Shown here piece by piece: positions 1 through 64,000 of a stretch of 64,000 nt of DNA (positions are counted from its first letter, which is position 1; the number at the start of each line of letters is the position of its first letter). Both the position numbers and the translations under genes were made by a program. The stretch is from positions 1 through 64,000 of the forward strand of contig JAGXAB010000021.1 of NCBI GenBank assembly GCA_018971775.1, read 5' to 3'. Origin of the DNA: Cyanobacteria bacterium REEB67. GTDB lineage: Bacteria; Cyanobacteriota; Vampirovibrionia; Obscuribacterales; Obscuribacteraceae. Under the pieces are notes generated by a model. The model was not told the origin of the DNA. It made no database searches and saw only the letters and a list, made by a program, of their open reading frames with translations.

Positions 1-789
1 AACGGCTTAATCAAAGCACCTGAGGAAATAGAGCTCGGTCGCAAGATCCATGCCGGTGACAATGAAGCGCTGTCAAAACTGGTCGTAAGCAATCTCAGGC
101 TTGTAGTCAGCATCGCAAAAAAATATCGTAACCAGGGCCTGGATCTCGAAGATTTGATTCAGGAAGGCAATCTCGGCCTGATCCATGCGGCGAAAAAATT
201 CGACCCATCGATGGGAAACAGATTTTCGACCTATGCGACCTGGTGGATCAGGCAAGCTGTGATGCGCGCTATCGCCAATAAAGGACGCACCATACGCATA
301 CCGGTGCATGTGCGCGGCCAGCTGATCAAGTTAAAAACAGCGGCCCGCGAATTTCATCAAAACAACGACCGCATGCCCACTCCCGAAGAGCTTGTCGAGC
401 TTACAGGACTGAGTCCGGATGAGGTGTCGCGCCTTTTGCTCGGGACCGGTATGATTATGTCTCTTGACGATCCAGTCCCTGGTCGCGACAAAGAAACTCT
501 GGGCAATATTGTCGAGGACCCTTTTTCGCGCTTGCCTGAACAACACGCCGAGCAGATCATATTGCGCCGTTGTATCGACAAATTGACGCGTTTCCTCACC
601 CCCATCGAAAAGACCGCAATCGACTATCTGTACGGCCTCGAGGGCGACGGAAGATTCGATCCGAAGATGGTCGCGGACAAACTGAAAATTGACGTTCTCG
701 AACTGCGTCGCATTCAGAAGCGTTCGCTCAAAAAGATGCGCCGACACTTACATAACCGCTCAATCAGCGACTTCATCACCGAAACCTGA
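1..789 (+). CDS. RNA polymerase sigma-70 family factor (5' end outside window)
   Basis: The frame is open from base 1, so the gene begins upstream and the 154 start in the ORF track is internal. Region 2 is nearly canonical: NLRLVVSIAKKY, then DLIQEGNLGL and FSTYATWWIRQA, followed by RTIRIPVHV. Region 3 follows (MPTPEELVELTGLSPDEV). The C-terminal region 4 is recognisable but divergent (MVADKLKIDVLELRRIQKRSLKKMR), with the usual TLEEIG-type helix replaced, which points to a group 2 or alternative sigma rather than the housekeeping one. It directs core RNA polymerase to promoters in the cytoplasm. The family is certain; the regulon cannot be told from the sequence. Confidence 0.95.
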   Translation, partial: NGLIKAPEEIELGRKIHAGDNEALSKLVVSNLRLVVSIAKKYRNQGLDLEDLIQEGNLGLIHAAKKFDPSMGNRFSTYATWWIRQAVMRAIANKGRTIRIPVHVRGQLIKLKTAAREFHQNNDRMPTPEELVELTGLSPDEVSRLLLGTGMIMSLDDPVPGRDKETLGNIVEDPFSRLPEQHAEQIILRRCIDKLTRFLTPIEKTAIDYLYGLEGDGRFDPKMVADKLKIDVLELRRIQKRSLKKMRRHLHNRSISDFITET

Positions 790-1086
790 ATTCACCGCAA
801 ATTCACGAGCCGGTTCTAAGATAAGAGGACCGGTTCTAGAGTCGACTGAAACAGTGACGCAAAGCCAGAAGGCAAACGCAAATAGCGTTGTGTAGAAAGT
901 CTTAAATAGACAGTCTTAAATAGTTCACAAGATGTGCTCGAGTAAATGGCCCAAGCCAGAGTCTATATACGTTTTGGCGACTATTAGAAGCTCAACCGAT
1001 GAGGTAACGAAATATTTAGAACCTATTCCAAGGTTCAGGGGACAGGCACATAATATCCACATCCCTTTGGAGACATAAGACTTTTT
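790..1086. other. Intergenic stretch after the sigma gene
   Basis: No convincing gene lies here. It holds two short direct repeats: CCGGTTCTA occurs twice around 811-839, and AGTCTTAAATAG occurs at 898-909 and again at 912-923 (14-base period). TAATAT at 1051-1056 could be a -10 element for the small ORF that follows, but no good -35 is visible. No strong terminator hairpin with a T-run was seen. Confidence 0.4.
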
Positions 1087-1191
1087 ATGAGTCTGATCGC
1101 ACTTTTGGTTGTTGTTGTCGGCACAATCGTATGCACTCTGGTCAACGATTACCTGCCGGTCGGTGGAGATTACATCGACGACCACGCCTAG
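1087..1191 (+). CDS. Possible 34-residue single-span membrane protein
   Basis: This short ORF is missing from the track. It reads MSLIALLVVVVGTIVCTLVN then DYLPVGGDYIDDHA, so it is a single hydrophobic helix of about 19 residues with an acidic tail. The helix-LVNxYxP pattern recalls the small Thivi_2564-type membrane proteins, but the second helix of that family is absent. The nearest purine-rich site (GGAG, 1069-1072) lies 14 bases from the ATG, which is long. It sits alone between the sigma gene and ppk1. It could be a genuine small protein or a chance hydrophobic ORF. Confidence 0.35.
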   Translation: MSLIALLVVVVGTIVCTLVNDYLPVGGDYIDDHA

Positions 1192-1250
1192 CGGTAATGG
1201 CCCTCCCTGCGACGCAATTTTGATTTAAAGACAACTGAGCTCTAAAAAGC

Positions 1251-3392
1251 CTACTTCTTAGCCGATGGATTATTCGTCATAAACCATTGCTGACAGCTGA
1301 GACCGGGTTGGCCCGCCTGGGTGTGCCTGCGCACATATCGACCATCCGAGAGCATTTCTCTCGCTTTGGCCGTGTCGGCAAGATAGGTTTTCAGCACGGA
1401 ATCAGTCAAATAGCGTGCCAGGCGCTCATCTTCTACAGGGAAGATAACTTCGACGCGTCTATCCAGATTACGCGGCATCATGTCGGCGCTGCCGCAAAAA
1501 ACTTCTTCGGCACCGCCATTGCGGAAGTAATAGATACGGCTGTGCTCGAGGAAGCGACCGAGTACGCTATAAACACGGATATTTTCGCTCAATCCGGCAA
1601 TGCCAGGACAGAGACAGCAAACACCGCGCACGATCAAATCAACCTGGACACCGGCCTGAGAAGCTTCATAGAGAAGCTGTATGATGCGCTCATCGACGAG
1701 GGCGTTTGTCTTGAAGATTATTCGACCTTTAGCGCCGTGTTTGGCAAATTCGATCTCGCGTTTAATCAGAGATTCAAAACGTTGACGCATATTAATCGGC
1801 GCCACGAGCAATTTGCGATAGTCACGCTTGGCGCTATATCCGGTGAGATAGTTGAAGAGATCGGTGACATCGGAGCCAATTTCGTCGCTACAGGTCAACA
1901 TACCCAGATCCGTGTAGAGATGCGCGGTGAAAGGATTGTAATTGCCGGTGCCCATATGGACGTAGCGGCGAATCGTATCCCCTTCCTTGCGCACGACCAG
2001 AGCAAGCTTGGAGTGGATTTTTAAACCGAGCAGACCATAGACGACGTGCACGCCCTGTTTTTCCAGAGCCTTTGCCCATTCGATGTTGCTCTCTTCGTCG
2101 AAGCGCGCCTTGAGCTCCACGAGCACGGCGACTTGCTTACCATTTTCCTGAGCTTTCAAAAGCGCTTCAACGACCGGCGAATTTTTGCCGACGCGGTAGA
2201 GAGTCATCTTGATCGCCAGCACATTTGGATCGCGGGCGGCGGTATTGAGGAAATTGACCACCGGCTGGAAACTATCATAAGGGTGGTGCAGTAAAATATT
2301 ACGCCGGGCGATGGCGGCAAAGACGTCCTCTTCCTGTTCCATCGAATCTGGATCAAGGGAAGCGGGAATGCTGGGAATAAATGTCGGCCATTTGAGATCA
2401 TGACGATCGAGATTGGCCACATGCTTGAGCGCGCTTAGAGGCATCATGCCCTCGACCAGATAGACGTCGTAAGGCTCAATCTGCAAGTTGCCCATCAAAA
2501 TTTCAAGAATGTTGGCCGGCATGGCATGGTGCACCTGCAAGCGAACGACATCACCAAATCTTCTCTGCCTGACGCCTTCTTCGGTGGTTTCGAGCAAATC
2601 GCCCGCTTCCCACTCCTGGATCTCGACTTCGGCATCACGCGTCACGTGAAACGGATAAGACTCAAGGATGGTCATACCGGGGAAGAGTTGGTCCAGATTG
2701 GCGCGAATAAGATCTTCCAGCCAGATGTAAGCGTTGGGCTTGGTCTGGACTATGGACGGACGACCGCTCTGCGCCGTTTCGATTTTACCGACGGGCACAA
2801 GTTGCGGCAGGCTGTCCGGTACTTTTACGCGAGCAAATCTTTCCTCGCCGTTCGTATCACGGATCAAAACAGCCAGATTGAGAGAAAGGTTGGAGATGTG
2901 CGGAAATGGGTGGCCAGGGTCGAAACCAAGCGGTGTCAAAACAGGGAAAATCTTCTTGATGAAATCGGCGCGAGCGTCTTCTTTCTGCTCTTCCGAAAGC
3001 TCATCGAACTGGAAAATCTGGATACCAGTCTGGCGAAGTGCCGGCAAAAGCGCTTGCGAGAGACAGGCATGGGCGCTGGCGAGGACACGTGTTACTTCAG
3101 AGCTGACGGCGTCGAGCTGTTCGGTCGGCGTCAGGCCGTCGGGACCGGTACTGATCGTGCCAGATTCGATCTGACGCTTGAGGCCGGCAACGCGCACCAT
3201 GAAAAATTCTTCGAGATTGGATCCGACAATGGAAAGGAAGCGGAAGCGCTCGAGGAGCGGATTGTTCTCATCCATCGCTTCTTCGAGAACACGCCACTGG
3301 AAAGCAAGCAAACTCAGCTCGCGATTGATGTAGTGCAGAGGTTGATTCAATTCAGGGGACGCGGCTGAACCAGGAGCGGTGTTGTTGGCCAT
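1251..3392 (-). CDS. ppk1: Polyphosphate kinase 1
   Basis: PPK1 reversibly moves the gamma phosphate of ATP onto inorganic polyphosphate. The N domain is typical (YINRELSLLAFQWRVLEEA, then SNLEEFFMVRVAGLKRQ). The catalytic half has LKIHSKLALVV, whose His corresponds to the autophosphorylated His435 of E. coli PPK, and HMGTGNYNP further on. The start at 3392 (MANNTAPG) is preferred because it has a purine-rich AGGCGG upstream and gives about 713 residues, the normal family length. The longer ORF to 3536 adds 48 low-complexity residues without a ribosome binding site. No exopolyphosphatase or Pho genes are adjacent. The amidohydrolase upstream is on the same strand, 343 bases away from this start. 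Confidence 0.96.
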   Translation of the reverse strand: MANNTAPGSAASPELNQPLHYINRELSLLAFQWRVLEEAMDENNPLLERFRFLSIVGSNLEEFFMVRVAGLKRQIESGTISTGPDGLTPTEQLDAVSSEVTRVLASAHACLSQALLPALRQTGIQIFQFDELSEEQKEDARADFIKKIFPVLTPLGFDPGHPFPHISNLSLNLAVLIRDTNGEERFARVKVPDSLPQLVPVGKIETAQSGRPSIVQTKPNAYIWLEDLIRANLDQLFPGMTILESYPFHVTRDAEVEIQEWEAGDLLETTEEGVRQRRFGDVVRLQVHHAMPANILEILMGNLQIEPYDVYLVEGMMPLSALKHVANLDRHDLKWPTFIPSIPASLDPDSMEQEEDVFAAIARRNILLHHPYDSFQPVVNFLNTAARDPNVLAIKMTLYRVGKNSPVVEALLKAQENGKQVAVLVELKARFDEESNIEWAKALEKQGVHVVYGLLGLKIHSKLALVVRKEGDTIRRYVHMGTGNYNPFTAHLYTDLGMLTCSDEIGSDVTDLFNYLTGYSAKRDYRKLLVAPINMRQRFESLIKREIEFAKHGAKGRIIFKTNALVDERIIQLLYEASQAGVQVDLIVRGVCCLCPGIAGLSENIRVYSVLGRFLEHSRIYYFRNGGAEEVFCGSADMMPRNLDRRVEVIFPVEDERLARYLTDSVLKTYLADTAKAREMLSDGRYVRRHTQAGQPGLSCQQWFMTNNPSAKK

Positions 3393-3678
3393 GATCGCCG
3401 CCTGCCCTTCACCTGGTTGGACCGATATTTCGGAGGATTGACGCGGGTGGGAGCCGGTGGCCACCAACTCTTCCAGCGCAGCAGTGCGCTTTATCTCAGT
3501 TGTTTTACGGCTATTGGAAGTATCTGGGCTTTGCATACATTAAATTGTAAGGCATCAGGGCACTTGGCAGCATTCTTGTCAAGAAGCCCAAAACACTCAG
3601 GGGTTAAGCACCGGGAGTTGATTTATACGAATTTCAAAGCAATTTCGCTCACCTTTACAATATGCTGGATGAGCGACG

Positions 3679-3716
3679 GCTGTTTTATATGTTCAAGCCT
3701 TAACATACAAAACAGC
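3679..3716. repeat. Long hairpin between the amidohydrolase and ppk1
   Basis: GCTGTTTTATATGTT (3679-3693) and AACATACAAAACAGC (3702-3716) form a 15-bp stem with a single mismatch (a G-U pair in one of the two RNA orientations) around an 8-base loop. It starts 18 bases past the minus-strand stop codon of the amidohydrolase. A second small palindrome, CCGGCCTAAAGCCGG, spans that stop at 3729-3743. Neither is followed by a T-run on the minus strand, so this may be a factor-assisted terminator, an mRNA end protector or a protein-binding site for ppk1 control. Confidence 0.55.
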
Positions 3717-3734
3717 CCAACTACTCCAACCGGC

Positions 3735-4844
3735 CTAAAGCCGGTACAGCTGCCTGGCATTACCGTGCAATACGGCATTTTCAATTTGCCCGGCTTCATC
3801 GCGACTGATCGAACCTTTTTGCTCAAAATGCCAGAGGGCACTGCTCAATCCCTGGCGCAAAGCCATCGCACCTTGATGATATGTCTCGGGCTGACTGTGC
3901 CCATCAGTACCGGCCAGGATTTTGGAATAGGGTGCACTGGCCAGAACCTGGCTGTAAAGCTGACCTTGCTCGGCCAAAAGGAAGCTGGCCAGGGAAAGAT
4001 CGAAGTAGACGTGCGGATAAAGCGAAGCCAGAATCGCCGCTTCCTTTTGAAAGGGATAACAATGCAAAAGCACCAGCTTCAAAGAACTGAAACGCGGCTT
4101 GCGCAGCAGGCGGTGCAAGAGGTCAGGATTGGATAGACTCAGATCGGCATCATCATCACCAAGGCCGCAATGTACCTGCACGGGCAGATCACGAGCGATG
4201 GCCAGATCGAAAGCTTTAAGTAGAAGATGATGATAGTAAGATGAGCGACGAATGCGGCCATGACTGATTACATCGCGCCTGCAGTCGGCAAAATTAGCCA
4301 GGGCGTCATCGCGGTCGACTTCGTAAATCGACAATCCACCGCGATAACAGACGATCGTTTTGAGAGCGACAAGTGCCTTGTCTCGCGGCGGGAAAAGACT
4401 GCGTTCGAGGCGGCTTTCCACCTCCTCCGCGCTGGCGCATTGCCCAATAAGCATCTCGAGAATCGGCTCAATGCGCGCGATACGACTGACCTTGACGCCA
4501 GTTACAGCTTCAAACTCACTAGAGTTGAGCATCTCGCCTGGTCTGTATGATTCATCGATTAAGATACGCTCGAAACCAGCTCGACTGAACAATTCTTTGA
4601 CCAGTTGTCTGGCAGATAGCGATTGCCCTTTGCGCAGATTTAAGTAATCGACAAGTGAAGCAGATTTACCGAGATTGAGAAGTCTCTTTTTCAACTCGAG
4701 AAAAACAACACTGCGCTCGATATCCGAAATCATCGAAGAAGCTAGCTTGCTTTCACTGAACACACTAATAAAATCGCTTTCCGAAGCCTGACGAAAATCA
4801 CTGAACAGGCTGTGGCCATGGTTGTCGATAAGAGGAGTTAGCAT
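3735..4844 (-). CDS. Amidohydrolase-family (TIM-barrel) metal-dependent hydrolase
   Basis: The N-terminus LIDNHGH carries the HxH-type metal motif that opens amidohydrolase-2 barrels. Later VQVHCGLGDDD, VLLHCYPF and a terminal LAGTDGHS supply the expected His, His and Asp ligands at strands 5, 6 and 8. The protein is about 369 residues, a normal size, and has no signal peptide. The natural substrate is not clear. The ATG at 4844 is used because the track start at 4850 is a TTG without support; TATACT (4852-4857 on the complement) sits only 7 bases before the ATG, so the mRNA may be leaderless. The gene diverges from the methyltransferase at 4951. Confidence 0.8.
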   Translation of the reverse strand: MLTPLIDNHGHSLFSDFRQASESDFISVFSESKLASSMISDIERSVVFLELKKRLLNLGKSASLVDYLNLRKGQSLSARQLVKELFSRAGFERILIDESYRPGEMLNSSEFEAVTGVKVSRIARIEPILEMLIGQCASAEEVESRLERSLFPPRDKALVALKTIVCYRGGLSIYEVDRDDALANFADCRRDVISHGRIRRSSYYHHLLLKAFDLAIARDLPVQVHCGLGDDDADLSLSNPDLLHRLLRKPRFSSLKLVLLHCYPFQKEAAILASLYPHVYFDLSLASFLLAEQGQLYSQVLASAPYSKILAGTDGHSQPETYHQGAMALRQGLSSALWHFEQKGSISRDEAGQIENAVLHGNARQLYRL

Positions 4845-4950
4845 GTGCAAAAGTATAGATCAGATTGAAGATTACAAACTAAGTAATCAAGGCAAAAATG
4901 CAGAGGCATCGATTGCTCAGAGCCTGACTAGCCTGCTATTCTATAACTCC

Positions 4951-5676
4951 ATGAAAACCAAAATTACCAGCCCATATGCCAAGATTACTGCAGCCCGTCT
5001 AGCCTCCATTGCTCTTATTTGCGCAGGGGCTCTGAGCGGTCTTTTTACAGAAGCAAAAGCGACACCAGCCGAAACGAGCGCTGATTGTCCGCTGCATATT
5101 GGTCGGCCAGGCTATCACCGCCGCTTCGACGATGCCGAAAAATGGGTAAAAAAATTCGACGATCCCGCTCGTCTGATCTGGCAAAAGCCAGAAGACGTAA
5201 TCGAGGCTCTGAAAATTCAAGCGGGTGACAAAGTCGCCGACGTCGGCGCGGGCACGGGCTATTTTTCCTTGCGCATTGCCAAAGATTATCCATCGGTCAC
5301 TGTCTATGCCGCCGACATTGAGCCGAGCATGATTGCCTATTTGAAAAAGCAAGCAAAAGCCAAAGCTCTTCCTAACCACAAAGCACTGAAGATTGACGCT
5401 CACAGGGCCACTCTTCCTGAGGTAGATCTGGTACTGGTCGTCGACACCTATCACCACATAGATAACAGAATCTCTTACTTTGCCGATTTGAAAAAACGAC
5501 TGTCCCCGAAAGGTCGCGTGGCGATAATCGATTTCACCGCCGAATCACCCGAAGGACCGCCGCCTGAGCACAGGCTGAAAAAAGAGAGCGTGGTAGTCGA
5601 AATGAACAAAGCCGGATATAGCCTGGATCAGGATTTAGCACTGCTGCCATATCAGTATTTCCTGATTTTCAAGTAG
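4951..5676 (+). CDS. Class I SAM-dependent methyltransferase with signal peptide
   Basis: The Rossmann methyltransferase core is clear: VADVGAGTGYFSLRIA (motif I), then VYAADIEPSM with the acidic end of strand 2, VLVVDTYHH and GRVAIIDF. From ATG 4951 the protein starts with a Lys-bearing n-region, a hydrophobic core (LASIALICAGALSGLF) and a plausible AKA cleavage site, so it looks exported. A longer frame from ATG 4843 has a good GAGGAG site, but that site lies inside the opposite gene's first codons. An extended -10 (TGCTATTCT, 4934-4942) ends 8 bases before ATG 4951. An exported SAM-dependent enzyme is odd because SAM is cytoplasmic; the hydrophobic stretch may instead be a membrane anchor. 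The substrate is unknown. Confidence 0.82.
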   Translation: MKTKITSPYAKITAARLASIALICAGALSGLFTEAKATPAETSADCPLHIGRPGYHRRFDDAEKWVKKFDDPARLIWQKPEDVIEALKIQAGDKVADVGAGTGYFSLRIAKDYPSVTVYAADIEPSMIAYLKKQAKAKALPNHKALKIDAHRATLPEVDLVLVVDTYHHIDNRISYFADLKKRLSPKGRVAIIDFTAESPEGPPPEHRLKKESVVVEMNKAGYSLDQDLALLPYQYFLIFK

Positions 5677-5723
5677 CGACAAGCAACCGAGCGACCGAGC
5701 GAAAAATTACCGGGAGGCCTATC

Positions 5724-6191
5724 GTGTCCGCAAAAAAATTGATCGGTGAATGCGTCGTAGTCGATCTCGACGGCACGCTGGCCGACGCTGAACACCGCAT
5801 GCGCTACTACCGCGACGGTAAACTGGACTGGGCGCATTTCGAAGCACCGGAAAATATTCCCAACGATCAGCTGCACCATATCGTCGCCGAGGTGGTCAAA
5901 CTTCTCCGGCAAAAATGGCCGATCATTTACGTCAGCGGCCGCAAAGACACTTGCTACGACGTCACTGTCGACTGGCTCAAGAAGCACGACCTCTGGCATC
6001 CGCCCGCTCTGCTTCTGATGCGCAATCGCAAAGACAGTCGTCACGACTACGAAGTCAAAAAGGACATTCTCGACGAATTGATAGGCCGTGGATACAGACC
6101 GATTCTATCTCTGGACGATCGCAATTCGGTCGTGCAGATGTGGCGAGACAACGGCATTCCCTGCTTCCAGGTAGCAGACGGCGATTTTTAG
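5724..6191 (+). CDS. Stand-alone polynucleotide 3'-phosphatase domain (HAD, T4 PseT type)
   Basis: This 155-residue protein is a HAD phosphatase with all four motifs: VVVDLDGTLAD (nucleophile Asp and acid Asp), VSGRKDTC, the KKDIL lysine and LSLDDRNSVVQMW. The tail QMWRDNGIPCFQVADGDF is the signature seen in the phosphatase half of phage T4 polynucleotide kinase, here without the kinase half. It probably removes 3' phosphates from nucleic acid ends in repair or RNA processing. It starts at GTG 5724, 6 bases after a clear GGGAGG. It follows the methyltransferase by 47 bases and converges on the transglutaminase-like gene, with the two stop regions overlapping by 4 bases. Confidence 0.85.
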   Translation: MSAKKLIGECVVVDLDGTLADAEHRMRYYRDGKLDWAHFEAPENIPNDQLHHIVAEVVKLLRQKWPIIYVSGRKDTCYDVTVDWLKKHDLWHPPALLLMRNRKDSRHDYEVKKDILDELIGRGYRPILSLDDRNSVVQMWRDNGIPCFQVADGDF

Positions 6192-8956
6192 CGCCTGCCG
6201 CCTCGTACCGCTGTGGAAGTGGCCTGAGATACTTTTTCAGTTCCCTTGTTAGCTTTGACGAGCTTACGCAATTCAGCAGCCTGACTCTTCAGGACCGGCA
6301 AGCCGTCCTTATTGCCGAAGTGCACCGCTTCATAGGTCGTGAAAAATTCTTCAAGAGCATTGGGCAATTCATAGCCAGTCATCGCACCATCGCGACGCTG
6401 ATCGGCAACTATTTTTTTGACCCGCTGCACAAATTCGGTCCCTGTTTCCGACGGCATGCGTTCCATGCGAGCCTTTTTGAAATCTTTGGCCAGATCACGC
6501 CAGACCTTCCAGGCGGCGTCCTGCCAGGGATTTTTGCCAAGGGCATTTTTGCGATGCTTGAGGAAGAGGATCAAACCAAGAATGAGACCCGCCAGCAGGA
6601 ACAATGAGGAAAGGACGACGCTGACTATGGTCAAAATCGCTTTCGGAGTCAAGCCCTCGTCGAGCGAAATACCGAGCTGCTGACAGAGCCATTTGAAGAC
6701 GGTCCAGACACTGAAGCCTTCCTCGCGCTTGACGCTAGGCATGACACCACCAGGAGTGGCGTCGAAAGGCACCCAGCCATAATCCGGTATAAAGACCTCG
6801 GCCCAAGTCATCGCGTCTACCATGCGCACTTCCTGCACACCTAGAGTCTTGTTGAAGGTGCCCGGATTGAAACCGTAGACGACTCGGGCCGGCAAACCGA
6901 CAGCCCGACAGAGCAGGACGTAGCTGCTGGTGAAATCTTTGTGGTTGCCGGCTTTGCGCACAAGCAGGAAATCCTTGACGCGATCCTCGGCAGGTTTGTA
7001 GTCGTAAGGTTTCTCAGCTTCCATGACGGAGCCGCTGCGCACGGCCTGACAAATGCGTTCTGCGGTCGTGAACCAGTTGCCGGTCTTACCGGCGTAAGCT
7101 TCGGCCAGATCCAGCACCTCAGGCGAGATACTATCGGGTAATTCCAGGTAATTGGCCAGCTGATCGCGAATTTGCTTTTCACGCTCTTCCGTCAGAATAG
7201 GCTCGGCCCGCATCGTCATGAGGTTGTAAACGGGCCACTGCGAAGCAACGTTAAAACGAGTACCTTTCTTGAGGTTTTCCGGAGCGATAATCTGACCGTA
7301 ATCGTCGACGATCAGCTTCTTACCCTTGAAACTCAATTGCTGGGGAATCCAGGCCGAGGGCAGGAAAGCATCGACGTCACTGGCGATTTCATAATTTTGA
7401 CTGAGATCAAAGCTGGGCAGCTTGGAGGGAGTGCGCAGGGACGAAGCAAGATTGAGATGAAAATCTCCCTTAGGCGGATCGACAAAAACATAATCGACAT
7501 TGAGCTCAGGGCCGAAGCCCGTATCGCGTTTGGCCAGCTCGGCCATTTTCTCCTGCTCGATTTCTTTATTGGCTTCTTCTTCGGCGCTCGCTTCGACGCT
7601 GGTGGTACTGGCAGTGGCGCCGGAATCAACGGGTGTACCAGCGCTGGAGTCGGTAGCATTACCGGTGGCAGTGGCATCTTTAGCGGAGATAGCACCGGGC
7701 TCTTTCGCCTCAATTTCGGTGACCTTGATCTTGGCCTTGCTGCGCTTCCAGAGACGACCGTCAAAACTATCAAATACGGCGTGGCGGCTGTAGATCAAAC
7801 GTGTCGATGTGACTCTATAGACGATCTGTTGAGAATCAGGCGGATCGGTGTCGAGATCAAGACTTTCATGGCCTATCTTATTGTCTTTCGGACGATCGCT
7901 TTTAGGCGGCTTACCGTGAGCCGGGGGAGCATTTTTTTGCTGCTTTGGAGATTTTCCCTTTTTCTCTTGTTCTTTCTTCTGCTTTTCTTTCTCTTTCTTT
8001 GCCTGTTCTTCTTTTTCTTTTTCCTTTTTCTTTTTCTCTTCTTCCTTGGTTTTATCCACCGGCACTTTCACAAGCTTGCGCTTGTCCACACCCATTTTCG
8101 CGAGCTCTTTATCGACCTCATCCTGATTTTCCAGTTCGTGCTGCTTGCGCTTCATGTCGATGCGATTTTTGAACGGACTGGTAAATTCGTGGTGAGGCAT
8201 ATTGATATTGGGCATGGTCGGCTGAAAGCCTGGCATCATGCGCAAAATCGCAGCAACATCCAGATGCTTCAAACTGGACATGACATTGTCTACGAGATTG
8301 TCGGAACGCGGTACCATCAAAAAGCCGAGCGCCGAGACAAGCGGTAAAAGAGCAACGGTAAAATAGACACTGCCGCGCGGTTTACGCCGACCGCCGGTAT
8401 TGGCGACGTCGACTACGGGTGCCGGCTGCATCGGCTTCTCAAGCCAGTTATGCAGAGTACGCGACATGCAATCGTAATAAAGCATGACAGTGCCCAGACA
8501 AATATAGTTGAAGACGGCCAGGCCAAAATAGAAACTGCGCACCACCGGCGACAGAAAGCACAAGATGAGCGCACCGAGCAGGGCGGAAAGATTGATGTCG
8601 GAGCGACTCTTCAAGTCAAAAGTGTGCAGGGCAAAAGTACCGGCGATAAAGTGCACCACTGGCCCCCAGAAATCGCTTGCGCCATTGGAGGGATCCATAA
8701 ATTCGGCAGCGGCGTTGGCACCGACAGCAAAGACGCCGACAATGACTACCCACTGCATCCAGCCCTGTTTATCATTGCGATACTGATAGGAAACTACCGA
8801 ACCGATACTGGCCAGGGCCACGGAAAGGACGAAGACCGGCCAGGCGGTTTTGACGAAAATGCAACTGGCGCAGATACAGGTCATCGTCATCAAAAAGACG
8901 ACAAGGCGCAGCGGCACTGAATCTTCGGCTGGCGTACGGTCTCTTTTATCACTCAT
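6188..8956 (-). CDS. TgpA-like membrane protein with probably inactive transglutaminase domain
   Basis: The protein is 922 residues. The N-terminal 220 residues hold several membrane spans, then a Lys/Glu-rich charged tract (about 295-345), an Ala/Thr/Ser linker, a transglutaminase-like domain (about 640-740), one more span (about 775-800) and a DUF4129-like cytoplasmic tail. In the family the core reads GHCEYF and DAHAW; here the same places read GNHKDF and DAMTW, so the nucleophile Cys becomes His672 and the catalytic His becomes Met716, while the third residue Asp732 (FDATPG) stays. It is the last gene of a MoxR-DUF58-TgpA operon and overlaps the DUF58 gene by 4 bases. A structural or binding role seems likelier than catalysis. 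Confidence 0.85.
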   Translation of the reverse strand: MSDKRDRTPAEDSVPLRLVVFLMTMTCICASCIFVKTAWPVFVLSVALASIGSVVSYQYRNDKQGWMQWVVIVGVFAVGANAAAEFMDPSNGASDFWGPVVHFIAGTFALHTFDLKSRSDINLSALLGALILCFLSPVVRSFYFGLAVFNYICLGTVMLYYDCMSRTLHNWLEKPMQPAPVVDVANTGGRRKPRGSVYFTVALLPLVSALGFLMVPRSDNLVDNVMSSLKHLDVAAILRMMPGFQPTMPNINMPHHEFTSPFKNRIDMKRKQHELENQDEVDKELAKMGVDKRKLVKVPVDKTKEEEKKKKEKEKEEQAKKEKEKQKKEQEKKGKSPKQQKNAPPAHGKPPKSDRPKDNKIGHESLDLDTDPPDSQQIVYRVTSTRLIYSRHAVFDSFDGRLWKRSKAKIKVTEIEAKEPGAISAKDATATGNATDSSAGTPVDSGATASTTSVEASAEEEANKEIEQEKMAELAKRDTGFGPELNVDYVFVDPPKGDFHLNLASSLRTPSKLPSFDLSQNYEIASDVDAFLPSAWIPQQLSFKGKKLIVDDYGQIIAPENLKKGTRFNVASQWPVYNLMTMRAEPILTEEREKQIRDQLANYLELPDSISPEVLDLAEAYAGKTGNWFTTAERICQAVRSGSVMEAEKPYDYKPAEDRVKDFLLVRKAGNHKDFTSSYVLLCRAVGLPARVVYGFNPGTFNKTLGVQEVRMVDAMTWAEVFIPDYGWVPFDATPGGVMPSVKREEGFSVWTVFKWLCQQLGISLDEGLTPKAILTIVSVVLSSLFLLAGLILGLILFLKHRKNALGKNPWQDAAWKVWRDLAKDFKKARMERMPSETGTEFVQRVKKIVADQRRDGAMTGYELPNALEEFFTTYEAVHFGNKDGLPVLKSQAAELRKLVKANKGTEKVSQATSTAVRGGRR

Positions 8957-10554
8957 AATGTTTCAAAATCGCCTTCCCATTCAACTCGGGCTATGACTCT
9001 GCCATTGACAGGACCAAGGTCATTTTTCGGCGCTTTTTTCGCCGCTCCCCGGATATTTTTAAAATTGACTGCGCCCTTTTCCTCTTTATCACTACCGCCC
9101 GTTCCCACAGATTCTTCGACTTCCTCCCAGTTTGGCGGTATCTCGACCACTTCTACCGGACAACAGACGACGTCACCTTTACCCGGGGCAAATTTGGCGA
9201 TTTTTTCACCGGTCGGCACTACAGTAACAGTAGGACGGTCGTTGACTTTGCTCCAGTTTTTGAAGCTGTCTACTTCATTATCCTCCTCGATCTCAAAAGA
9301 TGTGCGGTTAGCTCCAAGTTTGGTAATTGGCTCTACGCGCGCCAGGATTTCAGCGATCAGGGCCATATTAGGCGGCATATGCGGCAAATCGTAAAGCAAA
9401 CTCTGCACTTCCGGGGATTCGACCGGAGGATTAAGTTTGATGCGGGGCATGTGACCGAGATTGTGTCCGAGGTGCACGAGGGAATTGACCAGTGTGACGG
9501 TCAACTCGAATTGCTCGGGGGTGCGGTAATTGGAGCGCAAATTGAGGAGGATATCGAAAATCGGCAGCATTTCAGAGTCGAATTCACGCACCATGACCTG
9601 ACCGAAGCGCGCGCTCGAGCCCCAGTGGATGTGGCGCATGCTGTCGCCGCTCTTAAACTCACGCACAGAGCGGAAGCTGCTCGACTGGTGGGTAATGACC
9701 GAACTGGAAGTGGCATGACCCATAGGCGATTGCACGCCGGTGAGCTTGTCCAGAAAACTGCCGCCGACGTTGAGTATATTCGGATAGACGGTAATCGAAG
9801 CCCCGAGCTCGCTATTGGAAGACTTCATGCTGATGTCCCGCGTCCACCAGGTGATGCCGAACGGGAAGCAAGTCGAGAGCTGAATCGTCTCCAGGTAATA
9901 AATACCGCGCTTGAGACTGGGGGTGGGAAATTCGAAAAACTGGTCGTATTCGAGCTTTTCGATGAAAACAGGATCCGGTGACAGTGTCACTTCGGTGGGC
10001 TTGCCATCAGGGCCACGCTTTTTCATATTAATCGTCATGCGCAGAGCACGGGTCGGCACGAGCCAACTGAGCGGGCCGAAGCGCATCGAGCGCTTGAGCT
10101 GCACGCGGATACTCGCACTTTCCTGAGAGGAGAGTCCATCCGGCAGCAAGTAACTGGCATCGAGCAAGGCAAGCTGCAGATAAGGGGTAATGAAACCAAG
10201 CAGGACGGCGACGCCGAAAGCTGTGGAGAGAAGGTACATCCACTCGGAGGCGACGACGGCGGCAAAGAGATAGAGGGAGCCGGCCAGCAAAAGCATCTTA
10301 ATCTGCCTGGTCTCGATCAAGACATGAAAGCCCTTGCCCACGGGCAATTTTAAATAGCGCCCACCGTCACCGAAGGGCAGACTTTCATCGACTGTATTGC
10401 CGAGTCCGGCGCGTACCCGTTCTTTCTTAGCACTTTTGACGCTGGGCGCCTGTTTCGAAGTCGAAGAAAAGGCACTGTAATTTTTGGCCGCTTTTTTGCC
10501 GCCGGATCTCGAGGCTCCGTTGCCAAAATCAGTATTTGAATTTTTTGTCGGCAT
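8953..10554 (-). CDS. DUF58 protein (middle gene of MoxR operon)
   Basis: The DUF58 signature is plain: VREFKSGDSMRHIHWGSSAR followed by MVREFDSE. Two hydrophobic helices lie near residues 85-130, ahead of the conserved domain, as in other members that sit at the membrane. The ATG at 10554 is chosen because it lies 4 bases past the stop codon of the ATPase gene; the track start at 10587 is a TTG inside that gene. The C-terminal 100 residues are acidic and lack family similarity I can name. DUF58 proteins with MoxR ATPases are linked to assembly of metal or surface complexes, but the target here is unknown. Confidence 0.92.
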   Translation of the reverse strand: MPTKNSNTDFGNGASRSGGKKAAKNYSAFSSTSKQAPSVKSAKKERVRAGLGNTVDESLPFGDGGRYLKLPVGKGFHVLIETRQIKMLLLAGSLYLFAAVVASEWMYLLSTAFGVAVLLGFITPYLQLALLDASYLLPDGLSSQESASIRVQLKRSMRFGPLSWLVPTRALRMTINMKKRGPDGKPTEVTLSPDPVFIEKLEYDQFFEFPTPSLKRGIYYLETIQLSTCFPFGITWWTRDISMKSSNSELGASITVYPNILNVGGSFLDKLTGVQSPMGHATSSSVITHQSSSFRSVREFKSGDSMRHIHWGSSARFGQVMVREFDSEMLPIFDILLNLRSNYRTPEQFELTVTLVNSLVHLGHNLGHMPRIKLNPPVESPEVQSLLYDLPHMPPNMALIAEILARVEPITKLGANRTSFEIEEDNEVDSFKNWSKVNDRPTVTVVPTGEKIAKFAPGKGDVVCCPVEVVEIPPNWEEVEESVGTGGSDKEEKGAVNFKNIRGAAKKAPKNDLGPVNGRVIARVEWEGDFETL

Positions 10555-10558
10555 CGTC

Positions 10559-11521
10559 TCAGGCTGGGACCGGAATAGTTTCGACAATTTTTTCGATCAG
10601 GTCAGTATGGCTGACCCGATTGGCCTTAACTTTTGGCGCGACACGGTGGCCAAAAACTATCGGTGCCAGCATTTTTACGTCCTCGGGGGTGACAAAGTCA
10701 CGACCGTCGACGAAGGCGGCAGCCTGCGAGGCGCGCACCAGCAATTGACTGCCGCGCGGGCTGACTCCAAGCAAAATTGAGGGGTGCTTGCGGGTGGCAT
10801 GCACAATATTGACGATGTAATTGACCAGGGCGTCGTGGACAAAAACGCGGCGAACAGCCTGTCTTGCTTGCAGAACATCATCGGTGGTGAGGATGCTGTC
10901 CACATGGAAGGCACCATCTTGCATCGATTTTTTGATGATTTCAGATTCTTGCTCGACGTTGGGATAGCCGAGCGAAAGGCACATCATAAAGCGGTCGAGC
11001 TGGGCGTCGGGAAGCGGGAAGGTACCGTGGCTTTCGATCGGGTTTTGCGTGGCGATGACAAAAAACATCGCTTCCAGTTTGCGGGTGACGCCGTCGCTGG
11101 TCACCTGACCTTCCTCCATGGCCTCGAGCAGGGACGATTGAGTACGAGGGGTGGCGCGGTTGATTTCGTCGATGAGCAGGATATTTGTAAAGATCGGTCC
11201 GGGGACGAAGCGAAAAACCCCCTCTTTCTGGTCGTAGACGTTGACACCGGAGACGTCTGAAGGAAGCAGGTCGGGGGTGCATTGCACACGTTTGAAATTG
11301 CCCTTGACCGAAGATGAAAGGCTGCGGGCCAGGAGGGTCTTACCAGTCCCGGGCACGTCTTCGAGCAGAATGTGACCGCCGGCAAGCATGGCGATTACAG
11401 CGAGCTTGGCCGAACGCGCCTGACCGACAAGGGCTTTGCCCATATTTGCAACGAGGGCCTTACCTGCGCCGCTCGTCGCAGCAGGTCCACCCGGATTGGC
11501 AGCGGCCGGTAATTTATTCAC
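10559..11521 (-). CDS. MoxR-family AAA+ ATPase
   Basis: Walker A is DVPGTGKT and Walker B is ILLIDEINR, followed by the MoxR hallmark SLLEAMEEGQV and the sensor-1 stretch VIATQNPIE. Length (320 residues) is normal. It is the first gene of the three-gene unit with DUF58 and the TgpA-like protein, with a 4-base gap to the next start. MoxR ATPases act as chaperone-like remodellers in the cytoplasm. The N-terminal 25 residues are Ala/Gly/Pro-rich and poorly conserved. No terminator separates it from the next gene. Confidence 0.96.
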   Translation of the reverse strand: MNKLPAAANPGGPAATSGAGKALVANMGKALVGQARSAKLAVIAMLAGGHILLEDVPGTGKTLLARSLSSSVKGNFKRVQCTPDLLPSDVSGVNVYDQKEGVFRFVPGPIFTNILLIDEINRATPRTQSSLLEAMEEGQVTSDGVTRKLEAMFFVIATQNPIESHGTFPLPDAQLDRFMMCLSLGYPNVEQESEIIKKSMQDGAFHVDSILTTDDVLQARQAVRRVFVHDALVNYIVNIVHATRKHPSILLGVSPRGSQLLVRASQAAAFVDGRDFVTPEDVKMLAPIVFGHRVAPKVKANRVSHTDLIEKIVETIPVPA

Positions 11522-11681
11522 AGTAAGAGCCCTTTCTACTAAATATGCTTGTAACCGCTTGCTATCATACCCACAGGAAGCAAACGATTAAACCGTCGGG
11601 CGGCCGATAATGTCACATAAAAGTTGGTATTTCTTCGCCTATTTTGCCCCTTGGCTCTATGCAGGCAAATAGTTATGCTCC

Positions 11682-11687
11682 TATAAT
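11682..11687 (+). promoter_or_regulatory. Perfect -10 box TATAAT before the 71-residue membrane protein
   Basis: TATAAT lies 79 bases before ATG 11766 in the 244-base gap between two divergent genes. The expected -35 position (about 11659-11664, ATGCAG) does not match TTGACA, so recognition would need an activator or another sigma factor. The call rests only on the -10 and the location. Confidence 0.35.
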
Positions 11688-11765
11688 CAGGAAATCAGGA
11701 ATTCCAGCAGTCCGGCATCTTACTAAAGTCAAAATTAAAACCCCGCGAGAAGGACACAGCGAAGC

Positions 11766-11981
11766 ATGACAACTGGTACCAAACTTATTTTATTGGGAAT
11801 GGCGGTCGTAGTAGTGCTTGGTGTGGTGCTCCAATCGATGATCGCGGGCTATCTGGAAAAGCAGATGGGTTCTCAGTCGCAGCTCCTCTCTCCGGACGAA
11901 GCAGCAAAGCTGGCCTTGAAGAAGGCTGTCAAAGACCAGAAGAAATTCGAAGCCAAAAACGCTACGAGTCCGGCGAAATAA
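11766..11981 (+). CDS. Small membrane-anchored protein, 71 residues
   Basis: The start has a good AGAAGGA site. Residues 7-28 (LILLGMAVVVVLGVVLQSMIAG) form one membrane helix; the rest is a Lys/Ala-rich tail (ALKKAVKDQKKFEAKN) likely to be helical. No family was recognised. The last 44 bases of the gene, including the start of its stop codon, are copied downstream as a tandem duplication (see repeat 11936-12026). It diverges from the MoxR operon and converges on the AI-2E family gene. Confidence 0.7.
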   Translation: MTTGTKLILLGMAVVVVLGVVLQSMIAGYLEKQMGSQSQLLSPDEAAKLALKKAVKDQKKFEAKNATSPAK

Positions 11982-12026
11982 TCCAGAAGAAATTCGAGAC
12001 CAAAAACGCTACGAGTCCGGCGAAAT
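11936..12026. repeat. Two-copy tandem duplication, 47-base period, across two gene ends
   Basis: CCAGAAGAAATTCGA... at 11936-11979 is repeated at 11983-12026 with only two base differences (GAAGCC against GAGACC). Copy 1 is the 3' end of the 71-residue gene. Copy 2 supplies the last codons (ISPDS and the TAG stop) of the opposite-strand AI-2E family gene. The near identity argues for a recent event. Confidence 0.95.
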
Positions 12027-13157
12027 GACGGCTGGAGTCGCTATATCGGCCGTGTCTAAAGGCTGAAGCGGCAATAAATTCGGTTTCTTGAAATGCGAAT
12101 AGATAACGTGCAGCGCACTTGCCACCGGAATCGAAAAGATGATTCCCAGCAAGCCGTCTATCTTGGCGCCCACAAGAATGGCCAGGAAAATCGTGACCGG
12201 ATGCAAGCCGACGGCGTTGCCGATGTATTTCGGTGCCACCAGATTGTCGCGAAGCCACTGGGCCAAATTGAAAACAACGGTTATTAAAATAACCTGCCAG
12301 ATGCGGTCGAGATGGACATTGTCCATACCGTTCAAAGCGACTACGACCAGACAGGGGATAAAACCGAGCGGCGGACCAATCACCGGTATGACCTCCCAGA
12401 CGGCCAGGAACAGTCCCAGCACCAGAGCGAAGGGCACGCCGAGAATCAAATAGACGACAAGCATGACGGCACCAAATGCAAAGCCAAGAACGATCTGGCC
12501 GCGGAAGAACGCTTGCAGACTTTTGTCGATTTCACTGACGACAGTTTTAAGAGTGCTGTGATAATTGAGGGGAAATTGCTCGATCAAATGATCGGTCATA
12601 CCGTAGCCTTCGAGCAAATAATAGAACGAGACTACGAGCACGCTCAGTCCATAAGCTACCCAGGTGGCAGTGGACATGGCCAGATCAGAGAAACGATTGA
12701 AGATCATGGTGGCATCCGGATGCGGCATGCTCTGCACGAGGGTGGTGACCAGATCTATGGTTTTTACTTGGAGTTGGGCTGCGTGCAATTTGGCATCGAG
12801 CGGAGCCAGCAGACTGAAGAGCTTGCTCAGCTGTTGGGGCAATTGCGAAAAGACCGATTCCATCAGTTGATTTATCTGATAGACGATATACGGCACAACA
12901 GTGAGCAAAGCCAGGAAAAAGGCCGCTCCGCAAAGAGTGTAGACGGCAAAAATCGCCATGGCGCGATTTTTCATATATTTCTCCAACCAATCGACAATAT
13001 TGATAAAGAGATAGGAAATGAGCACCGAAATACCGACGATATGCAAAACATCGGCAAACATGGCAAACAACTGGAGAGCGACGATGAGGATAAATAGCCC
13101 GAGGGCTATAATCGTCAGCTTCCTCTGCAAAAGTAAAAGCTGGTCTCCATCAGGCAA
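12009..13157 (-). CDS. AI-2E family transporter (PerM/YdiK type)
   Basis: The 382-residue protein has about seven to eight hydrophobic spans arranged as in PF01594: two helices at the N-terminus, a long soluble loop (about 110-165), then a tight C-terminal group including GVPFALVLGLFLAVWEVIPVIGPPLG, which is the family signature. Members are putative exporters or channels in the inner membrane; some carry AI-2, others act in ion exchange. The start is a TTG at 13157 with AAGGA 8 bases before it. Its final residues are encoded by a recent duplicate of the neighbouring gene's end. Confidence 0.9.
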   Translation of the reverse strand: MPDGDQLLLLQRKLTIIALGLFILIVALQLFAMFADVLHIVGISVLISYLFINIVDWLEKYMKNRAMAIFAVYTLCGAAFFLALLTVVPYIVYQINQLMESVFSQLPQQLSKLFSLLAPLDAKLHAAQLQVKTIDLVTTLVQSMPHPDATMIFNRFSDLAMSTATWVAYGLSVLVVSFYYLLEGYGMTDHLIEQFPLNYHSTLKTVVSEIDKSLQAFFRGQIVLGFAFGAVMLVVYLILGVPFALVLGLFLAVWEVIPVIGPPLGFIPCLVVVALNGMDNVHLDRIWQVILITVVFNLAQWLRDNLVAPKYIGNAVGLHPVTIFLAILVGAKIDGLLGIIFSIPVASALHVIYSHFKKPNLLPLQPLDTADIATPAVISPDS

Positions 13158-13174
13158 TGGCCACTTCCTTCGCT

Positions 13175-14017
13175 CTAGGGGTGCGACTTCAGTCTCGATT
13201 TGAGAAATTCAATCTTGTCGTGTAGCGCACCGGATATGGTGGCAGGGGTGTAGCCGTTCAATTCTATGACTCGCCTGTACTCGAGCAAGGCATCGTCATA
13301 TTTTTCCTTTCTGGTATAAATATCGCCCATCAATTCGCAGTATTCGGCACTTTCCGGTTTGAGCATGAGGGCAAGCTTGGTAGCCTCCAACGCTTTATCA
13401 AAATCACCAAGCTCTAAGTAGACCTGCCCCAAACGATAGTGACAATCACTGTCGGAAGCGTCCATGGCGAGAGCATCTTTAAAGGCGACCTCGGCTTCAT
13501 TCAAACGCTTTTGCCTTTGCAGGATAATCCCGAGATTGACATGATAGTCGGCCCGGTTTGGCCTGAGCTTGAGAGCGACGCGCTCCTGTGCTTCCGCTTC
13601 CTTGGTCTGATCGAGGTCTTTGAGGACCAGAGCGAGATTATTATGATAGCCGGCAGCGGCCGGATATAGTGAAATAGCCTGCCTGTAAAGGGCGCAGGCT
13701 TCGGTCAGTTTACCCTTGGATTGCAGGGCGATCGCCTGCCGATTGAGCTCTTTTGCCTGCTCTTGAACGCCCGGGCCGGCTAAGGCGCCGCTTTTGGTCT
13801 GGGGCGCCGCTTTTGGTCTGGGGCGCATAACTGGAGCGGAGCTGGCTACAGGTTGCTGGGCAGCTACCGGCGAAGAAAAAAGCAGCGGAGTTGCTATCGC
13901 CAGCGTCAATGATGCAAGCACCCCTGGTGCAAGCGGCACTGTGATCGAAGCACTGGACTGTCGGATAGTGGCACGATAGATATGCATGGCATCGCTTGGT
14001 GAAAGTGGCAGCATCAA
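13175..14017 (-). CDS. Secreted TPR protein
   Basis: After a hydrophobic leader (VLASLTLAIATPLLFSSPVAAQ, with an Ala-x-Ala cleavage site) the protein carries about five consecutive tetratricopeptide repeats from residue 95 to the end, for example YHNNLALVLKDLDQTKEAEA and CHYRLGQVYLELGDFDKALE. TPRs mediate protein contacts; export suggests a periplasmic scaffold. An ATG at 13987 (MHIYRAT) is an alternative start. The Pro/Ala linker (PRPKAAPQTKSGA) is encoded by two tandem copies of a 19-base unit read in two different frames. It ends 17 bases ahead of the AI-2E family gene, so the two may be co-transcribed. Confidence 0.88.
   Translation of the reverse strand: MMLPLSPSDAMHIYRATIRQSSASITVPLAPGVLASLTLAIATPLLFSSPVAAQQPVASSAPVMRPRPKAAPQTKSGALAGPGVQEQAKELNRQAIALQSKGKLTEACALYRQAISLYPAAAGYHNNLALVLKDLDQTKEAEAQERVALKLRPNRADYHVNLGIILQRQKRLNEAEVAFKDALAMDASDSDCHYRLGQVYLELGDFDKALEATKLALMLKPESAEYCELMGDIYTRKEKYDDALLEYRRVIELNGYTPATISGALHDKIEFLKSRLKSHP
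13784..13821. repeat. 19-base tandem duplication inside the TPR gene
   Basis: GGCGCCGCTTTTGGTCTGG occurs at 13784-13802 and again at 13803-13821 without a mismatch, followed by a further GGCGC. Since 19 is not a multiple of 3, the two copies encode different residues of the linker, and loss of one copy would separate the signal peptide from the TPR frame. Confidence 0.9.
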
Positions 14018-14134
14018 CGATATTAGCGCAAAAACGGTCCTATGTTAATTGGATGCCATGACAATGGACGACAAAATGCTCTATTTAAAAGGAGTAAAGA
14101 CTAACGCGCATCCCTGATTTAGTATCCCAGAGCA

Positions 14135-15094
14135 TTGAAAAACAAATCACTCACCCTGGCCCTGATCGGTGTGGCCATAACCACCGGCACTACCATTCTC
14201 TTCCTCGTTCTATTTATCGTGGCCCAGAGTCAACTAGGCGCGCTCAAAAAAAAGAGCGGCAACTTGCAAAGCGAACTCTCCCAGACCAGAAATGCCCAGG
14301 TCTTCCAGGGTCAACTGCCGCCGGGTGTGCCCGAATCACAAAGCTTCATTAGCCAGCTCGACGGCGCCAAAGACGTGATGGCCATCCTGCCGCCCAATAG
14401 TCTGCAAGGACAGAAAGACCTCACCATGGTCGTCTATTTGCACGGTATGGGATCTACCTATATGGAGCCTTTTCTCACTCCTAAAGACGGCACAATCAGC
14501 CAGGCGCTGCAGACTCACAATCCGGCGCTGGTCATTGCCAGTCTCAATTACCGAGGCCAATCGGCCTGGGCAAACGATCAGGCCGTCGCCGACATAGATC
14601 AGAACATTCACGAACTGCTCGCTCGCTTCCCGATTTCGAAAATCGTCATTATGGGCACTTCGATGGGAGGCTGTTCGGCGCTCGCCTATAGCTATCTCGC
14701 CGCGCCGGACATCAAAGCAAAAATGATCGGTATCGTTGCCGCCGAACCGGCCGGCGATCTAACAATGCTTTATGACAAGTCCCGCTCTCAAATCGTAAAA
14801 AACGGCATGATTGGCGCTTTTGGCGGGCCACCCCAGCTTCAGCCCCAGGGCTATATATCCAGAAGCCTCCTGAACAATATCGAAAAGGTGCCTGGCAATC
14901 TCCGCTTTGCGATCATTTCGGCAAAACAAGACTCGGTAATACCACCCGAATTTCAGCAGGCGGTTATCAACAGCCTCAAGGACAAAAAGTTTGGTAGTGA
15001 GCTGGTCGAAGTCGACGAGCAGCACGGCGTGCCTTCCGCCGCCGCCTTTGTCAAAGGCCTCGACTATGTAGTACTGGGCAACGCCATCAAATAA
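14135..15094 (+). CDS. Membrane-anchored alpha/beta hydrolase
   Basis: A single N-terminal helix (LALIGVAITTGTTILFLVLFIVA) is followed by a short coiled stretch and an alpha/beta hydrolase fold from about residue 95. The oxyanion strand VVYLHGMG and the nucleophile elbow IVIMGTSMGGCSA (GxSxG) are visible; ISAKQDSVIPPE carries the likely acid and EVDEQHGVP the likely catalytic His. It resembles prolyl-oligopeptidase or esterase-like proteins facing the periplasm. The substrate is unknown. The start is a TTG with no strong ribosome binding site; no better start preserves the membrane helix. Confidence 0.82.
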   Translation: MKNKSLTLALIGVAITTGTTILFLVLFIVAQSQLGALKKKSGNLQSELSQTRNAQVFQGQLPPGVPESQSFISQLDGAKDVMAILPPNSLQGQKDLTMVVYLHGMGSTYMEPFLTPKDGTISQALQTHNPALVIASLNYRGQSAWANDQAVADIDQNIHELLARFPISKIVIMGTSMGGCSALAYSYLAAPDIKAKMIGIVAAEPAGDLTMLYDKSRSQIVKNGMIGAFGGPPQLQPQGYISRSLLNNIEKVPGNLRFAIISAKQDSVIPPEFQQAVINSLKDKKFGSELVEVDEQHGVPSAAAFVKGLDYVVLGNAIK

Positions 15095-15116
15095 TCCATA
15101 TCAGCCTGGTCGGAGC

Positions 15117-15695
15117 TCAAGACATCTTCTTCCAGGCGCCGCGATAGTGGAGAGTTTTCCACTTGTCGCCTTCTTTGACAAAAACTTCCGTACTGTGAGA
15201 TTCCATCTCGACCGGATGCGCTCCGGTCAGCACTTTTTTGGCGACGAAGGTGACAACGGCCCGATTACCATTCACTTCTGCATAAGGTCTGTCGATCGTA
15301 TAGGAAACGAGCTTGCCGTCGCCCTTGTGATTCTGGGCATAGCGCTCTTTCAGATCAGCGATCACGGCTTCTTTGCCGATAATCAGTCTTTTGTTGTCTT
15401 CATTGAAGGTGGTGACGCCATCGTCGAAAAACTCAGCCATGGTCGCGAAATCGCCATCGTTAATGAGCTGAGTAATGTGATGCAATGTGTCGATCACTTT
15501 TGCCGATTCGCTGCAGGCCGGATGCGGTTCGTTGCACTTGACTGCACAGAAGTCAGCCTTTGCTGCTACGGCGTCCGCAGCGAGAGCCGAGGATTGACCG
15601 AGGCAGGCAACAGCGGCCATGCTCAAAATGCCTGGTACTAAATTTTTAGTGAAATCGGAGCTTTTGACTAAGTCAAATCTAAATGATGGTCGCAT
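15117..15695 (-). CDS. Secreted SnoaL/NTF2-like protein
   Basis: A signal peptide ends near SSALAADA, then a short Cys-containing stretch (FCAVKCNEPHPACSES) and an NTF2-like domain: helix VIDTLHHITQLINDGDFATMAEFF, then VTTFNEDNKRLIIGKEAVIADL and strands ending ESHSTEVFVKEGDKWKTLHYRG. This is the layout of SnoaL/DUF4440 proteins, a fold used both by small enzymes and by binding proteins. The start has GGGGG 5 bases upstream. The three Cys could form disulfides after export. It ends 22 bases from the opposing hydrolase. Confidence 0.85.
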   Translation of the reverse strand: MRPSFRFDLVKSSDFTKNLVPGILSMAAVACLGQSSALAADAVAAKADFCAVKCNEPHPACSESAKVIDTLHHITQLINDGDFATMAEFFDDGVTTFNEDNKRLIIGKEAVIADLKERYAQNHKGDGKLVSYTIDRPYAEVNGNRAVVTFVAKKVLTGAHPVEMESHSTEVFVKEGDKWKTLHYRGAWKKMS

Positions 15696-15710
15696 CGAAC
15701 CCCCTATTTA

Positions 15711-16019
15711 CTATTGGGCACGTCGGATGGCGTTGTCTACATCCTTGATGGCCCGGTCGTTATCGCGCAGGTAGCTGCCCACCAGATCGAGTTGTTTTTG
15801 CAGGGCGAGCATTTGTTGGTTCAAACGATCCGCCTCGGCTTGCAGATAGCGTCGCTGATCCATAAGGGCGTCGCGACTTTTCATCAAGCTGTTATAGACT
15901 GGTTGTGGTGTTTGGCTAAGGGCAATGGAAGAAAGACACGCAATCAGAAGAAACTCGAGCGTCATCAATGCAATTACGGTTGTGAGCTTGATCGTCTTAA
16001 CTGGATTTGCGGAAGTCAC
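15711..16019 (-). CDS. Small membrane-anchored coiled-coil protein, 102 residues
   Basis: GTG start with GGAG 7 bases upstream. One hydrophobic segment (LTTVIALMTLEFLLIACLSSIALS) acts as signal or anchor, with a Cys that might be lipidated although the lipobox is imperfect. The rest is a predicted coiled coil (MDQRRYLQAEADRLNQQMLA, then LQKQLDLVGSYLRDNDRAI). No family was recognised. It lies 15 bases ahead of the SnoaL-like gene on the same strand and is probably co-transcribed with it. Confidence 0.75.
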   Translation of the reverse strand: MTSANPVKTIKLTTVIALMTLEFLLIACLSSIALSQTPQPVYNSLMKSRDALMDQRRYLQAEADRLNQQMLALQKQLDLVGSYLRDNDRAIKDVDNAIRRAQ

Positions 16020-16144
16020 CTTGTCACTCCAGAAGTACCTCCTGGTCCGCTAGTGAACTAGCAACCGAGGCGCATGTTGAAGAAATATCATATTAACCCA
16101 CACTTAGATAATTTCAAAGTGGTATTGAGGAGTTTGCATATTAA

Positions 16145-17062
16145 ATGTCGCCGAATCGAATCGAAGAAGATCAATTCAAAAACCAACTGATCGAGCATGT
16201 GCTCGCCCTGGCTATGCTCGAAGACCTCGGCCCCGGGCCGCTTGACGTCACCAGCGCCGCAACGATCGACGTCGATACCGAGAGCACGGCTCGCCTGGTA
16301 TTGAAAGAAAGTGCAGTCCTCAGCGGACTGGATACCTTCAAAGCGGTTGCCAAGTGCCTTGGGCCGAGAGGCGAAGCAATGCAGGTCGTGGAGCTCTTTG
16401 AAGAAGGAACGCACCTGGAGGTAGTGCCGCCAGCCAATCCGATCACGGTGGCCACCATAGCCGGCAACGCCCGCTGTCTTCTCGCCGCCGAGCGTCTTTC
16501 GCTAAATTTGATCCAGCGCATGTGCGGTGTGGCGACAATGACCAGAAGTTTCGCCGCCCTCGCCGGAGCGCATAACATCCAGATCCTCGACACTCGCAAG
16601 ACGATGCCCGGCCTGCGTGTCTTCGACAAACGAGCGGTGCGCGCCGGGGGCGGCACCAACCATCGCTTCGGACTTTTTGATGCGATTTTGATCAAAGACA
16701 ATCATGTGCGCGCCGCAGGAGGCGTTACTGCAGCAGTCGAAAAGGCCCGCGCCTACTTACAAAAAGAACAGCGCCACCTGCCCAACCAGAAAATCGAAGT
16801 GGAAGTGACAACCCTTGATGAATTGCACGAAGCACTCCAGACAAAAGCGGAGCGCATTCTCCTTGATAACATGGCACCGAGCCTGGTGCGCCTTGCCGTC
16901 GATGCGGTCAAGCAAAGCGGGCATGAATGCTTCATTGAAGTGTCCGGTGGAGTAAACGCTTCTAATTTAGAGAGCTATTTCATCCGCGGGGTTAACGCTA
17001 TCTCAATTGGCGCCATCACCCACTCGGCAAAAAACATCGACCTCTCGCTCGAATTCGATTAG
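16145..17062 (+). CDS. nadC: Nicotinate-nucleotide pyrophosphorylase (quinolinate phosphoribosyltransferase)
   Basis: NadC makes nicotinate mononucleotide, PPi and CO2 from quinolinate and PRPP in de novo NAD synthesis. Family motifs are in order: GPLDVTSAA, NLIQRMCGVATMT, ILDTRKTMPGLR, KRAVRAGGGTNHRFGL, ILIKDNH, VEVEVTTLDEL, ILLDNM, EVSGGVN and IRGVNAISIGAITHS. Length (305) is slightly over the usual 280 because of the N-terminus. GAGGAG lies 12 bases before the ATG. No nadA or nadB is adjacent. Confidence 0.97.
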   Translation: MSPNRIEEDQFKNQLIEHVLALAMLEDLGPGPLDVTSAATIDVDTESTARLVLKESAVLSGLDTFKAVAKCLGPRGEAMQVVELFEEGTHLEVVPPANPITVATIAGNARCLLAAERLSLNLIQRMCGVATMTRSFAALAGAHNIQILDTRKTMPGLRVFDKRAVRAGGGTNHRFGLFDAILIKDNHVRAAGGVTAAVEKARAYLQKEQRHLPNQKIEVEVTTLDELHEALQTKAERILLDNMAPSLVRLAVDAVKQSGHECFIEVSGGVNASNLESYFIRGVNAISIGAITHSAKNIDLSLEFD

Positions 17063-17410
17063 AGCATTAAGTTTCTACCATTCGGAGCCCGACACTAAGA
17101 CTTGACAAGATCGATAAAAGGGCACCAGCAGTGCCTTTTATCGTATATGCAGGCGAACGCGGATGAGAACGATCTGGTTTTCCTAAACACTAGACGACCA
17201 GTTACACTTAGCGTGTCGTTTATGATTTCTTTATATTTTGGAAGGATTTCATTAAGCGACAGGGCTAGAGCGGAATATCACCATTCTGTATCATTACCCG
17301 TCCCTGGCAATTCAGCTTCCCCCTGTTAACCTTGCCTTTTCCACACTTGTTTTAGACTTCATCAGTTTCTCAGGCATCCCCGTCAGGCCCTAGCGCCAGA
17401 GCGAGTCCCC
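17063..17410. other. Intergenic region after nadC
   Basis: Apart from the hairpin at 17112-17143 nothing convincing is present. The 75-residue ORF at 17102-17329 crosses the hairpin and has no recognisable sequence or ribosome binding site. The last 80 bases are pyrimidine-rich and may hold the promoter for the pseudo-receiver gene at 17411. Confidence 0.4.
17112..17143 (+). terminator. Hairpin downstream of nadC
   Basis: CGATAAAAGGGCAC pairs with GTGCCTTTTATCG around CAGCA, with a single bulged G. It starts 50 bases past the nadC stop. No T-run follows, so termination may be partial or factor-assisted. Confidence 0.5.
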
Positions 17411-17902
17411 ATGAATCCTCCAAACAAGGTCTTCATCGTCGATAACGACCGGCTTTCCCTGGTCACGCTCAGCCTCTGGTTAGAGCAGGTCAAAGATTTC
17501 GAAATCGTCGGCACTTCGCTGGCTACCGCCCAGCTCGAACGCAATCTCATAGAAGGTCAACCCGATCTCGTCGTCCTCAGCATCACTGCTCCCGGACCGG
17601 AGGCCGTCCACAATCTGCGCCGCATCCGCCAGACGCTGGGCAATGTCACCGTGATTGTCCTCTTCGATGGCGAAAAGAAACAGTTGGATGGACCACTTCT
17701 AACCGAAACTCAAGCACAGCTCTCCCCGGAAATTTCGCTCAAAGATTTCGTCGAAGTCCTTCGCAAGCTCGGCTTCCGTCAAAAAGTGGTGAGCAACCCG
17801 CATATGAATCCTTTTATGCCGGTCCTGCCGGTGATGCCGACAAATCTATCCTCGGCACCGTCGGCGATGATGCCGCCGTCCGGCATGACCAAGGCCGGCT
17901 AA
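17411..17902 (+). CDS. Degenerate response-regulator receiver protein
   Basis: Residues 1-115 follow the receiver fold: KVFIVDNDRLSLVTLSLWLE (strand 1 and acidic pair), DFEIVGTS, then PDLVVLSITAPGPEAVHNLRRIR and VTVIVLF. The phosphoacceptor position, normally LLD, reads VLS, and the Thr/Ser after strand 4 is replaced by Phe, so normal aspartyl phosphorylation is unlikely. The Met/Pro-rich tail (MPVLPVMPTN) has no DNA-binding domain. It is followed 9 bases later by a membrane protein and probably forms an operon with it. Confidence 0.75.
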   Translation: MNPPNKVFIVDNDRLSLVTLSLWLEQVKDFEIVGTSLATAQLERNLIEGQPDLVVLSITAPGPEAVHNLRRIRQTLGNVTVIVLFDGEKKQLDGPLLTETQAQLSPEISLKDFVEVLRKLGFRQKVVSNPHMNPFMPVLPVMPTNLSSAPSAMMPPSGMTKAG

Positions 17903-17911
17903 GTCGAATTT

Positions 17912-19111
17912 GTGACTGTCAGTCAAATTTACTTTGTCGCCATCTTTGCCCTAGGCATCGCGATATATTTTGTCCGACGTTTTTTGTTGAGCCCGACAGC
18001 ACCAAGCGCCACGGCGATAGGCCGCAGTCTATCCCCGACTGAAGTCGCTTATCTGACAAAAGAAGGAGACGATAGCTTCGCGCTGCTCGTCCTGCTGTTT
18101 GACCTGATGCACCGGGAAGTAAAAGACAAAATCGTGCGCGGTGAAATCGAAACATTCGACGCCAATCAAAAACCCTATGAGCTCGCTCTGCGTAAAGCGG
18201 CTGGAGGCTCGATCAAAGACTGGTCGATGCGTAAGGTCGAAGGCATGGTTGGCTCGCCACAGAAAGATCCAATGCGCTTCGTGATGAAACTGCCTGCTCT
18301 TTATAAGTTTACGCGCACAGTTGTCGAAGATACGATCAAAGAATTGTTCCGCGATCCGCGCAACATCAAAAAATTTATCAGTGTCGCTGGTTTGATGAGA
18401 CTGGCCGCCGATATCGGCGCCACCGGATATAAAGTGACGCTGGCCCGCGAACTGAAAGACAATCTCACCGCCGACGGCTTTCTGGCAAGCGATGCACTGC
18501 GCATTCGACAGCGCAATGCGCTCGTCGCAGCTTTCATCGTCTGCGAAATATTGATTTTGGTATTGACACTATATACGATACCATCTGCTTTTCATGCCTG
18601 GCTCATTTTCTTCTGCGCACTCTTTGCCGCCTTCGTAGTTCAGACTGTTTCAGCCGTGCGCGAGTTAATTCCGCTCTACAGCGAACTAGCTCAGGCTCTC
18701 GCTCTCGTGCAAAAGGACAATCTTCGCATCCGCATTATCCGCACCCTTCTCAAAATGTTTACTTTACTCTTGAACGGTCTGTCGATTTTAGTTTTTGTCA
18801 TTCTATTCGGCTCTGGCTCGCTCTTTTTGTATTTAACACAGACGGTGACGACGGTTGAAACCTACTTGATGCTGATCGGCCAGATGCTCACCCAGATAAT
18901 TGCCTTTGCCTGCCTGGTGCAGGCCTACAAACTTACCCTCGGTGAATTGCCGACCAGGGAAGCTCAGCATGCCATAGCCGCTCTCAAAGAAAAATACAAG
19001 CAAGAAGCGACACTACCGGCCCTGAAAGCAGCGCTTTCACAAAACAATTACGGTCCGGAGCTGTCTTTTTTAATCGCGCTGTACGGACTGGAGACACTTT
19101 TTCTGATTTGA
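17912..19111 (+). CDS. Multi-pass membrane protein, unknown function
   Basis: A short N-terminal hydrophobic segment is followed by a cytoplasmic block (about residues 40-200) starting LSPTEVAYLTKEGDDSFALL, which loosely resembles the TIGR04222 membrane-protein opening. Four or five helices lie between about 208 and 345. GTG 17912 is used as the start since it follows the pseudo-receiver stop by 9 bases. No catalytic motif was seen. Its pairing with the receiver-like gene suggests a joint role. Confidence 0.7.
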   Translation: MTVSQIYFVAIFALGIAIYFVRRFLLSPTAPSATAIGRSLSPTEVAYLTKEGDDSFALLVLLFDLMHREVKDKIVRGEIETFDANQKPYELALRKAAGGSIKDWSMRKVEGMVGSPQKDPMRFVMKLPALYKFTRTVVEDTIKELFRDPRNIKKFISVAGLMRLAADIGATGYKVTLARELKDNLTADGFLASDALRIRQRNALVAAFIVCEILILVLTLYTIPSAFHAWLIFFCALFAAFVVQTVSAVRELIPLYSELAQALALVQKDNLRIRIIRTLLKMFTLLLNGLSILVFVILFGSGSLFLYLTQTVTTVETYLMLIGQMLTQIIAFACLVQAYKLTLGELPTREAQHAIAALKEKYKQEATLPALKAALSQNNYGPELSFLIALYGLETLFLI

Positions 19112-19141
19112 GACCGACGCCGATGCCGACTGCTTCCACCG

Positions 19142-22100
19142 CTATTGCTGGCCGCTCTCTTGCTGGGCGCGACCTTCAAGCACAATGCCGGAGCGCGGTT
19201 GGACAACGTATGTATCACTGAGAGGCGTGGCCTGATCTGGCGTCACAATGTCTTGACCGGTCGGCAGATTGGTATCGACCAGACGATGCCAGCTACCGGG
19301 CGGCAGCTTGACTGTGAGAGGCTCCCAGTAAGCATTGAAGGCAGAGAATAACGGCTTCACCGTCGGCGATGTCGGCGCTAACTGCCAGGCGATGAAGTGG
19401 GACTGGGGCGACCAGTCCGGCTTGAATGGCTCTACACCATGCCACGAAATGGCCTCAGGAGCGGACCTGCCAATTTCATGGTTTTTGCGCAGCTCGATCA
19501 TCATTTTGACGAAGCGCACCATGTCTTGATTTTTATCGAGCAAACTCCAGTCCAGTGTATTCAGCTTGTCCTGATTCCAGGTGTTGTTATTACCACCGGT
19601 AGTGCGCCGCATTTCATCCCCGTACAGCACCATGGGCACACCGCGCGATAGGAAAAGCATAGAGAACATATTTTTGATCTGACGGGTCCGTAGCGCTTCG
19701 ATCGATGCTTTTTGGTCATCACTCAGCGCCGCCTTCTCGAGAGGACCTTCCACACCGCCATTCCAGCTATGATTGTCGCTATTGCCGTCGCGATTGTTTT
19801 CGCCATTGGCTTCATTATGCTTCTCATTGTATGAAACAACATCATTAATAGTGAAGCCGTCATGATTGGTGACCATATTGATCGGGAATCGACCTTTTGA
19901 TCGATCGAATAGCTCGGGAGTGCCGGCTATTTGAGTGGCCATCGCCGAAACCTTACCGCCATCGCTTTTAACAAAGCTGCGCACGGTGTCGCGAAAAGGA
20001 CCATTGAGCTCGGCCCAGCGCTTGTCCGAAAAATTACCAAAGTCATAGCGATCCGTGGCCCAGGGCTCGGAGACTAACTTTACCTTAGCCTGACTGAGTA
20101 CCGGATCGTCTTCCATGGCGGCGATAATCGGCGGCTTGTATTTTGCCTGACCGTCGACGTCATACTTGAATACCGAGGCCAGATCGAAACGGAAGCCGTC
20201 CACTTGCATCTCCTGCACCCAATAGCGCAAGGTATCCATAATCAGCTTCTGAGCCTGTGGATCATTGGTATTTACCGTATTGCCGCAACCGGTGTGATCG
20301 ACGTAAACATCCGGATGACCGGGTACGGTCATGTAATAGACATTATTATCCAGCCCGCGGAAGCTTATCGTCGGGCCGTATTGATTGGACTCTCTTGTGT
20401 GATTGAAAACAATGTCGAGCAAAACCTCAATATTGTTGCGGTGCAGCTCGCGCACCATCTCCTTAAACTCATTGACCTGCTCACCCATCTTGCCGTCATG
20501 AGCGAGACCGGCATCGGGAGCTTGATAAGCCACCGTATTATAAGCCCAGCTATCGAGCAGAGGCTCGCCGGTAACCGGACTTTTGCCAAACCAGGGACTG
20601 CGGTCGGATTGCATGATCGGCATGAGCTCGACAGTCGTGTAACCCATTCCTTTTATGAATGGTATTTTTGAAATGAAACCGCGGAAGGTGCCAGCAGCAC
20701 TGCCGAGACTGGCATCACCGGCGGTGAAACCACGCAGGTGGGCTTCATAGGCGACTTCATCGGTCTCGGGAATATGTGGTTTTTCCACGCCCTGCCAGTC
20801 AAAGGCTTTTGGATCGACAACGACCCCTTTGGGCATTTCAGCGGTACTATCGACTGTGCTGGGGCGCAGATGCCGATCGGCGTCGCTCGGATTGCTATTA
20901 TCGTAGCCAAGGCTGGAATTATCGAGGGGAATTTTATCGTCGGTGAGCGCTTTGGCATAGGGGTCTATTAATAGCTTGCGATAATTGAAACGCGACCCGT
21001 CCGCCTGCGGCGTGTAAGCGCCCTCGGCACTGTAGAGATAGAGAGAACCGGCTTTGAGGCCATCTACATTACGATGCCAGACATCGCCGCTTTTGTACAT
21101 CGGCAACACTTGAGTCGGTTCACCGGCTTTAGCATCGGCAAAAATATGTACTTCCATTTTTGTGGCACCCTTCGATGCCACGGCAAAATTGACGCCGGTA
21201 TCGGTGAGAGTGGCACCGAGCGGTTCCGGTAGACCAAAGGCTGCCTTGTCGAAGGGTATGACGGTGCCGCCCTGTTCGGGCTTTTCGACTTCGGCGATGC
21301 GGGCAATGCGACTCTGATCGGCCAGACCTTTGACCAGATCTTTCAAAGGCTCGGAGTGGCTGGTCAGCGCTCTAAATTGCAATGGTTCAGGATTTGGTTT
21401 GAGAGAAAGCGGCTCGGGTTTGGCTGAAATAGAGCTGGAATTAGCTGTCCGCGCCTCGCCGCCAAATAACTTCAGACCTCTAGTGATACCACTATGAGCA
21501 ACAGGCAGACCGGCATTGATCAAACCACCGGAAGCCATCGATTCGAGGCGCTCACTCCAGCTTGTCTGCGTTTTTACGCCAAGATAACTGGATACACCAT
21601 GAGCGGTATCATAGGAGACGACACCACCAACGGCCCCCACGCCGAAACGTGTCAAGCCACGAGCAATCGCCTGGCCGCCGGCTGATTTCGCCAGAGAGGA
21701 TGCTTCGTTAACCAGGCCGTTGCCACCGGTAAAGACAGCAAAGCCGGCCATAGTACCAACGGCATTACCGGTTCTGGTTTCACCGACGAAGGGCTTTTTC
21801 AAAGATTCATAAGCACCGGCGCCGAGGACTTGAGCAAAGGCTTCACTACCCAATACTTTCGCACCGATAGTTTCGGCTCCGAGTCGACTGGAAGCCGCTC
21901 CCAACCCACCCCCCATTAGCCGACCGGCGACAGCATAGGGCACTATCGCTCCGACTGCTCCGGCTACCGTTTGCGTCACCCAACCAGCACTGCCCATCTC
22001 GGCCTGGGCGACATGCAGACGCTCAGCCGGTTTGCCGGCAAGCGTGTCGTAGACCTGCAAGAGACCACTGCCATTGACCATCGGCGCGACCACATTTTCA

Positions 22101-22312
22101 ACAGCCCAATTGCCGGAGCTATCGCCAGACTTCTCCGCCTCTTTTGCCGTCTGCGCCTTACCACCATTCACTACTTCCAGTTGCGCCAGATGCGATGCTG
22201 GCGTCGGATGCAATGCCCGCGAGAGCGCCTGGCCACGCTCTTCGATCGCGCTCAGAGTATCTTCGCGACTGTTATTTTGAAATATTTGCGCAGCAAAGTT
22301 TTCCCCCGACAA
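19142..22312 (-). CDS. GlgX-type glycogen debranching / isoamylase-family GH13 enzyme with long N-terminal extension
   Basis: From about residue 360 the protein is a standard isoamylase-family enzyme: CBM48 (GATLTDTGVNFAVAS), then the GH13 barrel with VDGFRFDLAS (nucleophile Asp), KLVSEPWA (acid/base Glu) and NMVTNHDGFT (third Asp), so the triad is complete. It should cut alpha-1,6 branches in glycogen-like glucans. The first 350 residues are unusual: Gly/Ala-rich hydrophobic stretches such as GVGAVGGVVSYDTAHGVSSY and no signal peptide at the very start. The start is a TTG with GAGG 8 bases upstream. The family usually has 650-720 residues; this has 1056. It stands alone on its strand. Confidence 0.9.
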   Translation of the reverse strand: MSGENFAAQIFQNNSREDTLSAIEERGQALSRALHPTPASHLAQLEVVNGGKAQTAKEAEKSGDSSGNWAVENVVAPMVNGSGLLQVYDTLAGKPAERLHVAQAEMGSAGWVTQTVAGAVGAIVPYAVAGRLMGGGLGAASSRLGAETIGAKVLGSEAFAQVLGAGAYESLKKPFVGETRTGNAVGTMAGFAVFTGGNGLVNEASSLAKSAGGQAIARGLTRFGVGAVGGVVSYDTAHGVSSYLGVKTQTSWSERLESMASGGLINAGLPVAHSGITRGLKLFGGEARTANSSSISAKPEPLSLKPNPEPLQFRALTSHSEPLKDLVKGLADQSRIARIAEVEKPEQGGTVIPFDKAAFGLPEPLGATLTDTGVNFAVASKGATKMEVHIFADAKAGEPTQVLPMYKSGDVWHRNVDGLKAGSLYLYSAEGAYTPQADGSRFNYRKLLIDPYAKALTDDKIPLDNSSLGYDNSNPSDADRHLRPSTVDSTAEMPKGVVVDPKAFDWQGVEKPHIPETDEVAYEAHLRGFTAGDASLGSAAGTFRGFISKIPFIKGMGYTTVELMPIMQSDRSPWFGKSPVTGEPLLDSWAYNTVAYQAPDAGLAHDGKMGEQVNEFKEMVRELHRNNIEVLLDIVFNHTRESNQYGPTISFRGLDNNVYYMTVPGHPDVYVDHTGCGNTVNTNDPQAQKLIMDTLRYWVQEMQVDGFRFDLASVFKYDVDGQAKYKPPIIAAMEDDPVLSQAKVKLVSEPWATDRYDFGNFSDKRWAELNGPFRDTVRSFVKSDGGKVSAMATQIAGTPELFDRSKGRFPINMVTNHDGFTINDVVSYNEKHNEANGENNRDGNSDNHSWNGGVEGPLEKAALSDDQKASIEALRTRQIKNMFSMLFLSRGVPMVLYGDEMRRTTGGNNNTWNQDKLNTLDWSLLDKNQDMVRFVKMMIELRKNHEIGRSAPEAISWHGVEPFKPDWSPQSHFIAWQLAPTSPTVKPLFSAFNAYWEPLTVKLPPGSWHRLVDTNLPTGQDIVTPDQATPLSDTYVVQPRSGIVLEGRAQQESGQQ

Positions 22313-22483
22313 TCAGTGAACCTCACTTGCTGGTGGATAGGAAATGACCTGGTTACCTATGACTAAATTCTATTCATATAGCTACATATTTATAGGGGGG
22401 AAATACGAATGCTCCCGCAAGTAACTGTGCCGGCAGGTTAAAATCAAGCCGCAACCGCGCGTCAACCAGGAAAAAAGGACCTC

Positions 22484-23323
22484 ATGCCCCTGCCCCAAAA
22501 TCTCAAAGGGATCATTACCGGTGCCTCAACCGGCATTGGTCGCAGCCTGGCCATACAACTGGCGCGCGTCTACAAGGCGCAACTGGTGCTGACGGCAAGA
22601 TCCAAACATGACTTGCAGACCTGTCAGGCCGAAATCGAAAAGGCCGGCGGCAAAGCCGAAATAATCGTCGGGGACATCACCGACGAAAATCTGGCAGCAG
22701 AACTGGCGGCCCGCTGCCTCACCACATATGGTGGTATCGATCTGCTCGTCAATAACGCCGGGATGGGCATCCCCGGTAAGTTTGAAAACCTGGACATGGA
22801 TAAATGGCGACGCGTTTTCGAGGTCAATTTTTTCAGCGCCCTGAAGACGACCTATGCCTGCCTCGACGAACTGAAAAAGAGCCCGCGCGGCAAAATCGTC
22901 AATATTTCATCGGTGGCAGGTAAAATCGCTATCCCGGGCAGCGTTTCCTATTGCTCGACTAAATTTGCCCTGACCGCTCTCTCCAATGGTCTGGCCGCCG
23001 AGCTCGCCCCGGACCACATCGATGTGGTAACCGTCTGTCCGGGCTGGGTGCGCACCGAATTTTTCGAAAAAAACAATGTGCCGGACAGCCGCAACCCAAA
23101 TTTAATTGCCACACAAAATAATCTCAAGGGCTACTTGATGAAAAATTTTCTCAGCGTCAGCACCGAAGACTGTGTCAGAGACATTATTCAGGCCCTGAAC
23201 AAAGACGAGGCTCAAGAACTTATCTTGACCATACCGGGTAAGCTGGCCGAACGCTTGAACGGCCTGGCGCCGCGCTTTGCTTCCCGCCTGGCCCGGCGCA
23301 TTGATCTGGGTAATAATCACTAG
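22484..23323 (+). CDS. Short-chain dehydrogenase/reductase (SDR)
   Basis: Classical SDR of 279 residues: cofactor motif TGASTGIG at residues 11-18, structural NNAG, catalytic Ser in IVNISSVAG and the YCSTK (YxxxK) pair, then CPGWVRTEF. Arg after strand 2 (TARSKHDL) suggests NADP(H). It has no membrane span except a weak C-terminal amphipathic end. AAGGA lies 5 bases before ATG. The substrate cannot be predicted. Its neighbours on both sides are on the opposite strand, so it is a single-gene unit. Confidence 0.95.
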   Translation: MPLPQNLKGIITGASTGIGRSLAIQLARVYKAQLVLTARSKHDLQTCQAEIEKAGGKAEIIVGDITDENLAAELAARCLTTYGGIDLLVNNAGMGIPGKFENLDMDKWRRVFEVNFFSALKTTYACLDELKKSPRGKIVNISSVAGKIAIPGSVSYCSTKFALTALSNGLAAELAPDHIDVVTVCPGWVRTEFFEKNNVPDSRNPNLIATQNNLKGYLMKNFLSVSTEDCVRDIIQALNKDEAQELILTIPGKLAERLNGLAPRFASRLARRIDLGNNH

Positions 23324-23337
23324 AAATTCGATATAAA

Positions 23338-24297
23338 TCAGTCGCCGGCCCTGGCACGAATTTGCTGAACACGACGGTCGAGATTGAGAGCTTCGCTTTC
23401 GCGATCGGTCTTGCGCAATAAATCAGCGTAGTTTTCCAGGCCGGCGGCGACAAAAACATGCTCGGGGCCAAGCGCCCGCTCCCAGATTTCGATGGCGCGC
23501 TTGTAGAGACTCTCGGCCCGGCCGTGATTGCCTTTCTGGTGATAGAGCCAGCCCAGGTTATTCAAACTCTCGGCTACCTTGGGATGATCGGGGCTGAGCA
23601 CTTTTTCGCGGATGGAAAGGGCGCGGCGGTGCATCGGTTCAGCGGTTTCGAACTGGTCGCCGCCGGTGAAAAGCGAAGCCAGATTGTTGAGGGCATTGGC
23701 CACACTGGGGTGCTCGGCGCCGTGCAAACGTTCCTCGATTTTCAGGACCCTCCGAAAAAGAGGCTCGGCTTCGGCGGTTTTGCCCTGCTCAAAATAAATC
23801 GTGCCGAGCATATTCAATACTTCGACGAGGCTGGCGTCATCGAGCCCGAGATAGCGCTCGCGGATTTTCAGGGCGCGGCGCAGGACGTCTTCGGCCTCCG
23901 GATAGCGATTGAGCGTCTTATAGAGATCGCCGAGATTGCTCAAGCCGGCCGAAATGCTGATGTGTTCGGAGCCCAGAGTTTTCTCCTGCACACCGAGGGC
24001 TCGCTTAAATAAGGGCTCGGCCTCGCTAAAGCGACCCTGGGCCAGATAAACCAAACCCAGATGATTGAGGGCGGCGGCGATATCGGGGTGGTCTACCGCC
24101 AACATACGCTCGCGCATGGCCAGGGCACGCAAAAAGAGCAACTCCGCTTCATCGAAGCGGCTGTCGTGATAGAGCAAAAGACCGAGAGAAATAAGATAGT
24201 CGGCCAGATCCGGATGATCCGGACCAAGAGACTCCTCCATTTCTGGAAGCAGCCTCAACAGGGCATCGACGTTCTCGTCAATGGACATCAAACGCAA
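23338..24297 (-). CDS. Kinesin-light-chain type TPR protein
   Basis: Seven to eight 42-residue TPRs of the kinesin light chain class fill the whole 319 residues, each with the pattern A.LNNLG.LY...G...EAEPL..RAL.I.E..LG.dHP. No signal peptide or enzyme domain is present, so it is a cytoplasmic scaffold. The TTG at 24297 has GGGGGAA about 8 bases upstream; ATG 24288 is an alternative. It lies 132 bases after ppdK on the same strand. Confidence 0.92.
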   Translation of the reverse strand: MRLMSIDENVDALLRLLPEMEESLGPDHPDLADYLISLGLLLYHDSRFDEAELLFLRALAMRERMLAVDHPDIAAALNHLGLVYLAQGRFSEAEPLFKRALGVQEKTLGSEHISISAGLSNLGDLYKTLNRYPEAEDVLRRALKIRERYLGLDDASLVEVLNMLGTIYFEQGKTAEAEPLFRRVLKIEERLHGAEHPSVANALNNLASLFTGGDQFETAEPMHRRALSIREKVLSPDHPKVAESLNNLGWLYHQKGNHGRAESLYKRAIEIWERALGPEHVFVAAGLENYADLLRKTDRESEALNLDRRVQQIRARAGD

Positions 24298-24429
24298 AAA
24301 TTCCCCCGTAAATGAAACCGGCTCACAAAATTGCCCGCCACTCTACTAAATACTTACCAGACCACAGGTCTTACTAACCGGTTCAGGTCCAATTTTAAGT
24401 ATTAGCACAAAAGGACTATTTGCTCAGAC

Positions 24430-27210
24430 CTATTTGTCGCGCTCGCAGCTCGCCAGGCTTGCCTGAGCCGCAGCCAGCCTGGCTACGGGCACGCGATAGG
24501 GCGAACAGCTGACGTAGTCCAGGCCAATCTCGGCGGCAAAAGCAATCGATTGAGGTTCGCCGCCATGCTCGCCGCAAATGCCCAACTTCAGAGCCGGTCT
24601 GGCCTGCCGGCCAAGCTGGACGGCTATTTGCATTAGCTTACCGACGCCTCTGCGGTCAAGGACCTCGAAGGGATTACTGTCGAGCACCTTGATTTTTGCC
24701 CCATTTACCTCGACACCATCGAGATAACGCTGCAAAAATTTGCCTTCGGCATCGTCGCGCGAATAGCCGAAAGTCATCTGCGTCAGGTCGTTAGTGCCGA
24801 AACTGAAAAATTCGGCATATTCGGCAATCTCATCGGCGGTGACACAGGCCCTCGGGATTTCGATCATCGTGCCAAATTTATAGCTGATTTCCACTTTCGC
24901 TTTGTCCATCACCGAACGAGCCACAGCTTCAAGCTGTTCACGGGCATATTTGAGCTCATTGACGTGGCCAACGAGCGGGATCATGATTTCGGGGAAGACA
25001 TCGGTGCCCCGTCCTTTAACTTCAATAGCCGCTTCAAAAATAGCCTGCACTTGCATCATCGTGATCTGAGGATGAACCAAACCAAGCCTGCAGCCGCGCA
25101 GTCCCATCATCGGATTGGACTCGTGCAATTCGGCCACTTTGCGCAGCAAAATTTCTTTTTCGCGCAGGGGCTGACCGGAGACGCCCCTGGCCTTCATCGT
25201 CGCCACTTCTTCGATCAAGATTTCCTGCTTGGGTAAAAACTCATGCAGGGGCGGATCGAGCAGACGTATCGTCACCGGCAAACCGGCCATCGCTTCAAAA
25301 ATACCGACAAAATCCTGCCTTTGCATCGGCAGGAGTTTGGCCAGAGCATCGGCTCGGTCGTGATCGTCGCTGGAGAGAATCATCTCTTGCACGACGGGCA
25401 GGCGGTCCTGACTCATAAACATATGCTCGGTACGGCAAAGACCGATGCCCTGGGCACCGAATTGCCTGGCCAGCTTCGCATCATCGGGAGTATCGGCATT
25501 GGTGCGCACGCCTATTTTGCGCGTCTCATCCGCCCAGGTAAGCAAAGTCTGAAACTCGCCCGAAAAAGAAGGGTCACTGGTAGCGATCGCACCTTCGAAT
25601 ATTTCGCCCGTGCTGCCGTCGATACTGATCAGGTCACCGCGCTTGAAATGTCTGCTGCCGACCGTCAGCGTTCCTTTTTCCAGGTCGATTTTGAGAGCTT
25701 CGCAGCCGGCCACGCAGGGCTTGCCCATACCACGGGCGACAACGGCGGCGTGACTGGTCATGCCACCACGAGCGGTGATGATGCCGCGACTGGGTACAAT
25801 GCCGTGGATATCATCCGGGCAAGTCTCGATGCGCACCAGAATCACTTTTTCACCCTTGGCGGCCAGACTTTCAGCGTCATCGGGATTGAAGGAGATTTTG
25901 CCGATAGCCGCCCCCGGAGAAGCATTCAAGCCGGTGGCCAACAAGCGATTGGCCTTTTTAGCCAGGGCTTTTTCCTCGGCAATAAAAGAAGGCAGAAGCA
26001 ACTGATTTAATTGCATCGGCTCGACCCGGTTCAAGCCTTCCTCTTTGCTGATCAAATTTTCGTTGACCATGTCGACAGCGACTTTGACGGCGGCGGCGGC
26101 GGTGCGTTTGCCGGTGCGGGTCTGCAAAAGATAGAGCTTGCCCTGTTCGATCGTAAACTCGATGTCTTGCATATCGCGGTAATGCTTTTCGAGCATCGCT
26201 ACGGTGGTGAGCAACTCCTTGTGCACGGCCGGCATTTCGACGCCCATTTCAGAAATTTTCTTCGGTGTGCGCACGCCGGCGACCACGTCTTCGCCTTGCG
26301 CGTTGACGAGGTATTCACCATAGAGGATTTTCTCGCCGGTACTGGGATTGCGCGTGAAGCAAACACCGGTGCCCGAATTGTTGTCGAAATTGCCAAAGAC
26401 CATGGACTGCACATTGACGGCGGTGCCGAGTTTGTGATCGATCTTGTTTAAATTGCGATAATAGACGGCCCGACTGTTATTCCAGGATTTGAAAACCGCC
26501 TCGATCGAACCGGCCAGCTGCTCGCGCGCATCCTGCGGGAAGGGCTTGCCGGAGCGCTCCTGCACAAGAGCCTTGAATTGTGCCACCACTTTTTTCAAAT
26601 CATCGACTGACAGATCTGCGTCGCTTTTTACTTTCAGCTCATGTTTGATTTCTTCGAGAATATCTTCGAAATTGTCTTTGTTGATCTCGAGCACGACATT
26701 GCTGAACATCTGAATGAAACGCCTGTAGCTATCATAAGCAAAGCGCTCGTTGCTGGTCAGCTTAGCAAGTGAGATCACGGTCTTGTCGTTTAAGCCAAGA
26801 TTGAGAACGGTGTCCATCATGCCCGGCATACTGAATTTCGCACCGGAGCGCACCGAGAGCAGAAGCGGTTTTTCCAGATCACCAAGTTTGCGATCGAGGG
26901 CGACTTCGATCCGGGCGAGGTCGGCAAAGACCTCATCCATCAAAGCGGGCGGCATCTTCTCGCCGAGTTCGGTGTATTGACGACAGCATGAAGTCAAAAT
27001 GGTCAAACCGGGCGGTACGTTTACACCGGACTTGGTCATCTCAGCTAAACCGGCTCCTTTGCCGCCGAGCAGATCGCGCATGGCGCTGCGATCACCATCG
27101 AAGGCGTCGAAGGCTTCCTCGAAGCGATAGACACGCTTGGCCGGATCGCCCTTCGTAGCCTCTTTTGAAGTTTCAGCCTGACTGCCGGTGACACTAACCA
27201 TCGCACTCAC
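24430..27210 (-). CDS. ppdK: Pyruvate, phosphate dikinase
   Basis: PPDK interconverts pyruvate + ATP + Pi with PEP + AMP + PPi. All domains are present over 926 residues: nucleotide-binding N domain (LGGKGAGLAEM, SVRSGAKFSMPGMMDTVL), the swivelling phosphohistidine domain GGMTSHAAVVARGMGKPC with the Thr two before His that the regulatory protein modifies, and the PEP/pyruvate barrel (GLCRTEHMF, FGTNDLTQMTFG, GICGEHGGEP). It follows its regulator gene by 9 bases, forming a regulator-first operon. In a polyphosphate or glycogen storing cell it could run towards PEP or, using PPi, towards pyruvate with ATP gain. Confidence 0.98.
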   Translation of the reverse strand: MSAMVSVTGSQAETSKEATKGDPAKRVYRFEEAFDAFDGDRSAMRDLLGGKGAGLAEMTKSGVNVPPGLTILTSCCRQYTELGEKMPPALMDEVFADLARIEVALDRKLGDLEKPLLLSVRSGAKFSMPGMMDTVLNLGLNDKTVISLAKLTSNERFAYDSYRRFIQMFSNVVLEINKDNFEDILEEIKHELKVKSDADLSVDDLKKVVAQFKALVQERSGKPFPQDAREQLAGSIEAVFKSWNNSRAVYYRNLNKIDHKLGTAVNVQSMVFGNFDNNSGTGVCFTRNPSTGEKILYGEYLVNAQGEDVVAGVRTPKKISEMGVEMPAVHKELLTTVAMLEKHYRDMQDIEFTIEQGKLYLLQTRTGKRTAAAAVKVAVDMVNENLISKEEGLNRVEPMQLNQLLLPSFIAEEKALAKKANRLLATGLNASPGAAIGKISFNPDDAESLAAKGEKVILVRIETCPDDIHGIVPSRGIITARGGMTSHAAVVARGMGKPCVAGCEALKIDLEKGTLTVGSRHFKRGDLISIDGSTGEIFEGAIATSDPSFSGEFQTLLTWADETRKIGVRTNADTPDDAKLARQFGAQGIGLCRTEHMFMSQDRLPVVQEMILSSDDHDRADALAKLLPMQRQDFVGIFEAMAGLPVTIRLLDPPLHEFLPKQEILIEEVATMKARGVSGQPLREKEILLRKVAELHESNPMMGLRGCRLGLVHPQITMMQVQAIFEAAIEVKGRGTDVFPEIMIPLVGHVNELKYAREQLEAVARSVMDKAKVEISYKFGTMIEIPRACVTADEIAEYAEFFSFGTNDLTQMTFGYSRDDAEGKFLQRYLDGVEVNGAKIKVLDSNPFEVLDRRGVGKLMQIAVQLGRQARPALKLGICGEHGGEPQSIAFAAEIGLDYVSCSPYRVPVARLAAAQASLASCERDK

Positions 27211-27219
27211 TCCTTTGGT

Positions 27220-28071
27220 TTAGTTTAATTCGCGCATGCGCAAATAAATTTCGGATGAAGTTTCTTCGATCGCCTTGGAAGAGACGTCGATGACATGACA
27301 TTTTAATTCGCGGAATAGTTTTTTTGCGTAGCGCACTTCCTGATTGATCCGATCTGGATCGGCATAGTCGTTGTCACCACCCATGCCGAGCACGGTCGAA
27401 CGATTGACCCGAATGCCCTGAAGCAGATGCGGATCGATCTGCAAACCAAAAATGCGCTTGGCCGGCACTTTAAAGAGCGAAAGCGGCGGCTCGACGCCAT
27501 AGACGAGCGGTACATTGGCTGCCTTCAATCCATAATGATGAGCGAGATACATGCAATTGGGAGTCTTGCTGGTGCGCGAGACACCGATCAAAATCACATC
27601 GGCATTGAGCATGCCGTCCGGATTTTTACCGTCGTCGAAGCGCATGGCAAAATCTACCGCCTCGATGCGTTTGAAATAGGGCTCATCCAGTACGTGTAAG
27701 CGTCCAGGCTGCGACAGCGGCATTACGCCGGTGATAGTCGAGATGCGCGAGATAAGAGGCCCGAGTAGATCGATGGTGGGGATTTTGTATTTACTGGCTT
27801 CCGCCTCGAGAGTTTCACGATATTCGGGCAAGACCAGGGTGTAGGCAATCATCGCCCGACCGTGACCGATTTCGCGCACCATCGTCGTAATCTGATGGGC
27901 ATTGCGCACCTGGGGCAGTCTATATATAGATGCATGGTCCGGATTAAATTGCACGACCGCCGCCCGGGTAACGGCCTCAGCCGTCTCACCGCTCGAGTCG
28001 GACATAGTAAAAATAATCAGGTCGCTGGCATTGGCCGGCATCTTGAATTCAGGATTGATGTATTCGCTCAT
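27220..28071 (-). CDS. ppsR: PPDK regulatory protein (bifunctional kinase / phosphorylase, DUF299)
   Basis: The protein matches the DUF299 family that inactivates PPDK or PEP synthase by ADP-dependent Thr phosphorylation and restores it with Pi. It has the opening TMSDSSGETAEAVTRAAV and the central GVSRTSKTPNCMYLAHHYG loop, then KRIFGLQIDPHLLQGIR. Length (283) is normal. It overlaps the upstream BioD-like gene by ATGA and sits 9 bases before ppdK, so PPDK rather than PEP synthase is the likely target. Confidence 0.95.
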   Translation of the reverse strand: MSEYINPEFKMPANASDLIIFTMSDSSGETAEAVTRAAVVQFNPDHASIYRLPQVRNAHQITTMVREIGHGRAMIAYTLVLPEYRETLEAEASKYKIPTIDLLGPLISRISTITGVMPLSQPGRLHVLDEPYFKRIEAVDFAMRFDDGKNPDGMLNADVILIGVSRTSKTPNCMYLAHHYGLKAANVPLVYGVEPPLSLFKVPAKRIFGLQIDPHLLQGIRVNRSTVLGMGGDNDYADPDRINQEVRYAKKLFRELKCHVIDVSSKAIEETSSEIYLRMRELN

Positions 28072-28910
28072 GCGCTCGCCACCTCCAGCTGAAGCGCCTT
28101 GCGGATCGGCATGATATCTACGCCTTCCGAAGTCATTTTGATCAAATTACCCTGATTGACGCGGTGCACGCTGATTGACGGAGAATATTTCAAACAACCG
28201 AGATAGGATACCTGGGTGCGACTACTCAAGAGCAGGTCCACTTCGCTGCGGGTCAAAGCGGCTTCCAGAGCGCATCCCATTCCATTTGAAGTTTCCACCG
28301 TCACCAGACCGATCACATTTAAACCGCGCCCCTGGGCGTAAGAACAAGACAGAATCAGACGTTCGATTGCTTCCTGGTCGTGGCGGGCAACGATTACCAC
28401 CGGATAACTGAGCTCGACGGCAAAGTCTGTGCAATCTTTCCAACTGCGCGCCAGGCCACCGTCTTCCTCTTGCTCAAAAGTCATGGCCGAAACGAGCGAG
28501 GCCGGCGTTTCGACAACGGTCAGTTCGCGAGCGTTCAGACAGATGGAAAGCGCTTGCGACCATTGCCCGTTCGAAAGATGTTTGGCCGAAGCGACAAGGG
28601 CGGCGGCATAAGTCTTGGGCGTACCGGTGATCGAGCTCATAAAAGAAAGCTCGGCTTCGGCGCGGTCGCGCGGCCCAATGCAGACCGGCTTGATCGCCCG
28701 GGCGGCCATACCTTGCTGACGCAAAATCGCCGTCAGTCCCGTCATAAAAGCTGTCTTGCCGCAACCGGTTCCGGTGCCGAGAATAGTCAGACCGGGATTG
28801 TTACCGGTACGTACAGATAGTGATGAGCGCTCGCCACGGACGTCATAGGCAGGCAAGCCGGCGATGCTGCCGGACTGAAAATTGCCTAGTCGCTTTCTCT
28901 TGTCTGTCAT
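28068..28910 (-). CDS. BioD-like P-loop protein (AAA_26), active-site motif altered
   Basis: The N-terminal part reads ILGTGTGCGKTAFMTGLTA, close to the dethiobiotin synthetase P-loop, and AIKPVCIG matches the BioD KPVxTG strand. The later VVIVARHDQEAIERLILSC also fits the fold. The BioD substrate loop VEGAGG is replaced by VETPAS, so dethiobiotin synthesis is doubtful. The last 60 residues have no recognisable match. Translational coupling to ppsR (4-base overlap) suggests a link with PPDK control rather than biotin; no other bio gene is nearby. Confidence 0.7.
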   Translation of the reverse strand: MTDKRKRLGNFQSGSIAGLPAYDVRGERSSLSVRTGNNPGLTILGTGTGCGKTAFMTGLTAILRQQGMAARAIKPVCIGPRDRAEAELSFMSSITGTPKTYAAALVASAKHLSNGQWSQALSICLNARELTVVETPASLVSAMTFEQEEDGGLARSWKDCTDFAVELSYPVVIVARHDQEAIERLILSCSYAQGRGLNVIGLVTVETSNGMGCALEAALTRSEVDLLLSSRTQVSYLGCLKYSPSISVHRVNQGNLIKMTSEGVDIMPIRKALQLEVASA

Positions 28911-28971
28911 CAGGCCATGATCTTACTAGATATGGCGACACAAAATACGGCAAAGGCGATCTAAAGCAGAT

Positions 28972-30417
28972 TTAGTGAGGCTGACTGGCCAGGTGTTCCG
29001 GCTCGCCAAGTTTTTTGTGAATGACGTCAAGGGCCGCTTTCAGCTGCAGGTCTTTGCCATCATCCGGCGTGCGCTTTTCTCTGGGCGAAGCTGAGGAGGT
29101 GTCGGCTTTCAGGTCTTTCGCCTCCTTGTCTTTGCCTGCCGACCTGGCGGCGTCTTTATCGGCGTCTTGAACATCTTTATCATCGTCAAGGTCGCGGCGT
29201 ACGGTCTGGAACCAGGCGCCACGGCCCGCTTTCAGATCGCTAACGCTGATTTTCACCAGCACGTCCGGAGAAATGCCTTTTTTGTTGATGTCAGTGTCGT
29301 TGGGTGTGAGATAGCGAGCGATGGTGACATTGACGCCACTGCCGTCTTCGAGCTTGTTGATGCCCTGGACTAGACCCTTGCCAAAGGATTTTTCGCCGAC
29401 GAGAACGGCACGGTTGTTGTCATGGAGGGCACCACTGGTGATCTCGGATGCCGAGGCGCTGCCTTTGTTGATCAGCACGACGAGCGGTTTTTTGCAGATC
29501 GGATGTCCTTCCGAAAGAGCAGGCGTCGTGTAGCCGTCGCGGTCGACAGTGGAGACGATATTGCCTTTATCGAGGAACATGTCAGAAATTTCAATGGCAT
29601 TGGTGAGCAGACCGCCCGGATTTTCGCGCAGGTCGAGGATGATGCCGCGAGCCGGAGCAAGCTTGGCGAGAGCCTCTTTCATTTCCAGTCCGGCCTGCTG
29701 AGAGATGAAACTGGAAAGTCGAATATAGCCGATGTCACCATCGATGAGCTTGGATGTGGTCACCGCTTTGATCGGGATCTCGGCACGGACGACGGTGACT
29801 TTGATGTGTTTGCCGGCGCGGGTGAGCAAAAGATGCACCGGAGTATTGATCGCACCGCGAATTTGCTTGGCGGCGTCTTCGACGCTGAAACCTTTGGTCG
29901 ACTTGCCGTCGATCTCGGTGATTTCGTCATCGGACATCAAACCGGCCCTGGAAGCCGGCGTGTCGTCAATGGGAGAAATGATTACCACATGTTTGGTCTT
30001 TTCGTCGATACCAATTTGCACGCCGATACCAAAGAGCCTGGCGTCGATTTGCGATTTTTCGTCATCGAAAGCGTCGCGGTCGAGAAAGCGAGTATAGCGA
30101 TCGCCTAAACTGGCGAGCATGGTTTCGACGGCTTTATGCGCGTCTTCCAGATTTTTGAGCTTGCCGTCGTACCGGTGCTCCCAGCGCGCCCAATTTTGAC
30201 CGTTGAAGTCGGCGAGGTAGTAGTCGTCTTCAATCAGCTTCCAAACTTTGTGATAGATGACATCGGGGGAAACCGAGCTATTGAGAGCGATGCGTCTGCC
30301 GGCATGGTCGACATCGCCCGTCGAGGCTATTACGTCCGGCCAGCTGTTAATCGCATTGGAGCCACCGAGAGAGAGCGAAATGAAGACTGGCAGCGCCAGA
30401 AGTTGTTTCCACCACAT
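28972..30417 (-). CDS. C-terminal processing peptidase (S41, CtpA-like) with PDZ domain
   Basis: The order is N-terminal hydrophobic leader (LLALPVFISLSLGGSNA), helical cap, PDZ domain (GIGVQIGIDEKTKHVVIISP), then the S41 catalytic core: RENPGGLL, INKGSASASEITSGAL with the nucleophile Ser, and VGEKSFGKGLVQ with the base Lys. The C-terminal 80 residues form a Lys/Asp-rich tail (DLDDDKDVQDADKDAARSAG) not needed for catalysis. It acts in the periplasm or cell envelope, trimming protein C-termini. A 61-base gap precedes the BioD-like gene on the same strand. Confidence 0.95.
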   Translation of the reverse strand: MWWKQLLALPVFISLSLGGSNAINSWPDVIASTGDVDHAGRRIALNSSVSPDVIYHKVWKLIEDDYYLADFNGQNWARWEHRYDGKLKNLEDAHKAVETMLASLGDRYTRFLDRDAFDDEKSQIDARLFGIGVQIGIDEKTKHVVIISPIDDTPASRAGLMSDDEITEIDGKSTKGFSVEDAAKQIRGAINTPVHLLLTRAGKHIKVTVVRAEIPIKAVTTSKLIDGDIGYIRLSSFISQQAGLEMKEALAKLAPARGIILDLRENPGGLLTNAIEISDMFLDKGNIVSTVDRDGYTTPALSEGHPICKKPLVVLINKGSASASEITSGALHDNNRAVLVGEKSFGKGLVQGINKLEDGSGVNVTIARYLTPNDTDINKKGISPDVLVKISVSDLKAGRGAWFQTVRRDLDDDKDVQDADKDAARSAGKDKEAKDLKADTSSASPREKRTPDDGKDLQLKAALDVIHKKLGEPEHLASQPH

Positions 30418-30490
30418 TGCAAACCGATCCCATACTTAAAATGTCACCCGAGGTTAGCCTCGACCCAGGCAACATACCCAAAACCGGGCA

Positions 30491-30508
30491 TTCTTAAGCA
30501 TTTAAGAA
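30491..30508. promoter_or_regulatory. AT-rich inverted repeat in the divergent ctpA-like / phosphorylase region
   Basis: TTCTTAA (30491-30497) and TTAAGAA (30502-30508) form a perfect dyad around GCAT. A second palindrome, AAAAGTACTTTT, lies at 30601-30612, 28 bases before the phosphorylase start. Either could be an operator; no regulator gene is adjacent. Confidence 0.3.
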
Positions 30509-30640
30509 AGCATTGCCCTCCCTGAAGAAAGCATAAGAGAGCAATCAGGTAGTCAGTTAAGCTCTCCTGACGCCCTAAATGTTAGGATATGACCGACTCC
30601 AAAAGTACTTTTATATCGGCGTGACCCTCGGGAGACAATC

Positions 30641-31447
30641 GTGGAACAGAAACATTTGGCCGACATCGGCATCTTTGGCGGCTCGGGCTTTTACAAACTC
30701 TTCGATGACAAGTATGAAGAGAAGGTCGTGGAAACCCCCTATGGAGCGCCCAGCGCCCCCGTTGTCATTGGCACGATGGCCGGCAAAAAAGTGGCCTTCA
30801 TGCCCCGCCATGGTGAAAAGCATCAGTTTCCACCCCACAAAATCAACTTCCGCGCCAATCTCTGGGCGATGAAGTCGATAGGCGTCACCCGCCTCGTCTC
30901 GCCCTGCGCCGCCGGCTCCCTGCAGACCCACGTCAAACCAGGCGAATTCGTCGTCTGCGATCAATTCGTCGACCGCACCAGCGGCCGCATCGACACCTTC
31001 TACGACGGCCCGATTACGACCCACGTCTCGGCCGCCGAGACCTATTGCCCGGAACTGCGTCCGCTGGCCGTAGAAGCCGGTTTGAAGGCCAACATCAAAA
31101 TGCACAGCACCGGCACTGTCGTCGTCATCCAGGGACCGCGCTTCTCGTCCAAAGCCGAATCGAAATGGTTTACCGCCGCCGGCTGGGAAGTAATCAATAT
31201 GAGCCAGTACCCGGAAGCCTATCTCGCCCGCGAGCTGGAAATGTGCGTCGTCAACGTATCTTTAATCACCGACTATGACAGCGGCCTCGTCGGCAACGTC
31301 GAGCCAGTTTCTCACAGCGAAGTGGTCAAAGTTTTCGGCGACAATCTGGGCAAATTGCAAAATCTGCTCGTCAATTTAATTGGCTCCATTCCCGAGTCGC
31401 GGGCAAAATGCCAGTGCGGCGAAACACTCAAACACTCGCGCATCTAG
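30641..31447 (+). CDS. mtnP: S-methyl-5'-thioadenosine / purine nucleoside phosphorylase
   Basis: The MTAP-type phosphorylase fold is clear: IGIFGGSGFYKLF (phosphate loop), MPRHGEKHQFPPHKINFRAN, VSPCAAGSLQ, VIQGPRFSSKAES, and the substrate-site region INMSQYPEAYLARE followed by LITDYDSG. The Asp in TDYD instead of Asn favours 6-amino substrates such as MTA. It cleaves MTA with phosphate to adenine and methylthioribose-1-phosphate. The start is GTG with GGGAG 7 bases upstream. The last 14 residues carry CxC (KCQCGE). No other methionine-salvage gene is near. Confidence 0.93.
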   Translation: MEQKHLADIGIFGGSGFYKLFDDKYEEKVVETPYGAPSAPVVIGTMAGKKVAFMPRHGEKHQFPPHKINFRANLWAMKSIGVTRLVSPCAAGSLQTHVKPGEFVVCDQFVDRTSGRIDTFYDGPITTHVSAAETYCPELRPLAVEAGLKANIKMHSTGTVVVIQGPRFSSKAESKWFTAAGWEVINMSQYPEAYLARELEMCVVNVSLITDYDSGLVGNVEPVSHSEVVKVFGDNLGKLQNLLVNLIGSIPESRAKCQCGETLKHSRI

Positions 31448-31462
31448 AACAGAGGGCGGCCG

Positions 31463-31654
31463 ATGCTACGCAATCTGGGAATCAACCATCTTGTAGCCTT
31501 GCTGGGACTGGTCCTGGCGATATGCTCTTATCTGGCGCTACACCGATACGGTACCCCGGAAAAAGTCTGCATCGGGGCCGCCATCCTCTGCATCCTCGTT
31601 GTCGCCATCTTCTGGTCCAGCGTGCTGCTCGGTGCCGACGACGAAGAAGATTAG
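31463..31654 (+). CDS. Two-helix small membrane protein, 63 residues
   Basis: Two hydrophobic helices (HLVALLGLVLAICSYLAL and VCIGAAILCILVVAIFWSSVLLG) are separated by a short charged loop, with an acidic tail ADDEED. No family was identified. It begins 15 bases after the phosphorylase stop and is probably in its transcript. The last codon and stop fall in the first unit of a 15-base tandem repeat (31647-31721). Confidence 0.7.
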   Translation: MLRNLGINHLVALLGLVLAICSYLALHRYGTPEKVCIGAAILCILVVAIFWSSVLLGADDEED

Positions 31655-31721
31655 TCCAATGAAGATTAGTCCAATGAAGACTAGACCAGTGAAGATTAGA
31701 CCAATGAAAATTAGACTACGG
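31647..31721 (+). repeat. Five-unit, 15-base tandem repeat ahead of the M16 peptidase genes
   Basis: AAGATTAGTCCAATG is repeated five times with period exactly 15: units 1 and 2 are identical, unit 3 AAGACTAGACCAGTG, unit 4 AAGATTAGACCAATG, unit 5 AAAATTAGACTACGG. Unit 1 contains the TAG stop of the 63-residue gene. The repeat ends 36 bases before the peptidase ATG (31758). In the other frame the repeat adds MKISPMKTRPVKIRPMKI to the peptidase ORF, which I consider non-coding. Confidence 0.95.
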
Positions 31722-31757
31722 CAGATCGAAAGTATAAAAAGCTGGAGCGAACTAGTA

Positions 31758-33182
31758 ATGAAAAGATCCAAAAGCGATGCGGTCAAGGGACTGGCAGCCA
31801 CTTTGCTCGCCCTGTCCATGCCCTTGTTTTTGACAGGCCCGGCGGCACTGGCACAAGATGCCGCTAAGCCAGCGGAAAAAGTCGAGATCAAAATCAAGAA
31901 ACCGCTCATACCGGTGACGAAGGATTTCACTTTGCCAAACGGCCTGCGCGTCGTCCTTTCCGAGGACCACTCTGTGCCTGTGGCGGCCCTGGCCATCGTC
32001 TATGATGTCGGTGCCAAAGACGAAACAAAGGGCCGCTCCGGCTTTGCCCATCTTTTTGAACACATGATGTTTCAAGGTTCGGACAACATCGCCAAAACTG
32101 AACACATGAAATATGTCGAAAGCGTCGGCGGCATGGTCAACGCCTCCACCCACGCAGACTTTACCAATTACTTCGAAAAAGTGCCGAGCAATGAACTCGA
32201 GCTTTGCCTCTGGCTGGAATCGGATCGCATGCGCAGCCTGAAAGTGACCCCCGAAAATTTCCAGAATCAACTGGAAACGGTCAAAGAAGAGAAACGACTG
32301 AAATTTGACAATCAGCCCTATGTGCCGTCTAACGTGCGACTGGAGGAGCTTTCCTTCGACAACTGGGCAAACGGGCATCCGGTAATCGGCTATTTCCAGG
32401 ATCTCGAAGCCTCCTCGGTAAAAGACGTGCGCGAGTTTTTCAATACTTATTACGCACCGAACAATGCCACCATGGCTATAGTCGGTGATTTCAACAGCGA
32501 CGACGTCAGCAAGCTGGTAACAAAATATTTTGGCAGCATCGCCCGTGGTGCCACCCCGCCGCGTCGCGATCTGAGCGAAATCGCTCAGACGAAAGCAAAA
32601 TACGAAAAGATGGACGATCCCCTGGCCAAGATGCCGGCTTTCTGGATGTCGTGGAAAGCACCAGCCCGCCGCGATCCTGATTTCTACGCCCTCAACCTCT
32701 TGCAGACGGTGCTCTCCACCGGCGATTCATCAAGACTCTATCAACGCATGGTCAAAGGCGACAAAGTGGCGCTCAGCGTCAGTGTTTCGTATGAAGAACG
32801 TCGCGGTCCATCCGCCTTCGAAACCTTCGTCGTCTACAAACCGGGCACTACCGCCGAACAGAACCGCACCATTTTGCTCGACGAGATCGAAAAATTGAAA
32901 ACGACAGATATCAGCGACGTAGAATTGCAGAAAGCAAAAAACCAGCTCCTGCGCGGTCTTTTCTCGTCAAGCAGCTCGTCTTCCCTGCAAAGGTCTCTCT
33001 CTCGAGCAGAGATGCTTGCCGAATACACGTCCTTTTACAAAGACCCATCCTTGATTGACAGCGACATCGCCCGCTACATGACCGTCACCACCGACGATAT
33101 CAAGGCCGTAGCCAAGAAGATATTCACAAAAGAAGGCGTGACGACAATTGATGTCGTACCAGCGCCCAAGAAAGAAGGTTAG
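31758..33182 (+). CDS. M16 zinc peptidase, catalytic-type subunit
   Basis: ATG 31758 starts a clean signal peptide (LAATLLALSMPLFLTGPAALAQ) and has GGAG upstream. The M16 zinc site is intact: GFAHLFEHMMFQG gives HxxEH, and the third ligand Glu follows in LCLWLESDRM. The substrate-binding R/Y pair of M16 enzymes is missing here (VKGDKVALSVSVSY). A second M16 domain lies at about residues 220-400. It is a periplasmic peptidase, followed 12 bases later by a non-catalytic partner, so the two likely form a heterodimer. Confidence 0.95.
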   Translation: MKRSKSDAVKGLAATLLALSMPLFLTGPAALAQDAAKPAEKVEIKIKKPLIPVTKDFTLPNGLRVVLSEDHSVPVAALAIVYDVGAKDETKGRSGFAHLFEHMMFQGSDNIAKTEHMKYVESVGGMVNASTHADFTNYFEKVPSNELELCLWLESDRMRSLKVTPENFQNQLETVKEEKRLKFDNQPYVPSNVRLEELSFDNWANGHPVIGYFQDLEASSVKDVREFFNTYYAPNNATMAIVGDFNSDDVSKLVTKYFGSIARGATPPRRDLSEIAQTKAKYEKMDDPLAKMPAFWMSWKAPARRDPDFYALNLLQTVLSTGDSSRLYQRMVKGDKVALSVSVSYEERRGPSAFETFVVYKPGTTAEQNRTILLDEIEKLKTTDISDVELQKAKNQLLRGLFSSSSSSSLQRSLSRAEMLAEYTSFYKDPSLIDSDIARYMTVTTDDIKAVAKKIFTKEGVTTIDVVPAPKKEG

Positions 33183-33194
33183 AGGTCCAAGCCA

Positions 33195-34790
33195 ATGAAT
33201 TTTAAAAACTCAATCAGTCTTTTTGCTCTCACCCTGCTCGTCGGCCAATCATCGCTGCTCGCCCTGACCATGGCGTCACCGGTTCAGGCCGCCACTAAAA
33301 TGACTAAAGCAAAAACCGATAATGCAGTCAAAGCAAGCAAAGCGACAGGCGCTCCCAGTGCGCCGGTAATACCGGCCGCCGGCGAACTTTCGGTCGAGAC
33401 GATCAAGGCCAGCATGCCCCTCGAGGTCTGGCGCAAAGACGCACCGAAAGTGCCCGCACCCCGGCCCTTTGTCATGCCCAGGGTGCAGACCTACACCATG
33501 GGAAATGGTCTGACCGTGCAGATGGTCGAAGATCACCGCTTCCCATTTTTGACGATGGCGCTCGGCTTCCACAGCGGCTCTACGAGCGTGCCCGGCGATT
33601 TGATCGGCCTCGGTTCGATGACCGCCACTCTCTTGACTGAAGGCACGACAACGCGCAGCAGCAAGGAAATCGCCAACGAAATTGATTTCATCGGTGGTTC
33701 TCTTGCTGCCAACTCCGACTTCGACTTCACGACAGTGAGCGGATCGGCCCTATCGGACTATGGCGACAGACTGATCAAACTGATGTCGGATGTGGTGCTC
33801 AATCCGAATTTCCCCCAGGACGAGCTAGCCCTGCAAAAGACCAATCTCATCCAGGAATTGACGATGATGCGCAGCAATCCCGACTTCCTCGTCGGCGAGC
33901 GCTTCAGCAAGGTACTTTTTGGAGCGCACCCCTACTCGATCGTCGCTCCCAATGAGACATCGATCAATCGCATCAGTCAAAAAGATCTGATTGACTATCA
34001 CGCCCGCACCTACATTCCCAACAATGCAATCATGGTCGTCGTCGGTGATTTCAACACCGATAAGATGAAGGAAAAATTGAGCCAGAACTTCGGCAGTCAA
34101 TGGAAGCAAGGCAAAGTCGATACGCTCAGTTTGCCGGCTCCGCCGACCCAGGAAGGGCGCAAGATTTATCTCGTCGATAGACCTGGCTCCGTCCAGACAT
34201 CAATCAAAGTTGGCAATGTTGGCGTACAGCGCAAAGATCCGGACTACTTCCCCCTCATGGTCATGAATCAGATCCTCGGTGGGGCGGCCAATGCGCGACT
34301 CTTTATGAATATCAGAGAACAAAAAGGCTACACCTACGGTGCCTACAGTCGCATGTCGGCTCGTCAGGAAAAAGGCTCTTTTTCGGCCGAAGCTAATGTG
34401 CGCACCGAAGTAACCGGTCCTTCACTGCAAGAGTTTATCTATGAGCTCGATCGCATGCGCAATACCAGAGTATCCGACGTCGAGCTCAACTCCGCCAAAA
34501 ATTTCCTGGCAGGCTCCTTCCAGCTCGGCCTGGAAACCCAGTCCGGACTGGTGCAAAGATTGCTGGAAGCAAAACTCTACAACCTGCCTGACGACTATCT
34601 CGCCACCTACGCCGACAAAGTCATGGCGGTGAAAGTCGATGACGTGCGCACAGCCGCTCGTAGACTGATAGACGCCAACAATCTGGTGATCACCGCCGTC
34701 GGTGATGCCAAGAAAATCAAAGGCGAGCTCGAGATGTTTGCACCAGTGACTGTTTTTGATACCCAGGGCAAACTTAGCAACAGCAACTGA
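33195..34790 (+). CDS. M16 peptidase-like partner subunit (zinc site lost, R/Y pair kept)
   Basis: After a signal peptide (LFALTLLVGQSSLLALTMASPVQA) and a Lys/Ala-rich linker, the protein has the M16 fold, but where HxxEH is expected it reads SMTATLLTEGT, so zinc cannot bind. It keeps the R/Y motif NIREQKGYTYGAYS and the inter-domain pieces. Two-subunit M16 enzymes with HxxEH in one chain and R/Y in the other are known from Sphingomonas; this pair follows that plan. The gene begins 12 bases after its partner. Confidence 0.93.
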   Translation: MNFKNSISLFALTLLVGQSSLLALTMASPVQAATKMTKAKTDNAVKASKATGAPSAPVIPAAGELSVETIKASMPLEVWRKDAPKVPAPRPFVMPRVQTYTMGNGLTVQMVEDHRFPFLTMALGFHSGSTSVPGDLIGLGSMTATLLTEGTTTRSSKEIANEIDFIGGSLAANSDFDFTTVSGSALSDYGDRLIKLMSDVVLNPNFPQDELALQKTNLIQELTMMRSNPDFLVGERFSKVLFGAHPYSIVAPNETSINRISQKDLIDYHARTYIPNNAIMVVVGDFNTDKMKEKLSQNFGSQWKQGKVDTLSLPAPPTQEGRKIYLVDRPGSVQTSIKVGNVGVQRKDPDYFPLMVMNQILGGAANARLFMNIREQKGYTYGAYSRMSARQEKGSFSAEANVRTEVTGPSLQEFIYELDRMRNTRVSDVELNSAKNFLAGSFQLGLETQSGLVQRLLEAKLYNLPDDYLATYADKVMAVKVDDVRTAARRLIDANNLVITAVGDAKKIKGELEMFAPVTVFDTQGKLSNSN

Positions 34791-34824
34791 TTTACATCAG
34801 TAGATAAATCCGGCGACGGATCAC

Positions 34825-35823
34825 TCAATCACCTTTTGGCGTGTACATGCCTGCGCCGATCAGGTGCTGCATCAGGCTGTCGAAAGGCGCAAGCTCTGGC
34901 GTTTGCGGATCGAGGGCGCGGATTTTATCAAGTCTTTCTTCGAGCAAATTGATCCGCCAGGCGACAACATCAATCGATGCCAGTAAAAGGTGCGCCTTGA
35001 TCAAATTGGGATTGGCCCGGTAAACGATCATGGCCAGATCCTGAGCCCGTTCGATTTCGGACAAAAATATCGAAGTTTTGCCAAGCAGGACGTGCGCCCA
35101 CTCGAAGTCCGGATGATTGCGGATCAAAATTTCCAAAATCTGCCTGGCACTCTCATAGTCCTTCATAATATAACTCTTCAATGCCTGCACGTATTCTCTG
35201 GTCGCTTCCTCGGACACCGCATTTAATGGCAACCTGGTCTTGAGGCGAGTGCGCGCCTTACTGGCGGCAAGAGCCTTGGGATCGACTTCAATAGCACGCT
35301 CGAGCGCCATACGGGCAGGTTCGGCAAAACCAAATTGTTCGTAGCGCCTGGCCATATCCAGATAGTGCTCCGCGGTCCGTCCCGGCGGCACATGATCGAC
35401 AGGCAAACCGACCGACGGCAAAACAACATCCGAGACGACCTTATGGAGCGCCCCGTCAGCCATCAATTTGGCCATGCCGGCGACAAGCAGCACATTCTTC
35501 TTGGCCCTGGCAGTCAGAGGATTTTTATCCATCACATCACCGACGCCGCTTGCCGCTAGCTTAACTACTTCGGAAGCAGTATCTTGCACTGCATTATAGG
35601 CATCATTTACAAAGAAGGTAGCTTCCAGCGCCGTCATCAAAACAGCCATGCGCTTGCGGCCCTCCTCGGTCATCTCCTGCCCGACCGCCTCGTGCTTCAT
35701 TAAAATCTTCGAACAGGTAGCCATCTGCCTGGGCCAGACGAGAAACTGATAGCGAAAGAGCAAGATCTGATATTCCAGATCCGACAGGCCACTGGGCACT
35801 TCTTTTGGCGGCAACATACTCAT
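34825..35823 (-). CDS. TPR-containing cytoplasmic protein
   Basis: A helical N-terminal domain of about 150 residues (DLEYQILLFRYQFLVWPRQM, then a small Ala/Gly-rich stretch) is not recognised. The C-terminal half has TPR-like repeats (HYLDMARRYEQFGFAEPARMALERAIEVDP, trimmed here to the repeat pattern; then AHVLLGKTSIFLSEIERAQD). No signal peptide or enzyme motif is visible. GAGAGGA lies 7 bases before the ATG. It converges on the M16 pair and diverges from the next TPR gene. Confidence 0.78.
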   Translation of the reverse strand: MSMLPPKEVPSGLSDLEYQILLFRYQFLVWPRQMATCSKILMKHEAVGQEMTEEGRKRMAVLMTALEATFFVNDAYNAVQDTASEVVKLAASGVGDVMDKNPLTARAKKNVLLVAGMAKLMADGALHKVVSDVVLPSVGLPVDHVPPGRTAEHYLDMARRYEQFGFAEPARMALERAIEVDPKALAASKARTRLKTRLPLNAVSEEATREYVQALKSYIMKDYESARQILEILIRNHPDFEWAHVLLGKTSIFLSEIERAQDLAMIVYRANPNLIKAHLLLASIDVVAWRINLLEERLDKIRALDPQTPELAPFDSLMQHLIGAGMYTPKGD

Positions 35824-35864
35824 AAAAAATCCTCTCGCTATATTCTTACCCGTTTGTCTCTAAA

Positions 35865-35893
35865 TTGCCTACAAAATCGGTATTAGTTGTATA
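35865..35893 (+). promoter_or_regulatory. Candidate promoter for the TPR / FG-GAP gene pair
   Basis: TTGCCT (35865-35870) is followed after 17 bases by TGTATA (35888-35893), 33 bases before the start codon at 35927. The matches to TTGACA and TATAAT are partial. Confidence 0.35.
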
Positions 35894-35926
35894 ACCATCC
35901 AATCAGTCATTTAAAGGAGCATCCCC

Positions 35927-37021
35927 TTGTCTTGCAAGAGTTTCCCAAATCAGAATCAGGACACTGAAGCCCAGATCCGCCATCCCCTGACGAAGAATCT
36001 CACCCTGACAGCAATTATCCTGGCTGCCACCTGTTTATCCTCGGCTCAGTATTGTCTGGCTGTGCCAAAGACCACCGAACAAACGCCGGATCAACTCGAG
36101 CAAATTAAGCTCAAGAGCGCCGATGACGATCAAATGGTCTTCCCGCTCAATCAATACGCAGACTGTTTGGCCAAACTCGGCCACAAAGATGATGCGGCAA
36201 ATATGAGAGCTCGCGCAAAAAAAATAGAAAGCAACAGCAACATTCTGCCTAAATTCGCCAAAATCACAAGCCCACCCGGCTCGGCCGCCAGACTGGCGGA
36301 AGCAAAATCAGCGCGTGAAAAAGGCGAGGCCTTGATGCTGGCCGATCAGCAACCGAAGGCCCTGGAATATTTCAAACATGCCGTCGCCCTCGATCCAAAA
36401 GATGCGCAAGCCCTGCTCGATCGCGGCGAGGCACTCTTCTGGTCGCAGCAAGAAGCAAAAGCGATGCTGGATTACAACCAGGTGATCAAGGTCAAACCGG
36501 ATCTGCAAAAAGCTTACGTAGACAGGGCTTATGCCTATGAGGCCGCCGACAAATATGCTCCAGCGATTGCCGATTTCGAAAAAGCAGTGAGACTCGATCC
36601 CAAAGATACGGAAACCATGGGCGCACTGGCCAAGCGCCTCGACGAGCGCGGCAGACACAAAGAGGCCGTCGAATATTACAGCAAAGCGCTCGCCGTCAAA
36701 CCAGACCTGTACTGGCCCTATGTCCAGAGAGCGCTGGCCTATTCATCGCTCGGCGAAACAAAAAAAGCCCTCGATGATTATGACACTTTGATCAAACGCG
36801 CACCGACTGACGCCGATTATTATGAATTTCGCGGCGGCCTCTACGCCAAAATCGGCGAGCCTGAAAAAGCGCTTGCGGACTTCGATAAAGTGATAAGCCT
36901 CAAGCCGACTTATGGCGGCGGATACAGTGCCAGGGCAAAAGTCTATGAAAAAATTGACGGTAAAAAATCACCGCGGGTAGTTGCAGATATCAAAATGGCA
37001 AAAAAATATGGCGCTGAATAA
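35927..37021 (+). CDS. Secreted TPR protein
   Basis: TTG start with AAGGAG 8 bases upstream. A hydrophobic leader (LTAIILAATCLSSAQYCLA) is followed by a helical segment and, from about residue 125 to the end, six TPR units such as PKALEYFKHAVALDPKDAQAL and AIADFEKAVRLDPKDTETMG. It is probably a periplasmic scaffold. Its stop codon overlaps the start region of the FG-GAP/TonB-C-like gene, so the two are likely translated together. Confidence 0.88.
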   Translation: MSCKSFPNQNQDTEAQIRHPLTKNLTLTAIILAATCLSSAQYCLAVPKTTEQTPDQLEQIKLKSADDDQMVFPLNQYADCLAKLGHKDDAANMRARAKKIESNSNILPKFAKITSPPGSAARLAEAKSAREKGEALMLADQQPKALEYFKHAVALDPKDAQALLDRGEALFWSQQEAKAMLDYNQVIKVKPDLQKAYVDRAYAYEAADKYAPAIADFEKAVRLDPKDTETMGALAKRLDERGRHKEAVEYYSKALAVKPDLYWPYVQRALAYSSLGETKKALDDYDTLIKRAPTDADYYEFRGGLYAKIGEPEKALADFDKVISLKPTYGGGYSARAKVYEKIDGKKSPRVVADIKMAKKYGAE

Positions 37022-39086
37022 AAACCGCAAAATGTCCAAACCCAAAGCATTCAGACCGACGCTTTTAGCGACGTGCAGTGCACTCTTGCTATCAAATGGT
37101 GCTAATTTTGCCCTGGCCGTGCCCGCCGGCCAAGCTGCTTTTCAAAGGCGCGCCTCCGCTTTCCGACCCAGCGAACGTTATCTGCGCAACTTCGCCTACC
37201 TTGTGCCGCGCCTTTCCAGCGGCTACGATATCTGCCCCCTCAAGGACGGCAATTATAGAGAACCGGGCGGCGTCAGCGTCGACATCGGCGAGATAGTCCG
37301 CGGTGATTTAAATAATGATGGTCTGCCGGATGCGGCGATTTCGCTACAAGATTGCGGCGGCGGCAGCGGTATTTTCGGCTCGCTAATCATTTTGCTCAAC
37401 GACGGCAAAAGGCTGGTCCAGCTCGGATCCGACTACCCGCTCGGGGACCGTGACGTTTTACGTCGGTGCAGCATCGAGCAAAACAAGATCGGTCTGGTCA
37501 AACAGGAACGCAATGTCGGGCAGAGCATGGCTATTGCACCTGCAGTCGATCGAAGTATCAGCATCGGCCTGAGAGATCTGCCGCAGGTTGTCAGCGTTTT
37601 CTCCGACTGCGACCTCAAAGACTATTTGAGCGATTTCCAGAATAAATTAGCCGAGAACTGGCGGCAATCAATCGCCACAGCCAGAGACAGGGCAGACCAT
37701 GACGACGACGCCAAAATGCATGGGCACTGGAATATGCCCCCGGCCAGGCCCATGCACGTTGAAATAGATTGCGTCTGGCGAACTGACAATGAAAAAGATC
37801 CGCTGCAAGCTATGGTGCTCGCCCAATCCTCCGGCAATGCCTGGCTTGATAAAATGGCATCGTCCACTCTCACTGACCTGGCCTCTCTCGCCGAACTGAA
37901 ACACGCTCCGGCCAATGCACAAACCTGGTTGCCGCTGCGCTGCCGCTTCGATTGGCCAGGAGCGGATCAGGCCGCACCTGGCGGAACCACCACCCAGGCG
38001 AGCGCAAAGCAGCCGGCAACGGGCACTGTAACAATCGAGCCGAGCAAAGCGGCCCCCAAGCTCTGGGCAAAACAGCGATCAAAAAATAATGCTCCTGGCG
38101 CCGATAAAAATGCCGCTCAACTTATAAAAAATGCGCGAAATTTCGCCTATATTTTAGACCCGCAACCAGACGGAGCAGAAGCCGGCCCAGGCGCAGGCAC
38201 AGATGCAAGCACAGATGCAGGCGTTGCTACCGACCAGGCTGCCTACAAAATTTGTCTTCTCAGCGACGGAAAATTTAAAGACGAAAGCCTGCAAGTCGAT
38301 TGCAAGACCATAGCGGTGGGCGATCTGAACGCCGACGGCCGAGATGACGTTGTCGTCCATCTAGCCGTCAAATCAAAAAGAGCGGCAGAGACCAAGCCCA
38401 CGGCGAACAGTCATATAGTAGTGCTTTTGCAGACTGACTCGGGCCTATGCCAGATTGGCCGCGATAATTTTGTCCTGGAGCGGACCACGCCCCGGGCAAC
38501 AGTCAAAGCTATAGTCAAATCTATAAAGATAGAAAATCATCATGAAAGAGGAAAGCCACAGGCTGTCTGCCTGGTAAAAATTTTCTGGGTCGAGGACAGC
38601 GAGCCGACCAAGCTCAAAGAGACGACCTTGAGCTGCATCAACGACTTCAAAGCTGACTATACATATAAATCGGCTCGAGCGGCTGGACCGAAGCCAATCA
38701 AGTCGTCCACCGCGGCAAAAAGCACCAGCGCCACCCCGGACGAAGCGGCCATGCTGAGCAAGACCATTAGTGCAGCCTGGAGTGCAGTGCGGCCAACGGC
38801 TAAAAGACCGGCTCGACCCTTTGTCGTGCGCCTGGTCTTCGACTCTGAACGCAATCGGGTAGTACAGTGGGTGGCCCTCAGCAGCAGCGGCGACAAAGCT
38901 TTTGACGCCTGCGCCTTGCAATCTCTGCTCTCCCAGAATCTGTGCAGTTATGTGCATGCTGACGACGAATACTATGCAATACCAGTCAATGCCTATCCAG
39001 TCGTCGATTGTAGTTTCAGCGCCGGCACCGGCCTAACAGAGGGCCGGGCTTCCTGCCATCCGTCACCGGTCCGTTTGACCTTTTGA
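37008..39086 (+). CDS. Secreted protein with two copies of an FG-GAP-like plus TonB-C-like module
   Basis: A signal peptide (LLATCSALLLSNGANFALA) is followed by an internal duplication. Module 1 (about 45-320) has RNFAYLV, the calcium-loop-like GDLNNDGLPDAAI, and a TonB-C-like part (HVEIDCVWRT, then NAWLDKMASSTLTDL). Module 2 (about 375-690) repeats this with RNFAYIL, GDLNADGRDDVVV, then RPFVVRLVFDS and DKAFDACALQSLL. An Ala/Gly/Asp-rich linker (GPGAGTDASTDAGVATD) interrupts module 2. DxNxDGxxD loops bind calcium in FG-GAP/EF-like repeats. The start could also be ATG 37032. The role is unknown; export and the TPR partner suggest an envelope or surface complex. Confidence 0.8.
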   Translation: MALNKNRKMSKPKAFRPTLLATCSALLLSNGANFALAVPAGQAAFQRRASAFRPSERYLRNFAYLVPRLSSGYDICPLKDGNYREPGGVSVDIGEIVRGDLNNDGLPDAAISLQDCGGGSGIFGSLIILLNDGKRLVQLGSDYPLGDRDVLRRCSIEQNKIGLVKQERNVGQSMAIAPAVDRSISIGLRDLPQVVSVFSDCDLKDYLSDFQNKLAENWRQSIATARDRADHDDDAKMHGHWNMPPARPMHVEIDCVWRTDNEKDPLQAMVLAQSSGNAWLDKMASSTLTDLASLAELKHAPANAQTWLPLRCRFDWPGADQAAPGGTTTQASAKQPATGTVTIEPSKAAPKLWAKQRSKNNAPGADKNAAQLIKNARNFAYILDPQPDGAEAGPGAGTDASTDAGVATDQAAYKICLLSDGKFKDESLQVDCKTIAVGDLNADGRDDVVVHLAVKSKRAAETKPTANSHIVVLLQTDSGLCQIGRDNFVLERTTPRATVKAIVKSIKIENHHERGKPQAVCLVKIFWVEDSEPTKLKETTLSCINDFKADYTYKSARAAGPKPIKSSTAAKSTSATPDEAAMLSKTISAAWSAVRPTAKRPARPFVVRLVFDSERNRVVQWVALSSSGDKAFDACALQSLLSQNLCSYVHADDEYYAIPVNAYPVVDCSFSAGTGLTEGRASCHPSPVRLTF

Positions 39087-39096
39087 GGCCTACGCC

Positions 39097-39210
39097 ATGG
39101 CACCAAAAGCAGCCTCCGACCTGACCTCATTTGATGCCGGTCCGCAGCCGGCAATAACGGATGATCCGAGTGGCCCGGTCGCCGCCAGCGCCTTCTGCAG
39201 CTATTACTAA
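39097..39210 (+). CDS. Possible 37-residue small protein coupled to the FG-GAP/TonB-C gene
   Basis: This ORF is absent from the track. It begins 11 bases after the preceding stop, and TGAGG, overlapping that stop codon, stands 8 bases before the ATG, so translation could be coupled. The product starts MAPKAASDLTSFDAGP and ends ASAFCSYY; it is neither hydrophobic nor recognisable. A hairpin (GACAGCA/TGCTGTC, 39222-39244) follows directly. It may be a genuine small protein or a remnant. Confidence 0.35.
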   Translation: MAPKAASDLTSFDAGPQPAITDDPSGPVAASAFCSYY

Positions 39211-39328
39211 AGGCCGCCTCAGACAGCAAATATCCTGTGCTGTCCCTCTAGAGGAGGTATCGCTTGTCATTTATTGCTCTTTGAGCGCTCTTAAAAGTAT
39301 GATGGGACATCATCTAGAGAGAAAATAA

Positions 39329-40378
39329 TTGGCTCGCCACTATCTGCTCAAAACCTGCACCGCAAATCAATACCAAACGCTTTTAGCCTGCCTGCTGGTT
39401 GCCGGCCTGATCAATTTCAATTTTGTAGCACTCAAGACCTTCGCCGCCGAGCATACGATAACGCTCACCGTCGAGCCGAACTCGGCGGCACGCACCCTCA
39501 TTTTTCCAAGCGATCTTTCACTTGGTTTTTTGCATCTGGAGCCGAGGGCAAACCGCGCCGAGGGCGGTACGCGAGGCAAAGGCATGTCGGTCCAGGCGCG
39601 CGGCAAAATTACGGTGCCGAAAAATACTTTTGTCACCTTCGAGGCAAACAAAGAATTCTTCAAAAATCCGGCCCTGATCGGAAAGTTTCCAGCAAATGCT
39701 TTCGACAGCATCATCTTGCGCATGTTCTCGATGGACGATGCCGAAGACGAATATTGCGATCGAGCCATGCCGGCCATCAGCCATCTGACCGGACTGCTCG
39801 AGCTGAACATCGACCGATCCGAAGTCACCGACACAGGCTTGAAAAAAATTGCCGGACTGACAAACCTGCAACACATATCGGCTTTCCTGACGCCTGTTCG
39901 CGGTGAGTTCCTGAAAGACACGACCACCCTCAAAAAGCTGCGCATTCTCGAACTTGATTCGATTGGACTTAAAGAAGATTATCTGCAACACCTGCCCCAG
40001 TACCCCGACCTTGTCAGTCTGCATCTTGGTCATTCGCACCTCAGCGATAAAGGCCTGACGTACATCGCAAAATGCCCGAAGGTGGAAGAACTGGACATTG
40101 GTAAAAATCCAGCTATCGACGATCAGGGTCTCGCCTCTTTGAAAAATTCGAAAGCTTTGCGCTATCTCAATATTTTCGACTCGGCTGCAACGCCTAAAGG
40201 CATCCTGGCACTCAAGGGTCTAAAATTGAAGAGCATCATTCTACCGGGTAAGGCATACCCGGAGCCCGTAATGGCTCAGCTCAAGACCGCTTTTCCGGAA
40301 GCACGGATTACGGCTCGCTGGACCAAAGGTAAAATAGACGATGATACGAAGACAATCTTCAGTCCTATGACTCGGTGA
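39329..40378 (+). CDS. Exported leucine-rich-repeat protein
   Basis: TTG start with AGAGAG upstream. A signal/anchor helix (LLACLLVAGLINFNFVALKTF) is followed by a beta-rich domain and, from about residue 145 to 310, five to six leucine-rich repeats of the ribonuclease-inhibitor or cysteine-containing type (LLELNIDRSEVTDTGLKKIA, LVSLHLGHSHLSDKGLTYIA, VEELDIGKNPAIDDQGLASL). These form a curved binding surface. The ligand is unknown. A strong GAGGAGGT site at about 39251-39258 upstream serves no visible ORF. Confidence 0.85.
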   Translation: MARHYLLKTCTANQYQTLLACLLVAGLINFNFVALKTFAAEHTITLTVEPNSAARTLIFPSDLSLGFLHLEPRANRAEGGTRGKGMSVQARGKITVPKNTFVTFEANKEFFKNPALIGKFPANAFDSIILRMFSMDDAEDEYCDRAMPAISHLTGLLELNIDRSEVTDTGLKKIAGLTNLQHISAFLTPVRGEFLKDTTTLKKLRILELDSIGLKEDYLQHLPQYPDLVSLHLGHSHLSDKGLTYIAKCPKVEELDIGKNPAIDDQGLASLKNSKALRYLNIFDSAATPKGILALKGLKLKSIILPGKAYPEPVMAQLKTAFPEARITARWTKGKIDDDTKTIFSPMTR

Positions 40379-40421
40379 CCACCGGCAAAAAATTTTGCTC
40401 TCTATACATAAGGCGACGGGA

Positions 40422-41366
40422 ATGAAAATTGCAATGATGGGCAGTGGTGGCGTTGGTGGCTTGTTCGGTGCCAGGCTGGCAGAGGCAGGCGCGGACGTGC
40501 ATTTCATCGCTCGCGGCAAACATCTCGCGGCAATTAAAGAAAACGGTCTCAAAATCGAAAGCGCCCTCAAGGGCGATACACTGATCAAACCGGCGAAGGT
40601 CACCGACGATCCTGCCTCGATCGGTCCAGTCGATTATGTCCTGGTCTCGGTTAAACTCTGGGATACCGAAGCAGCAGCCGAAATGATCAAGCCATTGATC
40701 CGGAGTGGACGGACTGGCTCGGATACGGCAGTTATCTCGTTGCAGAATGGCGTCACCCGCGATCAAATTTTTCGCCAGGCGCTTGGAGCAAAGCACGTCA
40801 TGGGAGGCATAAGCTATGTCGGTGCCACCATAAAAGCACCAGGAATCATCGAACAAAAAGGCCAGGTGCAGAAGCTGGTCTTTGGCGAGTACGGCTCAGC
40901 CGGCCTGACGCCAAGAGTAATCGCTTTTAGGAAAATGTGCGAAGCCGCCGACATCGAAGTCGAAACTCCAGACGATATCGAGCGCGCTCTCTGGGAAAAA
41001 TTTGTCGTCCTAGTCGGTATGAGTACTGTGCTTGCCGCCAGCCGGCAAACGATAGGCCCAACCCGCGACTGCCCTGAAACAAAGGCTCTCCTGGGCTCGG
41101 TCATGACTGAGGTAAGAGCGGTGGCGGTAAAAAAAGGCATTGATCTGGCCGCCGATCTGGTCGCTGCAAAACTCAGCTATCTAGATCAACTGGCACCGGA
41201 TGTGACGGCATCGATGGAACATGATCTGCGCAACGGCAATCGTCTGGAGTTGCCCTGGCTGGCCGGCACAGTCGTCAAAATGGGTCGGGAACTCGGCGTG
41301 GAGACGCCGGTTTGCGATGTACTCTCCGCTATCCTTACGCCTTATGTCATGGGTGCGTCAAAATAG
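40422..41366 (+). CDS. panE: 2-dehydropantoate 2-reductase family protein
   Basis: The NADPH site GSGGVGGLFGARLAEAG opens the protein right after ATG 40422. The catalytic Lys is in VLVSVKLWDTE, and the C-terminal helical domain has LWEKFVV and DLRNGNRLELPWLAGTVV, where the conserved Asn/Ser/Glu region of KPR proteins lies. It should reduce 2-dehydropantoate to pantoate in coenzyme A synthesis, although distant paralogs use other 2-oxoacids. No panB or panC is adjacent, so the symbol is tentative. Confidence 0.88.
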   Translation: MKIAMMGSGGVGGLFGARLAEAGADVHFIARGKHLAAIKENGLKIESALKGDTLIKPAKVTDDPASIGPVDYVLVSVKLWDTEAAAEMIKPLIRSGRTGSDTAVISLQNGVTRDQIFRQALGAKHVMGGISYVGATIKAPGIIEQKGQVQKLVFGEYGSAGLTPRVIAFRKMCEAADIEVETPDDIERALWEKFVVLVGMSTVLAASRQTIGPTRDCPETKALLGSVMTEVRAVAVKKGIDLAADLVAAKLSYLDQLAPDVTASMEHDLRNGNRLELPWLAGTVVKMGRELGVETPVCDVLSAILTPYVMGASK

Positions 41367-41387
41367 CAAACCCGCGACAGCCATCGT

Positions 41388-42056
41388 TTACCAGACACCC
41401 GGAATCCACTTGAAGCGGACCTTCGAAGAATAATCACCGTATCCTTCCAGACCAGGATGCAGCATACGTTCTTCCAATAAGGTCCGGTAAAAAAGATAAG
41501 CCACCATAAAAGCTGTAGGCAGCAAAGTCAGCCAGGAGCCAAGAGCGAGACCTTCGCTAACGAGTCCGAGCGAAGCAAAAGCATAGCCGGGATGGCGAAT
41601 CCAGGCATAAGGCCCGGCGGCGACCACTTGTTGGCCGCGGTCTTCCTGCAAACGGATCGCCGATGAAAAAAAGAAATTGGCCTGCATCGCCCACAAACAT
41701 CCAAACCAGGCTAAGGTCATCACGAAGACGGCTATAACCTGCAGGGCCGGCGGCACGCTCGAGCCAATATGCCAGTGCCCGACATCCATCGCTGCTGCCG
41801 CCAATTGCAGACACCACAGACTGGCGAGAATGGGCGTGCCTACAGGGTCTCTGTCTTTGCCACCGGGCTTAACCCTTTCGTTTAAAAGTTCCGGGCTGAG
41901 AGAGAAAGATCCAATTAGCGAAACCAGCATCTGCGATGCAAAAACAGCGTAGAAAAACGGCAGCGAACGCGAACCGGCCAGCCAGAAGATAAAGCTGGCA
42001 AGGACGACATAAAATCCCAAACCGATCATGGCGTAGCCAACCGAGATAGCCTTCAT
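41388..42056 (-). CDS. Isoprenylcysteine carboxyl methyltransferase family membrane protein
   Basis: Five or six hydrophobic helices precede the ICMT/PEMT signature: GPYAWIRHPGYAFASLGL, then FYRTLLEERMLHPGLEGYGDY. This C-terminal region forms the SAM site in membrane methyltransferases of the family. GGAGGA lies about 8 bases before the ATG. Bacterial members methylate lipids or small molecules; the substrate here is unknown. Confidence 0.88.
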   Translation of the reverse strand: MKAISVGYAMIGLGFYVVLASFIFWLAGSRSLPFFYAVFASQMLVSLIGSFSLSPELLNERVKPGGKDRDPVGTPILASLWCLQLAAAAMDVGHWHIGSSVPPALQVIAVFVMTLAWFGCLWAMQANFFFSSAIRLQEDRGQQVVAAGPYAWIRHPGYAFASLGLVSEGLALGSWLTLLPTAFMVAYLFYRTLLEERMLHPGLEGYGDYSSKVRFKWIPGVW

Positions 42057-42259
42057 TTTTCAAGTCCTCCGATATTCTCATTATCCCACCAGAGTTGCAT
42101 CCGTGCCGCGGACTGGACAATGCAGCGAGGACTGGAAATTGCCACAACAAAGTCACAAAAAAGCTAACGTGAAATTTATAACGGCCCCCTCGCACTAAAA
42201 GGTTAAATCGCGGAGAAGGCAGGAGCTATTATGTCGACAGCGGTGCCTTCACTCAGTAA

Positions 42260-42736
42260 CTAAACTACGCGGCGATAAAAAACGCCGAAAAGACCCGCCA
42301 GAAAAAGTGCCGAACCGAGAAAAAAACCTTTGGCATAGCCGCCGGAATTGGAAGGCCCCATCGAGGCTTCAGTGCTGAGAACTGCGTCTCCCGGAGCACC
42401 AGGATTGTAATGGACGCTGACGCTCTCGCCTTCTTTATATTTAGCAGAAAGGGCGAAACCAGCGATCAAATCCTGAGTCTGATCATAATGTACTTTGTGA
42501 GCGCTGAATTTTTTATCGGCGACTTTGTAGTCATAGGTTATCAGAGTACTGGCCGGCGAATAGTATGATTGATGCCGTGAAACGACGCCGACGACGACTG
42601 GCCATGCCGCGCAGGTAGCGACTTTTGTACGCATGTCCCGCTCCGCACACCAGAGCCAGCTCATGATCACCAAAGTAACCGCCCCGCAAATGGCCATAGT
42701 AAGGGGTTTTAGCTTTGCCAGCTGGCTATCTAACAT
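42260..42736 (-). CDS. DUF3592 membrane protein
   Basis: Two hydrophobic helices flank an extracytoplasmic beta-rich domain: first helix AICGAVTLVIMSWLWCA, then GVVSRHQSYYSPASTLITYDY and ESVSVHYNPGAPGDAVLS, and the last helix GFFLGSALFLAGLFGVFY. The YNPxxP motif is typical of DUF3592. The function is unknown for the family. It diverges from the ChaN-like gene at 42855. Confidence 0.85.
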   Translation of the reverse strand: MLDSQLAKLKPLTMAICGAVTLVIMSWLWCAERDMRTKVATCAAWPVVVGVVSRHQSYYSPASTLITYDYKVADKKFSAHKVHYDQTQDLIAGFALSAKYKEGESVSVHYNPGAPGDAVLSTEASMGPSNSGGYAKGFFLGSALFLAGLFGVFYRRVV

Positions 42737-42854
42737 AATGACCTCAAGCTAACCCGCTATCAATATGTTAGCCCGTTGCCAAGCAACAATAAGAGTATTT
42801 AAGTTTGCATTAATAGATTGATCCAGACTTGCCAGATCGCTGCCAAAATTAGCT

Positions 42855-43799
42855 ATGGGTAAAAATTTTGACATCGACAGATCGGAAACTCGGCCCTCCG
42901 CAGACACGGCGGACAGTAACACTAGGCCGCCCAATTGGTTCGAAAAACTAGCGGAACTGGCGGACCTGGCGGACCTGGCACCACTGGCAGTACCGCCAAA
43001 GGTCGCCGCTAATTCCGCATTGCCGGAAATCAAAGTCGATGCAACACCGGCTCAAATCGAGCGAACAATCTCTAATGGCACGAGCAAACTCGATTACGCA
43101 GCGCTCCTCAGCGGAGACAGGCGAGTCATTTTCATCGGCGAAAGACATGATGATCTCGCCCAAAAGGACGAAATCATAAATCAATTACACAATCTTAAAA
43201 CGAAGGGCGGCCTCACCCATGTCGCTCTAGAAATGCTCAACGACGCGGATATGCCGGCGGTGCAGAAGTATTTCGAAGGCAGCGGTGATCGCCAGACGGT
43301 ATTGAATAGATTGAAAGCCAGGTGGTCAGTGGCGCCAGGCGTACCGGAAAAATACATGGATTTCATCGACGCTATAAAGAAAGAAAAACTGATACCACTT
43401 GCACTCGACAGAACAAGGCGCGGCGGCGACGATCACGGCGGCTCTCTCTATGAAGCGCGCAACGAACATTGGGCGCAAGTCGTAGGAGACGCTCTCAATG
43501 CCTTTCCAAAAGCAAAGGTACTGGTTTATTCAGGACGCGATCATGTCGGCTATACCGCAAGCACTAACGAAACCGAAGCACACACCAACGAAATTTTGCA
43601 GAAGGACTACGGCAAAAAGTCAACGGTAGTTTTGCTGGCCAGCCCGCTCGACAAAGAGGGCAGCCTGTCACTGCATGTTTCGCAGGCTGCCAAAGCAGCT
43701 CAACCAGCCGCATGCACAGCTGCCTTCGCCCTGAAAATATCAAAGGAGCAAAGCAGCCGACCGGCGGATTTCGTCGTACTGCCGTCGCCGCGAGAATAA
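42855..43799 (+). CDS. ChaN/TraB-like protein
   Basis: Residues 75-270 resemble the ChaN haem-binding (Cofac_haem_bdg_2) and TraB/erythromycin-esterase-like fold: VIFIGERHDDLAQKDEI, THVALEML, then LIPLALDRTRRG and VLVYSGRDHVGYTAS. The GExH and HxxxxE-type residues are kept. No signal peptide is visible. The N-terminus contains a small repeat (LAELADLADLAPLAVPP). Whether it binds haem or acts as an esterase or peptidase is not clear. Confidence 0.7.
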   Translation: MGKNFDIDRSETRPSADTADSNTRPPNWFEKLAELADLADLAPLAVPPKVAANSALPEIKVDATPAQIERTISNGTSKLDYAALLSGDRRVIFIGERHDDLAQKDEIINQLHNLKTKGGLTHVALEMLNDADMPAVQKYFEGSGDRQTVLNRLKARWSVAPGVPEKYMDFIDAIKKEKLIPLALDRTRRGGDDHGGSLYEARNEHWAQVVGDALNAFPKAKVLVYSGRDHVGYTASTNETEAHTNEILQKDYGKKSTVVLLASPLDKEGSLSLHVSQAAKAAQPAACTAAFALKISKEQSSRPADFVVLPSPRE

Positions 43800-43908
43800 C
43801 TTTCTCCCAGCTTCATCCTAGTTTTCTACCAGGGTTTACCCTATTACTCGCGGCGAGCAGCCGCGGAACAATGGAAAAGGTCAAGCCCCATAGCCAGGAG
43901 GTCTCGTA

Positions 43909-44874
43909 ATGAATCCATTACGTAGTGTTTTTCTCGCGCTTTCGCGCACGCCACCAGCACTGATGCTGACGCTGATAATTGGCATTGCGGCGGTGGTATC
44001 ACTAATAGTCGTCAATGAAGAAAATAATCGCGCCAGAAATCTCAATCTCACACTCGCAGACATACACAGTCGGGCCAACGCCAGAGCAAAGGTCGTCTAT
44101 GCGGTCAAAGATGTACCCGAAGGCAGCATCATACCGGCGGAAGCGCTGGAAGAAAAGGAAATAGAATTGACTCGCGCACCGCAGGACTCGGTGGCAAGCA
44201 GCGGCATGGCGGCTGGACGCATTGCAAAATTTGGCATGCAGGCGGGACAAATAGTTTCGACGCACGACCTGGCACCACAGGGAGTGCAGCTTGGTTTCGA
44301 ATCAAGACTGAAAACCGGTGAAAGAGCCGTTACTTTTGCTGTAGATTCAAATTCCGGTGTGGCCGGTTTTATCAACCCGGATAGTCACGTAGACATTATG
44401 GGAATGGTTGGCTCGGGAGCAGATACAAAAGTAGCACCGATCCTCAGCGATGTAGAAGTGATCGCAGTCGGACAAATGTACGAGAAACAGACGCGTGGAG
44501 CCGCTCCGATGCCAGCTAGCTCCGTCACCGTGGCAGTTAATCCGCAAGATACGCAGAAACTGATCAAGGCCGTTGCCGCAAGCAAACTTTATCTCGCCCT
44601 GCGCAATGCCTCCGACCACATACCTGTGACGACCGTCGATGTGACGGCACTTTTTCCGGTAAAAGCAGGTAACCCGCTCACAGCGTCAGCAGGAGAAAGT
44701 AGCGCCTCTTCTTTGACTCTCCCCAATCCCCCCACCCCAGACTTGCTGACACCGGCACAGATGTCGACGGAAATGCCACAACTGAATAGCCCCACACCAC
44801 CACCGCCACCACTTCATGAAATAGAAATCTGGACCGGTTCAAAGAAAGATGTGGTATCGGTGCCGCGTAGCTAA
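43909..44874 (+). CDS. cpaB: Flp/Tad pilus assembly protein CpaB (RcpC)
   Basis: One N-terminal helix (LMLTLIIGIAAVVSLIVV) is followed by an SAF domain (VVYAVKDVPEGSIIPAEALE) and the CpaB core (RAVTFAVDSNSGVAGFINPDSHVDIM, quoted in part; SSVTVAVNPQDTQKLIKAVA), ending in a Pro-rich tail. GGAGG lies 8 bases before the ATG. CpaB works in the periplasm with the Tad secretin. No cpaA/C/E/F or pilin gene is in the window, so this copy is an orphan. Confidence 0.9.
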   Translation: MNPLRSVFLALSRTPPALMLTLIIGIAAVVSLIVVNEENNRARNLNLTLADIHSRANARAKVVYAVKDVPEGSIIPAEALEEKEIELTRAPQDSVASSGMAAGRIAKFGMQAGQIVSTHDLAPQGVQLGFESRLKTGERAVTFAVDSNSGVAGFINPDSHVDIMGMVGSGADTKVAPILSDVEVIAVGQMYEKQTRGAAPMPASSVTVAVNPQDTQKLIKAVAASKLYLALRNASDHIPVTTVDVTALFPVKAGNPLTASAGESSASSLTLPNPPTPDLLTPAQMSTEMPQLNSPTPPPPPLHEIEIWTGSKKDVVSVPRS

Positions 44875-44917
44875 GGCATTTTTGTTAAACGCTATTGGAA
44901 GCAAGCATCCCTCATAG

Positions 44918-44969
44918 AAAAAAGAGACGGTACAGAAGGAGAAGGATCTGCATCGTCTCTTCTTTTTTT
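44918..44969 (+). terminator. Terminator after cpaB
   Basis: AAGAGACG (44922-44929) pairs with CGTCTCTT (44954-44961), followed by CTTTTTTT; the A-run before the stem makes it a possible two-way terminator. It lies 43 bases past the cpaB stop. Confidence 0.8.
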
Positions 44970-45030
44970 GCGTTTCTCACTCGGCGCCGATAGCGAGCCC
45001 TAAGCGCTCTCAGCGCTCGCGGTGCACATG

Positions 45031-45138
45031 CTTGTTCGATAATTTCGGCCATTCTATAGGTCAAAATAAGGCCTTGTTCGATAATTTTGGCCATTTTAGA
45101 GGCCAAAATAAGGCCTTGTTCGATACTTTTCGACCCGG
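45031..45138. repeat. 42-base tandem repeat with an internal hairpin, 2.5 copies
   Basis: CTTGTTCGATAATTTCGGCC... starts at 45031, 45073 and 45115, exactly 42 bases apart; the third copy breaks off after about 20 bases. In unit 2 ATTTTGGCC and GGCCAAAAT form a perfect 9-bp stem around 7-8 bases; unit 1 has the same stem with a mismatch and a G-U pair. The array lies between converging cpaB and the 264-residue gene, whose stop is at 45150. Confidence 0.9.
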
Positions 45139-45149
45139 AATTGCTTTAT

Positions 45150-45944
45150 TTACGGGCTTTTTGGTTTCGACTCGTCTTTTTGCTTTTCAATGGATGTAGG
45201 TGCAGATGCAGGAGATTTCACACCAGCTTTTGCGCCGTCTTTTATATCTTTCGCGTCTTTGACGGGTACCGTAATCAAACGACCGTCTTTACCACGGATA
45301 ATTTTGTTTTCGATATTGCCGGGATTGCTCAAGCGATATTGATAGGAAATATTGAAGGTCTTATGCGGAAAGGCCTCGTCATCTTCCTTGTCGAGCGAAC
45401 TGCGATCAAAAATCAAAAAGTGCGCCGGGAATCTCACTTTTGTCTTGGTCGAGATTGTGACAACTCTAAGCTCTGGAGTAATCTCATCTTTGAAGGAAGT
45501 AAACTCAGGGTGTTCGACAAAAAATCCAGGCGGGGGGCAATCTTCCCAGGATTTATAGCTGGCCAGGATCAAACTCGGCGTATCCATTCCCTTGTTGGCT
45601 GCATCTCCGGCCAGGGCGATCGCCTGGCTGCATATGCGCTGATTGTAAGATTGACCGAGATAAGCAATGTAGCAATTGCCCATTAACAGAGAAAGTATTA
45701 CCAGGAACAATACACTACCGGCGATATCGAGCGGTGTCAGTTCATGTGGATAACGGCGCGGAGGTTTCGCTTTCGCGGCGGCGACAGGTGTTTTTTCAAC
45801 AGCTTCGGGCGACGAAACGGCTTCGGTTACGTCGGCAGACGGAGCTGTCTCTATCGCAGTTTTCGCTTCTTCTGATTTAACATCCTCGGACTTTGCTTGG
45901 CCCGATTCTATTTGATCAGCTTTTGCCTTCTCGTTATCTTCCAC
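45150..45944 (-). CDS. Single-span membrane protein with acidic N-terminus, unknown
   Basis: The first 80 residues are Glu/Lys/Ala-rich and low in complexity (AKADQIESGQAKSEDVKSEE). One helix (IAGSVLFLVILSLLMGNCYIAYL) then leads to an extracytoplasmic domain of about 130 residues with three or four beta strands and a Lys/Ser/Pro tail. No family was recognised. It is 20 bases downstream of hpt on the same strand and may be part of the guaD-hpt transcript. Confidence 0.7.
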   Translation of the reverse strand: MEDNEKAKADQIESGQAKSEDVKSEEAKTAIETAPSADVTEAVSSPEAVEKTPVAAAKAKPPRRYPHELTPLDIAGSVLFLVILSLLMGNCYIAYLGQSYNQRICSQAIALAGDAANKGMDTPSLILASYKSWEDCPPPGFFVEHPEFTSFKDEITPELRVVTISTKTKVRFPAHFLIFDRSSLDKEDDEAFPHKTFNISYQYRLSNPGNIENKIIRGKDGRLITVPVKDAKDIKDGAKAGVKSPASAPTSIEKQKDESKPKSP

Positions 45945-45964
45945 ACTGAGTCCTCAAAAACTAA

Positions 45965-46513
45965 TTAAGAGCCGGTGGTGGCACTTAGTTGCAATTCACC
46001 GAGGAAAGGCAACTCTCTGTATTTTTCGGCGTAATCGAGACCATAACCGACGACAAACAAATCTTCGATTGTAAAGCCGACATAGTCCGGTTCCACTTCG
46101 ACGATGCGACGCGAGGGCTTGTCGAGAAAAGCAGCGATTTTCAATGTTTTCGGATTGAACTGATCCTGAAGATATTCCATGAAAAACTTTGCCGTACGAC
46201 CGGAATCGATAATGTCTTCGATAACCAGAATGTGACGTCTGGAGATATTGGGCAGTTCGAGATAGGGAGTTTGCACATGGCCACTGCTCTCGGTCGCACT
46301 GCCATAGCTCGAGAGTCTGACAAACTCTATCTGCAGGGGATCGGGAGTTTTGATATTGCGCACCAGATCAGCCAGGAAGCAAAACGCTCCTTTCATTACG
46401 CCAATCACCACGGGACTTTCGAGGCCGGCATATTCAGCGCTGATTTCCGCTCCAAGAGATTTGATCCGCTTCTGGATTTCTTCTTCAGTGAAAATTGGTG
46501 TGATAACAGCCAC
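45965..46513 (-). CDS. hpt: Hypoxanthine (guanine) phosphoribosyltransferase
   Basis: The type I PRTase signature VIEDIIDSGRTA binds PRPP; VVIGVMKGAFCFLADL and the C-terminal DLFVVGYGLDYAEKYR complete the HPRT pattern. It converts hypoxanthine or guanine plus PRPP into IMP or GMP. Length 182 is typical. GTG start with AGGGA upstream. It follows the guanine deaminase gene by 32 bases, so both purine-salvage steps are probably expressed together. Confidence 0.95.
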   Translation of the reverse strand: MAVITPIFTEEEIQKRIKSLGAEISAEYAGLESPVVIGVMKGAFCFLADLVRNIKTPDPLQIEFVRLSSYGSATESSGHVQTPYLELPNISRRHILVIEDIIDSGRTAKFFMEYLQDQFNPKTLKIAAFLDKPSRRIVEVEPDYVGFTIEDLFVVGYGLDYAEKYRELPFLGELQLSATTGS

Positions 46514-46545
46514 TGTTGGTCCCTTTTTTTGGTCTAGTCCATAAT

Positions 46546-47922
46546 CTAGCCTAGTTTAGCACTTGAGGCCAGCGACAGGGCCGTCGTCGACTGATAAATA
46601 GCTTTACCGCGCACATAAGTGGCCTCAATCAAACGGTCATCCCCGAGAAAGACAAGACTGGCCAATATCTCATCGCTAGGCTGCGAGAGTATATTGTCGA
46701 CTATGCCCGTTTTGCGGCGCGGGTCTACGATTATAAAGTCAGCTTCTTTACCCTCTTCAAGGGAACCGACCTGGTCGTCGAGCCAGGCCGCTTTCGCGCC
46801 GCCAAGCGTGGCACGATAAAGCAGCTCACGAGGGTCTATCCAGTAAGTCGGCTGGGTAAACTCGGCATCCTTCATAACACAAAACATTGACATGGCCGGT
46901 CCAGCCGCCACATCGGAGCCAAGGCCGAAAAGCACCCCGGCTTCCTGCATCTTTTGATAGGGGAAGACACCGCTCTTCAGGAAAAAATTGGAGCTGGGGC
47001 AGTGAGCGAGGGAACTTTCAGTCTTTTTCACGCGATCGATGTCTTCATCGTCCAGATGTATGGAATGGGCAAAAATAGAGCGCCGGCCAAGGTTACCCGC
47101 CCGGTCATAGACATCGAGATAGCTGCGCGACTGAGGATATTGCTCGGCGACAAACTGAATTTCTTCCAGCGACTCGGCCAGGTGCGTATGAAAATAGCTG
47201 CCGGGAAACTCGTCTTGAAGCCGACTGACGGCAGCAAGCAGGTCGGCGGTGACGCTGATCGCAAAGCGCGGCGTAAAAGCATAAAGAAGACGGTTGTTAT
47301 CATAGCCGTGCCACTTCGTTGCCAGCTCGCGGGACTGCGAGACGGACTGATCGGCGTTTTCGGTCAGAGCCTCCGGACTGTTCGCCACCATCATCACTTT
47401 GCCCATAATGACCCGATTGCCATTGGCGGCTGCGACTTCAAAAGCGGCATCTGTAGCTGCTTTATGTATAGTCGTCATAACGCAGGCAAGAGTGGTGCCG
47501 TTGCGGCCGAGCTCATTGAAAAACCACTGGGCGATTTTGCGAGCATGCTCCGTATCGCTGAAGCGCGCCTCGGAAGGGAAAATATAGCGATTGAGCCAGG
47601 TCAGCAGATGTTGGCCGGAGCGGCCGGTCTGGGTGACCTGGGGCAGATGCAGGTGCAGATCGACGAGCCCGGGCAGAAGCAGGCGCTCGCCGCAATCGAC
47701 GATGGTGAGAAGACCGGCCGCCGCCCCACCGGCGAAATATGCGCTCAAATCAGCACGTATCTGCAAGTCGGCCCAGTTACCGACGGCCAAAATCTTGCCG
47801 TCTGCACCGACAAGGAGGGCACCCTGCCTGAAGTCAAGATATTCGGTCTCGGACAGAGGAGAGATGACGTGGCCGAGGTAAGCTGTTATCGGCTCCGCGG
47901 ACTTTTCGTTGAGTGGCTGCAC
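46546..47922 (-). CDS. guaD: Guanine deaminase (amidohydrolase family)
   Basis: The enzyme hydrolyses guanine to xanthine and ammonia. Zinc ligands are present: HLHLP after LLPGLVD, THLAES, AHSIHLDD and GLGSDVAAG. The stretch RYIFPSEARFSD resembles the guanine deaminase FPxExxF motif, and PQVTQTG fits the substrate loop. 458 residues is normal. The start is GTG with AAGG upstream. A related chlorohydrolase or other purine/pyrimidine deaminase is possible but less likely, given hpt next door. Confidence 0.88.
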   Translation of the reverse strand: MQPLNEKSAEPITAYLGHVISPLSETEYLDFRQGALLVGADGKILAVGNWADLQIRADLSAYFAGGAAAGLLTIVDCGERLLLPGLVDLHLHLPQVTQTGRSGQHLLTWLNRYIFPSEARFSDTEHARKIAQWFFNELGRNGTTLACVMTTIHKAATDAAFEVAAANGNRVIMGKVMMVANSPEALTENADQSVSQSRELATKWHGYDNNRLLYAFTPRFAISVTADLLAAVSRLQDEFPGSYFHTHLAESLEEIQFVAEQYPQSRSYLDVYDRAGNLGRRSIFAHSIHLDDEDIDRVKKTESSLAHCPSSNFFLKSGVFPYQKMQEAGVLFGLGSDVAAGPAMSMFCVMKDAEFTQPTYWIDPRELLYRATLGGAKAAWLDDQVGSLEEGKEADFIIVDPRRKTGIVDNILSQPSDEILASLVFLGDDRLIEATYVRGKAIYQSTTALSLASSAKLG

Positions 47923-48005
47923 AGGCGCCTTCTTGTGTGAGAAATTGAGAAAAATAGATTGTCGAGGGGGAAACCAACGAGCATTATGTAGAGTAACTTA
48001 TATGG

Positions 48006-49025
48006 ATGCCATTCCAACCACTGTCATCGACTGATTTTTTATCTGTGCTAAACGAGACGCGCTCAATCTGGAGCGCCGGTCTCAAGCCTGACGAATACTG
48101 CCACTACAATTACATGCAACAGCGCGAACCCTGGGGTCGCAAGCATCAAGAGCTGTGGGGCTACAGAAGCGATAACGGCGAAATAGCCGCCAGCTTGAAG
48201 CTCTACAGACTTTCCCTGATGTCTCGCCACCAGACCTTTCCCTGCTACGGTGTGGGAGCGATTTATAGTATGCAGAAGTATCGAGGTCAGGGCTTCGGCG
48301 CCAAAATAGTCGAAGCGATGATCGAGAAAGCGCAGGATGACAAACAAGCAGCGGTATTACTCTTTTCCGATATCGGTACAGCCTTTTACGAGCAATTTGG
48401 CTTCTACGAAATGGGCACAATCGAATTTTCCCTGCCGGTGGAGGGAGCCGGTATAGACGCAAAGAAGCTCTCCGGCGCGCACTATAAGGTTACGCCCCTG
48501 ATCGAAGCCGACCTGGAGCTGATGGAGCGGCACCACAGACGGTGGCTGGCCCAAAGGCCCTTCGGAGTCTGCCGCTCACTTGACTACTTCCGGTATAAAG
48601 TCCATAAAGAAGACTATCTAAATCGTCACTCCCGGCTACCCTGGCCTAAATTACACACCATAATGGTAGGTGATGGCCTGGATCTGGCCTACGTCATCTA
48701 CGAAATCAGCTCCGAAAATCTCCGCGTTCTCGAACTGGTAACCAGCCAGGCCCTCGTAGAAAACATCTGGCGAGCCGTTTTTGCCGAAGCCGTCAAGCAC
48801 GGCGTCAAAAAAATCAAGAGCTGGGAATCAAACGTGCTTGAACTGGCCCCCAGCTTCTCACTGAAATCATTTTTCGCTTCTACTGTTTATAAGACCGATT
48901 TTGTGCCTACAATCTATTACTCTCAGAGGAGTTGGGGTAAAGTAATGATCCTACCCCTTGAAAACGAAGTCTTGCCCTGGCTCCGCACTTTCCCTAGCCC
49001 CATACTCGAACTAGACCACCTCTAA
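48006..49025 (+). CDS. GNAT N-acetyltransferase
   Basis: The acetyl-CoA motif A reads GVGAIYSMQKYRGQGFGAKI (RGQGFG loop), followed by LLFSDIGTAFYEQFGFYEMG, the usual motif B with the FYxxxGF pattern. The protein has 339 residues, with a second domain from about 165 lacking a clear second acetyl-CoA site, a layout seen in Eis- or LYC1-like two-domain acetyltransferases. The substrate is unknown. The next gene begins 1 base after its stop, so the two are translationally linked. Confidence 0.88.
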   Translation: MPFQPLSSTDFLSVLNETRSIWSAGLKPDEYCHYNYMQQREPWGRKHQELWGYRSDNGEIAASLKLYRLSLMSRHQTFPCYGVGAIYSMQKYRGQGFGAKIVEAMIEKAQDDKQAAVLLFSDIGTAFYEQFGFYEMGTIEFSLPVEGAGIDAKKLSGAHYKVTPLIEADLELMERHHRRWLAQRPFGVCRSLDYFRYKVHKEDYLNRHSRLPWPKLHTIMVGDGLDLAYVIYEISSENLRVLELVTSQALVENIWRAVFAEAVKHGVKKIKSWESNVLELAPSFSLKSFFASTVYKTDFVPTIYYSQRSWGKVMILPLENEVLPWLRTFPSPILELDHL

Positions 49026-49026
49026 A

Positions 49027-50718
49027 ATGCCGCCAGAAGTCAACACTCCGACCGCTACCAACGTCAAATTGACGAGCCACCTGCTCATGGAGCAGTTGCT
49101 TACCGAAGGCATGAATATGTTTTTCGTGGCACCGCGCTCGCTGCGCTCGCCTCTGGCCAAAATTCTCGGTCGCACCAAGAACAGTGTCACGGTCGTGCAC
49201 ACGCTCTCCGAACTGACTGCCATGTTTATGGCCCTCGGCTACGCCCAGGCCTCATCGCGGGCGCCGGTGGTGATCTTGCCGGCCGGTCAGGGCCTTGTCA
49301 GCTGCCTGGCAGCCCTATATACGGCCACGCGCATCCACGTGCCGATGATCATTATTCAAGATGACCTTCCGACGACGGTTCTGAACGATGATCCGCCCCT
49401 TACCGTCGATGCCATGACTATCGCCAAGCCCCTCTGCAAATGGACGGCCCAGGCCAGACATGCCCATGAGATCCCGCGCTTGATTCGACGTGCCTTTACC
49501 GAGGCAATGGCTCCGCCGCGCGGTCCGGTATTTCTCTCGATCCCAATAGACCTCTTGCAACAGCCCGCCACGGCAGAGCTAATCAGCCCTCCGCACACAA
49601 GCCCGCTCGGTGCAGCCGACCACAACTTTATTTTGAAAACGGCGCGCTCCCTGGTGGCCGCTCAAAATCCGGCCATCATCGCCGGCAACGAAGTCAGTCA
49701 GTTCCGCGCCCGTAAAGAAGTGGCGACCCTGGCCGAAGTAATCGGCTGCCCGGTTTTCAGCGAGCCGATGCCGACCGGCGTCAACTTCCCCAACCGTCAT
49801 CCGCAGTTTGCCGGAGTTTTGCCGCTCAATCTGGAGCTGGCCCGTGAAAAACTGGCCGATCACGACCTCGTACTCATGCTCGGCATGCAGACCAGACTAC
49901 CGGGCGGTCACAGCGAAAAAGGCCTGATATCCAACCGTTCTTCAGTGATTCAAATCAACGTCGAGCCTACCCTTTCCGGTAAAAGCCTGCCGTGTATCGC
50001 CGCAGCCAACGCCGATCTCGCCGAGAGCCTCTCGCGTCTGCGCGCTGAGATCCAGCTGATCGCCGACGCAAAATGGTGTTCCCAGGCTAAAGACAAAGCT
50101 CAAATCACCATCGATGACGTTTCCAAAGATCGCCAGAAGCTCGAAGAAGAGCTGGTCTACCCCAAGCCAAACGAGGGCGTCTCTCTCTTCTGGCTACTAC
50201 GCATCCTTGACGGGGCCAGACCGACAAGCTCGATTATCGTCACAGATTTGATGGGTTCTAAATGGGACCCGTCGTTTGTAATGAGCCTGGAAGCCAGCTC
50301 GGCATACTTTGCCTCAAATTCCGGCGTGGACGGCTTTGCTCCGGCGGCCGCTCTAGGCACGCAGTGGGCATCTCCGGAAAACCCGGTCGTCTGCGTTACT
50401 ACCGATCAGTCTCTGTTGCAATGCCCGCAAGCCCTCTGGACTGCCGCCCACTACAATTTGAACGTCAAATATATCATCGTCAATTCGCGCGGTTCAAACA
50501 GCTTGACGACAGAGTTTGAACAATATCTAGCCAACGCCGGCGACAAGTCGACGCCCTTCCCGCTCGACAAGCCGGAGATCGAGTTTCCCCTGCTCGCGCA
50601 GTCGATGCGTGTGCAAGCGACAAAGGTCACGACTATGGGTGAACTTGAAGCAGCTTTAACGAAAGTCTTTGAAGACAAGGCGCCTTGCCTAGTTGATGTG
50701 CGCGTTATTTCCGATTGA
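49027..50718 (+). CDS. ThDP-dependent enzyme of the acetolactate synthase / decarboxylase family, divergent
   Basis: The three-domain ThDP decarboxylase layout is visible: Pyr domain with the catalytic Glu in SELTAMFMALGYAQ and the GQGLVSCLAAL loop, a central domain (PAIIAGNEVSQF), and the PP domain. In the PP domain the usual GDGSF reads TDQSL, but the Mg-binding Asp and the later Asn (YIIVNSRG) remain. It could be a 2-oxoacid decarboxylase or carboligase; the changed loop makes the reaction uncertain. It lies upstream of korAB, 219 bases away. Confidence 0.8.
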   Translation: MPPEVNTPTATNVKLTSHLLMEQLLTEGMNMFFVAPRSLRSPLAKILGRTKNSVTVVHTLSELTAMFMALGYAQASSRAPVVILPAGQGLVSCLAALYTATRIHVPMIIIQDDLPTTVLNDDPPLTVDAMTIAKPLCKWTAQARHAHEIPRLIRRAFTEAMAPPRGPVFLSIPIDLLQQPATAELISPPHTSPLGAADHNFILKTARSLVAAQNPAIIAGNEVSQFRARKEVATLAEVIGCPVFSEPMPTGVNFPNRHPQFAGVLPLNLELAREKLADHDLVLMLGMQTRLPGGHSEKGLISNRSSVIQINVEPTLSGKSLPCIAAANADLAESLSRLRAEIQLIADAKWCSQAKDKAQITIDDVSKDRQKLEEELVYPKPNEGVSLFWLLRILDGARPTSSIIVTDLMGSKWDPSFVMSLEASSAYFASNSGVDGFAPAAALGTQWASPENPVVCVTTDQSLLQCPQALWTAAHYNLNVKYIIVNSRGSNSLTTEFEQYLANAGDKSTPFPLDKPEIEFPLLAQSMRVQATKVTTMGELEAALTKVFEDKAPCLVDVRVISD

Positions 50719-50937
50719 GCCTGGTTGAGACGAATCGAGTCCTGTTGAGCCGCTAATGAGCGCTAAATAAGGTTTTTCGGGCGGGCACTTGTGCAGCAGA
50801 AGCCCCCGAGACCCTTACGTTGCAAAGCATGTCAAAATGCTTAGCGAAATTGGTATTTGAGGGCGTTCCGGCGAGTCCGTTGATAAACTATTGTCTGTTC
50901 AGGACTATCAAGGACACACTCATAGGATATTGCCACT

Positions 50938-52770
50938 GTGAAAACGCTAGCTGAAGGTAGCAAAGAGAAACTTGAGAAAGGTCGCGTCATTAACGATTTT
51001 TCGATTCATGTTGCCACCGTAAATGGGTCTGGAAGCCAATCTTCCAACAGTGTTTTAATGCGCTCCATTTTCCAAATGGGCATTCCGGTTAGCGGGAAAA
51101 ACCTTTTCCCTTCTAACATCGCCGGACTTCCCACCTGGTTTACGATTCGCGTCAATAAAGACGGCTACATCGCCCGTAAGTCTGAAATGGACATACTGGT
51201 GGCGATGAATCCGCAGACGAGCATCGAAGACGTCAAAGCTCTTCAGCCCGGCGCGGTCTGCATCAGCCCTCTGGAAATGAAGCTCGACGCGATTCGCTCG
51301 GACGTGCGTCACTATCAAGTGCCGTTCAGCGAATTGGCCGCTAAAGCCTCGGAAAACATGAAGCTGCGCAAGCTGCTCACCAACATGATTTACGTAGGCG
51401 TCGTCGCCGATCTGCTCGACATCGACCAGAAGCAAGTCGACGAAGCGATCACCAAGCAATTCGAAGGCAAAACCAAGGCCATCGATCTAAACCTGAACGC
51501 CGTTAAAATCGGCCGCGAATGGTCCAAAGAAAATCTCAAAAAAGACGATCCATTCACGATTGAGCCGATGAACAAGACCCAGGGCAAAATCATTCTCGAC
51601 GGTAACGCCGCCGCCGCTCTTGGTTGCATGTTCGCCGGCGTCACAGTCGTGGCCTGGTATCCGATCACTCCTTCATCGAGTTTGACCGAGCAGCTCGTCG
51701 ACTTCATGAAAGACCACCGCGTCGATAAAGAAACCGGCGCTCCAACTTTTGCCGTCATCCAGGCCGAAGACGAACTGGCCGCTATCGGTATGGCGCTCGG
51801 CGCCGGTTGGGCCGGAGCCCGCTCGATGACCTCGACTTCCGGTCCTGGTATTTCGCTCATGGCGGAATTCACCGGATTCGGTTACTTCACCGAAATCCCG
51901 ACCGTAATTTTCGACGTACAGCGTGTCGGTCCTTCGACCGGCTTGCCGACCCGCACTTCGCAGGCCGACCTGATCTCAGCTCACTACCTCTCGCATGGTG
52001 ACACCAAGCACATCGTCATTCTTCCCGGCTCCGTCGCCGAATGCTATGAGCTCACCATGGAAGCTTTCGAGCTCGCCGAAAAATTCCAGACACCAGTGTT
52101 TGTCTTGACCGACCTCGATCTCGGCATGAACAACTGGATGTCTGATCCCTTCGACTATCCGACCAAGCCGATCAATCGCGGCAAAGTGCTCGATGCAGCG
52201 GCTCTGGAAAAAGCCGGTGAATTCGCCCGTTACAAAGACATCGACGGCGACGGTATCCCTTACCGCACCTTGCCCGGCACCGATCATCCGCTGGCTGCCT
52301 ACTTCACGCGCGGCTCCGGTCACTCCGAAAAAGCGACCTACACCGAAAAACCGGAAGACTACAAAAACCTCATGGACCGCCTCGAGAAGAAATTCAACAC
52401 GGCCCGTAAGTTTGTGCCCAAGCCGATCGTAGACACTGTCAAAGGTGCCAAAATCGGCATCATCGCCATGGGATCTTCTGATTTTGCCGTCGAAGAGTCG
52501 CGCGATCAGCTCAGAAAGGCCAATATGCCGACGAGCTATCTGCGTGTCAGAGCCCTGCCTTTCACCGAAGAACTGAAAGCATTCGTCGAAGGCCACGAAC
52601 AGATTTTCGTAGTCGATCAAAACCGGGACGGACAGTTGCAAGAGCTCATCCGCGCCGAGCTCCCTGAGCACGCAATGAAGATCAAGTCGATCAGACATTA
52701 CGATGGTCTGCCGCTTGACGCCAAGTCTGTCACCGACGCCGTTAGCGCCCTTGCGCAGGAGAAGAAATAG
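50938..52770 (+). CDS. korA: 2-oxoacid:ferredoxin oxidoreductase, fused gamma-alpha subunit
   Basis: The protein joins a gamma domain (residues 15-190, GSGSQSSNSVLMRSIFQMG, with LFPSNIAGLP) to an alpha domain (GNAAAALGCMFAG, WYPITPSSSL, EDELAAIGMALGAGWAG, TSTSGPGISLMAE, PSTGLPTRTSQADL). This gamma-alpha fusion is typical of KorA-type enzymes that oxidise 2-oxoglutarate or related 2-oxoacids with CoA to acyl-CoA, CO2 and reduced ferredoxin. GTG start with AGGA upstream. The beta subunit starts 2 bases after its stop. Confidence 0.95.
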   Translation: MKTLAEGSKEKLEKGRVINDFSIHVATVNGSGSQSSNSVLMRSIFQMGIPVSGKNLFPSNIAGLPTWFTIRVNKDGYIARKSEMDILVAMNPQTSIEDVKALQPGAVCISPLEMKLDAIRSDVRHYQVPFSELAAKASENMKLRKLLTNMIYVGVVADLLDIDQKQVDEAITKQFEGKTKAIDLNLNAVKIGREWSKENLKKDDPFTIEPMNKTQGKIILDGNAAAALGCMFAGVTVVAWYPITPSSSLTEQLVDFMKDHRVDKETGAPTFAVIQAEDELAAIGMALGAGWAGARSMTSTSGPGISLMAEFTGFGYFTEIPTVIFDVQRVGPSTGLPTRTSQADLISAHYLSHGDTKHIVILPGSVAECYELTMEAFELAEKFQTPVFVLTDLDLGMNNWMSDPFDYPTKPINRGKVLDAAALEKAGEFARYKDIDGDGIPYRTLPGTDHPLAAYFTRGSGHSEKATYTEKPEDYKNLMDRLEKKFNTARKFVPKPIVDTVKGAKIGIIAMGSSDFAVEESRDQLRKANMPTSYLRVRALPFTEELKAFVEGHEQIFVVDQNRDGQLQELIRAELPEHAMKIKSIRHYDGLPLDAKSVTDAVSALAQEKK

Positions 52771-52772
52771 AA

Positions 52773-53804
52773 ATGGTCACCTCAACACCTCCAAACAACC
52801 GCATTGGCCTTACTCTGGCCGACTATAAAGGGTCTCCTTCGACCCTTTGCGACGGCTGCGGACACGATGCCATCACCAGCCAGATCATCAAAGCCTTCTA
52901 CGATCTGGGCATCAATCCGCATAAAGTAGCCAAATTGAGCGGTATCGGCTGCTCATCGAAAACTCCGGCCTACTTCCTCAACCGCGCCCACGGCTTCAAC
53001 TCCGTCCACGGCCGCATGCCCTCGGTAGCGACCGGCGTCAGCATGGCCAACCACACACTGAAACTGATCGGTGTCAGTGGTGACGGCGACACGGCTTCAA
53101 TTGGTCTCGGCCAATTTTGCCACCTGGTCCGTCGTAATGTGCCGATGATCTACATCGTCGAAAACAACGGCGTTTACGGTTTGACCAAAGGTCAGTTCTC
53201 GGCCACCGCCGATCTCGGCAGCAAAGCTAAGTCGGGCGTTCTCAACGAACTCCCCCCGATCGATCTTTGCGGTCTGGCGATCGAGCTCGGTTGCAGCTTC
53301 GTTGGCCGCTCATTTGCCGGCGACCCCAAACAGCTCGTCGCCCTGCTCAAAGCAGCCGGCTCGCACAATGGTACCGCCGTCCTCGACGTGATCAGCCCCT
53401 GCGTCACCTTCAACAATCACGAAGGATCGACCAAGAGCTACAAGTACGCCAAGGAAATGGAAACACCGCTGCACGAACTGGGCTTCATCCCCTTCTACGA
53501 GCAGATCAGTGTCGACTACGAAGACGGCTCCGTACAAGAAGTAGAATTGCATGACGGTTCGAAAATTACGCTCAAGAAAACCGAGCGCAATTACGATCCG
53601 ACCGATGCAGTCGCTGCTTTGACTACGATCAAAAAAGCGCACGATGAGAAGCAATTCCTCACCGGTTTGCTCTACATCAACGAAGAGAAGGATTCCTTCA
53701 CCAACATCATGCATGTCGGCGAAGAACCACTCGCTACCTTGCCCGAGTCCAAGACTCGTCCATCCAAGGAAGCGTTGACAGCGATCATGAACTCTTTAAT
53801 GTAA
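52773..53804 (+). CDS. korB: 2-oxoacid:ferredoxin oxidoreductase, beta subunit
   Basis: This ThDP-binding subunit has STLCDGCGHDAI, GIGCSSKTPAYF, HGRMPSVATGV, the ThDP/Mg motif GVSGDGDTASIGLGQF and VENNGVYGLTKGQFSAT. Cys residues near the N-terminus (CDGCG and GCSS) fit the cluster-binding set of the family. Length 343 is normal. A strong terminator follows 31 bases past the stop, closing the korAB unit. Confidence 0.96.
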   Translation: MVTSTPPNNRIGLTLADYKGSPSTLCDGCGHDAITSQIIKAFYDLGINPHKVAKLSGIGCSSKTPAYFLNRAHGFNSVHGRMPSVATGVSMANHTLKLIGVSGDGDTASIGLGQFCHLVRRNVPMIYIVENNGVYGLTKGQFSATADLGSKAKSGVLNELPPIDLCGLAIELGCSFVGRSFAGDPKQLVALLKAAGSHNGTAVLDVISPCVTFNNHEGSTKSYKYAKEMETPLHELGFIPFYEQISVDYEDGSVQEVELHDGSKITLKKTERNYDPTDAVAALTTIKKAHDEKQFLTGLLYINEEKDSFTNIMHVGEEPLATLPESKTRPSKEALTAIMNSLM

Positions 53805-53834
53805 GTTCGAAACATCACAGTCAAAAAGAACGCC

Positions 53835-53874
53835 GAAAGAAGACTCGCCTGCTAAGGCGGGTCTTCTTTCTTCT
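53835..53874 (+). terminator. Strong terminator after korB
   Basis: GAAAGAAGACTCGCC (53835-53849) pairs with GGCGGGTCTTCTTTC (53856-53870) with one mismatch, loop TGCTAA, then TT. The A/T-rich arms make it a likely terminator on either strand. Confidence 0.85.
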
Positions 53875-54016
53875 GAGGGCGACAACTCCGTCCTGCTGAC
53901 AACGATCTAAGGCGCAAAGAGTTCCAGCCGGTAAGAAATGTGCCAAAATAACAGTCTCATAATTTTCGGCACTGGAATCATATTAATCAGAAAGCCAGAG
54001 ATACCAGAGATATAGA

Positions 54017-54052
54017 CAGGCAGGCAAATAAGTAGGTAGGCAAGTAGGTAGA
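54017..54052 (+). repeat. Degenerate four-base repeat tract before the MFS gene
   Basis: The 36 bases before ATG 54061 are a run of four-base units of the type GGCA/AGTA/GGTA (GGCAGGCAAATAAGTAGGTAGGCAAG, shown in part). The tract ends 8 bases from the ATG and contains the only purine-rich ribosome binding candidates, so a change in copy number could alter translation. Confidence 0.6.
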
Positions 54053-54060
54053 TCCAGGCC

Positions 54061-55386
54061 ATGGCAACTTTAGAGGAACCGAGCCTTACTGTTACTGCTT
54101 CCATAGAGGCAGAAGCGATCGATGCGCCTCTGCCCTGGCACACTTTTATCGCCACCTGGTTAGGTGGCGTATTCGACGGCATGGACAGCTCTATATTTGC
54201 CATGGTGCTTTACCCGGCCCTTTCGGATCTACTGCACACAACGTCCCACGCGGCAGTCGGACAGTACGGCTCCTATATCATCGCCATGTTTATGGCCGGC
54301 TGGGCCGTGGGCGCCGTTTATTTCGGCCGCCTGGCCGATCGCATCGGTCGGGCAAAGACTCTCACCATAACCATCCTATTATATGCATTATTCACCGGCC
54401 TCTGCGCAGCTGCCGGCAACTGGTGGCAGCTCGGGCTCTGCCGCTTCCTGGTAGGCGCCGGTATAGGCGGTGAAATGGGGATCGGCGCAGTATTGCTCTC
54501 CGAATGCTGGCCGAAAAAAACGCGGGTATTTGCATTGAGCGCACAGGCGACTTCACTGGGCACCGGCTATCTCTGCACCGCCGGCCTCAATCTCTGGCTC
54601 GGCCACCTCGGCTGGCGCTATCTATTTGTGGCTGGTATCGTGCCGGCCTTCCTTACCGTTTATATGCGTCTCAAACTCAAGGACTCGAGCCACTTTCAAG
54701 AATCTCAAGAAAAAACCGCAGAGGCCCTGAAAAAAGACCTGAGCGATCGCACCGATGAAGATCGCGCTATTCTTGCCTCACCATTTGCGGCACTACTGAG
54801 TGCGGAAAATTTTTCCAAGACGATTATCATCGGCATGCTCACCACCGTCGCCATCGTCACCTGGTGGGCCGTACTGTCCTGGATACCGGCCTGGATCAAT
54901 CAGATCACCGGCGACCTGGCAGTGCAAGAACGCAGTCATGTGATGCTCTTCAAAGAAGTCGGCATGATCATGTCTGGAGTGGTCGGTGGATTTTTAATCC
55001 AGCGCTTCGGCTACAAAAAATGTATGAGCATTACTTATTTGCTCGCCTTCGCCGCCGTCCTGATAATGTTTCTCGGATTCAAAAGCTACAGCCAGTGGCT
55101 CTTTCCCTGCATACTTTGCGTCGGTTTTTTCGCCCACGTGCCATTTGTCTTGCTCTGGTCTTTAATCCCACAACTTTATCCGACGCGCATCCGCAGCACC
55201 GCCTTCGGTGTCACCTATAATATCGGTCGCATTTTTGCGGCCATAGCCGCTCTCGGAAGCGGCTACCTGATTCAAATATTCAATGGTTCATACGCTCTCG
55301 CTGCCTGTTCCTTTGCCTCGATTTACCTGGTCGGAGCAGTGGCGGCATTGTGGATGCCTCGCATCAACGAAGATATGATCGACTAA
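54061..55386 (+). CDS. Major facilitator superfamily transporter
   Basis: Twelve predicted spans over 441 residues. The MFS signature between helices 2 and 3 reads GRLADRIGRAKTL, and DGMDSSIFAMVLYPAL in helix 1 fits the sialate:proton / aromatic acid:H+ symporter group. The central loop (about 205-245) is charged (KKDLSDRTDEDRAI). It imports or exports a small organic anion or sugar acid; the substrate is not predictable. The gene has its own region between the korB terminator and converging small genes. Confidence 0.92.
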   Translation: MATLEEPSLTVTASIEAEAIDAPLPWHTFIATWLGGVFDGMDSSIFAMVLYPALSDLLHTTSHAAVGQYGSYIIAMFMAGWAVGAVYFGRLADRIGRAKTLTITILLYALFTGLCAAAGNWWQLGLCRFLVGAGIGGEMGIGAVLLSECWPKKTRVFALSAQATSLGTGYLCTAGLNLWLGHLGWRYLFVAGIVPAFLTVYMRLKLKDSSHFQESQEKTAEALKKDLSDRTDEDRAILASPFAALLSAENFSKTIIIGMLTTVAIVTWWAVLSWIPAWINQITGDLAVQERSHVMLFKEVGMIMSGVVGGFLIQRFGYKKCMSITYLLAFAAVLIMFLGFKSYSQWLFPCILCVGFFAHVPFVLLWSLIPQLYPTRIRSTAFGVTYNIGRIFAAIAALGSGYLIQIFNGSYALAACSFASIYLVGAVAALWMPRINEDMID

Positions 55387-55401
55387 AATTGGCGCTTGAG
55401 T

Positions 55402-55665
55402 TTATCTCAGGCCAATGTGAGCGAATGGTATTTCTGTATAGATCGGTAGATTCGTCGGCGGCATTTTCAGACCAGGGCTTGGCGCTGATACCAGATATGA
55501 TTGCATCGCAATTGTGATCAGGACCAGCACGACAATCATCAGTGGTATCAACAAATCGGCATTGCTTACACTTCGTCCCTTCGCCATGTCGGGCCAGGGC
55601 ATGTGGAGAGTGCCGTCAAGGCCTTGATTGAACGGGTTGCCTGGAGTTCTTGCTATAGTTTTCAT
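55402..55665 (-). CDS. Small single-span membrane protein, 87 residues
   Basis: A soluble N-terminus of about 37 residues precedes one helix (LLIPLMIVVLVLITIAMQSYLV) and a Pro-rich tail. GAGG lies 11 bases upstream. No family was recognised. It converges on the MFS gene and is 31 bases downstream of the next small gene on the same strand. Confidence 0.65.
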   Translation of the reverse strand: MKTIARTPGNPFNQGLDGTLHMPWPDMAKGRSVSNADLLIPLMIVVLVLITIAMQSYLVSAPSPGLKMPPTNLPIYTEIPFAHIGLR

Positions 55666-55696
55666 CGGCTTCTAGCCTCAAGTATTGTGCGGCAAA

Positions 55697-55972
55697 TTAC
55701 TGACTTTTTGCCGCGGCCTCTGTTTTTTGCCACTCGGCCTGGCGGTGCGCCTCGACCACGGCCGGATTGACTTTGTAATGATGCTGTATACGCGGAATGA
55801 TTGCTGCCGATAAATCAGCGGCCAATAAAAGCATGGCGAAAACAATCAAGATCACACCTAACATCGAGGAGACCTTTTCATCAACCGGTGTTAAACGATG
55901 AGGTATGTCAAAATCACCCGTCGCTGCGGGTTCAAACGGTACTGTCATAGGATCTCTTCTTTGAGTGTACAT
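55697..55972 (-). CDS. Small single-span membrane protein, 91 residues
   Basis: ATG 55972 is preferred over the track start because GGGGGTG stands just before it. One helix (MLGVILIVFAMLLLAADLSAAII) lies in the middle, followed by a His/Gln-rich amphipathic tail (IQHHYKVNPAVVEAHRQAEW). Unrecognised. It is probably co-transcribed with the 87-residue gene. Confidence 0.65.
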   Translation of the reverse strand: MYTQRRDPMTVPFEPAATGDFDIPHRLTPVDEKVSSMLGVILIVFAMLLLAADLSAAIIPRIQHHYKVNPAVVEAHRQAEWQKTEAAAKSQ

Positions 55973-56137
55973 GGCACACCCCCTTTGCTCAACAGCGCCG
56001 ATGGCCACTGTCTTAGCTGCCCGAAATGACCTCTTGGATCATGAAAAGTTCCCAAACGAGCAGGTTAAACGGCTCCGTTTGTCCATTACGCAACCAAATT
56101 AGCGTCGCAAACAGCCATGCAAAAATAGCGCAGAATA

Positions 56138-56542
56138 CTACTGGTTACCGCTGCCCGGCTTTTTTGCCCGACTGGTCAGGACAGCGACGAGAAAGAGTAT
56201 AAAAATAATCGCCATCGCCCCTCTCGATAGAAACCAGAGGGTATTCATCACGTTCGAAGGAGCCACTTGCGCCAGTCCGGAAAGTAAAACGGGAATGGCA
56301 ATGAAAGTGACTGGACCACCGACGATCGAATAGGTCCAGAGCCAGCGACGCACCAGATATTCATCAGTCGACGCTTCTATTTCCGCCAGGCGAGACTTAT
56401 CGCCTTGAGCGCTGCGCAATTCCGACTTGCGGATCGAGGCAGCCAGAAAATCGAAATATTCAGATGAGGAACTGCCAAATTTCATTTGAGTGAAATCATA
56501 CAGCAGGCCAGAGCCGGAAATTGAAGGGAGGGCGCTTGTCAA
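56138..56542 (-). CDS. Two-helix membrane protein, 134 residues
   Basis: A soluble N-terminal half (YFDFLAASIRKSELRSAQGD) is followed by two helices (YSIVGGPVTFIAIPVLLSGL and LSRGAMAIIFILFLVAVLTS) and a basic end. The track start is TTG without ribosome binding site; Met20 (56485) is an alternative. Unrecognised. It belongs to a cluster of four small membrane genes. Confidence 0.6.
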   Translation of the reverse strand: MTSALPSISGSGLLYDFTQMKFGSSSSEYFDFLAASIRKSELRSAQGDKSRLAEIEASTDEYLVRRWLWTYSIVGGPVTFIAIPVLLSGLAQVAPSNVMNTLWFLSRGAMAIIFILFLVAVLTSRAKKPGSGNQ

Positions 56543-56640
56543 GCGGATTTTTCAGGGTTTGCCCCTCAAAAATCAGGGGCACATAGTATCTGTAAGCCAT
56601 TGAGGCACAGACCCGTCCCCCCCAGGGATCAACGACGTAT

Positions 56641-57198
56641 ATGATTAGACCATCGAAAGTGCTGCGAATCTATTACCTGGCCACCTTTACAATCGGTCTG
56701 GGTCTGACTTTACCCCTTTCCCACGCCATTTCCAGCGAAGATGTCGGAGCCAGAGGGGCGGCCCTGCTTATCCTTTCCTGGAATATTCTCTTTGTGATGA
56801 TTCTGCCTATCATTCTCGACTGGGCGGAAAGTCGCTATTTCAAAGCTCGCTTTCTGGCCCTCGAAGAAGTGGCCAAACAAAATCCGGAACTGGCTGAAAT
56901 GCTCAGAGTGCAGTGCGACAAACTCTCGCTCCCCAATCTCAAACTGGCTGTGATCGACAATAACGACAGCGAAATGTTCACCTACGGCCTCTGGGGCAAC
57001 AGTCCGCGTTTAATCGTCTCCAATCAGCTGCTGAATAAACAGTCGATGGAAAAAGAAATCGCACCATCGATCGAAACAGAGTTGACACGCTTCGCCAGTC
57101 AGGACCACACGCTAATATTCCTGATGTTTGCAGGATTTCAGGTAATGGCGCTTGTTTTAATGCACTTTGCCCGCACATCCTATCACATCAACTTTTAG
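56641..57198 (+). CDS. M48-like membrane protein without the zinc site (pseudopeptidase)
   Basis: Two N-terminal helices precede a domain that follows M48 metallopeptidases: LSLPNLKLAVIDNNDSEMF, then LIVSNQLLNKQSMEKEIAPS and the position of the active-site helix. Where M48 proteins read HELGHxxxxDH, this reads TELTRFASQDH (residues 146-156), so both zinc His are lost (T146, R150) while the Glu and the downstream Asp-His remain. A final hydrophobic helix follows; at 185 residues the protein lacks the C-terminal third ligand region. It cannot be a zinc peptidase. Confidence 0.72.
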   Translation: MIRPSKVLRIYYLATFTIGLGLTLPLSHAISSEDVGARGAALLILSWNILFVMILPIILDWAESRYFKARFLALEEVAKQNPELAEMLRVQCDKLSLPNLKLAVIDNNDSEMFTYGLWGNSPRLIVSNQLLNKQSMEKEIAPSIETELTRFASQDHTLIFLMFAGFQVMALVLMHFARTSYHINF

Positions 57199-57206
57199 TC
57201 CAGTCC

Positions 57207-58769
57207 TCAGTCTTCGAAATCTTTTGAATCAATAGACTCGGCCTGAAAAACCTCGAACTGTGCATCAGCGCTCTTCCAGGCTTGCCTGGGAAGGCCGGCC
57301 TTTATTGCCAGCTGACTCAAGGTCTCGTCGAGATTCCAACCAAACTCGGTGGCCACATGAGGCAAAAAGACCGATTGCCTACCCTGGCAGAAAAGCAGGA
57401 CGCCATCGGTGCCGACTCTGATTTCTGAAGGACCGGCCACCGGGTACGGATTTGTCAAAACGCTGATTTCTATTTCCAGATGTTCGAGCTCATCAGGCTG
57501 TAAGGGTGTGAAGCGATGGTCACGCGTGGCCGCTGCGGTGGCATTGTCTATAACCGCCTGATAGAGCGGCTTGACCGGCATGATGTAGCCTATACAACCG
57601 CGCAATTCCTTGCCCTGACGCGCTCCACCGGTGGTGCTCGTCTTAGTGGCATCATGGCCCGGATCATCGACGGCAGGCATCTTTTTAAAAAGAGTGACAA
57701 AAACTCCCTGCTCCTGTCTGAGCCTTTCGCTGACCTCAACGCCGAGACTTTTGTAAGCGGGCGCTTCTCCGTCTCCTTTCGCTACACATTTAGCCAGAGT
57801 CGCTTTCGCCAGTGCCAACAAAGTGCGCTTATCGGACAAGGAAAGAGGCTCAGAGTTTTTTGCCGAAGCAGCAACAGCGCTCCAACTTTGCGGCGATGCA
57901 AAGGCAATGGAGAGATAAGACACGCTATTCTGGGCATCCTCAACGATCGAATCGCGGGAAGTGCGATAATCGATTAGATGTCCGCGAGCCTCAGCCGGAA
58001 GCAAGGCCAGCAAAACGGTAAGAGCGTAGACACCGCAGATGGTATCATCGGTACGTTTGTAAAAGCTAAAAAATCCATCCAGATCGTTATTTTGCAAATA
58101 ACTAAACGCTTCCATGTCCAGTTTTTTCAAATTGTCGCTAAAATCGCCCTTAAAAGGCGTGTAGCCATATCGAGGGCCGAAATGCGTGAAATCGGAACTG
58201 ACCGCTATCAAGTCACCATCGCGCAATAATCTTTTGATGTGGGAGGCAACTTGTTTCGCCTCGGCGGTGCTATCAAGACGCCCGATCAAAATCGGCACAA
58301 TTTTGACATTACCAAAATCGCGTTTGATGAAGGCCAGTTGCATCTCCAGCGAATGCTCCTGCCGGTGCACGTCTTGAAGCTCGTGAAATTCGCCGCTCTT
58401 CTGCAAGGCAGAAACGGCAGCGACATCGACGCTCAAGTCCCCAAATACGGTGGCGAAGCTTTTATCCGAAGTCACAGCCGCCCCTGGAAAACCTACATAA
58501 TGACTGGGCCCGAGCAAAAAGACCCGTTTGATCTTTTTGCCTTCGGGAGCCATATACGAACAAGCAGCGGTCTGACCGGAAAAAGCATAACCGGCATGCG
58601 GTGCAACAACGGCCAGCACAGCCTGGCCGTTGAGCTGACTTTCAAAGGACGACACTTTGCTCTGCGCACCACTGTTATATTGATCGAGTTGCGTAGCCAG
58701 TCGCTTGGGATCGGCTTCGTACCATGAACCCGCAAATTTCAACGGGCGCTTATTCGCTAAGCGAAACAT
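57207..58769 (-). CDS. AmmeMemoRadiSam B-A fusion (MEMO1 domain + AMMECR1 domain)
   Basis: The ATG at 58769 (MFRLANKRPLKFAGSWYEAD) follows GGAGG by 8 bases; the longer track ORF adds only a Pro/Leu-rich out-of-family stretch from the neighbouring gene. Residues 1-285 form a MEMO1 domain (VVAPHAGYAFSGQTAA, LGPSHYVGF, QEHSLEMQLAF, SSDFTHFGPRYG), with the His and Asp of the putative metal site. Residues 300-515 form an AMMECR1 domain (GKELRGCIGYIMPVKPL, ATRDHRFTPLQPDEL, EISVLTNP). In many genomes these are separate genes beside a radical SAM protein. No radical SAM gene is in view. The function is undetermined. Confidence 0.93.
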   Translation of the reverse strand: MFRLANKRPLKFAGSWYEADPKRLATQLDQYNSGAQSKVSSFESQLNGQAVLAVVAPHAGYAFSGQTAACSYMAPEGKKIKRVFLLGPSHYVGFPGAAVTSDKSFATVFGDLSVDVAAVSALQKSGEFHELQDVHRQEHSLEMQLAFIKRDFGNVKIVPILIGRLDSTAEAKQVASHIKRLLRDGDLIAVSSDFTHFGPRYGYTPFKGDFSDNLKKLDMEAFSYLQNNDLDGFFSFYKRTDDTICGVYALTVLLALLPAEARGHLIDYRTSRDSIVEDAQNSVSYLSIAFASPQSWSAVAASAKNSEPLSLSDKRTLLALAKATLAKCVAKGDGEAPAYKSLGVEVSERLRQEQGVFVTLFKKMPAVDDPGHDATKTSTTGGARQGKELRGCIGYIMPVKPLYQAVIDNATAAATRDHRFTPLQPDELEHLEIEISVLTNPYPVAGPSEIRVGTDGVLLFCQGRQSVFLPHVATEFGWNLDETLSQLAIKAGLPRQAWKSADAQFEVFQAESIDSKDFED

Positions 58770-58791
58770 AACAGTGTCCTCCAGAGAGGAA

Positions 58792-59577
58792 TTACTTGAA
58801 GGGATCTGCGGTGTTAGCGGGGTTGCCGGCTGGGGCTGGAGTGGTGGCGGGATTTGTGGCTGGAGTGGCAGCTGGTTGCTGGACAGCTTGAGCAGGGGGA
58901 ACGGCTGCGGCAGGAGCAGGAGGCGCTGAGGCTTCCGGTGTGGCAGAGGCCGGAGGAGCCGATGAAGAGCTTGTCGGAGCATTTGGATTGTAGTCGAGAC
59001 GCACCGAACCGGAGGAGTTGGAGTCACCATGGGGATCTGCCGTGGAGTCGAAAGTAATGGTCAAGTGAGCCGACGGCAAACCTGTGGGCAGCGCGTCGAG
59101 CGGTTGCGATCTGGAAAGAGCCGCCTGGGCCTTAGATTCGGCGTCAGCGCTATGGGGCTGGCTGGATACCTTTGTGGCAAAAACATTGCCGCCGGCATCT
59201 AGGTCCACTCCTAATATGACATGGTTTTTGCCACTGGGTAGCTCCCAATTGTTATTTACTTTTCCCCAGACCTTGTTGCAATAGCCTCTGACGACGGCAG
59301 GAGCAACGGAAGGGGCGACCGAGCCTTGCTCTGCGGCACGGACGTAAGGAGCGGAGCTGTGGGGTCTCGGACGGGCGTGGGCAACAGGAGCGGCGTGGGC
59401 AACAGGGGCAACTGAAGGTCTGGAGGCGGCAGGGGCTTTCTTAGTCGCCGCAGCCTTAGCGGCGGCATTGGCGCTGCCAAAGACGTCTTGAGCATCGGCC
59501 GGATTTAGGGCCAGGAAAAAGACCGATGCGGCCCCGAATAAAAAACTTGCTGCGGTCAAACTGCATTCTCTGCCCAT
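58792..59577 (-). CDS. Secreted protein with TonB-C-like domain and Pro/Ala tail
   Basis: A signal peptide (LTAASFLFGAASVFFLALNPADAQ) leads to an Ala/Pro/Arg-rich linker and a TonB-C-like domain (about 95-165: YCNKVWGKVNNNWELPSGK, VILGVDLDAGGNVFATKV, AESKAQAALSRSQPLD), then a long Ser/Ala/Pro tail. ATG 59577 is chosen because GGGAG lies about 10 bases upstream of it, while it abuts the first ATG. Proteins of this type are usually envelope-bound; no TonB energy genes are near. It lies 22 bases upstream of the MEMO1-AMMECR1 gene, in the same direction. Confidence 0.82.
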   Translation of the reverse strand: MGRECSLTAASFLFGAASVFFLALNPADAQDVFGSANAAAKAAATKKAPAASRPSVAPVAHAAPVAHARPRPHSSAPYVRAAEQGSVAPSVAPAVVRGYCNKVWGKVNNNWELPSGKNHVILGVDLDAGGNVFATKVSSQPHSADAESKAQAALSRSQPLDALPTGLPSAHLTITFDSTADPHGDSNSSGSVRLDYNPNAPTSSSSAPPASATPEASAPPAPAAAVPPAQAVQQPAATPATNPATTPAPAGNPANTADPFK

Positions 59578-59806
59578 TCTCGGCATTCTCCCTATCGTTG
59601 ACGAACATCCCGACCCTTGGCTTCCAGTATATAAAACGATCTAAATATACAGGTTAGCGGACGATTACACCAAGAATAAGCATGCGGAAAATCCAGTTGT
59701 TTCGACCCGCTGAAGAGTGCATTTGTTTCCCTCCAGAAAAAAATTCCAGGCGTTTTAGCAAGAAGTTGTCCCCAAAAATCGGTTTACGGTTACAGGCTTA
59801 CCGGCT

Positions 59807-61039
59807 CTATTTTTTTGGCTGGGCTTCGCGAAAAATACCGAAGGAAGAAGTGTAACCATGCAAAAAAGTGGAATCGCCAACCGGACCGATTTCACCATTG
59901 CAGAAAAATCCACCCAGAGGAATTTCGCCAAGATACTCACTGAAAATATCGCTGTCATGATTGGCCCGACCATAGAGATACTGGCCGCGCCCCATGCAAG
60001 AAAATAAAACAGCTCCGGCGGCCTGATCGGCTTTGCTTTTTTCGGTGCTTGTATAACGCCTGAGCATCATGCGCAAATCATCAGCAGAGGAAGCCGCATC
60101 GCGCAGATGAAACTGCACAGTGCGCTCCGATCTAAGACGTTCGCCAACTAGCAGAGCACCGGACATTGGCTCGATGCCGTGAATATTGCGGATGAGAAAA
60201 TCGCCTTCGCCCAATTTTTCCTTAAATTCATCCATGGCCACGCCCAGGAAAATTGCCTCGCGAGCAAGTTTCTGATCTCGTTCCGATAGCCTGGCCAGTA
60301 CTTCCTTGAGCACTAAAAAAGCCGGTTTGCCATCGAGCTCATAGAGCAGATTGCCATCGCATTTGGTGACCCGGTAAGGCTTATCGATTAAACGACAACC
60401 CTGAGCGACGACCGAATCGACAGCGATATTGCCGGAGAAATGCACGCCTACAAGTCCGGCGCGATAGACGCGGTCATTGACGATCAGGCGATTTTCACCG
60501 GCTTTATGACCTCCGGACGCGAGACCTCCAAGTTTTACCGACTTGGGGAAAGCGTAATCAAGGCCCTGAACAAAATTTTCGATGGAGAAGCTGAAAGGAT
60601 CGCAGAGGAGCAAAAAGGACGGGTCGTCGGCGCTGGTCACCTCAAGCAGCTTCTCCCAGCTCTGAGGAGGATCGTCGAGATCAGGTAAAAAATCATTGGA
60701 GGTATGAAAGGCCTCGGCTTTGACCCCGGGGAGCAAAGCGCCGGTCAAAGTAATGGCCGATTGCTGCTCGAGTTCTCGACCATCCCCGATCAAACCAGCG
60801 GCGGTGCAACCAATGAAGGCCTGGGGAGTGAGCAAATTGTTCAGCTCTGCAACAATCGCTTCAAAATGTTTTTTGTAATCTGGAGAAATGAAGGCAAGCA
60901 AAAAATCGGGATGCATGCCGTCCAGGCGCAGGGTGAGTTCTTCAGCCAGCTCCTTAACAACCTCTTTGAAAGAGTCGTCCGTTCTCGCCGGCGAGGACGG
61001 CGTTCCTTCCGTACATTTCAGAACTGATGCCCACTTCAT
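59807..61039 (-). CDS. FIST domain sensor protein
   Basis: FIST N-terminal (about 45-240: FIGCTAAGLIGDGREL, LGGLASGGHKAGENRLIVND) and C-terminal (about 250-400: LYELDGKPAFLVLKEVL, SCMGRGQYLYG, GEIPLGGFFCNGEIGPVGDS) domains are complete. FIST proteins are thought to bind small ligands such as amino acids and act with signalling partners. This one stands alone, without a kinase or PAS fused. No export signal is seen. Length 410 is normal. Confidence 0.95.
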   Translation of the reverse strand: MKWASVLKCTEGTPSSPARTDDSFKEVVKELAEELTLRLDGMHPDFLLAFISPDYKKHFEAIVAELNNLLTPQAFIGCTAAGLIGDGRELEQQSAITLTGALLPGVKAEAFHTSNDFLPDLDDPPQSWEKLLEVTSADDPSFLLLCDPFSFSIENFVQGLDYAFPKSVKLGGLASGGHKAGENRLIVNDRVYRAGLVGVHFSGNIAVDSVVAQGCRLIDKPYRVTKCDGNLLYELDGKPAFLVLKEVLARLSERDQKLAREAIFLGVAMDEFKEKLGEGDFLIRNIHGIEPMSGALLVGERLRSERTVQFHLRDAASSADDLRMMLRRYTSTEKSKADQAAGAVLFSCMGRGQYLYGRANHDSDIFSEYLGEIPLGGFFCNGEIGPVGDSTFLHGYTSSFGIFREAQPKK

Positions 61040-61197
61040 AAAAAAACCTGGATTCCTGGCTGGCCGATTTTTACCGATGCAAGAATCTTAAACCCTTTTA
61101 GAAAAACCAGCCCGGCGCACCGGTATTTTGATCATAGTTTGATTACAAGACAAAAGATGATAAGGTCTTGCTTTAGGAAACATCTGGCCGGGTCATT

Positions 61198-63063
61198 TTG
61201 GACGACGAACTTACCATCAAACATCCCGCTTCGGAAGGCACGCATCACCAGGGTCCCTGGTGGAAAGTCATGTGCCTGACCGGCGTCGATTACTTTTCAA
61301 CCCTCGGATATCAGCCCGGTATAGCCTTTCTGGCGGCCGGCGTGCTCTCACCTATTGCCACGGCGATCCTTGTTTTACTGACTCTGGTTGGTGCCTTGCC
61401 GGTTTATCACCAGGTGGCGCGCTCTTCTCCGTATGGTCAGGGTAGTCTGGCCATGCTCGAAGAGCTCTTGCCAAAATGGAAGGGCAAAACGCTTGTGCTT
61501 TGCCTGCTGGGATTTGCCGCCACCGACTTTATCATCACGATCACGCTTTCAGCCGCTGACGCCGCCGCCCACATTGTCAACAATGAAATGCTCAATCATA
61601 TTTTGCCTTTCGGGCAAATCTGGCTGACTCTGATGCTCGTACTTATCCTAGGTGGAATCTTTCTGCTCGGCTTCAAAGAAGCAATCGGCGTCTCTTTTGC
61701 CCTGGTCACGCTCTATCTAGGCTTGAACGTGGTCGTAGTCGGCAAAGCCATCATAGTGCTTTTTGAGCATCCCGAATATTTTTCGAACTGGACGAATGCA
61801 CTTTATACCGAGCATCATTCCATAGCCAAAATGATCGGCGTTTCGTGTCTTCTCTTTCCCAAGCTAGCTCTTGGCTTGTCCGGCTTTGAGACCGGTGTGG
61901 CCGTCATGCCCCTGGTCCAAGGAGACGAGAGCGATACCTTGATCAGACCGCGTGGTCGTATTCGAAAAACACAACATTTGCTTACCGTAGCCGCCTTGAT
62001 CATGAGCGTCTTTTTGATCGGCTCGGCAATGACTACAACTTTGATTATTCCGAAAAAAGAATTTCTTGAAGGCGGACTGGCAAACGGTAGGGCCCTATCC
62101 TATCTCTGCCACCATCTGCTGGGCCATGAGCTCGGCACTGTCTACGACTTGAGCTCGATCCTGATCTTGTGGTTTGCCGGAGCTTCGGCAATGGCCGGCT
62201 TGCTCAATCTCGTCCCCCGCTACCTGCCTAGATACGGTATGGCGCCGGAATGGGCCCGAGCCATGCGACCACTGGTGATCTTTTTGACGGCGGTGGCGCT
62301 GGCGGTGACAATCATCTTCAAGGCAAACGTGGACGCTCAGGGCGGTGCCTACGCCACCGGTGTGCTGGTGCTGATTACATCGGCGGCCCTGGCCGTCACC
62401 TTGAAATTCTGGAAGCGCCCATGGCGTCGTCTGATGTTCGCCTTGATCACATTGATTTTTGCCTACACTACTGTCGTCAACGTCTATGAGCGACCGGATG
62501 GTCTACACATCGCCTGCTTTTTCATCAGCGCCATTTTGCTCACATCCCTGGTATCGCGCGCGATGCGTTCGACCGAATTGAGAGTTTTAAAAGTGGAGCT
62601 CGACGCTACCTGCCGAGAATTTATCCACGAGGACGACTCCGGCCAGATCCGCATAGTCGCCCACAGGCCGGGCGGCACCGATTACGATCAAAAAGAGCTG
62701 GAAGCCTGCGAAACCCATAACCTTGTCCCCGACCATTTGATCTTCCTGGAAGTAAGTCTCGGCGACGCCTCGGAATTTAACTCCGAAACTTTGAAAGTGG
62801 AAGGCGAGCGCGTCGGCAGATACCGTGTCATGCGCTGCACGTCGCCGGCCATCCCTAATGCCATCGCCGCTATCCTGCTCAATATCAGAGACCAGACAGG
62901 CAAACATCCACATGTCTATCTCGGCTGGACTGAAGGCAACCCGGTCTTGTACGTGATCAAATTTATCTTCCTCGGCGAAGGCGAAACGGCACCGGTCACC
63001 CGCGAAATCTTGCGCGAAGTGGAAAGCGATCCCAAAAAACGGCCCCGCGTCCACGTCGGCTAA
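61198..63063 (+). CDS. APC-family amino acid permease
   Basis: The start region [21 protein letters not shown] and eleven to twelve helices match APC transporters with a long C-terminal cytoplasmic domain of about 150 residues (from [19 protein letters not shown] on). The Gly-rich helix 1 (GYQPGIAF) forms the substrate site. Amino acid or similar uptake is likely; potassium carriers of the KUP group look similar but have other signatures. TTG start without a strong ribosome binding site. Divergent from the FIST gene. Confidence 0.9.
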
Positions 63064-63172
63064 ATAGCTCCAGATTTGAACGAATTGCCTAAACTCTCGA
63101 ATCCCATAGAAGGGACCAGGTTGAGTTAGCTTCTCCAGCTCGACCATCTCGGCAATATCGTCAAGCTTTGCG

Positions 63173-63220
63173 CATTTTACCCGGGTAATATTGACAAAGA
63201 CATTTTACCCGGGTAATATT
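63173..63220. promoter_or_regulatory. Two-copy palindromic operator CATTTTACCCGGGTAATATT
   Basis: The 20-base sequence occurs identically at 63173-63192 and 63201-63220, 28 bases apart. Each contains the perfect 12-base palindrome TTACCCGGGTAA (63177-63188 and 63205-63216). The first copy ends at the -35 box and the second covers the promoter spacer and -10, the classic position for a repressor. Confidence 0.88.
63191..63219 (+). promoter_or_regulatory. Sigma-70 type promoter of the DUF2239 gene
   Basis: A perfect -35 TTGACA (63191-63196) is followed after 17 bases by TAATAT (63214-63219). Transcription would begin near 63226, about 47 bases before the preferred start codon. Confidence 0.75.
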
Positions 63221-63272
63221 CAAGCAGCGATGGTCAAAGACGCCCCAGGCGAGTCCAAGAATGAGGAACAAG

Positions 63273-63923
63273 ATGGAATTATCCGGCAAAAATACGTGCA
63301 CGGCCTTCGCCGGCACGAGAGAAGTAGCCCACGGCAGCTATGAAGAAGTAGTACTCGAAAGTAAACGACTCTTTGACCGCGGCGAGAAAACAAACATTTT
63401 GATTTTCGACGATGACACGGCCCAGCAAAGGGACGCCGACCTTGGACGCAGCTTGCCAGAGCTTGAGCGCTGGCTGTCCTTCGTACGCAAAACAGCCGCA
63501 CAAGCAACGATTGCAGCACGCGATGAAGATCCCACTGAAGCCGGTGAAGAAAGAGCACAATCAGTCGTAAAACCGGGTCGGCCAAAATTGGGAGTGGTAT
63601 CGCGGGAAGTGACACTCCTGCCCAGACACTGGCAGTGGCTCAATGCCCAACCGGGCGGAGCCTCGGTCGCACTTCGCAAACTGGTGGAGGCAGCAAAACG
63701 AGACACCACCGGTAAGGAGCAAAAACGTCTGGCTCAAGAAGCGACTTACCGATTTATGTCGGCGATGGCCGGTAACGAAGCTGGCTTCGAAGAAGCAAGC
63801 CGCGCTCTATTTGCCGGTAAGCGCTCGCGCTTTGCCGAATTGACCGAACACTGGCCCGCGGACGTCAGCAAATATTTGCAGAAGTTGGCCGTGGCAGCAT
63901 TTGACGCAACCCAAAAAGAGTAG
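63273..63923 (+). CDS. DUF2239 protein with ribbon-helix-helix-like segment
   Basis: The 216-residue protein matches DUF2239: TAFAGTREVAHG at the N-terminus, ILIFDDDTA, and GRPKLGVVSREVTLLPRHW in the middle. Residues 102-145 read like a ribbon-helix-helix unit: strand VSREVTLL, helix A (PRHWQWLNAQP) and helix B (ASVALRKLVEAAKR) preceded by a Gly-Gly turn. The family function is unknown. ATG 63273 has GAGGA 4 bases upstream; ATG 63261 is also in frame. Two palindromes in its promoter suggest that it represses itself. Confidence 0.85.
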   Translation: MELSGKNTCTAFAGTREVAHGSYEEVVLESKRLFDRGEKTNILIFDDDTAQQRDADLGRSLPELERWLSFVRKTAAQATIAARDEDPTEAGEERAQSVVKPGRPKLGVVSREVTLLPRHWQWLNAQPGGASVALRKLVEAAKRDTTGKEQKRLAQEATYRFMSAMAGNEAGFEEASRALFAGKRSRFAELTEHWPADVSKYLQKLAVAAFDATQKE

Positions 63924-64000
63924 ACCAAGAACGAGGCCGTGGCCAAGACCGGCGCCGAGACTGGGCAATAGTACGGTGGCCAGAATGGAAAATATCAGGC
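63924..64000. other. Window end, no gene assigned
   Basis: The last 77 bases show no complete gene. On the minus strand one frame encodes a hydrophobic run (LIFSILATVLLPSLGAG) that stays open into the DUF2239 region; this may be the end of a membrane protein gene or coincidence. Confidence 0.3.

Follow-up and report, generated by a model that had tools for sequence, protein, structure and literature searches.

Paired palindromes over the promoter of a DUF2239 gene point to a probable self-repressing transcription factor

The 64-kb window, by which we mean the whole stretch of DNA that was analysed, carries a DUF2239 gene at 63261..63923 on the forward strand, which encodes 220 amino acids and matches PF09998 with E = 7.5e-67. 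The match reached 225 bits (cut-off 25) and ran over the complete profile (1-182 of 182) at residues 12-210, and this full-length match above the gathering score placed the protein in DUF2239, a Pfam family with no described function. The true start may be the in-frame ATG at 63273, which follows GAGGAAC and would give a protein of 216 amino acids. Promoter search found a -35 hexamer TTGACA at 63191..63196 and a -10 hexamer TAATAT at 63214..63219, both on the forward strand and separated by a 17-bp spacer, and the combination scored 10/12 as a sigma70-type promoter. An Rfam scan over the DUF2239 leader found no known RNA element. About 200 bp downstream of the gene lies a DUF2383 gene, for which the neighbourhood comparison gave no sign of linkage. 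On the upstream side, 61198-63063 encodes a 621-aa membrane transporter-like protein that looks like an amino-acid/potassium permease and had no Pfam or NCBIfam match at E<=0.1.

Two identical copies of the 20-mer CATTTTACCCGGGTAATATT are arranged over this promoter, in a register of 28 bp and with no strand assigned to either. Putative operator site 1 (63173..63192, with the palindrome TTACCCGGGTAA at 63177-63188) touches the -35 element from upstream, and putative operator site 2 (63201..63220, palindrome at 63205-63216) overlaps the -10 element, which lies within its right arm. Re-reading of the coordinates thus bore out the initial annotation, which had described two identical 20-base palindromic sites, 28 bp apart, flanking and overlapping TTGACA-17-TAATAT. 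Exact TTACCCGGGTAA was present in two copies in the 6.75-Mb Obscuribacterales genome, both of them at DUF2239, while the expectation from composition was about 0.4 copies per genome. When up to 3 mismatches to the symmetrical 18-mer ATWTTAYCCGGRTAAWAT were allowed, further genomic places were found, none with fewer than 2 mismatches, and the same search returned no convincing second regulon target in this genome. From this pattern of matches, the regulon here therefore appears to be the DUF2239 gene alone. The search for other copies of the site to define a regulon, as the annotation had proposed, led to one locus in this genome, and trans targets were found in other genomes.

For conservation analysis, DUF2239 loci were drawn from GTDB genomes, whole-genome searches and plasmids, and 76 upstream regions were left after similarity thinning. 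Sites were counted as TWAYCCGGRTWA with up to 2 mismatches, with dinucleotide shuffles as the control. At least one site was found in 70 of the 76 non-redundant regions (shuffle mean 6.0) and at least two sites in 54 (shuffle mean 0.25, maximum 1), with a consensus that was itself drawn from the counted sequences, so the count was repeated with the motif of the initial annotation unchanged and with Obscuribacterales left out. This recount gave at least one site in 47 of 66 regions against 0.47 in shuffles, and at least two in 27 of 66 against 0. The sites were present in Cyanobacteriota, Pseudomonadota (alpha, beta and gamma), Bacillota and Deinococcota, and also in Myxococcota and one deltaproteobacterial MAG ("Deltaproteobacteria"), so the palindrome that had been predicted upstream of DUF2239 homologs was recovered in at least five phyla. 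Spacing was 26-30 bp in 45 of the 54 paired regions, with a mode of 28 and a minor class of 19-20. The consensus over the 45 aligned pairs was TTTTAYCCGGRTAATATTGAC ... TTTTAYCCGGRTAWAAT, and it had a fixed geometry of site 1, then TTGac, a spacer of 17, and TAWAAT inside the right arm of site 2, which means that the operator overlaps the gene's own promoter and that this overlap is conserved among orthologs. No site was found in the 200 bp upstream of three DUF2239 genes (L061, L062 and L063), and some genomes of Lysobacteraceae had one site only. A second, divergent DUF2239 copy (L143, G177:C4:466157) had no site, and the normal copy of the same genome has one. The loci with sites 19-20 bp apart (L023, L026, L027, L031, L035 and L068) came from Limnohabitans and relatives and from an Acinetobacter plasmid.

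Co-occurrence of the operator pairs with the gene was then analysed. DUF2239 was present in 69 of the 150 Burkholderiaceae genomes examined. The broad pair pattern gave many chance matches in this family, and a stricter operator-grade pattern was used, which was derived from the loci already collected and fixed before the second test on 289 Alphaproteobacteria. Operator-grade pairs were found in 25/69 Burkholderiaceae genomes with DUF2239 and 0/81 without it, and in 8/21 alphaproteobacterial genomes with DUF2239 and 0/268 without it (p = 2e-10 in both tests, values that overstate independence, the genomes being related; Burkholderiaceae and Alphaproteobacteria are separate clades). The operator was thus restricted to genomes that bear the gene. 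Seven of the eight alphaproteobacterial pairs were close upstream of DUF2239, and the eighth (Bradyrhizobium, G074) was about 0.9 kb upstream and adjoins a GIY-YIG gene. Within the family to which the window belongs, exact pairs were confined to DUF2239, and relatives without DUF2239 had single scattered copies, as chance predicts. Operator-like pairs by an ssb-like gene (G060) and a TetR-type gene (G061) were poor matches and were set aside.

A small GIY-YIG-like gene recurred beside the sites in other bacteria. In Variovorax the pair is followed by this gene, with DUF2239 and a MATE pump next in line; on plasmids of Azospirillum and Phyllobacterium the sites lie between GIY-YIG and DUF2239, which run divergently; and in Alicyclobacillus and one Bacillota MAG DUF2239 comes first and GIY-YIG after it. 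The pair also occurred in trans before the GIY-YIG gene in four Burkholderiaceae genomes (L136-L139), with one copy broken, and there a dienelactone-hydrolase-like gene runs divergently from it; in L136, L137 and L138 the pair lies at about 1550-1620, between the two genes. One GIY-YIG relative (L152) had no operator site. NCBI gives the partner proteins the name GIY-YIG, and they have the GVY motif and the FEVLE glutamate, but their match to PF01541 stays below the Pfam cut-off (E = 0.027), and several members have a degenerate YIG half. In four more Burkholderiaceae genomes (L135, L140, L141 and L098) the pair stands before an RPE65-type carotenoid oxygenase gene, for example at L135:1515-1562, and DUF2239 is elsewhere in all four; in other Burkholderiaceae the oxygenase gene is directly 3' of DUF2239. 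In comparative genomics a regulon typically shows itself in this way, by genes that are neighbours in one species and share an operator in another.

The N-terminal alpha/beta domain of the protein (residues 12-87, 63294..63521, forward strand) was modelled by AlphaFold2 with pLDDT mostly above 80 and the elements E12-17, E20-26, H27-39, E46-50 and H65-87. It had no fold match, and we infer that it is a candidate signal-binding domain. Most of the invariant columns of a 41-sequence alignment fell into residues 104-148 (63570..63704, forward strand), with the consensus GRPKLGVVxREVTLLPRHWxWLxxQPGGASVALRKLVExA, and this is the candidate DNA-binding region; its GRPK resembles a minor-groove-binding motif. 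The initial annotation had seen strand-helix-turn-helix spacing at residues 102-145 and compared it with ribbon-helix-helix (RHH) repressors. The helix-turn-helix part agreed with the AlphaFold2 monomer, which has helices at 121-128 and 133-170 joined by a tight turn, but the strand did not, and no confident strand was modelled at residues 115-120. Like RHH repressors (RHH_1, MetJ, Arc, CopG), DUF2239 has two helices that come after a conserved stretch of hydrophobic-polar character, REVTLLP, and its palindromic site is compact. Unlike them, it showed no sequence-profile similarity to RHH families: the isolated conserved region matched DUF2239 alone in Pfam and no RHH family, and hhalign against five RHH_1 proteins of the same genome gave 9.3, with the best shuffles at 10-15. 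Helix A is also 4-5 residues shorter than in the RHH proteins of the same genome. Foldseek against the PDB found no match with the whole model or a fragment, querying PDB sequences with the family profile gave none, and the BFVD hits of the full model were insignificant, among them a 53-residue viral protein whose match (probability 0.66, E = 2.6) was too weak for any use. A monomer model is no ground for excluding RHH, because RHH strands pair between monomers, forming the two-stranded sheet that an RHH dimer puts into the major groove. On balance the RHH assignment, which found no profile or fold match, is a somewhat doubtful one.

Taken together, DUF2239 is probably a self-repressing one-component transcription factor of its own promoter, and from sequence evidence we put the probability at roughly 0.8. 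A DUF2239 dimer, as the palindrome suggests, would bind each TWAYCCGGRTWA site, and two sites about 28 bp apart would cover the upstream edge of the -35 and the -10 element. Occupied sites would exclude RNA polymerase and keep expression low, and a signal, possibly a ligand and perhaps sensed by the N-terminal domain, would release repression. In other bacteria DUF2239 would also control co-transcribed or distant genes, such as MATE/MFS pumps, the small GIY-YIG-like protein and the carotenoid oxygenase. Autorepressors that bind tandem palindromes over their own promoter are well known among the regulators of efflux genes, for example in the TetR, MarR or RHH families. DUF2239 is similar to them in the two palindromes over -35 and -10 before its gene, in the presence of the pair only where the gene is, and in the efflux gene that often adjoins; the difference is that it matches none of these families, its sole Pfam family being DUF2239. 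Self-repression through TTACCCGGGTAA, as annotated initially, is thus well supported across genomes by an operator that is conserved, promoter-overlapping and gene-restricted, and the RHH part of that reading was not supported. No recognised DNA-binding domain was found in DUF2239 by Pfam, profile comparison or Foldseek, which counts against a repressor.

The same lack of a recognised DNA-binding fold would fit another explanation, in which DUF2239 is a target and a separate, widely shared transcription factor would recognise TTAYCCGGRTAA and regulate DUF2239 along with the GIY-YIG, carotenoid oxygenase and efflux genes, and the site is indeed found before these other genes too. But operator-grade pairs were absent from all 81 Burkholderiaceae and 268 alphaproteobacterial genomes without the gene, and across the lineages DUF2239 has no constant neighbour. 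The window's genome has the operator but lacks the GIY-YIG partner, and on this ground the GIY-YIG protein was ruled out as the regulator. We therefore consider a separate factor unlikely.

Conservation alone cannot tell repression from activation, but the overlap with -35 and -10 favours repression, and the geometry suits steric repression. Site 1, touching the upstream edge of the -35, could be an activator position, so DUF2239 might bind the sites and activate, or regulate itself positively. However, the consensus places the -10 element under site 2, and the promoter has near-consensus hexamers with a 17-bp spacer and would need no activator, which leaves activation very improbable. A further possibility is that the palindromes do not act as operators and are chance repeats or just part of an ordinary promoter, and TAATATTGACA-like promoter hexamers do overlap them. 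The shuffle-controlled counts refuted this origin, with the CCGG core and palindrome kept in 70 of 76 homologs against 6 in shuffles and pairs in 54 against 0.25, and its probability is negligible. DUF2239 as the autorepressor remains our preferred reading.

A literature search found no paper that names DUF2239 or COG3644, and among the matches listed the motif letters were not presented as a bacterial regulator site in the text available from those sources. With autorepression, an uncharacterised family in at least five phyla gains a concrete and directly testable function and a defined operator, and also a first target-gene list and a link to efflux pumps. MATE genes were found downstream of DUF2239 in Myxococcota, Bacillota, alpha and beta, and MFS genes in Comamonadaceae and Lysobacteraceae, and in many loci the gap between DUF2239 and the MATE/MFS gene was a few bases only, so one may reasonably guess that DUF2239 acts in induced efflux or detoxification. 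More broadly, and tentatively, DUF2239 could be a new bacterial repressor family with an undescribed DNA-binding fold, neither RHH nor recognised HTH, which would recognise TTAYCCGGRTAA in at least five phyla and control an exchangeable detoxification cargo of MATE/MFS pumps, carotenoid oxygenase and GIY-YIG-like protein. Once DUF2239 is proven to be a repressor, the operator could be used for finding DUF2239 regulons. Among the other neighbours, a gene annotated as DUF1330 follows DUF2239 in Paenibacillus and a Rhizobium plasmid (L072 and L073), and the Paenibacillus DUF2239 locus has tet(L) just upstream.
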